A stretch of 28,270 nt of DNA, from IMG/VR virus record IMGVR_UViG_3300017763_004017, positions 1-28,270 of that record; one strand, 5' to 3'. Of this stretch, positions 1 through 28,270 are shown in pieces. How positions within the stretch are numbered: the first letter of the stretch is position 1; every line of letters begins with the position of its first letter. The notes below the pieces were generated by a model. The model saw nothing but the letters and a program-made list of their open reading frames with translations. It ran no database searches and was not told the origin of the DNA. The DNA comes from a virus. A program made the translations under genes and the position numbers.

Positions 1-1
1 A

Positions 2-622
2 GAGGGAGAAAAGAGAGTAAAGCCCAGATTAGCTAAATTTCCTTATACTCTCAATATGCTTACAGATGCTATAAAATTGGCGAAAAAAAATGCAGCAGTG
101 GAATACTTTATACATAAAAATATAAATTATTCAAATGTTTTAGGTGGATGGAGTCAGGAAGATATAGTAAAAATTGCTGATATAGTCATAGTCAATTACA
201 GGAAAAGTATACTAGATTGCTGGATAAGCAATGTAAGAGCTAGAGAAAGTCAAATATGGGTAACTGATACATACAATAAAAAATACGACAAAAGAGTATT
301 CTTTGACTCAGATAGATTTGTTAAATTCGCAAAGAGATACACAACCGAATACGAAGCGATAAAAAGGGCTATCAAAAAACACAACAAACCCCATATAGTC
401 ATAGAGTATGAATCTTTCTGCAAAGAGCCTAATAGCATTGATTATCTGCGCAATAAATTAAAGTATGTAGGAGTAGAAGATATTAATCTCGTTGCGCCTG
501 AAATGATAAAACAAGCTTTTCCTAGAAATCATTATGAAAATAATTTCACTAAACCTGAAACATTCATCAAGTCGTACCCTAGAATAAAAAAATATACAAG
601 ATATGAATTTGAGAGAAACTAA
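2..622 (+). CDS. Stf0-like sulfotransferase, 5' end cut by window edge
   Basis: The frame is open from base 2 to the stop at 622, so the gene begins before the window and the first in-frame Met (base 56) is probably internal. Numbering from that Met, NYRKSILDCWISNVRARES (48-66) resembles the PAPS 3'-phosphate-binding segment of Stf0/LPS-type sulfotransferases: an Arg, then Ser at 58, then an RA...S pattern followed by Trp. A later IVIEYESFCKEP (114-125) matches the 'vxYExLxxdP' stretch of sulfotransferases. The P-loop-like PAPS 5'-binding motif would lie in the missing N-terminus. The predicted reaction is sulfate transfer from PAPS to a glycan or similar acceptor. The gene is 2 bases upstream of a second sulfotransferase of a different subfamily, so the two are probably co-transcribed. 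The fold call is moderate; the acceptor is unknown. Confidence 0.6.
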   Translation, partial: EGEKRVKPRLAKFPYTLNMLTDAIKLAKKNAAVEYFIHKNINYSNVLGGWSQEDIVKIADIVIVNYRKSILDCWISNVRARESQIWVTDTYNKKYDKRVFFDSDRFVKFAKRYTTEYEAIKRAIKKHNKPHIVIEYESFCKEPNSIDYLRNKLKYVGVEDINLVAPEMIKQAFPRNHYENNFTKPETFIKSYPRIKKYTRYEFERN

Positions 623-624
623 AG

Positions 625-1230
625 ATGCAATATAGATTATCTTTATCAAGCAAAGGAAAATTCGTTTATTACCACAATGCTAAGTGTGGCTCTAGGAGTA
701 TTATACATTTTCTAAAAGAGCAAACCGAACTCTCTCAAGAAGGAACTTCTGAAAATCACCAACCTGTATTTTACAAACAAGATTGGAATGATTACTTTCA
801 ATTTTCATTTGTCAGAAACCCATACGGAAGATTGTTGTCACTGTTCCTAGACAAAACCAAAAAAGTTATAGGTACTAAGTGGGAATTAGAAAGATATGCA
901 ATCTACAAAAATAATAATTTTAAAGATTTCGTAATGAACCTCTCTATACAGCCTTGGCAAGAACATGACAGTCATCTAAAATTGCAGTCAGATGTCATAA
1001 ATTTAGAGCGAGCAGTATTTATTGGAAGATTGGAAAATATGAAGACTCACTTTACGTATGTGGCTCGGATTTTGGGATTGAAAGATAGATTAAAAAATAA
1101 ACCTTGGATACTTCCACACTTTAATACTACAGAACACTCTGGCTATAGAGAATATTACAATAAGGAAATGATACACAAGGTTTATTCTATATACAAAGAA
1201 GACTTTGAAAGATTTAAATACAAATTTTAG
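625..1230 (+). CDS. sulfotransferase family protein (Sulfotransfer_2-like)
   Basis: This 201-aa protein has both PAPS-binding signatures of Golgi-type carbohydrate sulfotransferases. FVYYHNAKCGSRSI (13-26) fits the 5'-PSB loop (usually hxPKxGxTS), with Lys20 and Ser residues. FSFVRNPYGRLLSLF (60-74) fits the 3'-PB motif, with Arg64 and Ser72. The C-terminus has the typical Y-x-x-D-F-x-x-F tail. It is short, close to a minimal catalytic domain, with no signal peptide or membrane helix, so it should act in the cytoplasm. It follows another sulfotransferase-like gene by 2 bases. Phage sulfotransferases are known in aquatic phages, but their acceptors are mostly undefined; host surface glycan, a phage-made glycan or a virion glycan are all possible. 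Confidence 0.8.
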   Translation: MQYRLSLSSKGKFVYYHNAKCGSRSIIHFLKEQTELSQEGTSENHQPVFYKQDWNDYFQFSFVRNPYGRLLSLFLDKTKKVIGTKWELERYAIYKNNNFKDFVMNLSIQPWQEHDSHLKLQSDVINLERAVFIGRLENMKTHFTYVARILGLKDRLKNKPWILPHFNTTEHSGYREYYNKEMIHKVYSIYKEDFERFKYKF

Positions 1231-1239
1231 AAAATATAG

Positions 1240-1395
1240 ATGGCATTACCAGCAATTATAATTTCAACGCTATGTTATATGTGGACATGTACCTGTTGTA
1301 TTATAGGGCGCGATTACCCACATGCCGTAATGTGGTTTGCTTACGCTTTGGCTAATTTAGGATTATTGTGGTATGAATTTAACAAAATGGGATGA
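1240..1395 (+). CDS. small two-helix membrane protein (51 aa)
   Basis: A 51-codon ORF begins at the ATG at 1240 and ends with TGA at 1393-1395, overlapping the start of the deaminase gene by 23 bases. The product is almost entirely hydrophobic: helix one spans about residues 3-22 (ALPAIIISTLCYMWTCTCC) and helix two about residues 29-46, joined by a short GRDYPH turn. A hairpin of two membrane helices is the likely topology. The ORF fills what would otherwise be an empty 140-base gap in a tightly packed operon, which supports coding. It could be a holin-like or superinfection-type membrane peptide, but nothing in the sequence fixes a function. Confidence 0.6.
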   Translation: MALPAIIISTLCYMWTCTCCIIGRDYPHAVMWFAYALANLGLLWYEFNKMG

Positions 1396-1807
1396 GAGAT
1401 TCGTTGAGCTAGCCAAACTAGTCGGATCGTGGTCGAAAGACCCGTCAACTCAAGTGGGTGCTGTTGTAGTAGATGCAAATAATAGAATTATATCAATTGG
1501 TTTTAATGGATTTCCCAAGGGCGTAGATGACAATGCAGATAAATTGCTTGACAGAGACGTAAAGTATAATACAATTGTACACGCAGAAGCAAACGCTCTT
1601 ATGTTTGCGAATAAGTCAGTAGAAGGCTGCACATTATACACTTGGCCTTTTCAGCCATGTTCAAGATGCGCTGGTCTGATTATACAGGCTGGAATCAAGA
1701 GGGTCGTTTCGGTAAAAAATTCAGGTGACAGATGGGAAAAAAATTTTAAATTAGCTAGGCAATTATTTAACGAATCAGGTATAATATTAGAGTGGATAAA
1801 TGACTGA
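1373..1807 (+). CDS. dCMP deaminase (zinc-dependent deoxycytidylate deaminase family)
   Basis: The 144-aa protein carries the complete CDA/dCMP deaminase zinc signature: H70-A-E72 in the first motif and P95-C96-x-x-C99 in the second. Glu72 is the expected proton shuttle and His70, Cys96 and Cys99 the zinc ligands. STQVGAVVVD (25-34) and the SIGFNGFPKG segment (41-50) are typical of dCMP deaminases and ComEB-like enzymes. The reaction would be dCMP to dUMP, feeding dTMP synthesis. It is consistent with the RNR and dUTPase genes near 20.5-23.2 kb. The start at 1373 gives family-standard length and lies inside the end of the small membrane ORF. Its stop overlaps the next gene by 8 bases. A ComE-like or tRNA-type deaminase is less likely given the size and motif context. 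Confidence 0.92.
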   Translation: MNLTKWDERFVELAKLVGSWSKDPSTQVGAVVVDANNRIISIGFNGFPKGVDDNADKLLDRDVKYNTIVHAEANALMFANKSVEGCTLYTWPFQPCSRCAGLIIQAGIKRVVSVKNSGDRWEKNFKLARQLFNESGIILEWIND

Positions 1808-1994
1808 AAGAGAAAAAGCAATACAACTGTTAGTCTCCGATTGTTTGGTGGCGCATCAAGAAATCATAATTGTCAAGTTAATAGCAGAACTTGAAAAAGA
1901 TTATGAAGATCTTGCGAAGCTTGCCACTATGGGAGAATACAACACCAACTGGACTCATCCAGAAGTATTAGATTACATAACCTACGAAACTTAA
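1800..1994 (+). CDS. hypothetical small protein (64 aa)
   Basis: A 64-aa mostly helical, acidic protein that I do not recognise. Its ATG overlaps the end of the deaminase gene by 8 bases, which suggests translational coupling. There is no signal peptide, cysteine pair or known motif. The C-terminal half contains NTNWTHPEVLDYITYET, rich in aromatic residues. Support for coding comes from its place in the packed operon and the lack of any alternative ORF in the stretch. Confidence 0.6.
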   Translation: MTEREKAIQLLVSDCLVAHQEIIIVKLIAELEKDYEDLAKLATMGEYNTNWTHPEVLDYITYET

Positions 1995-2003
1995 GGTATA
2001 CAA

Positions 2004-2162
2004 ATGATGACAACTCAAGAAATGGCTACAGCACATCTTTCTAGCGTTAAAAAAACAATTGAAGATATGCACAAGCAAAAAGAAGCCATTGACAATGAAA
2101 TAGGTAGGCTGCAAGCTTATCTTGAAGAAGGTTTGAAAGTTTTAACAGAAGCAAAAGAATAG
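2004..2162 (+). CDS. small coiled-coil protein (52 aa), hypothetical
   Basis: A short ORF starts at the ATG at 2004 (a second ATG follows directly at 2007) and stops with TAG at 2160-2162. The product begins MMTTQEMATAHLSSVKKTI and continues as a single amphipathic helix with heptad-like spacing and a charged surface, ending in EAKE. It looks like a small coiled-coil oligomer of the kind common in T4-superfamily phages of aquatic bacteria. It fits exactly between its neighbours, with an AGGAGG for the next gene directly after its stop. The function is unknown. Confidence 0.6.
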   Translation: MMTTQEMATAHLSSVKKTIEDMHKQKEAIDNEIGRLQAYLEEGLKVLTEAKE

Positions 2163-2176
2163 TTCAGGAGGATTGA

Positions 2177-2494
2177 ATGAACGTAAATGATTTTCTACAT
2201 CGTTTGGAAAGTATTTCTACAGCGTATAGTTGGGATATTGACCGCAACAAGGTAGTGGCTACAATTAAAAGTGGTCCAAATAGAGGTAACACTTTGAACC
2301 CAGTTACTGCGCTGGCGCATAAGAGTGGTTTTGGTTTTTTTAACAATAATCGAGAAGACACTGTTTATGCAGCTAGTCTTTTGGGTTTGCCAAGGAAATA
2401 CGCTAGAAGTATCTATAGCGCAACAATTGGTAGTAACAACAGAGGCAATTCGCAAGTAATCCGTGGAAAAATTCGTTCAGCATTGGAGTTATAA
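2177..2494 (+). CDS. hypothetical protein (105 aa)
   Basis: This 105-aa protein has a perfect AGGAGG ribosome-binding site at 2166-2171 and abuts the SSB gene directly (TAAATG). It is basic, with a glycine/asparagine-rich centre (GFGFFNNNRED) and a C-terminal helix rich in Arg and Lys (VIRGKIRSALEL). The basic character and the link with SSB are compatible with nucleic-acid binding, but no domain is recognisable and that is only inference. Confidence 0.65.
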   Translation: MNVNDFLHRLESISTAYSWDIDRNKVVATIKSGPNRGNTLNPVTALAHKSGFGFFNNNREDTVYAASLLGLPRKYARSIYSATIGSNNRGNSQVIRGKIRSALEL

Positions 2495-2827
2495 ATGAAT
2501 ATTAATACTTGGTTAGGCTGTGGTAGATTAACTAAAGACGCAGACTTTTCTATAACGCAGAAGGGTACGTCTATGGCAAAGTTTCGCATGGCTGTTAATG
2601 ACAGGCGAAACGATGATACTCTGTATCTTAACGTATTGTGTTTTGGCAAAATGGCTGAAGCACTAAAAGAACATCTTACAAGAGGTAGGCTTGTGGGTGT
2701 GCAGGGGAAAATTAAGGTAGACGACTACCAAGATAAGGAAGGAAATCCTAGAAATTCTGTTTGCGTCATGGCAGATGAAATTTCTTTGGGACCGACTGCA
2801 TCTAATGCAGAAAAAACTAGCACCTAA
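2495..2827 (+). CDS. ssb: single-stranded DNA-binding protein (OB fold)
   Basis: The 110-aa protein has the layout of a bacterial/phage SSB OB fold. GRLTKDADFSITQKGTSMAK (10-29) corresponds to strand 1 and the SSB 'GRLxxDPexrxTxxGxxvxx' segment. FRMAVNDR and LYLNVLCFGKMAE follow in order, and RLVGVQGKIKVDDYQDKEG matches the conserved L-V-x-G segment. It would coat ssDNA in replication and recombination and partner with the UvsX-like recombinase at 25.7 kb. The usual acidic C-terminal tip (DDDIPF type) is missing; the protein ends SNAEKTST, so docking of host SSB-interacting proteins by that tip is not expected. A strong terminator follows 26 bases after the stop. Confidence 0.88.
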   Translation: MNINTWLGCGRLTKDADFSITQKGTSMAKFRMAVNDRRNDDTLYLNVLCFGKMAEALKEHLTRGRLVGVQGKIKVDDYQDKEGNPRNSVCVMADEISLGPTASNAEKTST

Positions 2828-2853
2828 CATTTTGCTAGTATCCCCGACTGAAG

Positions 2854-2892
2854 ATAGCCCGATATAGTTTTTACTTGTCGGGCTATTTTTTT
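2854..2892 (+). terminator. rho-independent terminator after ssb
   Basis: A perfect 9-bp stem pairs ATAGCCCGA (2854-2862) with TCGGGCTAT (2878-2886) around a 15-base loop. It is followed immediately by a run of seven T residues (2886-2892). It lies 26 bases after the ssb stop and just before a consensus promoter, so it closes the first operon. Confidence 0.92.
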
Positions 2893-2902
2893 AAAGTTTA
2901 GC

Positions 2903-2931
2903 TTGACAAGTGACGATACTAACAGTATAAT
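2903..2931 (+). promoter_or_regulatory. consensus sigma70-type promoter
   Basis: TTGACA at 2903-2908 and TATAAT at 2926-2931 both match the housekeeping sigma consensus six out of six, with the ideal 17-bp spacer. Transcription should start near 2938. An AGGAGA ribosome-binding site follows at 2948-2953 and the next ATG is at 2959. Its position between a strong terminator and the next operon makes chance unlikely. It should be read by the unmodified host RNA polymerase, so the genes from 2959 on are probably expressed early. Confidence 0.9.
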
Positions 2932-2958
2932 AAAAACGTAACCCCATAGGAGATTAAC

Positions 2959-3342
2959 ATGGTAGACGTTTTATCTAATATTATATTATTATTTCTAATA
3001 AGTTTGTTCTTAAAAGATTTTTTTGAAAGTTACAACAATCCAAGAAAACATTTTTCTCTTACAGAGTATATAACTCTCCAGCCGTTGGAGAAAGATGTGC
3101 CTATCAATCGTCTTTCCCAACAGACTGCAACGAAAGCGGTGAAAAAGGATGCTCCTTCCAAGCCAATAGTTGTGAAAAACAAAAACGGCTACACGCAATT
3201 GCAGCAGGATTGTTTTGACGCGCTAAAAAGCGTGGGCGTAAAGACTGTAAGAGAGAGAAAATACTTAGTGAATAGTATCTTTAATGATAACGATCCTGAG
3301 AATATACAAGAGTTTTTACAGTTAGCATTCAGGGGAAAATAA
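2959..3342 (+). CDS. membrane-anchored protein with C-terminal helical domain, function unknown
   Basis: The first gene after the consensus promoter encodes 127 aa. Residues 4-18 (VLSNIILLFLISLFL) form one membrane helix or uncleaved anchor. A charged linker follows. The C-terminal ~50 residues begin NGYTQLQQDCFDALKSVGV and form a compact helical domain with an 'ALxSLG(V/Y)K' pattern. That pattern recalls RuvA C-terminal-like helices annotated in some T4-type cyanophages, but the match is weak. As the leading gene of an early operon it may act on host membrane or replication functions. The start is supported by AGGAGA 6 bases upstream. Confidence 0.65.
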   Translation: MVDVLSNIILLFLISLFLKDFFESYNNPRKHFSLTEYITLQPLEKDVPINRLSQQTATKAVKKDAPSKPIVVKNKNGYTQLQQDCFDALKSVGVKTVRERKYLVNSIFNDNDPENIQEFLQLAFRGK

Positions 3343-3344
3343 TC

Positions 3345-3875
3345 ATGAATAATTTAAAAGACATGAGAACATACTTAGTTGGCGCAATGGATAGAGTCGT
3401 GGATGGGGGAGTAGGGTGGAGGAACTCAATTACTCCCATGCTTTTGGAGTTGGGCGTAAAAGTTTTGAACCCATGTGATAAACCTATAGAGTCAGCCAAA
3501 GAAGGGCCAAATACGAGACAGGTTATCGACTATTACAAGCAAACTGGTCAGTTTAATAGAATTAGAGATGAGTATGGTCACATAAGAAACGCAGACCTAA
3601 GATGTGTGGACGTATCTGATTTTGTAATTGCTAACATAGATATTAATGTTCACATGTGTGGATCATACGAGGAAATATCTACAGCCAACAGGCAAAAGAA
3701 ACCAGTTTTAGTGTGGTGCGAACAAGGGAAGATGTTAGCTCCTAATTGGCTTTTTTTTATGCTACCACATGAGCATATATTCAGTTCTATGGACAAGTTG
3801 ATTGCTTATTTATACGATGTGTCTAAATGTGAAGATACTTCAAAGTTAAAAAGATGGTTTTTCTTTAATGCTTAA
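3345..3875 (+). CDS. nucleoside 2-deoxyribosyltransferase-like protein
   Basis: The 176-aa protein fits the nucleoside 2-deoxyribosyltransferase-like fold. YLVGAMDRVVDGG (10-22) matches the N-terminal 'hYLaGpm' strand and loop. RNADLRCVDVSDFVIANID (81-99) matches the 'xxDlxxixxsDxvvanld' strand. HMCGSYEEISTANRQKKPV (103-121) matches the 'xxGTxxEixxAxxxxkPV' segment bearing the catalytic Glu (109 or 110). Family members exchange or hydrolyse the glycosidic bond of deoxynucleosides or deoxynucleotides. Here it could salvage host bases or remove unwanted nucleotides and so support phage DNA synthesis. It follows the previous gene by 2 bases. The second Met (base 3363) is an alternative start just before the core fold. 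A DNA-modification role is also possible. Confidence 0.75.
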   Translation: MNNLKDMRTYLVGAMDRVVDGGVGWRNSITPMLLELGVKVLNPCDKPIESAKEGPNTRQVIDYYKQTGQFNRIRDEYGHIRNADLRCVDVSDFVIANIDINVHMCGSYEEISTANRQKKPVLVWCEQGKMLAPNWLFFMLPHEHIFSSMDKLIAYLYDVSKCEDTSKLKRWFFFNA

Positions 3876-3926
3876 AGTTTGGGCAGGACAGACTTATTAT
3901 TCGTAAAATATTTTTTTGAGGTATAA

Positions 3927-4988
3927 ATGATAAATATAATATCGCCCATAAATCCGCTAGGATATGGTGTTGCTGGCTTGAACATCGTTAAAGAATTGAG
4001 CAAGATAACACAAGTCTCTTTGTTTCCTATGGGTCAAATTTCTGGACTTAACAATGCGCAAGATGCAGAAGTAGTAAAAAAATGCATTGCCAATAGTCGT
4101 ATGCCAAGCTTTACAGATGCCTGTGTTAGAATTTGGCATCAAAATGATATGTCTCAATTTGTTGGAAACGGCAAAAGAATAGGCTTTCCTTTTTTTGAAT
4201 TAGATAATTTTTCCGACATTGAAAAACATCATTTACAATTCCCAGATCAAATAATAGTATCTTCCAAGTGGGCAAAAGAAGTTGTGATGAATAGCTGCAA
4301 TCTGACCAACGTTTCCGTTGTGCCTTTGGGTGTAGATTCATCTATTTTTACCCCACACGAAAACACAGAAGAAAAAACAATATTTTTTAATTGCGGTAAG
4401 TGGGAATATAGGAAAGGACATGATATAATTCCCCTATTATTTAATAACGCATTTACTGAGCAAGATAACGTAGAATTGTGGATGATGACACAAAATCCAT
4501 TTTTGTCTAAAGAACAGTCAGACGCATGGTCGAAAATCTATAAAAAGAGTAAATTAGGCTCAAAGATTAAGCTTGTAGATCGTGTAAATACCCATAAAGA
4601 AGTGTATAATATTATGCGTAATGTTGACTGCGGATTGTTCCCGTCCAGAGCAGAGGGCTGGAACCTAGAGCTTCTAGAGATGATGTCATGCGGTAAGAAT
4701 GTTATAGCTACAGATTATTCTGCTCATACTGAATTTTGTAATAATGACAATGCGCTATTAATCTCTGTAGACGAAAAAGAAACTGCAAAAGACAACATAT
4801 GGTTTCATGGCGATGTTGGTCAGTGGGCTAAATTAGGCAGAAACCAGATGGATCAAGCCATTCAGCATATGAGAGATGTTCATAACAAAAAACAAAATGG
4901 GCATTTACAAGTAAATAAGTCAGGGATTGACACTGCTAGATACTTTAGTTGGCACAACACTGCGAAAGGTATACTAAAGAATGTTTAA
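3927..4988 (+). CDS. glycosyltransferase family 4-like (GT-B fold)
   Basis: The 353-aa protein has a GT-B two-domain layout. The N-terminal Rossmann domain begins with NIISPINPLGYGVAGLNI, the glycine-rich acceptor-side loop. The inter-domain segment is SVVPLGVDSSIFTP. The donor-binding domain begins FFNCGKWEYRKGHD and carries the EX7E motif in RAEGWNLELLEMMSCG with Glu243 and Glu251. This is the standard retaining GT1/GT4 signature using a nucleotide-sugar donor. There is no signal peptide, so it should be cytoplasmic. Targets may be modified phage DNA, host envelope glycans, or phage virion proteins such as the Thr-rich protein at 8833-13809; the sequence does not decide. It overlaps the next gene by 8 bases. 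Confidence 0.85.
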   Translation: MINIISPINPLGYGVAGLNIVKELSKITQVSLFPMGQISGLNNAQDAEVVKKCIANSRMPSFTDACVRIWHQNDMSQFVGNGKRIGFPFFELDNFSDIEKHHLQFPDQIIVSSKWAKEVVMNSCNLTNVSVVPLGVDSSIFTPHENTEEKTIFFNCGKWEYRKGHDIIPLLFNNAFTEQDNVELWMMTQNPFLSKEQSDAWSKIYKKSKLGSKIKLVDRVNTHKEVYNIMRNVDCGLFPSRAEGWNLELLEMMSCGKNVIATDYSAHTEFCNNDNALLISVDEKETAKDNIWFHGDVGQWAKLGRNQMDQAIQHMRDVHNKKQNGHLQVNKSGIDTARYFSWHNTAKGILKNV

Positions 4989-5331
4989 TTTTTTTACAAG
5001 TAACAAACAAGAAAAATTAGAAGAAGATGGAGATAAGGTTATTTCAGCTATTACATATTATACAGACAAAGATTTGAATGTAAGAATAGATATAACTATG
5101 GATGATTATGATGATTTGTCCGTCACCTCAATGGCTACACTGTTAACAGTTTTGGCTAGACCAGAAACAATAATCGAGACTTTTGACGTATTAAAACAAG
5201 GCGTAACTAGAGATGAGCGACCAGATGTTTTGGTAAAGATCGCACAAATAGTACAGAGCGCAGCGATAGAATTAACCAAAGACTCAAAAGTAAATGAACA
5301 GCCATGTGTTAAACCTTCTGAAATGCTATAG
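4981..5331 (+). CDS. hypothetical acidic protein (116 aa)
   Basis: An acidic, mostly helical 116-aa protein that overlaps the glycosyltransferase by 8 bases. The central stretch (ITYYTDKDLNVRIDITMDDY) looks like a beta hairpin and the second half is helical. I do not recognise the family. Tight coupling to both neighbours supports coding. Confidence 0.65.
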   Translation: MFNFFTSNKQEKLEEDGDKVISAITYYTDKDLNVRIDITMDDYDDLSVTSMATLLTVLARPETIIETFDVLKQGVTRDERPDVLVKIAQIVQSAAIELTKDSKVNEQPCVKPSEML

Positions 5332-5335
5332 GAGG
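5330..5335 (+). promoter_or_regulatory. ribosome-binding site deciding the next start
   Basis: A perfect AGGAGG lies 6 bases before the ATG at 5342. An in-frame upstream ATG at 5294 exists, but it has no such site and would force a 38-base overlap with the preceding gene. The start at 5342 is therefore preferred. Confidence 0.8.
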
Positions 5336-5341
5336 CTACTC

Positions 5342-5785
5342 ATGTCTAACCCAAAAATAGGATGGCAAAAATACGAAGACTTTCTGGATAAACAAATAAA
5401 TTCTCCAGCTATAGATAATATAATGCAAAGTATATCTTCTAAAGTTCAAGATGTTGAAACTGAAGAATACCAAGATGACTCAGCGTATAAAGATTCATCA
5501 GAATATACTGAAGATGAATCTGATTCACAATCCATGATGTTTCCAATGTCAGCGCAGTTTTTTCAAGACCTATCAATGTTGTCTACATATGATTGCTGGC
5601 TAGGACATACTAATTTTGATATAACTCCAATGATTAAGAATAAATTAGATAATATTGATGGAGTAGAAGTACTAAAAATTTGTAGCCGTTACAGGTTTTT
5701 TATCGGACTTGGCAGGATGTTTAAGTTCGCAGATGTAAGAACGAATGTTGAAGATGCTATTATACCTAAAGAGGAGAAAGAATGA
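5342..5785 (+). CDS. hypothetical protein (147 aa)
   Basis: Starting at the AGGAGG-supported ATG, the product begins MSNPKIGWQKYEDFLDKQIN. It contains a very acidic low-complexity middle (about residues 35-65, rich in Asp, Glu, Ser and Tyr), followed by a folded C-terminal half with STYDCWLGHTNFDIT and VLKICSRYRFFIGLGRMF. I do not recognise the family. It overlaps the sigma-factor gene by 4 bases (ATGA), so the two are translationally coupled and may act together, for example as regulator and sigma factor. That pairing is inference only. Confidence 0.7.
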   Translation: MSNPKIGWQKYEDFLDKQINSPAIDNIMQSISSKVQDVETEEYQDDSAYKDSSEYTEDESDSQSMMFPMSAQFFQDLSMLSTYDCWLGHTNFDITPMIKNKLDNIDGVEVLKICSRYRFFIGLGRMFKFADVRTNVEDAIIPKEEKE

Positions 5786-6291
5786 CAGATTTTTTGCCGT
5801 TTGGCCCAGTTATTGACAAGGATATGGAAAAAGCTTTGAATAATAAAGATATTATTAAAATTATGAATAAAGCAGCTTATAGATTTTCTAATCAAATTGA
5901 TAGAGATGAACTATATAGCTGTCAGCTAAAAGCTCTATGGCAAGCACTTGTTAATTTTAAGCCCGATAAGGGTAGCAAATTTACTACTTATCTATATAAT
6001 GGAGTTTTTATAGAGTGCTTAAAAGAGGTACAATTTCAAGATAAACATAAGAGGTTCTCGAAATGTATATTACATAATAATGTACAGACAAAACCTGATT
6101 TATCCAAGGAAATGGTGGACATATTTGACGAGCTAAGGAATGACGAAGAGAGAGAGCTAATTATGGACAAATACAGCAATATGAGCATTAAGGAAATATC
6201 CATGAAACACAATATTAACCGTGAAACAGTTAGAAAAAAGATAAAAAATATCATGGCAAGAATCAAAAAACAGCTCGAAGAAGTGTATTAA
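5782..6291 (+). CDS. phage RNA polymerase sigma factor (sigma70-like, regions 2 and 4)
   Basis: The 169-aa protein has the minimal two-domain sigma layout. Residues about 25-85 match region 2, with DELYSCQLKALWQALVNF followed by DKGSKFTTYLYNGVFIECL, the 'F..ya...i...i...' part that binds core polymerase and the -10 element. Residues about 113-165 match region 4, with a helix-turn-helix in SIKEISMKHNINRETVRKKI (135-154). Region 1.1 and the long non-conserved insert are absent, as in ECF-type or phage late sigma factors. It should redirect host RNA polymerase to phage late promoters. Its location directly upstream of the virion gene block supports that role. The start overlaps the previous stop by ATGA. 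Confidence 0.82.
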   Translation: MTDFLPFGPVIDKDMEKALNNKDIIKIMNKAAYRFSNQIDRDELYSCQLKALWQALVNFKPDKGSKFTTYLYNGVFIECLKEVQFQDKHKRFSKCILHNNVQTKPDLSKEMVDIFDELRNDEERELIMDKYSNMSIKEISMKHNINRETVRKKIKNIMARIKKQLEEVY

Positions 6292-6357
6292 TTTATAGGA
6301 AAGGACGAGGCAATTATAGGACTAAGGAGTGTTTGTATACAAAATGGAGATATTTAA

Positions 6358-6993
6358 ATGGCTACAACTAATGCTCATGCATCCGTAACGGCTAAGGTTA
6401 ATAATGGTGGTACTGTAGTAAATGCTGGAAATGTTGCTTCTAATAGCAGTATTACCAAAGTAATTGCAGTAAAAGACCTCCAAACTGGCACTGATTATGG
6501 CTCAAAAATCGTCGCTGACACATCTGGTGTAGACGCTGGCGTAACAACTGCTGACAGTGGTGGAACAGGCGGTCTGGCTTATTTTCCTAACGCACAAAAG
6601 GGTGAGAGAAATTTCATCGTTAGAGGCGCTGGAGACTCAGCCTCAAAGGTAAATAATGACGCAAATAGTGTCCTACAGGTAGGCTCAAGTAAGCCTAGCA
6701 ATGGTCTTTATACTGGCACCAACTTCAACTTCAAGTCTAAAAATCTTGGAACAATGACGTTTGATGTCTTGGCTAGACCAGATGGTACTAAAGTCGATCC
6801 GGGTAAGACTCTTGACTTCTCTACTCAGGGGGCTGATGGGGATCTTGTAGTAATTACTGACGGATCTACAGCAGCAACATCTTCAGATGCTGGACGACCA
6901 AGCTTGTCAATTCCGGGTGAACTGACGTTCATGTTTGGCGCTGACGCACCTGAAAGGGCTAACTATAAAGCTAGAAATAGCAAAGAATCTTAA
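6358..6993 (+). CDS. probable virion structural protein, beta-rich (211 aa)
   Basis: The 211-aa product has no Cys or Trp, is rich in Ala, Gly, Thr, Asn, Ser and Val, and has the alternating pattern of a beta-structured virion protein. It starts MATTNAHASVTAKVNNGGTV and ends with a Lys/Arg tail. It is a stand-alone unit with its own upstream leader (66 bases) and a hairpin 20 bases after the stop, which suggests strong monocistronic expression. Codon use also looks less AT-rich than in neighbouring genes. It could be a head decoration, tail tube or fibre-associated protein; no family is recognised. The N-terminal NAHAS segment recurs in the 76-aa protein at 18562. Confidence 0.6.
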   Translation: MATTNAHASVTAKVNNGGTVVNAGNVASNSSITKVIAVKDLQTGTDYGSKIVADTSGVDAGVTTADSGGTGGLAYFPNAQKGERNFIVRGAGDSASKVNNDANSVLQVGSSKPSNGLYTGTNFNFKSKNLGTMTFDVLARPDGTKVDPGKTLDFSTQGADGDLVVITDGSTAATSSDAGRPSLSIPGELTFMFGADAPERANYKARNSKES

Positions 6994-7012
6994 TTCTATT
7001 ATATTTAATCAT

Positions 7013-7039
7013 AGCTACCCCTCCCAGTGGGGGGTAGCT
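7013..7039 (+). terminator. GC-rich hairpin after the virion gene, probable terminator
   Basis: A perfect 9-bp stem pairs AGCTACCCC (7013-7021) with GGGGTAGCT (7031-7039) around a 9-base loop. The downstream tail is TATATTTAG rather than a pure T run, so this could be a weaker terminator or an mRNA-stabilising 3' hairpin for the gene ending at 6993. Confidence 0.65.
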
Positions 7040-7080
7040 TATATTTAGTTCACTATACATAATAGAAGAAAGGTTACATT

Positions 7081-7671
7081 GTGATTGATATCAACCCAGA
7101 AGTAGTAGCACTTGTATTTGGCGGGATAAGCGGAATTACTGGGCTTTGTACATTAGCGTGGAAGAAATTTTTAAAGCCAATCGTCAAACTTTGTAAAAAT
7201 CAAGACTTTTTTGTTCAATCTGTTGAGGATATCAAAAAAGAATTGACTACAAATGGAGGCAGCAGTCTCAAAGATTCTATCATGTCTATGAAAGACAGTT
7301 GCGCCAGAATAGAGAACAGACAAAAGGTAATCATACAACGAACAAAAGCAGCATTGCATTATAGCAATGTAGCATTGTTTGAAACGGATGAAACGGGAAG
7401 ATTGGTATGGAGCAACGCTAATCTGTGCGATCTAACCAAGGATATAGTAACTAGTTTAGAAGGTTATGATTGGATCAACTTGTTCATGGAGGATGAAAGA
7501 GAAGAGGTGCTTGCTGAATTTAAATCTTGTTTGCAGATGAACAGGAGATTCAGCAAAGTAACACATATGCAGAATAAAAAAATTGTCAGACTTTTAGGTT
7601 ATCCTTATAGGATTTCTAACGAAGAGCATGGCGGTTTTTTAATTAGTATAACACAAGAAAATGAGGTATAA
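7081..7671 (+). CDS. membrane-anchored PAS-domain protein
   Basis: The gene uses a GTG start at 7081 with a purine-rich GAAAGG upstream. The 196-aa protein has an N-terminal membrane helix (about residues 7-27, VVALVFGGISGITGLCTLAW), a helical or coiled-coil connector (about 42-92), and a C-terminal PAS-like domain (about 93-191). The PAS call rests on VALFETDETGRLVWSNANLC (97-116), the usual 'xxfxtDxxGxixxxNxa' opening, then GYDWINLFMEDEREEV, the 'G....l.hpeDr' helix, and the closing strand GGFLISIT. No kinase, cyclase or HTH output follows. PAS domains sense small molecules or mediate dimerisation. The next genes encode a small membrane protein and a protease, so a signal or assembly role at the membrane is possible. 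PAS proteins are uncommon in phages. Confidence 0.7.
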   Translation: MIDINPEVVALVFGGISGITGLCTLAWKKFLKPIVKLCKNQDFFVQSVEDIKKELTTNGGSSLKDSIMSMKDSCARIENRQKVIIQRTKAALHYSNVALFETDETGRLVWSNANLCDLTKDIVTSLEGYDWINLFMEDEREEVLAEFKSCLQMNRRFSKVTHMQNKKIVRLLGYPYRISNEEHGGFLISITQENEV

Positions 7672-7672
7672 A

Positions 7673-7894
7673 ATGGCAGACGAAAAAAATTCTCCAGCAT
7701 TTAGTCTCAACGTAACAGACGTTGTAGAAATTACTAAAAATACAGCGCTTGTCGCATTAGCTGCTGGATTGACTTATCTAGGTGAAAATCTTGGAGATTT
7801 AGATCTTGGTAACGTTGGCGTTATGCTTGTTCCCGTTGCAGCTGTAGTTATTAATACTTTAGTTAAGTGGGCAAAAAATAACGTACCGGAGTAA
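7673..7894 (+). CDS. small two-helix membrane protein, holin-like candidate (73 aa)
   Basis: The start at 7673 (MADEKNSPAF...) is chosen over an in-frame ATG at 7661 because GAGG lies at a normal distance and the overlap with the PAS gene disappears. The product has two hydrophobic stretches, about residues 26-38 (TALVALAAGLTYL) and 47-64 (NVGVMLVPVAAVVINTLV), and a basic-to-polar C-terminus (KWAKNNVPE). The size and topology resemble class II holins, but no family is recognised. Its place between a PAS membrane protein and a cysteine hydrolase makes a role in lysis or membrane remodelling plausible but unproven. Confidence 0.6.
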   Translation: MADEKNSPAFSLNVTDVVEITKNTALVALAAGLTYLGENLGDLDLGNVGVMLVPVAAVVINTLVKWAKNNVPE

Positions 7895-7897
7895 AAC

Positions 7898-8821
7898 ATG
7901 TTTGAACAACCTAGAGACTTACTAAAAGCTTACAAGGATGGTTTTGTAGGCTCATGGTGTGACCCAGAAGACACAGATAAACTTTTAGGAGAACTGCCTC
8001 ACCCTCTATTTGGTGTGGCTGCTTCTAATTTATATAGTAGCGGAGAAGGTAAGCTGGCCCTGCTCTATAAGTCTGTGCAAAAATTTGACCCAACATTTGG
8101 AGCGCATGAGAGGCAAACCACAGGAGATTGTGTATCGCACTCAACTAGAAACGCTGTTGATGTTACTCGATCTCATGAAATTATTAGGGGTCAGGCAGAA
8201 GAATTTGTAGCAAGAAGTGCCACTGAAGCTATCTATGGTTCAAGAGGTCATGGTGGTCAGGGAATGTCATGCTCTGTAGCTGCTAGATTTGTTCATCAAA
8301 ATGGTGGTATACTATTAAGGAAAGATTATGGCTTTGTAGACCTTTCTACTTATGATAGTCGAGTTGGGACTAGATGGGGAAGCCGTGGAGGAGTTCCCGC
8401 AGAAGTAAAAGATGAAGGCAAAAAACATCAAGTCAAAACTATTAGTATGATTAAAACTGTTGAAGAAGCAAGAGATGCTATTGCCAATGGGTATGCTTTA
8501 AGTGTCTGTAGTAATTATGGATTTTCCTCAAAACGTAATAAAGATGGCATAGCGCGTAGATCTGGGTCTTGGAATCACGCGATGTCATGGGTGGCGATGG
8601 ATGACAGTAGAGAAATTCATGACGAAACTTTGTTCTTAATACAAAATAGCTGGGGAGTTTTTAATGGCGGTCCAAAACGTCACGATCAACCAGACGGTAG
8701 TTTTTGGATTCGTGAAAAAGATGCCAGAGGCATGTTGTCACAAAACGGTGCATGGGTATTTAGCGATGTTGACGGATTTCCACCACGAAAAGTGGATTGG
8801 ACTATAAACGAAATATTTTAA
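7898..8821 (+). CDS. papain-like (C1-type) cysteine protease
   Basis: The 307-aa protein carries the three active-site elements of papain-family peptidases in the right order. The nucleophile Cys78 lies in QTTGDCVSHS, with Gln73 in the oxyanion position. His227 lies in GSWNHAMSWVAMDD, and Asn250 in FLIQNSWGVF, the hallmark NSWG. No signal peptide or long pro-domain is obvious; the first ~70 residues could serve as an N-terminal docking region. C1-type enzymes cleave peptide bonds. In this setting it may process virion proteins, act on host envelope peptides during entry, or serve as a lysin. It sits 3 bases after the holin-like gene and 11 bases before the giant Cys-rich gene, which suggests either is a partner. 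The fold call is strong; the role is open. Confidence 0.85.
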   Translation: MFEQPRDLLKAYKDGFVGSWCDPEDTDKLLGELPHPLFGVAASNLYSSGEGKLALLYKSVQKFDPTFGAHERQTTGDCVSHSTRNAVDVTRSHEIIRGQAEEFVARSATEAIYGSRGHGGQGMSCSVAARFVHQNGGILLRKDYGFVDLSTYDSRVGTRWGSRGGVPAEVKDEGKKHQVKTISMIKTVEEARDAIANGYALSVCSNYGFSSKRNKDGIARRSGSWNHAMSWVAMDDSREIHDETLFLIQNSWGVFNGGPKRHDQPDGSFWIREKDARGMLSQNGAWVFSDVDGFPPRKVDWTINEIF

Positions 8822-8832
8822 GGTAGGTAGTA

Positions 8833-11800
8833 ATGTCTTTTACTGTACGTGTTGCAAGATCTCCTGAAGTCCCATTTACAAGCCGTAGGAATTTGTATAA
8901 CGACGTTTACGAAGAGACTCCTGTAGACGACGAGTATCTTGAGATAACAATACCAGATAGAAGCCCCCACGTTGTAGTAGAAGAATATGGTAACTCAAGT
9001 TGTCCAGAGTATTATTATAGGTCAGTTGATCAGTTACACATGTTTTACCGTAACGGTCGAGTTGGAACGGTTATCAGCAACGGATTTGTAGGCAGAATTG
9101 GAGGGGAAGTCGAGCAAGCCCAACTTGCAAGTAATCGCTTGGAAACTGCCTCTTTAAAGAAAGTAGTAATAATATATGAGCAAGAGTGTCGTTTTGATAC
9201 CAAAGCTTGGGAAGATGATGCAGACAAAAGAGAAAAAGAACTACTTACAGAAATAGGCGAAGGAAATGCCTGCCCAGCTCCTGAACCATGTCCTCAAGGA
9301 TATGAAAGAGATATAATAGGAACAGATATTGTAGATCCAGTTAACAATGCTCTAGGTTATATATATTGTTCAGTATATTCTAGCGCGTGTTACCCGCTTC
9401 AAGAAGATGGTACGGATTGTACTGACTATACATTCACTCCCGTCACTAGTTGTACAGACCCAGATTATCCAATACAATACATTAGTGAACCTTCCCTTGA
9501 AAACGAATTAACATTTAATAAATATACGTATAAAGGGCTAACTTCTGAAGGCTGTCCTGTATATAGAGAGTGTTGCGAACCAGAAACCTGTCCAACTGGC
9601 TATGAAAAAATATTATATCCTAGTCACCGTAGTAACAGTCCCGGCTCATTGAACACCTTTGGCAATTTTGATCTTGAAGACCCATGCCCAAGATATATGT
9701 GCGTTCCGATAGATTCTGACCCTGTTACCCCTTGTAATAACACTCCTGCACCATGTCCTGACGCAAATCACACTAGAATTGTCACTGGTATTGATGAGGC
9801 TGGTTGTAAACTATATGGCATGTGTTGTGCAGATGATGGGTCTGGCAGTTGCGCCACTACAACCACTACGACTTCAACAACAACGACAAGCACCACTACT
9901 AGCACTACTACGACGGCTTGCCCAACTCCAGCGCCTTGTCCTAGTAATTTTTCTGCACAGGTAATTGGAGTAGATCCAGTAACTGGGTGTACTCAATTTG
10001 GAACTGGCTGTTGTGATACTACAGATTCTGGCTCAAATGTATCGTGGTGGGAATCATCCACTATTGAGTGTCCTGTTGGCAGCGGTCAATGGGTAGAAGT
10101 AGAAGACGATGGTGCTGGATGTCCCTCGTTTGACTGTAGTTCTGCTGCTACAACTACAACTACAACAACCTCAACAACTACTACTAGCACAACGACGACT
10201 ACAACCGCTGCTCCGACCACAACAACGTGTTCACCGCCTTATGACTGTCCAGAAGGATATACTCCAGATGGAACTTTTTTCCAACAAGATGGATGTGATC
10301 AACACAACTGTATCCCAGTGACTACAACTTCAACTACAAGCACAACAACTAGCACTACCACAACAACAACTAGTACAACTACAACTTCCACTACAGCTTG
10401 TCCAACAGGGGCAGAATTTAATGCGGCAAACTGTACGGATTTATACGAAGTACTTAATCAAGATGGATTTACAAGTAATGGTTGTCCAAACTATGTGTGT
10501 TGTGATTATTCATACTTGCCTGATTTAGATTGTCTTTACGGCGTTGATTTTATTAAACCACCGATTAATGTTAATATTCCCAAACCTTGTGGTGAATACG
10601 TATGTAAAACCACGCAACCGCCAAATGGTTGTTCAGGCGAGCCAGCGCCATGTGGGGAAAATCAATACAGAGAAACTTCTATCGGACTGACGTTGGGGCC
10701 AGACGGACTAGCTATAGAGTGCGTTAATTATAGCGATTGTAAAGACAGGCCGTCAGCACCTGAACACAGACCTTGTAATGAAATAATACTAGGATCTATA
10801 TCTGGGCCAAATCTAACTATGAACGGTAAGTCTGTGCAAAATTGCATATGTGCTTCTGGTACTTTCTATGATCCCGACAGGCAGATGTGCGCAACGACTT
10901 TACCTCCAGTGGTGTGTGACTCGCCTCCCGCTGTTCCACCCCCATGCTCAGACGGAACATTGCCCACTATAATAAAAGACATATATGGCTGTACAATTGG
11001 CTACACATCATGTGATTGTCCAGAGTTTAACGTTCCAGCACCTGAGTGTTCAGACGGCTCTTCGCCGGAAGGAACTTTCGACGACAACAACTGCCAAACA
11101 GGCTGGGGAGACTGTCCAGAAGAGCCAGAAGATTGTTGTCCTCCAAAAATACCTTGTGATAACGGTAACGAACCAGTGCCAATATATGCAATGAGCGTAA
11201 GGATGGAAGGCAATTCAACGGACTCTGATTGTTGCCCATCTGGAATTATTGGATGGGATTGTAACCCTGATCCTTGCGACACTTCTCTTCCTGATTATAC
11301 TTTTTGTGGCTGTCCCGACAATGCAGATGACTGTGAGTGTATAATAGTTGAAGAAATGGACTGCTCTTCGTACTGCTCTCCGCTCAGTGTAGAAGAAGAA
11401 TTTACAGACGCTTGTGACAATGTTACTGGCTGCCTTTGTAGTACAACAACAACGACCACTCTCCCTCCCCCTGACAATAGCTGTGAGGGCACTTGCGGCA
11501 GAACGTGCTTGTATGGAGCGCCGGAGCCGATACAGAATCCCGTTACACAGCCCGATGGTAGCCAAGCATTTGAGGATAGTAAAGATGAAGTAGGCAATAT
11601 TTGTTGTGGATGTCCAGATTTTCAATGTCCTCCTGAACCACCTCCTCCCGACTGTTCTTTTGGTGGAGGAGATCCCATTTGGTTCACTGGACCCGATGGA
11701 ACAATGTGTGTTAGTGGCTACGATTCCTGCAATACAACCACGGAAGCACCACCAACATGTCCACCGGGACCGGATGACCCACAATGCGAACTCGGTGGAG

Positions 11801-13809
11801 GAAGACCAATAACCTCGGAAACAGCTCCCGGCTTGTGGTGTCATACTGGTCATGAACCTTGTAATACCACACCACCACCAACAGACCCGCCGCCGCCAAC
11901 CTGTCCTCCTGAACCAGACGCACCAGAATGTCCAGAAGGAACAAGCGCTATACCACTGAAAGACGGTGAAGAACGATCCGATGGTTTAGACTGCGTTGTG
12001 GGTTGGGGTCCATGCGAATGTCCAGAGTTTGACGTTCCAGCGCCTGAGTGTGCAGACGGCTCTTCGCCGGAAGGAACTGAGGACGAGAACGGCTGCCAAA
12101 CAGGTTGGGGTGAGTGTCCTCCCCCTCCACCAGATTGCGATTGCGATGCTGACTCGTACCCGCCGTGTCCACCTAAGCATGGAAGAGGCATACAGATGGG
12201 TACTAAAACGGTTTTAATAGAGTCGCCGTTTGGCGGTTTGCCACAAACAGTGACATATGATATAGTAGTAAGAGACCTTTGTGGTAATACATGTCTGTCA
12301 GGGTGTACTACTTCTTCTACTACCTCAACTACCACTTGTGCGCCATTTAACGATCCAGAACCCGAATGCGCACCCTCCTCCAACGGAGATCTCGTTTTCG
12401 TTGAAGGGATATATGATGGCCTTGGATGCCAAACAGGTTGGGGTGAATGTCCATGTCCAGAATTTTCAGATCCAGCACCCGAGTGCGAAGATGGATCTTC
12501 ACCAGATGGAATTTATGATGATGATGACTGCCAAACTGGTTGGGAAAAATGCCCCTGTCCAGAATTTGACGAGGAAGCACCCGAATGCGTAGATGAAGAT
12601 GGTAATATTTCTTCTCCTGAACCAGAATCAGATGATAATGACTGTCAAATAGGCTGGGGAAAATGCCCCTGTCCAGAATTTGATGAACCAAAGCCCGAAT
12701 GTCCAGACGACACTTCTCCATCTGGAGAATTCGATGAGGACGACTGCCAAACTGGTTGGGGTTCATGTGATTGTCCAGCGTTTAACGAGCCAGCACCCGA
12801 ATGTGAAGATAAAGATGGTAATATTTCTTCGCCATCAGGAACTTTCGATGAGAACGACTGCCAAACTGGTTGGGATGAGTGTCCAGAAGATCCTGATCCA
12901 CCGCCAGAAGATCCTGATCCAACACCAGAAGATCCTGATCCAACACCAGAAGATCCTGATCCAACACCAGAAGATCCTGATCCAACACCAGAAGATCCTG
13001 ATCCAACACCAAACAATCCTCCGAGATATCCACCACGACCACCTTTACCTTCTGCACCACCGATACCACCGATACCACCTATGGGTCCATTTCCACCATT
13101 TCCTAATCCACCAAATCCAACGTTAGGACCACGACCACCAAGAACAACACCTGATATTCCCGGCCCACCTGAATGTCCAGACTTTACGATGGCATCACCC
13201 GTGTGCGACGATGGATTTCCTGTCGAGGCAATTTATGGTGCTGATGGCTGTCAAACAGGTTGGGATCAATGTCCTGACTTACCTGCACCACCAACAGCCC
13301 CGCCGCCGTCAACCACAGCAGCACCAACGCCCTGCACATGCGCAGGAGGAAATTCTATTAATTGTAACTGGTCTTGGGACACTTTTACTAACTATCCCAA
13401 TCAATGCTGTGGTGATACTAGTGATTACTTAGATGAGATAACTGAAGATTTGTCAAAAGAGTTAGAATACCTTGAGACGAAGCATACATGTGAAACAATG
13501 CCAAGTTCTTTATGGGAAGATCTGTGTTTAGGCACTAGAACTATAAGTGACGTAGCTAATGAATGGCTTCAGCAACAGTGTACAGTTTCAGAGGTCATAG
13601 AGTGGTGGGTTTTCAGCGGTGCCGATGGAGACTGCGGTGACAGTACTTGTGCTTCGCTACGAGAGATTTGTGGGGACTCAATGCCTACCCATGAGGGCAG
13701 CGAAGGCGCTACGGTTCAAACCGTCGCTGACTGTCGGTGTCCCTCACCGCCGGAAGAAGAATGTACAGGCCAGTTTGCAGAAGGCTACGAAGAGAACTCT
13801 TATCCGTAA
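8833..13809 (+). CDS. giant Cys-rich, Thr-tract repeat protein (1658 aa), probable virion appendage
   Basis: Residues 1-150 form a cysteine-poor domain. From about 153 the protein becomes a chain of Cys-rich modules with about 140 cysteines in total, far above normal for a cytoplasmically made protein. Thr/Ser tracts at 342-361, 440-465 and 497-521 look like mucin-type linkers. A four-Cys module, consensus CPEFxxPAPECxDGSSPxG then CQTGWxxC, recurs at least eight times between 729 and 1480. Residues 1352-1393 are six copies of EDPDPTP, followed by a ~55-residue proline-rich stretch. The C-terminus (about 1500-1658) is a distinct Cys-rich domain. No signal peptide or membrane helix is visible. 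The position beside fibre-type genes and a protease, and the disulfide potential, suggest an exposed tail or capsid fibre. Function is inferred. Confidence 0.8.
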   Translation: MSFTVRVARSPEVPFTSRRNLYNDVYEETPVDDEYLEITIPDRSPHVVVEEYGNSSCPEYYYRSVDQLHMFYRNGRVGTVISNGFVGRIGGEVEQAQLASNRLETASLKKVVIIYEQECRFDTKAWEDDADKREKELLTEIGEGNACPAPEPCPQGYERDIIGTDIVDPVNNALGYIYCSVYSSACYPLQEDGTDCTDYTFTPVTSCTDPDYPIQYISEPSLENELTFNKYTYKGLTSEGCPVYRECCEPETCPTGYEKILYPSHRSNSPGSLNTFGNFDLEDPCPRYMCVPIDSDPVTPCNNTPAPCPDANHTRIVTGIDEAGCKLYGMCCADDGSGSCATTTTTTSTTTTSTTTSTTTTACPTPAPCPSNFSAQVIGVDPVTGCTQFGTGCCDTTDSGSNVSWWESSTIECPVGSGQWVEVEDDGAGCPSFDCSSAATTTTTTTSTTTTSTTTTTTAAPTTTTCSPPYDCPEGYTPDGTFFQQDGCDQHNCIPVTTTSTTSTTTSTTTTTTSTTTTSTTACPTGAEFNAANCTDLYEVLNQDGFTSNGCPNYVCCDYSYLPDLDCLYGVDFIKPPINVNIPKPCGEYVCKTTQPPNGCSGEPAPCGENQYRETSIGLTLGPDGLAIECVNYSDCKDRPSAPEHRPCNEIILGSISGPNLTMNGKSVQNCICASGTFYDPDRQMCATTLPPVVCDSPPAVPPPCSDGTLPTIIKDIYGCTIGYTSCDCPEFNVPAPECSDGSSPEGTFDDNNCQTGWGDCPEEPEDCCPPKIPCDNGNEPVPIYAMSVRMEGNSTDSDCCPSGIIGWDCNPDPCDTSLPDYTFCGCPDNADDCECIIVEEMDCSSYCSPLSVEEEFTDACDNVTGCLCSTTTTTTLPPPDNSCEGTCGRTCLYGAPEPIQNPVTQPDGSQAFEDSKDEVGNICCGCPDFQCPPEPPPPDCSFGGGDPIWFTGPDGTMCVSGYDSCNTTTEAPPTCPPGPDDPQCELGGGRPITSETAPGLWCHTGHEPCNTTPPPTDPPPPTCPPEPDAPECPEGTSAIPLKDGEERSDGLDCVVGWGPCECPEFDVPAPECADGSSPEGTEDENGCQTGWGECPPPPPDCDCDADSYPPCPPKHGRGIQMGTKTVLIESPFGGLPQTVTYDIVVRDLCGNTCLSGCTTSSTTSTTTCAPFNDPEPECAPSSNGDLVFVEGIYDGLGCQTGWGECPCPEFSDPAPECEDGSSPDGIYDDDDCQTGWEKCPCPEFDEEAPECVDEDGNISSPEPESDDNDCQIGWGKCPCPEFDEPKPECPDDTSPSGEFDEDDCQTGWGSCDCPAFNEPAPECEDKDGNISSPSGTFDENDCQTGWDECPEDPDPPPEDPDPTPEDPDPTPEDPDPTPEDPDPTPEDPDPTPNNPPRYPPRPPLPSAPPIPPIPPMGPFPPFPNPPNPTLGPRPPRTTPDIPGPPECPDFTMASPVCDDGFPVEAIYGADGCQTGWDQCPDLPAPPTAPPPSTTAAPTPCTCAGGNSINCNWSWDTFTNYPNQCCGDTSDYLDEITEDLSKELEYLETKHTCETMPSSLWEDLCLGTRTISDVANEWLQQQCTVSEVIEWWVFSGADGDCGDSTCASLREICGDSMPTHEGSEGATVQTVADCRCPSPPEEECTGQFAEGYEENSYP
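9856..9915 (+). repeat. Thr/Ser-tract linker 1 (ACN-rich low-complexity DNA)
   Basis: Twenty consecutive codons encode only Thr and Ser (residues 342-361). They use mixed ACA, ACT, ACC and ACG codons, so the tract is kept at protein level rather than being a simple DNA slippage product. It separates two Cys-rich modules. Confidence 0.9.
10150..10227 (+). repeat. Thr/Ser-tract linker 2
   Basis: Residues 440-465 of the giant protein are almost all Thr with a few Ser, Ala and Pro. The tract sits between two Cys modules, as linker 1 does. Codons are mixed. Confidence 0.9.
10321..10395 (+). repeat. Thr/Ser-tract linker 3
   Basis: Residues 497-521 form a third Thr/Ser-only linker. Shorter versions recur near 11440 and 12307, and in the neighbouring 774-aa protein on both sides of its Hint domain, which links the two proteins. 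Confidence 0.9.
11017..11115 (+). repeat. dispersed copy of 99-bp four-Cys module (copy A)
   Basis: This 99-base unit encodes one CPEF...CQTGWGDC module. A second copy at 12019-12117 is nearly the same at DNA level, including the shared stretch GACGGCTCTTCGCCGGAAGG. That points to recent duplication or gene conversion within the gene. Confidence 0.85.
12019..12117 (+). repeat. dispersed copy of 99-bp four-Cys module (copy B)
   Basis: This is the partner of copy A at 11017-11115 in the same frame, with differences concentrated in the acidic loop between the second and third cysteine. Confidence 0.85.
12337..12882 (+). repeat. five tandem four-Cys modules (99-114 bp each)
   Basis: Modules run at 12337-12450, 12454-12552, 12556-12666, 12670-12768 and 12772-12882. 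Each keeps the C...P-E-C...C-Q-x-G-W-x-x-C pattern, and the loop between Cys2 and Cys3 varies in length and is rich in Asp/Glu. Short identical DNA such as TGCCCCTGTCCAGAATTTGA recurs at module borders (12550 and 12664). A further module lies at 13174-13272. The acidic loops could bind calcium, which is inference. Confidence 0.88.
12886..13011 (+). repeat. six 21-bp tandem repeats encoding EDPDPTP
   Basis: The unit is the seven codons GAA GAT CCT GAT CCA ACA CCA. Copies 2-6 are identical at DNA level and copy 1 differs only at ACA to CCG. It encodes an acidic proline-rich rod, directly followed by a proline-rich stretch to about 13170. Exact identity suggests recent expansion and likely copy-number variation. 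Confidence 0.95.
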
Positions 13810-13894
13810 GGATGAAACTACAGTTCTGGCGAATAAATTTGGTTTTTTACAACAAATATGGTAATATAATAAGGACACTTCAACTGATGAAATA

Positions 13895-13900
13895 AAGGAG
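13895..13900 (+). promoter_or_regulatory. strong ribosome-binding site in 97-base intergenic gap
   Basis: AAGGAG lies 6 bases before the ATG at 13907. Further upstream, TATAAT at 13865-13870 could be a -10 element, but there is no good -35 match at 16-18 bases, so a promoter here is only a possibility. Confidence 0.6.
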
Positions 13901-13906
13901 AAAACA

Positions 13907-14353
13907 ATGCCAATCGTTAAAATGGAAAAACAAGCTTACGAAAACTTATGCAAACAAAGAAATTATACCGTAGAAGAAACTCTGCCCTGCGTAGTAAAAT
14001 CAGATGAAAATGGCACAATTAAAGACCGGGAAGGTAAAGAGATAAAAGCAGAAGTATATTATTTAGATAATGAGCATAGTAAATTCCCAAATAGTCATGG
14101 TGCTGGTGCGGAGCTTAAGAAAATGTTTAGTCTAGTAGGCATTAAATCCACACCAACATGTTCTTGTAATCAACGCGCAGCGCAGATGGATAATAAAGGA
14201 ATTAAATGGTGTCAAGATAATAAGGAAGAAATATTAACTTGGTTAGCAGAAGAAGCCACTAAGAGAAAACTACCGTTTGTCAAGTTTGGCGCAGATTGTG
14301 TTGTCAATCTAGCTATTAAAAAGGCAATGAAAGACCCTAGATCTCGACCATAA
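13907..14353 (+). CDS. conserved phage protein with GAELKKMF...CxC motif (148 aa), function unknown
   Basis: The 148-aa protein has a recognisable but uncharacterised C-terminal domain. It runs HGAGAELKKMFSLVGIKSTP (65-84), then CSC, then NQRAAQMDNKGIKWCQDN and a closing helix with ILTWLAEEATKR. This arrangement (G-x-G-x-E-L-K..., C-x-C-x-x-R-A-x-x-M-D-x-x-G-x-x-W-C) is familiar from hypothetical proteins of many aquatic phages. The three cysteines could bind metal. It sits between the two large Cys-rich virion candidates and could be an assembly partner. Start 13907 has a good AAGGAG. Confidence 0.75.
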   Translation: MPIVKMEKQAYENLCKQRNYTVEETLPCVVKSDENGTIKDREGKEIKAEVYYLDNEHSKFPNSHGAGAELKKMFSLVGIKSTPTCSCNQRAAQMDNKGIKWCQDNKEEILTWLAEEATKRKLPFVKFGADCVVNLAIKKAMKDPRSRP

Positions 14354-14364
14354 AGTAAAATAAT

Positions 14365-16689
14365 ATGAATACTAATAATATATCTAAGATCATTAAGTTT
14401 TTAACTAATGGTCAACAAGTTTCGTTTGTTGAAGGGGGCGGTCTACAAGGCATAGATATGCTAGAGTATGGTGAAACATATTTATTTATTAGTAAAGACA
14501 CTTCTCTCCCGTATACTAACTGCGATGATGGAGAAATAGACTTTAGGTTCAACGCCTTTAAGCTAGACACTCCATCTAATCCAGAACAACTAAAAGTTCA
14601 GCAGGATGGTAAGTGCAAGCTGAATAGCCATACGGCAGAAGTCACTATGGTTTTTAATATTTCAGACCAAATAGATAATGGAACTACTGTAGAGTACAGC
14701 TTTGATAATTTTGCAACAGAAGATAATATTAAGACTGCTACTCATCTACAATCTAAAGTAGAGACGTTTCCTCTGTCTGATTTTCTAGATGATAACGAAA
14801 ATAGCTTGGGCAAAACTCTAATAGATGGACAAAATGCCTTTGTATCTACTACTATATATTATAGAGACCCTAATTTAAGAACTAAGATATATACAGAGCG
14901 CATGGTAGTGCTAGTTGAGTGCGAAGCCTGCGATTTTTCATCAGTTACTAATCAGACAAACGGCTTATGTAACGAAGGTTACTTGGGAGTTTTTGATGCC
15001 GAGGGTTGTCTGCAAAACTGTTTGTCAGACCCTACCAACACGACGACTACAACTACATCGTCAGCCACAACAACGTGTCCCCCTGTGTTGTCAGGTGGTT
15101 GGTGTAGCTATGACTCCTTGAACCGTCGCATCATTTATTATGACCCCCCAAATCAAACATGTATAAAACACATATTTTGTATTGCCGGTTGCCCCACGGT
15201 GGATACTCCGATTCAAATGTCGGACGGTAGTGAAAAACTCGCTGGTGAATTAGTTGTGGGTGATAAATTATTAACACAACATGAAATAACTATGGAGTCT
15301 GGTGAGCATGAAATAACATACGTTGGAATTAAGTTATCTGAAACTCTCAAACTATCTTTTGAGGATGGGGGTACTTTCACATGCTCTCCTAGTCATCAGT
15401 TCTATCATAAAAATCAATGGGTTTCAGCGTATGACTTAGTGGTTGACGAAGTGTTACAAGGGCGCACAATATCTAAAATAGAAGACAACGGCGTACAAGA
15501 TGTTGTTATTATCCAAGTAGATGATGCTCATACTTATGTGGCAGATGAATTCCTCAGTCACAATAAATCGGTTCTAGCTACTTCCCAACCAACAAATCCT
15601 CCTCCTATAACATCTGCCGCACCAACAACAACCACGACCCGAGCGCCATGCGATCCACCAGTTCTTGAACCTGCGTGTCCTGATCTTGCTGGTAAAATAC
15701 ATGTAGGCTGGACTAGATACGGCACTTGTCCAGACGATTGTCCAGTAGATGATCAATGTAGATATGAAGACATTCCAGATGTTCCTTGTTCTTGTGATGC
15801 ATTAGAGTCATCGGATCTTATGAAGCAACTTCCAGTTGCTGGCTGTACAAAACTTATAGAAGAAACTACTAGTATACAATGTTATAATGAAGACGGTTCA
15901 AAAGGAACCGTGCTACAATGTCCCACTTATAGAATTGTAGCAGTAGACGAACCGAGGTATGGGTGTGAAACAAATAATAATGTAAGTGATCCTCAAGGAA
16001 GATGTCCCGAGGGATACAATATGCATTATAATGGCTACGGTTTTTCCTGCGTCAAACCCGAGCCTTTAACAAATCAAGAAGTTGAAGAGTGGAAACAGAA
16101 GTATAGCGATCATTATGAGTTTTTAATTGATCTATTAGAGCCAGAAGGTACATTTGAAACTCATCCAGAGTTATTTTATAATGATAATCCAAATTGGCCC
16201 CTAGATAATCCAGCTTTCATCATGATGCCGTGTATGGAATACGGCGATAATTTTTATGGTGGATGCGATATTGGAGTCTTTGGTGATGGTCAAAGCGTAT
16301 GGGAACAAATGATATCACAAGATTTCAGAAATCATTCTTTTCCTTCGCCATGTAAACAAAGTTGCGGATGCGATCCTACTAGAGCTTACTACTTTCAAAA
16401 CGACCCAGCGATGTTTGCAGATCAGTGTTTAGATAGCGATGGATCACCCAACGGAGAGTGTGTAGGAGAGATTGTAACTAGCGTAGAGGCTGGCGAATAC
16501 AAACTATTTGAGAGAACTCCGACGATACACAGTGGCTATATATTTTCCAATGCTAGTCTGTGCAATATACCAGTAGCTAAATACGATGTTACCGACGTTA
16601 AGCAAGTAGAATCAATAAACGTCTTTTGGAGTCATCCTTTCCCCAAAAATGATGGGGTAACACCAGTATGCGCAGAAACCTTGGAGTAA
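14365..16689 (+). CDS. Cys-rich virion-type protein with embedded Hint (intein-like) domain (774 aa)
   Basis: The N-terminal ~190 residues form a beta-rich domain. A Thr tract (about 225-237) and a Cys-rich segment lead into a Hint domain at 276-400. The rest (about 401-774) is again Cys-rich and begins with a Thr/Pro linker. The Hint domain starts at Cys276 (AGCPTVDTPIQMSDGS) and has a block-B-like SPSHQFY with His344. It ends HTYVADEFLSHN, followed by Lys401-Ser402. The linkers and Cys spacing match the giant protein upstream, so both likely belong to the same structure. The Hint domain predicts self-cleavage or cleavage-ligation after folding. No homing endonuclease is present. The start at 14365 lies 11 bases after the previous stop. 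The Hint call is strong; the host-protein function is inferred. Confidence 0.82.
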   Translation: MNTNNISKIIKFLTNGQQVSFVEGGGLQGIDMLEYGETYLFISKDTSLPYTNCDDGEIDFRFNAFKLDTPSNPEQLKVQQDGKCKLNSHTAEVTMVFNISDQIDNGTTVEYSFDNFATEDNIKTATHLQSKVETFPLSDFLDDNENSLGKTLIDGQNAFVSTTIYYRDPNLRTKIYTERMVVLVECEACDFSSVTNQTNGLCNEGYLGVFDAEGCLQNCLSDPTNTTTTTTSSATTTCPPVLSGGWCSYDSLNRRIIYYDPPNQTCIKHIFCIAGCPTVDTPIQMSDGSEKLAGELVVGDKLLTQHEITMESGEHEITYVGIKLSETLKLSFEDGGTFTCSPSHQFYHKNQWVSAYDLVVDEVLQGRTISKIEDNGVQDVVIIQVDDAHTYVADEFLSHNKSVLATSQPTNPPPITSAAPTTTTTRAPCDPPVLEPACPDLAGKIHVGWTRYGTCPDDCPVDDQCRYEDIPDVPCSCDALESSDLMKQLPVAGCTKLIEETTSIQCYNEDGSKGTVLQCPTYRIVAVDEPRYGCETNNNVSDPQGRCPEGYNMHYNGYGFSCVKPEPLTNQEVEEWKQKYSDHYEFLIDLLEPEGTFETHPELFYNDNPNWPLDNPAFIMMPCMEYGDNFYGGCDIGVFGDGQSVWEQMISQDFRNHSFPSPCKQSCGCDPTRAYYFQNDPAMFADQCLDSDGSPNGECVGEIVTSVEAGEYKLFERTPTIHSGYIFSNASLCNIPVAKYDVTDVKQVESINVFWSHPFPKNDGVTPVCAETLE
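15190..15564 (+). other. Hint domain (bacterial intein-like, no endonuclease)
   Basis: This 125-residue segment runs from Cys276 to Asn400 of the 774-aa protein. Features seen are the N-terminal Cys, 'lADGseKLAGELvVGDKLL' style N-block spacing, a central S-P-S-H motif, and a C-terminal His399-Asn400 pair. The +1 residue is Lys, not Cys, Ser or Thr, so standard protein splicing is unlikely. C-terminal cleavage at Asn400 and N-terminal thioester cleavage or transfer at Cys276 are the expected chemistries, as in BIL domains. Confidence 0.82.
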
Positions 16690-16692
16690 AAA

Positions 16693-16986
16693 ATGGCATC
16701 ACAATATAGTAAAATACAAGTCCGAAGAGGAACTAACGATGAGCTAAGATCTAGCACGTTAGTGTTAGCCAGCGGAGAACCAGCTCTTGCGCTTGATACC
16801 AACACCCTCAAGACAGGCGACGGGTCTAGCACATGGGCTAGTTTGCCAGTAACTAACAGTCACTCCGATATTCCCACCTCTGGTACAGCCCAAGGTGAAA
16901 AAGGTCAAACCGCCGTAGATAGCAACTATTTATATGTTTGTTATGATACTAATCAATGGAAAAAGATTAGTTTATCGGCATTTTAA
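16693..16986 (+). CDS. tail-fibre N-terminal-domain protein (Mtd_N-like), 97 aa
   Basis: Residues about 7-52 match the N-terminal domain seen in phage tropism determinants and tail fibres: KIQVRRGTNDELRSSTLVLA, then SGEPALALDTNTLKTGDGSS and TWASLP. That is the 'iqxRRGT...lxxGExgxxxdtxxlkxGdGxxxWxxLp' pattern. The remaining ~45 residues form a short second domain ending in a Trp/Lys-rich strand (YDTNQWKKISLSAF), which resembles a closing beta-hairpin. It is a paralogue of the next gene. It probably attaches a small fibre or adaptor to the virion. Start 16693 lies 3 bases after the previous stop. Confidence 0.75.
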   Translation: MASQYSKIQVRRGTNDELRSSTLVLASGEPALALDTNTLKTGDGSSTWASLPVTNSHSDIPTSGTAQGEKGQTAVDSNYLYVCYDTNQWKKISLSAF

Positions 16987-17045
16987 TTACAGTTCAGTGT
17001 ATTATATGTTGACACACTGTACACAATACATAAGGGTAAAATACT

Positions 17046-17648
17046 ATGCCAGATTATACTAACACAAGAATTCAGATAAGAAGAGGAACAGGAGATTCAT
17101 TCAGTAGCGCCAATCCAATTCTAGCCAGTGGTGAACCAGCATTTGCTGTTGATACCAACGTCTTAAAAATTGGAGATGGTGACAGGGCTTGGTCAGCATT
17201 GCCTACAATCAACAGTTCGGTTGAGCAAAAAGTAGGTGGTACACAAACGTTGGGAGACGGTGTGTCTACGTCAGATGCCGCATTTCTGCCAACTGCTAAT
17301 CTAGACCTAATTAAAGTATCTACATTAAACGCAAACTTTACCATACACGGGGTAGATGATGACTACGCAATTAAGCAATTTGTTTTGATAAATGATGTAA
17401 CTTCTGGAGACAGAAACATCACAATCAAAAGTCAAAGTACAACAGCTGTTGCAGCTAACAGAATTTATTGTATCCCAAGATCTGACATACTTTTAAAGTA
17501 CGGTCAAGCAGCGTCGTTTACTTACGATGCAACTCTAGATAAATGGTTAGCATATAAAGTAACCGCAAACAATATTCTCGCATTAAGCAGCTCAGAATAT
17601 ACAGCTTTAGCAGACAAAGATCCCAACACAATATACGTAGTAACCTAA
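17046..17648 (+). CDS. tail-fibre-like protein, paralogue of upstream gene (200 aa)
   Basis: The N-terminus repeats the same Mtd_N-like domain (RIQIRRGTGDSFSSANPILA, then SGEPAFAVDTNVLKIGDGD and AWSALP). The C-terminal half (about 65-200) is a beta-rich domain of a different type, containing FTIHGVDDDYAIKQFVLIND and ending DPNTIYVVT. 'ALADKDPNTIYVVT' resembles short end-caps of tail fibres. It is expressed with the preceding gene but separated by a 59-base spacer. A role as receptor-binding or fibre-joining protein is likely. Confidence 0.75.
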   Translation: MPDYTNTRIQIRRGTGDSFSSANPILASGEPAFAVDTNVLKIGDGDRAWSALPTINSSVEQKVGGTQTLGDGVSTSDAAFLPTANLDLIKVSTLNANFTIHGVDDDYAIKQFVLINDVTSGDRNITIKSQSTTAVAANRIYCIPRSDILLKYGQAASFTYDATLDKWLAYKVTANNILALSSSEYTALADKDPNTIYVVT

Positions 17649-17666
17649 TTAAAAGAGCAAAATAAT

Positions 17667-18530
17667 ATGGCTAATATATATCTTGGCGAACAAACCGTAA
17701 CGCTGTACTCTGGCGCAGAGCCTGACACCCCAGTGGCGCAAGTTTATTCTGAAAACGAGCTAATATATAACCCTCAAGACCTTCCAGCGAGTGGTTATGC
17801 AAGCCTCGTACTTTTACCCTTTAATAATAATTTCGAGGATGTTTCCAGCGCTGATCTGGATTTTACATCTTCTAATATTAATCTAGATGGAACTAATAAG
17901 AAGTTTGGTCTAGCTTCATTAAAAAATACTTCAGGGGGAAGAATCTATAACGACGATACTAATTCCGACAATGCTCTAACAGCTATTGGTACAAACAATT
18001 TTACACTGGAATTCTTTGTTTACTTTACTGCAAATGTTAGCAGCGCTGTTTTGTTAGAACAAAGTCATGAGAATTCCTATGGAAATTATAAAGTAGAGAT
18101 GATTGATAACAAAATTAAATTTAGCTATACCTATTTACATAAAGATTTCGGCACTGTAAGTACGCGCAGTCTAACCAGCGATGCTGTGGGCCTTAGCGGA
18201 TGGCATCATGTAGCTATCGTCAGACAGAGTGGCTCAGGGTATACTAACAGTAAATTTTATATGTACATTGATGGCGTAAAAAAGACAACGACCACACAGT
18301 CAGAAAATTCTGATCAAGTAATAGAATTTTTAAACGGTGGAAAACTAACAATTGGCTCTGACAAAGATGGAAACAATGCTTTTAGTGGTCAGATAGATCA
18401 TTTTCACATTAGAAATTTGGCTGTATACAAAAGAGGCTTGAATTTTACCCCACCCGCAACGCCAAGTCAAGACTTTGAAAGTGTGACCTTTACTACTTAC
18501 CCAATGATTAGCACTACATCTGCGCCCTAA
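17667..18530 (+). CDS. LamG-like (concanavalin A-like jelly-roll) virion protein (287 aa)
   Basis: A short N-terminal region (1-45) precedes a LamG-type domain. Typical features appear in order: LVLLPFNNNFEDVS, KKFGLASLKNT, the NNFTLEFFVYF strand, GWHHVAIVRQSG, FYMYIDGVKK, and the closing LTIGSDKDGNNAFSGQIDHF with HIRNLAVYKRG. These sandwiches bind glycans or act as spacers in phage tail fibres. The N-terminal LGEQTVTLYSGAEPDTPV may be the attachment part. It belongs to the fibre cluster 16.7-18.8 kb and could bind the host surface. No signal peptide is present. Confidence 0.8.
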   Translation: MANIYLGEQTVTLYSGAEPDTPVAQVYSENELIYNPQDLPASGYASLVLLPFNNNFEDVSSADLDFTSSNINLDGTNKKFGLASLKNTSGGRIYNDDTNSDNALTAIGTNNFTLEFFVYFTANVSSAVLLEQSHENSYGNYKVEMIDNKIKFSYTYLHKDFGTVSTRSLTSDAVGLSGWHHVAIVRQSGSGYTNSKFYMYIDGVKKTTTTQSENSDQVIEFLNGGKLTIGSDKDGNNAFSGQIDHFHIRNLAVYKRGLNFTPPATPSQDFESVTFTTYPMISTTSAP

Positions 18531-18561
18531 TACAACATTATTTTTATAAAAGGAGATTAAT

Positions 18562-18792
18562 ATGCCAACTGATGTCGCTCAAAACGCACACGCTTCAACC
18601 ACAACTCTTAGGAACGGAACTGTCACAGTAAGCTGTTTTCCTACTGGAACTTCGTTTACAATTGATACCAGCACCGATCCTAGTTTTGTTGAGTTTGATA
18701 CGAGTTTAACACCAACAGAACTAGAAACTCTCTACACTGCAAAATTCGATGATATTTCTTATTACAACGCTGTGGATGGAGGCAGTCCATGA
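18562..18792 (+). CDS. small virion-associated protein candidate (76 aa)
   Basis: The 76-aa product begins MPTDVAQNAHASTTTLRNGT and has a beta-rich core with one Cys. The AGGAG at 18551-18555 gives a good start. Its N-terminus resembles that of the 211-aa virion protein at 6358 (NAHAS, then Thr and N-G-T-V), suggesting a shared docking segment. It overlaps the next gene by 4 bases (ATGA). The function is unknown. Confidence 0.6.
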   Translation: MPTDVAQNAHASTTTLRNGTVTVSCFPTGTSFTIDTSTDPSFVEFDTSLTPTELETLYTAKFDDISYYNAVDGGSP

Positions 18793-19148
18793 AAAGATTT
18801 TTGGAATTATGCTTTATTAGTTTAATTTCTGTCATAGGAACATTGCACTTTGTAAATAACCCTCCGTCTATAATTGATGGAGGAACACCTCTTAGTTTTA
18901 GCAGCGAACCTTCAGAAGTAGAGTTATGGAAGCAAGAAGTCAAGAAGTCCTTTGACGAGTCAGAGAAAGAAGTATTTGGAGTAAAACCAACTCCAGATAT
19001 AGTCGGTCCACATCCAGATCCAGATAAATGCATTTGCAAAGGCTCTGGAGTTATAGTCCACGGAGACGGTCACAAAACTGTGTGTCCATATCACGGGAAA
19101 AAGGATGATACTATTGTCGTTCAACCATTAAAAATTTTGGAGGAATAA
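18789..19148 (+). CDS. signal-peptide protein with CxC...CxxH zinc-binding-type motif (119 aa)
   Basis: The N-terminus MKRFLELCFISLISVIGTLHF is a signal peptide or membrane anchor, followed by a helical charged region (45-62). The C-terminal CICKGSGVIVHGDGHKTVCP (81-100), followed by YH, gives C81-x-C83...C99-x-x-H102 with two G-x-G turns, like half of a DnaJ-type zinc-binding element. The protein is likely exported or anchored. Cys8 within the hydrophobic stretch is not in a clear lipobox, so a lipoprotein is not supported. It starts a run of four envelope-directed genes and may act in lysis (spanin-like) or envelope modification. Confidence 0.7.
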   Translation: MKRFLELCFISLISVIGTLHFVNNPPSIIDGGTPLSFSSEPSEVELWKQEVKKSFDESEKEVFGVKPTPDIVGPHPDPDKCICKGSGVIVHGDGHKTVCPYHGKKDDTIVVQPLKILEE

Positions 19149-19414
19149 TGGATACAGAAGTTTTATTAAGGCTAATAGCCATTGCGGTTGCCGCAAGTTT
19201 ATTGTTTGTCAATTTTGATGTTAAGCCCTACGTGACTTACGTAAAAAATTTATTCAAAAGAAAACCTAGCCCTGAAGTTCAAGCGCAGGCCGCTTCATTC
19301 ATTGAAGTAGTTGAAACTTGGCACACGCTCAGAAACCAATGTGAATCGTTAGAGCTTAAATCTGCCGTCGAAAAAATTGACGAGGTATTTCCGTTGTTAA
19401 ATACGGAGGAATAA
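19148..19414 (+). CDS. single-pass membrane protein (88 aa), unknown
   Basis: An N-terminal membrane helix (about residues 5-21, VLLRLIAIAVAASLLFV) is followed by a basic stop-transfer segment (KNLFKRK) and a helical cytosolic or periplasmic domain with one Cys. It overlaps the previous gene by 1 base and is followed 2 bases later by another signal-bearing gene. The size and topology would suit an inner-membrane spanin component, but no family is recognised. Confidence 0.65.
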   Translation: MDTEVLLRLIAIAVAASLLFVNFDVKPYVTYVKNLFKRKPSPEVQAQAASFIEVVETWHTLRNQCESLELKSAVEKIDEVFPLLNTEE

Positions 19415-19416
19415 TA

Positions 19417-19875
19417 ATGTATAAAAAAGTAATAGCACTCGTCTTGCTTGCTTATTCTGTATTTGGCCTCAATGTAGATTTATCTAACATAGATATTAGG
19501 CCGTTTATTCCAACGCCAAGTATACTAAACATAGAAAAGCCTAGCGATCCAATCTTGTCAATATCCAAAAACATTTCTGCTCTAGTAACAGATCAAGATG
19601 ATAGAGAAAAATTAGCTATTTTTAATTATGAATTCTCTAAAAGAATTTTAGGATATAATACTGACTGTCAGCAAGTAAATGATGTGTATGTAATAGCAGG
19701 GAAGTTGTTTTTTAAATCAACACTTGCTGATAAGTACGACGGACTTGCGGAGAGCATATCTGATATTCTCAGATCAGTCATAGGAGATGATAATCATCAA
19801 CTAAGCAAGTCAGAGCGCAAAGCTTTACACGCATACTTTGAAGGAGTGTCTTGGGCGTTAATTCAGAAAGGTTAG
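19417..19875 (+). CDS. exported protein (152 aa), unknown
   Basis: MYKKVIALVLLAYSVFGLNV is a classic signal peptide, probably cut after Gly17. The mature part is a mostly helical domain of about 135 residues with one Cys (in NTDCQQVNDV) and a C-terminal helix pair ending WALIQKG. It should act in the periplasm or on the cell surface. No catalytic motif is recognised. Confidence 0.7.
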   Translation: MYKKVIALVLLAYSVFGLNVDLSNIDIRPFIPTPSILNIEKPSDPILSISKNISALVTDQDDREKLAIFNYEFSKRILGYNTDCQQVNDVYVIAGKLFFKSTLADKYDGLAESISDILRSVIGDDNHQLSKSERKALHAYFEGVSWALIQKG

Positions 19876-19879
19876 TAAT

Positions 19880-20497
19880 ATGTCTCCTAAAGAAGCAAAA
19901 GAATTAATATCAAGCTTATTTACAGAAGAAGGAGCTGAAATAAACGGAATTAAAATAGCAGCAGAGTCTCCTTTAAAGTTTGAAGTAATTAAGAATGAAG
20001 ATGAATCAATAACAATAAATTTTGTTGATAACAAACCCAAGGCGTCTATAAAAAGAATTTTTACAATCTCAGCCACAGTCGTCAGTATCACTCTTAAAGA
20101 TGAGCATGGTTTTTTTGAACTTAAAAATTTCCCATCTATACCATTTCCATATGATGGATTTTTTAGCTCAAGCGCAGACGGCGCAAACGTCTCTAGTATA
20201 CAGCAAATCATAGACACAAAATATTGTGGGGAAAAGAAAAAAATTGCAAACTTATGTTTGTTTTATGCTGACGAATGGGCTAAAATATCTAGTCAGGCAA
20301 CATGCTTTAAAACCGCCACAGCAAAAGATAAAAGAAAATTGAAGAAGCAGTGTGTTGACTTTGTAACGCATAATGTTAAAAAAGAAATGCAAAAAGAGTA
20401 TGGTTCTGTTATACTGACATACCTATTGGTATTCATTATAATCCCTACTGTGTGCAAGTTTATTGTTTACAAGTTGCTTGAAAAATATTTTGATTAG
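19880..20497 (+). CDS. tail-anchored membrane protein (205 aa), unknown
   Basis: The first ~110 residues form an alpha/beta domain (NGIKIAAESPLKFEVIKN, then the FTISATVVSITLKDEHGFFE strands). The next part is helical with four Cys between 116 and 158. Residues 177-198 (VILTYLLVFIIIPTVCKFIV) form one membrane helix near the C-terminus. It would face the cytoplasm with a C-terminal anchor. It is the last gene of the envelope group; 43 AT-rich bases separate it from the RNR gene. Confidence 0.7.
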   Translation: MSPKEAKELISSLFTEEGAEINGIKIAAESPLKFEVIKNEDESITINFVDNKPKASIKRIFTISATVVSITLKDEHGFFELKNFPSIPFPYDGFFSSSADGANVSSIQQIIDTKYCGEKKKIANLCLFYADEWAKISSQATCFKTATAKDKRKLKKQCVDFVTHNVKKEMQKEYGSVILTYLLVFIIIPTVCKFIVYKLLEKYFD

Positions 20498-20540
20498 TTT
20501 TATATAATTTAATTTACTTAAAAGAACATGAGGATCGTAG

Positions 20541-22760
20541 ATGTCAATTAAATCCTTGATGAATTATACGTTCGTTTCTAAATACGCAAGGTGGGATGAA
20601 AGCAAAGAAAGAAGAGAGACATGGGGTGAATCAGTTGATCGAGTAAGACAGATGATGATTGACAAATATGCTGACCCATCCGATCCTAATGTTATAACTG
20701 ATAGCGAAGAACACATCGACATTGTTAAATCAATTGATCAAGCTTACAGTGATATGAAGAAGAAAAAGCTTCTTGGTTCACAAAGAGCTTTACAGTTTGG
20801 TGGCTCTCCTATATTCAAACATAATGCTAGAATATATAATTGTATTGCATCATATATTGATAGAACAAGATTTTTCCAAGAGTGCATGTATCTGCTATTA
20901 TGTGGGTGTGGAACTGGATTTTCTGTACAAAAACATCATATCGCTAAACTTCCTAACTTAATTAAAGGAAAGAATGGTCAAAAGAAATTTATCATTAAAG
21001 ATTCTATTGAGGGATGGTCAGACGCAGTGGGCGTTCTTGTCTCTAGTTATTTTAAGGGAGATAATCTTTTCCCTGAATATAATGGTAAAACAATTGTTTT
21101 CGACTACTCAGAAATACGTCCAGCAGGCTCTCATTTAAAGTCTAGCGGAGGGAAGGCTCCCGGCCCAGATCCTTTAAGAAATGCCCTCACAAGCATCAAG
21201 AAGACCCTTGATGGAGCTATTAAAAATGGACAGAAGAAACTTAGACCTATTGAAGCATATGATATAGTGATGTATGCGGCTGACGCTGTAATTAGTGGTG
21301 GTGTTCGTCGTAGCGCTACAATTTGCTTGTTTTCTGCTGACGACGAAGAAATGGCGAAAGCCAAAACTGGATCATGGTTTACTGACAACCCACAGCGCGG
21401 ACGTTCCAACAATTCTGCATTGCTTTTGCGAAACGAGACAACTAAAGAACAGTTTTCTGAACTAATGCAATCCGTAAAAGAGTTTGGAGAGCCGGGATTT
21501 GTCTGGTCTGATTCTACAGAGCTGATTGTGAATCCATGCGTGGAAATTGGCATGTGGCCTGTAGACGAAAAGACAGGTAAAACTGGGTGGCAGGCTTGTA
21601 ATCTATCGACTATTAACTGCTCCAAAGTAACAACCAAAAAAGAATTTTACGAAGCATGTGCTTCCGCTGCAATTATTGGAACACTACAAGCTGGATTTGC
21701 TAGCTTTCCATATCTCGGAGAGGTTTCAGAAAGAATTATAAGCCGCGAAGCTTTGTTAGGAGTGTCGATGACGGGCGTTATGGAGCAACATGAAATCTGT
21801 CTTGATCCAGAAGTGCAAAAGAAGGGCGCAGAAATAGTTAAAGAAACAAATAAAAAAATGGCAAAATTAATTGGTGTCAATCAAGCTGCAAGAACTACAT
21901 GTGTCAAGCCCGAAGGAACGTCTAGTTGCATTCTTGGAACGTCATCTGGCATACATCCCCATCACGCCAAGAGATACATCCGTAGAGTCCAAGCAAATAA
22001 AATGGAGCCTATCTACCAACACTTCAGAAGTATTAATCCTAGAGCCTGTGAAGAGTCCGTATGGTCTAACAATGACTCGGATGACGTAGTAGCATTTTGT
22101 GTGGAGGTTCCTGACGGTGCGAAGATTAAAAATCAAGTTGGAGCAATTGACTTGCTTGAATATGTCAGGAGTACGCAGCGTAACTGGGTTGTCAGCGGTA
22201 CAAATCCTAAGCAATGTACTCAACCTTGGTTAACACATAATGTATCTAATACTATCAATGTTAAACCAGACGAATGGCAAGAAGTTACAAGTTTTATTTA
22301 TAAAAATCGTAAGTATTTCTGTGGTGTTTCTTTATTACCAATCGCTGGAGATAAAGACTACGCACAAGCTCCATTCACAACGGTGTATTTACCTAGCGAG
22401 CAGATACAGCACTACGGAGACGCTGCGATGTTTGTTAGTGGACTGATAGAAGTTGGACTTTCTCTGTATGAAGATAATCTTTGGTCTGCCTGCGATAGCC
22501 TGCTAGGTGTTGGTCAAAAACATAAAGATAAAGATAAAAAGTCTTATCAAAATAAATGTCAACAGTTTGCTGACAGATACATGAACGGAGATCTAAAACA
22601 ACTTACATATTGCATGAAAGATGTCTACAACTGGAAAGAATGGCTAGATATTAAACGTGAGTACAAAGATATAGACTACACAGTGGTGATAGAAAAAGAA
22701 AATAATGTTAATCCAGTTCAAGAAGTAGCTTGCGCTGGCGGGAAGTGTGATATAATTTAA
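20541..22760 (+). CDS. nrdJ: class II (adenosylcobalamin-dependent) ribonucleotide reductase, monomeric NrdJ/RTPR type
   Basis: The 739-aa protein has the full monomeric class II layout. Cys101 (in IYNCIASY) and Cys353 (in QACNLSTINC) form the expected redox pair. N331-P-C333-V-E335 holds the thiyl radical Cys and catalytic Glu. The C-terminal pair Cys731 and Cys736 (CAGGKCDII) re-reduces the active site, exactly as in the Lactobacillus enzyme type. GGVRRSATICLF is the RNR core segment. It converts ribonucleotides to deoxyribonucleotides using coenzyme B12, so it works with or without oxygen but depends on host cobalamin supply. The dUTPase gene follows 27 bases later. Confidence 0.95.
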   Translation: MSIKSLMNYTFVSKYARWDESKERRETWGESVDRVRQMMIDKYADPSDPNVITDSEEHIDIVKSIDQAYSDMKKKKLLGSQRALQFGGSPIFKHNARIYNCIASYIDRTRFFQECMYLLLCGCGTGFSVQKHHIAKLPNLIKGKNGQKKFIIKDSIEGWSDAVGVLVSSYFKGDNLFPEYNGKTIVFDYSEIRPAGSHLKSSGGKAPGPDPLRNALTSIKKTLDGAIKNGQKKLRPIEAYDIVMYAADAVISGGVRRSATICLFSADDEEMAKAKTGSWFTDNPQRGRSNNSALLLRNETTKEQFSELMQSVKEFGEPGFVWSDSTELIVNPCVEIGMWPVDEKTGKTGWQACNLSTINCSKVTTKKEFYEACASAAIIGTLQAGFASFPYLGEVSERIISREALLGVSMTGVMEQHEICLDPEVQKKGAEIVKETNKKMAKLIGVNQAARTTCVKPEGTSSCILGTSSGIHPHHAKRYIRRVQANKMEPIYQHFRSINPRACEESVWSNNDSDDVVAFCVEVPDGAKIKNQVGAIDLLEYVRSTQRNWVVSGTNPKQCTQPWLTHNVSNTINVKPDEWQEVTSFIYKNRKYFCGVSLLPIAGDKDYAQAPFTTVYLPSEQIQHYGDAAMFVSGLIEVGLSLYEDNLWSACDSLLGVGQKHKDKDKKSYQNKCQQFADRYMNGDLKQLTYCMKDVYNWKEWLDIKREYKDIDYTVVIEKENNVNPVQEVACAGGKCDII
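22748..22756 (+). promoter_or_regulatory. possible extended -10 promoter before dut
   Basis: TGATATAAT is a TGnTATAAT extended -10 element inside the last codons of the RNR gene. The -35 region is poor (TTGCGC at 22730-22735, 15-bp spacing). It could drive dut and phoH separately, but such sequences also occur by chance in AT-rich DNA. Confidence 0.3.
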
Positions 22761-22787
22761 GAATAACTATAATTAAAAGAGGGAACT

Positions 22788-23216
22788 ATGATCTGGACTG
22801 TAAATGTTAATTTACTTAACAACAACGCTACTAAGCCAACAAAAGCACATACAGACGATGCAGGATGGGATTTGTACTCTTCTGTTGATATAAACATTAA
22901 ACCAAAACAAAGAGATGTAATAAACACCGGCATCTCTTTAGAAATGCCAAATCATTTTGCTGGACTTATCTGGCCCCGATCTGGCATGGCAGTTAAACAT
23001 GGTGCAGACGTACTAGCTGGAGTTGTAGACTCTGGCTACAGAGGAGAGGTCATGGTTTGCTTGTATAACACTGGAGACAAGATATTGCAAGTAAAGCGTG
23101 GGGATAGAATCGCACAGATTATATTCCAAGAGGTTCCCGAAGTGGGTATCACCGTAATAGACTCACTAGGCTCCTCGCAACGAGGGAGTAATGGTTTTGG
23201 CAGCACAGGCACATAA
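22788..23216 (+). CDS. dut: dUTPase (trimeric type)
   Basis: All five trimeric dUTPase motifs are present in 142 aa: I DDAGWDL (23-29), II PRSGMAVKHG (63-72), III GVVDSGYRGE (78-87) with catalytic Asp81, IV GDRIAQ (105-110) and V RGSNGFGSTG (132-141). It hydrolyses dUTP to dUMP and pyrophosphate, preventing uracil in phage DNA and feeding dTMP synthesis with the dCMP deaminase at 1373. GAGGGA precedes the start. The 3' end overlaps phoH by 26 bases, so motif V is encoded in DNA that also codes the PhoH N-terminus. Confidence 0.96.
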   Translation: MIWTVNVNLLNNNATKPTKAHTDDAGWDLYSSVDINIKPKQRDVINTGISLEMPNHFAGLIWPRSGMAVKHGADVLAGVVDSGYRGEVMVCLYNTGDKILQVKRGDRIAQIIFQEVPEVGITVIDSLGSSQRGSNGFGSTGT

Positions 23217-23874
23217 CAATCGAAAAAAGCGTAAAGAAAAAAAAGAATGTAAACCAAACGTACTGGAGGCTAAAACTCAAAATCAAAAAAATTATATCAG
23301 ATCTATTGTAGAAAATGATGTGGTTTTTTGCACAGGTCCATCTGGTAGCGGTAAATCTTTTATTGCTGCGGGGTTGGCGGCGCAAAAATTATTAAAAGAC
23401 GATATTGATACAATTATTGTCACAAGACCTTTAGTGTGTACAGGTAGAGATCTTGGGTCTTTGCCGGGAGAATTAAACGATAAGATAAAGCCGTACCTAC
23501 AACCTATGGAAGAAAATTTACGTTATTTTTTAGGTCGTGATAGGTTTGGTATGTATTTCAACCAACGCAGAATCAGGTTTGAACCCTTAGAAACAATGCG
23601 CGGGTCTACGTTTCACGACTCATATATGATATTAGATGAAGCTCAGAACTGCACGTTGGAACAAATAAAAATGTTTGTTACAAGAATGGGAAAACATTCT
23701 AAGGTATTAATTAACGGCGACAATAAACAGACAGATATTGACAGAAATAGTGGGTTAGATTTTTGTATAGAAAGATTAAATGAAGTACAGGGTGTCGGAA
23801 TCTGTAAATTAGAGTATCATGATATACAGAGAAATGGAATAATTGGAGCAGTGCTTTACGCGCTGGAAGAATAA
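23191..23874 (+). CDS. phoH: PhoH-like ATPase
   Basis: The 227-aa protein has the PhoH P-loop ATPase core. Walker A is GPSGSGKS (49-56), TRPLVCTGRDLGSLPGELND is the hallmark PhoH segment, and Walker B ends in Asp149-Glu150 (ILDEAQNC). The later LINGDNKQTDI segment matches sensor I. The first ~25 residues are very basic. PhoH homologues are common in marine phages; their role is unclear (RNA helicase-like or phosphate-stress related). The ATG is preceded by GAGGGA and lies inside the end of dut. It overlaps the next gene by 1 base. Confidence 0.93.
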   Translation: MVLAAQAHNNRKKRKEKKECKPNVLEAKTQNQKNYIRSIVENDVVFCTGPSGSGKSFIAAGLAAQKLLKDDIDTIIVTRPLVCTGRDLGSLPGELNDKIKPYLQPMEENLRYFLGRDRFGMYFNQRRIRFEPLETMRGSTFHDSYMILDEAQNCTLEQIKMFVTRMGKHSKVLINGDNKQTDIDRNSGLDFCIERLNEVQGVGICKLEYHDIQRNGIIGAVLYALEE

Positions 23875-24212
23875 TGCTATATGATTATCAATGTACAACA
23901 TGTAACCATGTAATGGAAGATGTGCAGCAATCTATTAAAGATGATGCGTTAACTAAATGTCCAGAGTGTAACGAAGAATCTTTAGAGCGAGTGATAACTG
24001 GAGGTCTGTACGGACATGTTTATCAAGAACCAACCACTATTGGTCAACAATGTGATAAAAATTGGAAGAACAAGGGCCATTATGAGAGATCTAACGCTAT
24101 GCAAAAACAAGACGACAAAGCGAGAGAGCAGAGAGAGTCAAGGAGAATGATTAACAGAATGAATAAAGAACATCAACACCATTATATAATGACAGGACAA
24201 AAAAGAGGTTAA
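23874..24212 (+). CDS. FmdB-type zinc-ribbon protein (112 aa)
   Basis: MLYDYQCTTCNHVMEDVQQS opens with the FmdB-like zinc-ribbon pattern. Cys7-x-x-Cys10 and Cys29-x-x-Cys32 (KCPECNEE) form the two knuckles. A glycine turn (VITGGLYGH) follows, then a long charged helix rich in Lys, Arg and Gln. Small zinc-ribbon proteins like this are often found in phages as putative regulatory proteins that bind nucleic acids or other proteins. It starts 1 base inside the phoH stop. The target is unknown. Confidence 0.75.
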   Translation: MLYDYQCTTCNHVMEDVQQSIKDDALTKCPECNEESLERVITGGLYGHVYQEPTTIGQQCDKNWKNKGHYERSNAMQKQDDKAREQRESRRMINRMNKEHQHHYIMTGQKRG

Positions 24213-24213
24213 T

Positions 24214-24486
24214 ATGAAATATAATAGAAATGGCGAAGAGTATTCAGACGAAGACATATTAATTTTTGCTGAAAAACTAGAAGGATCTCGACAAACTGTT
24301 TTTAGTGTTTTAACGCACAACAATAACTTATACGATCCTTTAGGCGCAGATAGTAATAGAGAATCAAACTTAATTCTGTCGCTTAGAAATACAAATGAAG
24401 ATACGTTCAAATCTTATATAAAGTATTTGAAAACGAATAGTAGGATTTATATAACTAAGGCACAGAGGAGTTTTTTAAATGGCTAA
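24214..24486 (+). CDS. hypothetical protein (90 aa)
   Basis: A 90-aa soluble protein with an N-terminal helix (SDEDILIFAEKLEGS) and a basic C-terminus (YITKAQRSFLNG). AAGAGG lies just upstream of the ATG. It overlaps the next gene by 8 bases. No recognisable domain. Confidence 0.65.
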   Translation: MKYNRNGEEYSDEDILIFAEKLEGSRQTVFSVLTHNNNLYDPLGADSNRESNLILSLRNTNEDTFKSYIKYLKTNSRIYITKAQRSFLNG

Positions 24487-24763
24487 AAAGGGACCGCTTG
24501 GAAAAGCAGAGGTGTACTATATTGAACACCACAGAGACGAACACGATGTTGATACACTTGCCAAGGACTTAGATAGAACAAAGTCTTCTATTACTAAGTA
24601 TTTAAAAGATCATCCATCTACAGTAAAAAGTATGTTGGACCAAAGTATTACACGACATAAAGGCGGCGCAGTCATGACGGAAAGTGCCTCCTCCATATCT
24701 GACGCAGTTGCTCAAAAAGGAACTCCTTTGACCGATTCTTGCACAACTACAATAAAGAAATGA
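24479..24763 (+). CDS. small HTH-like regulator candidate (94 aa)
   Basis: MAKKGPLGKAEVYYIEHHRD begins a pattern known from short phage proteins of T4-superfamily aquatic phages. VDTLAKDLDRTKSSITKYLK (24-43) reads as a helix-turn-helix of the RNAP-sigma or Trp-repressor type. The C-terminal GAVMTESASSISDAVAQKG is a conserved-looking second segment. It could bind DNA or the RNA polymerase. Position among early-type genes and small size suit a regulatory function. Certainty on the HTH is moderate. Confidence 0.6.
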   Translation: MAKKGPLGKAEVYYIEHHRDEHDVDTLAKDLDRTKSSITKYLKDHPSTVKSMLDQSITRHKGGAVMTESASSISDAVAQKGTPLTDSCTTTIKK

Positions 24764-25203
24764 CATATATATTTGAAGAAGAAGGCTGGAAGATATATTA
24801 CAAGAATAATCCAAAACATAGAAAAACAATATGGATTTATGTAAAATTTTCTAATGGCTCAACAGTGTTTTTAAAAGACATTAAAGAGTGGTTGACTATT
24901 CAAGATTATTGCCGCAAAAAAAATCTTAATGTCTACAGTGTTGGCTTGCAGTATAAGTCTCATAGAGAGACTATTGATTGCTCGCAGTCGGATGGCGCTT
25001 ACGTAGTTACATCTATACGTGGTCAATATGGAGGTGAGTCCAAACAGTGTTTTACAATTGGAAAGATACAAGGGGGCATGGTGCTAAAAGAGTTATGGTC
25101 TACCCCCGAATTGACGAGAGAAGACCACTATGAAGATAGTGTTGACACTTGCTTTAGAGAGGCTTTAGTGTATAATGAAAAAGCAAAAGGCAAAACTGTT
25201 TAA
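24760..25203 (+). CDS. hypothetical protein (147 aa)
   Basis: The start at 24760 (MTYIFEEEGWKIYYKNNPKH) overlaps the previous stop as ATGA and is preferred over an in-frame ATG at 24739. The protein has a beta-rich N-terminal half and a central KSHRETIDCSQSDGAYVVT stretch. YCRKKNLNVYSVGLQYKSH resembles a small substrate- or nucleic-acid-binding fold. I do not recognise the family. It overlaps the next gene by 29 bases. Confidence 0.65.
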   Translation: MTYIFEEEGWKIYYKNNPKHRKTIWIYVKFSNGSTVFLKDIKEWLTIQDYCRKKNLNVYSVGLQYKSHRETIDCSQSDGAYVVTSIRGQYGGESKQCFTIGKIQGGMVLKELWSTPELTREDHYEDSVDTCFREALVYNEKAKGKTV

Positions 25204-25702
25204 TAAAGAGTACCAAAAACAGTGGTCTGAGGAATATAGATACAAGCACATCCACACTGGAGAGCATTGCACTTTTGAATCTTACATTGCTGAATACTTG
25301 ATATTGAGATGGACAGACGCTTTCAAAATGGACAAACCGTCTTATAAATTTTGGACCAAGGGAGACAAGTATCATGATGTATTCATGAGAAATATGAAAG
25401 CCGCTAGACAATTACGAAAAAAGTTTGACCCAGCGATCATACTATCCGCTGTAAAATCAGAACATTTTGAAAAAATATATCACATTGGACTCAAAGCTCA
25501 CAGTCCAGCAGGATGGAAATATAATCCTGTTGCAATAGAGGCCATAAAGAGGTATCATAAAGAACGCGAAGACTCTTTAAAGCTATCTCAAGAGTCTAAT
25601 AAAGAAGTTGCGATTGAAGAAATAGAGTCAAAGACGTTGAAACATAGAAATAAACAGTACGCAAACAAGAAAAGTTCAATCAACAAATTGAGGAAACTAT
25701 GA
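25175..25702 (+). CDS. hypothetical basic protein (175 aa)
   Basis: The 175-aa protein is strongly basic at both ends (MKKQKAKLFNKEYQKQWSEE at the start, NKKSSINKLRKL at the end), with aromatic and Lys/Arg-rich helices between. FESYIAEYLILRWTDAFKM and LPSYKFW-like aromatic patches give it a DNA-associated look. It overlaps its upstream neighbour by 29 bases and the recA-like gene by 4 bases (ATGA), which suggests a role in recombination or replication, but no domain is recognised. Confidence 0.7.
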   Translation: MKKQKAKLFNKEYQKQWSEEYRYKHIHTGEHCTFESYIAEYLILRWTDAFKMDKPSYKFWTKGDKYHDVFMRNMKAARQLRKKFDPAIILSAVKSEHFEKIYHIGLKAHSPAGWKYNPVAIEAIKRYHKEREDSLKLSQESNKEVAIEEIESKTLKHRNKQYANKKSSINKLRKL

Positions 25703-26811
25703 GTAAAGTAAAGAAAAAGAAAACATCTAACAAATTTGACACGGATGTTGTTAGCAATAGCGTAGTAGGTAAGTATGGAGATGTTGTTAGCACTGGAACT
25801 GAAGTGTTGGCAACTATAAACGACCTAGAAGTTGTTGGCATCTCTCCCGCACTTGACATAGCGCTTGGTGGTGGATTGCGTGAGGGGTCTGTAGTGGTTA
25901 TGACAGGAGATCCAAAGTCTGGAAAAACAACCACAGCACTACATTTTGCAGCAAAGTGTCAAGCTAAAGGTAAGCGCGTTATTTATCTTAACACCGAGGG
26001 TAGATTGTCTAAGCAAAACTTTGATGGCATTAAAGGTCTTGACCCAGATGGAATTCTTATTGTTCAGTCTACAGATGACAAAATTTTATCAGCAGAAGAC
26101 TTTTTAAACATTGTAGAATATTATATTAATAACGATCCCGGTTGTTTAATAATTACAGACTCACTATCTAATATGGTTCCACAAGTAGAACTAGACGGTG
26201 AAGTTAGAACGGGTGTGCGAAACGCTTTACCTCGATTGCTTTCTATGTTTTTTAAACGAATTAGTGGCACACTGATGAAGAACAAAACAATTCTTGTTTG
26301 CATAACGCACAACATCGCAAACACTGGCGGCTCCCCATACTCTCCATCTAAAATGGCAGACTGCGGCAATATGCTACAGTATCAAGCTGGAACTAATATG
26401 GTTATCACTCATCGTGGTCGCTGGCAAGTTCCGAAGGATACTGGCCCTCACGTTGGTCAAATTGCAAATTGGAATATTAAAACCTCTTGCGCTGGAGGTA
26501 CTCCAAATAGCACGGCAGAGAGCTGGATTCGTTATGGAATTGGCCTAGATGAGACTCAGGAGGTCGTGCAGATAGCCTGTGAGTTCAGACTCATAAAGAC
26601 TGCTGGCGCTTGGTATACTATCCAGTGCGCTATTGACAACGTAGACAATAAAATCGTACAAAAATTACTAAAAGATAATAACGTGGGAGAAAAACCAGAA
26701 GACATAGAGAGATTTTTTAAATTTCAAGGCTCTAATAACACCCTAGAATTTCTAAATAATAATCCAGATCTTTCATCTTTTATATACGAGCAGATCAGGG
26801 AGCTGTTTTAA
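25699..26811 (+). CDS. uvsX: RecA/UvsX-like recombinase
   Basis: The 370-aa protein has the RecA core. Walker A is GDPKSGKTT (70-78), the catalytic-type Glu100 sits in VIYLNTEGR, and Walker B ends at Asp154 (CLIITDSLSNM). L1 and L2 DNA-binding loop regions follow (SPYSPSKMADCGNMLQYQAG and SCAGGTPNSTAESWIRYGIG). Length and spacing fit T4-type UvsX better than bacterial RecA, which has a longer C-terminal domain. It would form filaments on ssDNA with the SSB at 2495 for recombination-dependent replication. It overlaps the previous gene by ATGA and the next by 1 base. Confidence 0.9.
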   Translation: MSKVKKKKTSNKFDTDVVSNSVVGKYGDVVSTGTEVLATINDLEVVGISPALDIALGGGLREGSVVVMTGDPKSGKTTTALHFAAKCQAKGKRVIYLNTEGRLSKQNFDGIKGLDPDGILIVQSTDDKILSAEDFLNIVEYYINNDPGCLIITDSLSNMVPQVELDGEVRTGVRNALPRLLSMFFKRISGTLMKNKTILVCITHNIANTGGSPYSPSKMADCGNMLQYQAGTNMVITHRGRWQVPKDTGPHVGQIANWNIKTSCAGGTPNSTAESWIRYGIGLDETQEVVQIACEFRLIKTAGAWYTIQCAIDNVDNKIVQKLLKDNNVGEKPEDIERFFKFQGSNNTLEFLNNNPDLSSFIYEQIRELF

Positions 26812-26957
26812 TGGCAAAAATTGATTTGAATAAAACGGAAGCTTGGAGAATACTCGACGCGATGCGTGGGTATAAGAGAGATTATGAACTTACTGATGCG
26901 GCATTAAGAACTATTAAAACTTTAGAAAAAAAATTAAAAATAATAGTAAACTCATGA
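26811..26957 (+). CDS. small helical protein (48 aa)
   Basis: A 48-codon ORF starts on the last base of the recombinase stop and ends TGA at 26955-26957. The product, MAKIDLNKTEAWRILDAMRG followed by a second amphipathic helix (about 27-46), is a plain helical hairpin with many Lys. It overlaps the next possible start by ATGA. Tight packing supports coding; the function is unknown, possibly a recombinase accessory. Confidence 0.55.
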   Translation: MAKIDLNKTEAWRILDAMRGYKRDYELTDAALRTIKTLEKKLKIIVNS

Positions 26958-27250
26958 GTATAATCAACATTGTAGAAATTTCCTGCGGAGTATTAGTTGC
27001 CAAGCTAATAATAGGAGTAATAAATGAAGGCTATTGGTATAAATGGCAGAGAGTACGTGTGGAACTTAAACGGCTACAACGTTCTAGCAAACGACACAAG
27101 AAAAAGATCAAAGTACCACATGAGAGCGCGGAGTCTCCTGAGAGAGATATTCCACTCTTACCGGATACTGGAAGAGGTGAAGCTACCGGGAAGTACGGCG
27201 TCACACAGAAAAGGTGTGCTTTTCCTAGATTTTTTAATCCCCCAAATTAA
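26954..27250 (+). CDS. possible overlapping membrane peptide, uncertain
   Basis: An open frame begins with ATGA overlap at 26954 and reads MSIINIVEISCGVLVAKLII, a clear membrane helix, before entering the nuclease gene in another frame at 27024 (227 bases of overlap). The later part is Lys/Arg/Pro-rich and unlike a folded domain. The first ~23 codons fill an otherwise empty 66-base gap. It may be a real small membrane protein with a long overlap, or a chance frame. Confidence 0.35.
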   Translation: MSIINIVEISCGVLVAKLIIGVINEGYWYKWQRVRVELKRLQRSSKRHKKKIKVPHESAESPERDIPLLPDTGRGEATGKYGVTQKRCAFPRFFNPPN

Positions 27251-27449
27251 ATTAGGCATAGAGGTGCATGGTCAACAACACTACGAGTATACGCCATTCT
27301 TTCATAAAAACAAAGCAGACTTTGCTATTGCAAAAGCCAAAGACGAAGATAAAATAGAATGGTGTGAATTAAACAAGGTTGATTTAATAGTACTAAAGTA
27401 TTCAGATACGGATGAACAATGGAGAGAGCAAATTGAAAACGGCGAGTGA
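27024..27449 (+). CDS. Vsr/MutH-like PD-(D/E)XK-type nuclease candidate (141 aa)
   Basis: The start at 27024 (MKAIGINGREYVWNLNGYNV) has AGGAG at 27013-27017. The C-terminal half carries a nuclease-type pattern: Asp in VLFLDFLIP, then GIEVHGQQHYEYTPFFHKNK with Glu in a strand, Gln-x-His next to it, and later DEDKIEWCELNKVDLIVLKY. This is the layout of Vsr/DUF559-like restriction-fold nucleases, with the Asp and Glu as metal ligands. It follows the UvsX gene and precedes a possible mediator, so a recombination or repair endonuclease is likely. It overlaps the next ORF. Confidence 0.7.
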   Translation: MKAIGINGREYVWNLNGYNVLANDTRKRSKYHMRARSLLREIFHSYRILEEVKLPGSTASHRKGVLFLDFLIPQIKLGIEVHGQQHYEYTPFFHKNKADFAIAKAKDEDKIEWCELNKVDLIVLKYSDTDEQWREQIENGE

Positions 27450-27897
27450 GCAGTTGGCTGACTTGAAAGCTATGGTTGACGACTTTTTAAATGCTAGCCA
27501 TGCTAGGTTTAACAAAAGGTTCAGAGAGGATTGGCATAGATGTGCTAATGCTGACAGAGATACCATAAATACGCTCACTAAAGACGAGCTATTTGCTTGG
27601 GCTTATGAATTGTATAGCTTCTCAACACATCTGCAAGATGAACTAAATATGCAGAAGATTGCGCTAAATTGGTGTAACGATAAGCTAAATAAAATGGTTG
27701 CAAAAAATCACGACCAGTTTAGTAAGTATACCAAGTACGAGGAGCGTAGACCACTTATAATTGTAAATGATGAATATGCAGCAACCGTAGATCATTACCG
27801 TGAGATTGCAGAGTCAAGAGTTCAAGCATTAGATGGAAAGATATATGAATTAAAAAGGAAGGCAGATATATTAATGGAGAAAGGCAAAAGATCATGA
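27412..27897 (+). CDS. coiled-coil protein, possible recombination mediator (161 aa)
   Basis: The 161-aa protein is helical and charged. The C-terminal part has a repeated 'ExRRPLIIVNDEYAATVDHY' then 'AESRVQALDGKIYELKRKAD' pattern, a coiled coil known from phage proteins of unknown function near recA-like genes. The setting and length are compatible with a UvsY-like mediator (T4 UvsY is 137 aa), but sequence similarity is not established. The start could be ATG 27412 or TTG 27433, the latter with GGAGAG at 27421-27426. Confidence 0.6.
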   Translation: MNNGESKLKTASEQLADLKAMVDDFLNASHARFNKRFREDWHRCANADRDTINTLTKDELFAWAYELYSFSTHLQDELNMQKIALNWCNDKLNKMVAKNHDQFSKYTKYEERRPLIIVNDEYAATVDHYREIAESRVQALDGKIYELKRKADILMEKGKRS

Positions 27898-28091
27898 GAG
27901 AAAGGTTTCCAGCAGTATTTGACAGAATTAATTTTATAAAAGAAATAGGACCATACCGAACTATAGATCAAAAAATAGAGAAACATATTGATAAATATAA
28001 TCGCATGTCAGCAGAAGAAAAGAAGACAAAGAAACAACGACTTATAGATAGTTATATCCAATTTAGAAAAAACGGAGGCAAAAACAAATGA
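27894..28091 (+). CDS. hypothetical small basic protein (65 aa)
   Basis: A 65-aa Lys-rich protein starting with ATGA overlap on the previous gene and ending with ATGA overlap on the next. It begins MRERFPAVFDRINFIKEIGP and ends RKNGGKNK. No recognisable domain. Confidence 0.6.
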   Translation: MRERFPAVFDRINFIKEIGPYRTIDQKIEKHIDKYNRMSAEEKKTKKQRLIDSYIQFRKNGGKNK

Positions 28092-28270
28092 GTATGGATG
28101 ATTTTATGAGGTCTCTGTCCGACCAACAGAAAGCAATGTTCTTAGCAGCATTGCAGGACAGTGGTACGCCCCCAAACGAAGAAGACATAGATATTAATCC
28201 CAAGTGGACTACGACGATGCCTCCACACATTAAGAAGGAATTTGAGAACGAAGATACTACTACTTCTGTC
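28088..28270 (+). CDS. hypothetical protein, 3' end cut by window edge
   Basis: The ATG at 28088 overlaps the previous stop and the frame stays open to the end (61 codons). The visible part, MSMDDFMRSLSDQQKAMFLA and onward, is acidic with a Pro/Thr-rich segment (INPKWTTTMPPHIKK). The gene continues beyond the window. No family is recognised. Confidence 0.6.
   Translation, partial: MSMDDFMRSLSDQQKAMFLAALQDSGTPPNEEDIDINPKWTTTMPPHIKKEFENEDTTTSV

Follow-up and report, generated by a model that had tools for sequence, protein, structure and literature searches.

A putative lysis-type gene cassette with a papain-fold protease and a two-helix membrane protein in an unnamed phage family

Introduction

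The window analysed here, an IMG/VR record of 28,270 bases, carries at positions 7081-8821 three co-directional plus-strand genes that encode a membrane-anchored PAS protein, a 73-aa protein with two predicted membrane helices and a papain-fold cysteine protease. We lean towards reading this trio as a lysis cassette of the holin-lysin type, in which the papain-fold protease would be the lytic enzyme. The reading starts from the gene order, the selection acting on the genes, the folds, the conservation of the catalytic residues, the alternation of holin-like partners and the lack of recognisable peptidoglycan hydrolases. Since no holin family matches the 73-aa protein and no peptidoglycan hydrolase is recognised in the enzyme, the trio would work like a lysis cassette and is not presented as a canonical one.

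Organization of the locus and its relatives

The reading frames lie where the first-pass annotation had placed three nearly abutting genes, with gaps of 1 base between the PAS and 73-aa genes and 3 bases between the 73-aa and protease genes, and Shine-Dalgarno-like sequences (GAGG/GGAG) are located within the preceding gene. A terminator-like hairpin with an 11 bp stem (7013-7039, plus strand) separates the gene of a 211-aa protein from the PAS gene. A hairpin, differing in sequence, was present at that position in each of the 16 loci folded, so that a separate transcription unit for the trio probably begins past 7013-7039. Sigma-70-like sites were not in excess in a promoter scan. A sigma-70-like protein (regions 2 and 4, E ~2e-4 to 8e-4) is encoded at 5782-6291, upstream of the clade-1 module, and is a candidate late sigma factor.

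The protease has 163 viral relatives in IMG/VR, a phage family without a name whose contigs reach 223 kb; the best 80 of the 163 show 53-88% identity, and the relatives split into two clades. Neither the protease nor the PAS protein gave a tblastn match in isolated phages (INPHARED, 50,697 phage records). A cellular origin was considered and rejected: a genome scan gave only four protease contigs, with phage-like gene order where read and with bins in three phyla. These MAG contigs of the same phage-like lineage (L089-L092) were binned to SAR202, Lokiarchaeota and Flavobacteriales, and for the same reasons the bins are not taken as hosts. Co-occurrence was counted over 86 loci, window included, with families built by iterated HMM.

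Purifying selection acts on all three genes of the trio, with dN/dS values of 0.04-0.18 between the window and four relatives and down to 0.03 between two relatives. Taken together with the presence of the PAS, 73-aa and protease genes side by side in 24 of the 86 loci, these values argue that the trio is not a product of chance. Tail-fibre genes adjoin the module or interleave with it, and the vicinity of tail fibres is a usual place for lysis genes.

Several other genes were observed in the window and its relatives. A 774-aa fibre-like protein (14365-16689) contains a Hint domain (intein-like, PT-HINT E 1.1e-4, residues 295-401) ending in SHNKS, and two fibre proteins (16693-16986 and 17046-17648) have a Major tropism determinant N-terminal domain (E 2.7e-12 and 2.8e-10). 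A Cys-rich protein of 1658 aa with poly-Thr linkers (8833-13809) has no Pfam match and is matched in a single relative, at 98% identity; a Sulfotransferase (PF03567, E 3.7e-18) is encoded at 625-1230. Glycosyltransferase and methyltransferase genes are numerous in G005, a 135.8-kb relative with an 83%-identical protease. Its module is found near fibres and the ribonucleotide reductase. G005 also has a ClpP-like protease adjoining the terminase (L088:4684-5331); a gene that looks like the ClpP-like one is found upstream of the module in clade 2.

The papain-fold protease

The proposed lysin is the 307-aa product of the gene at 7898-8821 (plus strand). It scores 23.8 bits against Peptidase_C1 (PF00112), above the cut-off of 20.7, and this was the sole family matched in the Pfam scan of the protein (P0003), which gave no peptidoglycan-hydrolase family. 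An alignment of 23 sequences shows no variation at residues Q73, C78, H227 and N250. In the predicted model much of the core has a pLDDT of 70-90 and the first 47 residues, where an inhibitory propeptide would be expected, fall below 50; the VIA Z scores are 18.7 with xylellain (3ois; 3.6 Å over 219 residues), 17.3 with papain (1ppn) and 17.2 with Cwp84. By profile, tetrad and fold the protein is therefore assigned to the papain (C1) family, in agreement with the C1-type protease first annotated here, and proteolytic activity is predicted.

The protease shares with xylellain, papain and Cwp84 (4d59) the fold (Z 17-18.7) and the Gln-Cys-His-Asn tetrad. It differs from these C1A enzymes in its ~15-20% identity to them, in the conserved block GDCVSHxTR that surrounds its Cys, in the 47 N-terminal residues that have no confident predicted fold, and in that its sequence shows no evident signal peptide or other secretion signal. 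The view that papain-type proteases are unusual in phages proved too strong, since mycobacteriophage Lysin A and other phage proteins have papain folds; those of phage lysins are already known, the N5 domain of Lysin A being papain-like/C39 (PMC3314691). Structural matches of the window protease, which likewise has a papain-like fold, include models of Lysin A. However, N5 belongs to an endolysin of several domains, wall-binding parts among them, whereas the window protease stands alone, with no wall-binding or other domain recognised.

The 73-aa protein and its alternates

The gene of the 73-aa protein (type h73) extends from 7673 to 7894 on the plus strand; an in-frame ATG upstream at 7661 would give 77 aa, but the start at 7673 is favoured by the relatives. 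The second hydrophobic stretch of the window protein is strong (mean KD 2.4) and the first weak (1.35), the first being stronger in several relatives (up to 1.83). The protein also has a GEN..D.DLG loop and, near its end, an invariant W.

A small two-helix protein of one of three types is present in 85 of the 86 protease loci (h73 in 32, hol59 in 4 and tsefw in 50, with one locus carrying two), and the single locus with none is cut by the contig end. The first-pass annotation had proposed that the trio be looked for in related phages, and what is conserved is the protease with a two-helix partner, the PAS gene being optional. The hol59 protein of L090 matches PHROG 9987 'holin' (phrog_9987) with E 5.2e-5, and a clade-2 module protein encoded by a neighbour gene matches PHROG 6918 'holin' at 0.004. 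The 73-aa family itself matches no holin family profile; only hol59, its replacement in position, does so. Being small, having membrane helices and adjoining the proposed lysis enzyme, the 73-aa protein is a probable holin. Its description as a holin-like two-helix protein thus stands, on the two hydrophobic stretches and on the holin-profile match of the alternate.

At L043:8176-8655, and also in other clade-2 loci, a two-helix holin-like protein is fused to a ComEA-type HHH_3 domain (E 2e-17), a membrane-anchored DNA-binding design.

The PAS protein

The first gene of the trio (7081-7671, plus strand, GTG start) encodes a 196-aa protein in which an N-terminal membrane helix leads through a long coiled coil to a PAS domain at the C-terminus. 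Its score against PF00989 (17.4 bits) is below the Pfam gathering score of 22.6, and the PAS assignment is based on the predicted fold: the model has a pLDDT of 82 and its top PDB matches are all of PAS/LOV type (Foldseek prob 1.00, E 1e-5). Helix, coiled coil and fold agree with the initial description as a membrane-anchored PAS protein without output domain. The basic stretch WKKFLKPIVKLCK follows the membrane helix, and hence the PAS domain is probably cytosolic. The protein resembles in its PAS fold stand-alone PAS/LOV proteins such as RsLOV and the PAS of NifL, but unlike them it is tethered through a membrane helix and coiled coil at its N-terminus and shows no output domain or recognised ligand motif; inspection by eye revealed no FAD, heme or LOV motif.

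The PAS gene accompanies the 73-aa gene in every one of the 24 loci that have it. Of the 32 loci where the 73-aa gene and the protease are kept together, 8 lack it, as do all 54 others (50 with tsefw, 3 with hol59 only and 1 truncated), and the PAS label on the tree changes at least five times by loss or gain. Gating of the small membrane protein by PAS sensing, as first suggested, is therefore rejected as the core or general mechanism, PAS being absent from 62 of the 86 protease loci. The protein cannot be essential; it is an accessory that may regulate lysis timing where it is present. No paper on PAS with holins was found in the literature searched.

In several loci a plain membrane-helix/coiled-coil protein takes the PAS position, as in L017 and L020 of clade 1, where it follows the 211-aa-type gene. 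The proteins of these two loci have weak matches to bacteriocin-associated membrane-protein, Rz-like spanin and holin families. The bacteriocin-associated proteins (PHROGs 1625 and 2429) are small membrane proteins with a helix and a coiled coil, weakly matched also in clade 2; the window PAS protein itself matches neither PHROG. Homology between the membrane/coil part of the PAS protein and the membrane-coil family of clade 2 was tried and found no support (hhalign probability 5).

Accessory envelope proteins

Four further plus-strand genes of the window, between 18789 and 20497, encode small envelope proteins. The signal-anchored protein of 18789-19148 has a zinc-finger-like motif, CxCxGxGxIxxGDGHxTxCPYH; its family is lipoprotein-like in L015 and L022, where the signals end in IAGC and VLGC. 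It is followed by a small membrane-anchored protein (19148-19414), found with the protease in 81 of the 86 loci, by a signal-anchored helical protein (19417-19875), found in 82 and missing from loci that are truncated or taken up by long fibre genes, and by a protein with a C-terminal membrane helix (19880-20497) that belongs to the module in clade 1. The 18789 and 19417 families are fused in L090 and L091, and at L089:8928-9614 the zinc-finger protein of the module (18789 family) is fused to a secreted thioredoxin. These fusions suggest that the proteins joined in them act together in the periplasm.

Search for peptidoglycan hydrolases

No member of Amidase_2, Phage_lysozyme, M15_4, M23, SLT, CHAP or NLPC_P60 was found in any of 30 large relatives (50-223 kb). 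As a calibration, a PF00112 search of the same kind recovered the known protease from only 11 of its 30 carriers and missed that of the window; because most known carriers escape it, the zeros mean 'no clear member' only, and a divergent hydrolase could be missed in the relatives, whose contigs may be incomplete. In G005 no peptidoglycan hydrolase was found among 115 proteins subjected to hmmscan, one scan giving the best 25 of 59 families, beyond which, from the order of the list, families should have E > 2e-5; about 34 further reading frames were judged by eye or lay across segment borders. The earlier observation that no typical endolysin is seen in the window thus extends to the 30 large relatives for the seven families and to G005 by profile scan.

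Host and envelope

A bacterial host is indicated by the sigma-70-like genes that the window and G005 carry. PSD1 genes (~1e-73) are carried by 5 of 30 relatives, both clades being represented, and by 0 of 14 controls; their nearest plasmid match is from Singulisphaera (39%), and the protein is absent from INPHARED phages. In G005 the PSD1/planctomycete cytochrome gene is followed by a DUF1501-like gene (L082:964-4570, by eye), and no paper describing DUF1501 as a viral auxiliary gene was found in the literature searched. A disulfide-bonded protein sacculus has been described as the wall of planctomycetes (PMC2754498), although peptidoglycan is present in several of them (PMC5814848). The planctomycete-type PSD1 of the relatives makes a host with a protein-rich envelope plausible; this host is a guess drawn from relatives only, because the window itself holds no planctomycete-type host marker.

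Proposed mechanism and alternatives

From these data we infer how the cassette would operate. The 73-aa protein would open the inner membrane at a set time, and the protease, produced in the cytosol with no evident signal peptide, would reach the periplasm through the permeabilised membrane and there cut an envelope protein or, possibly, a cell-wall peptide. The small envelope-anchored proteins of 18789-20497 would help the protease. The PAS protein would be a membrane-tethered accessory that may tune the timing of a system able to do without it. Hence, from the initial proposal of a lysis or membrane-signalling cassette, the lysis half gains from the holin-like partners and the missing endolysin, and PAS gating falls as a general mechanism. 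In an extended form, improbable as a whole, the papain-type protease freed by the holin and a secreted thioredoxin/zinc-finger partner would jointly break down the disulfide-linked protein envelope of planctomycete-like hosts, and in some lineages the membrane-tethered PAS sensor would couple lysis timing to the redox or energy state of the cell.

The many membrane proteins of the module exceed the needs of a plain cassette and count against lysis, as do the missing holin-profile match of the 73-aa family and the weak first helix of its window member. One alternative is host takeover or superinfection exclusion, where the protease and small inner-membrane proteins would disable envelope or signalling proteins of the host and PAS would report the redox state of the membrane. 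In its favour, the small anchored 19148 and 19417 families are almost as widespread among the loci as the protease, replication and nucleotide genes are close to the module, and the clade-2 two-helix protein adds a ComEA-like HHH domain. Such a function is nevertheless rather unlikely in our judgement, given the interleaving of tail-fibre genes with the module and the holin-profile match of at least one two-helix partner, and the lineage would then have no recognised enzyme for lysis.

The papain-fold enzyme could also serve in an ordinary holin-endolysin system, as a peptidoglycan endopeptidase comparable to CHAP, NlpC/P60 or the mycobacteriophage N5 domains. Known lysins do use related folds, and the peptidoglycan of several planctomycetes (PMC5814848) would offer a substrate, but the best resemblance of the window protein is to C1A proteases (xylellain, papain and Cwp84, Z 17-19) and its lack of a recognised wall-binding domain points the same way, so that we consider this unlikely. 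Less probable still is a virion-associated module in which the protease matures neighbouring tail-fibre or surface proteins or is injected. The large Cys-rich fibre genes that immediately follow the protease in the window, and the conserved 211-aa and 76-aa genes that flank it, would agree with this reading. However, the large fibres are not beside the protease in most clade-2 loci or in L014, L016 and L017, the head/tail block of G005 is on the other strand, and the alternation of two-helix proteins would be left unexplained.

The favoured lysis reading has its closest parallel in the holin-endolysin cassettes of tailed phages, where a two-helix protein likewise adjoins a cytosolic enzyme without evident signal peptide near the tail fibres, with accessory envelope proteins present. 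The trio differs from them in that its enzyme is a C1A-like protease and not a recognised peptidoglycan hydrolase, in the PAS protein placed in front, and in a holin-like protein of no known holin family. The papers searched contained no description of a whole lineage whose sole candidate lysin is a stand-alone C1-like protease, accompanied by exchangeable two-helix partners.

The highly conserved protease beside a small holin-like protein, in genomes where a recognisable wall-cutting enzyme is missing, suggests that this lineage bursts its hosts by cutting protein. If so, a widespread aquatic (marine) phage lineage would rely on a protease, and on no peptidoglycan hydrolase, to lyse cells, and would show how phages handle bacteria whose envelope rests largely on protein. 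Moreover, the three alternating types of two-helix partner would constitute a natural set of holin candidates, with which the question can be tested using single genes.
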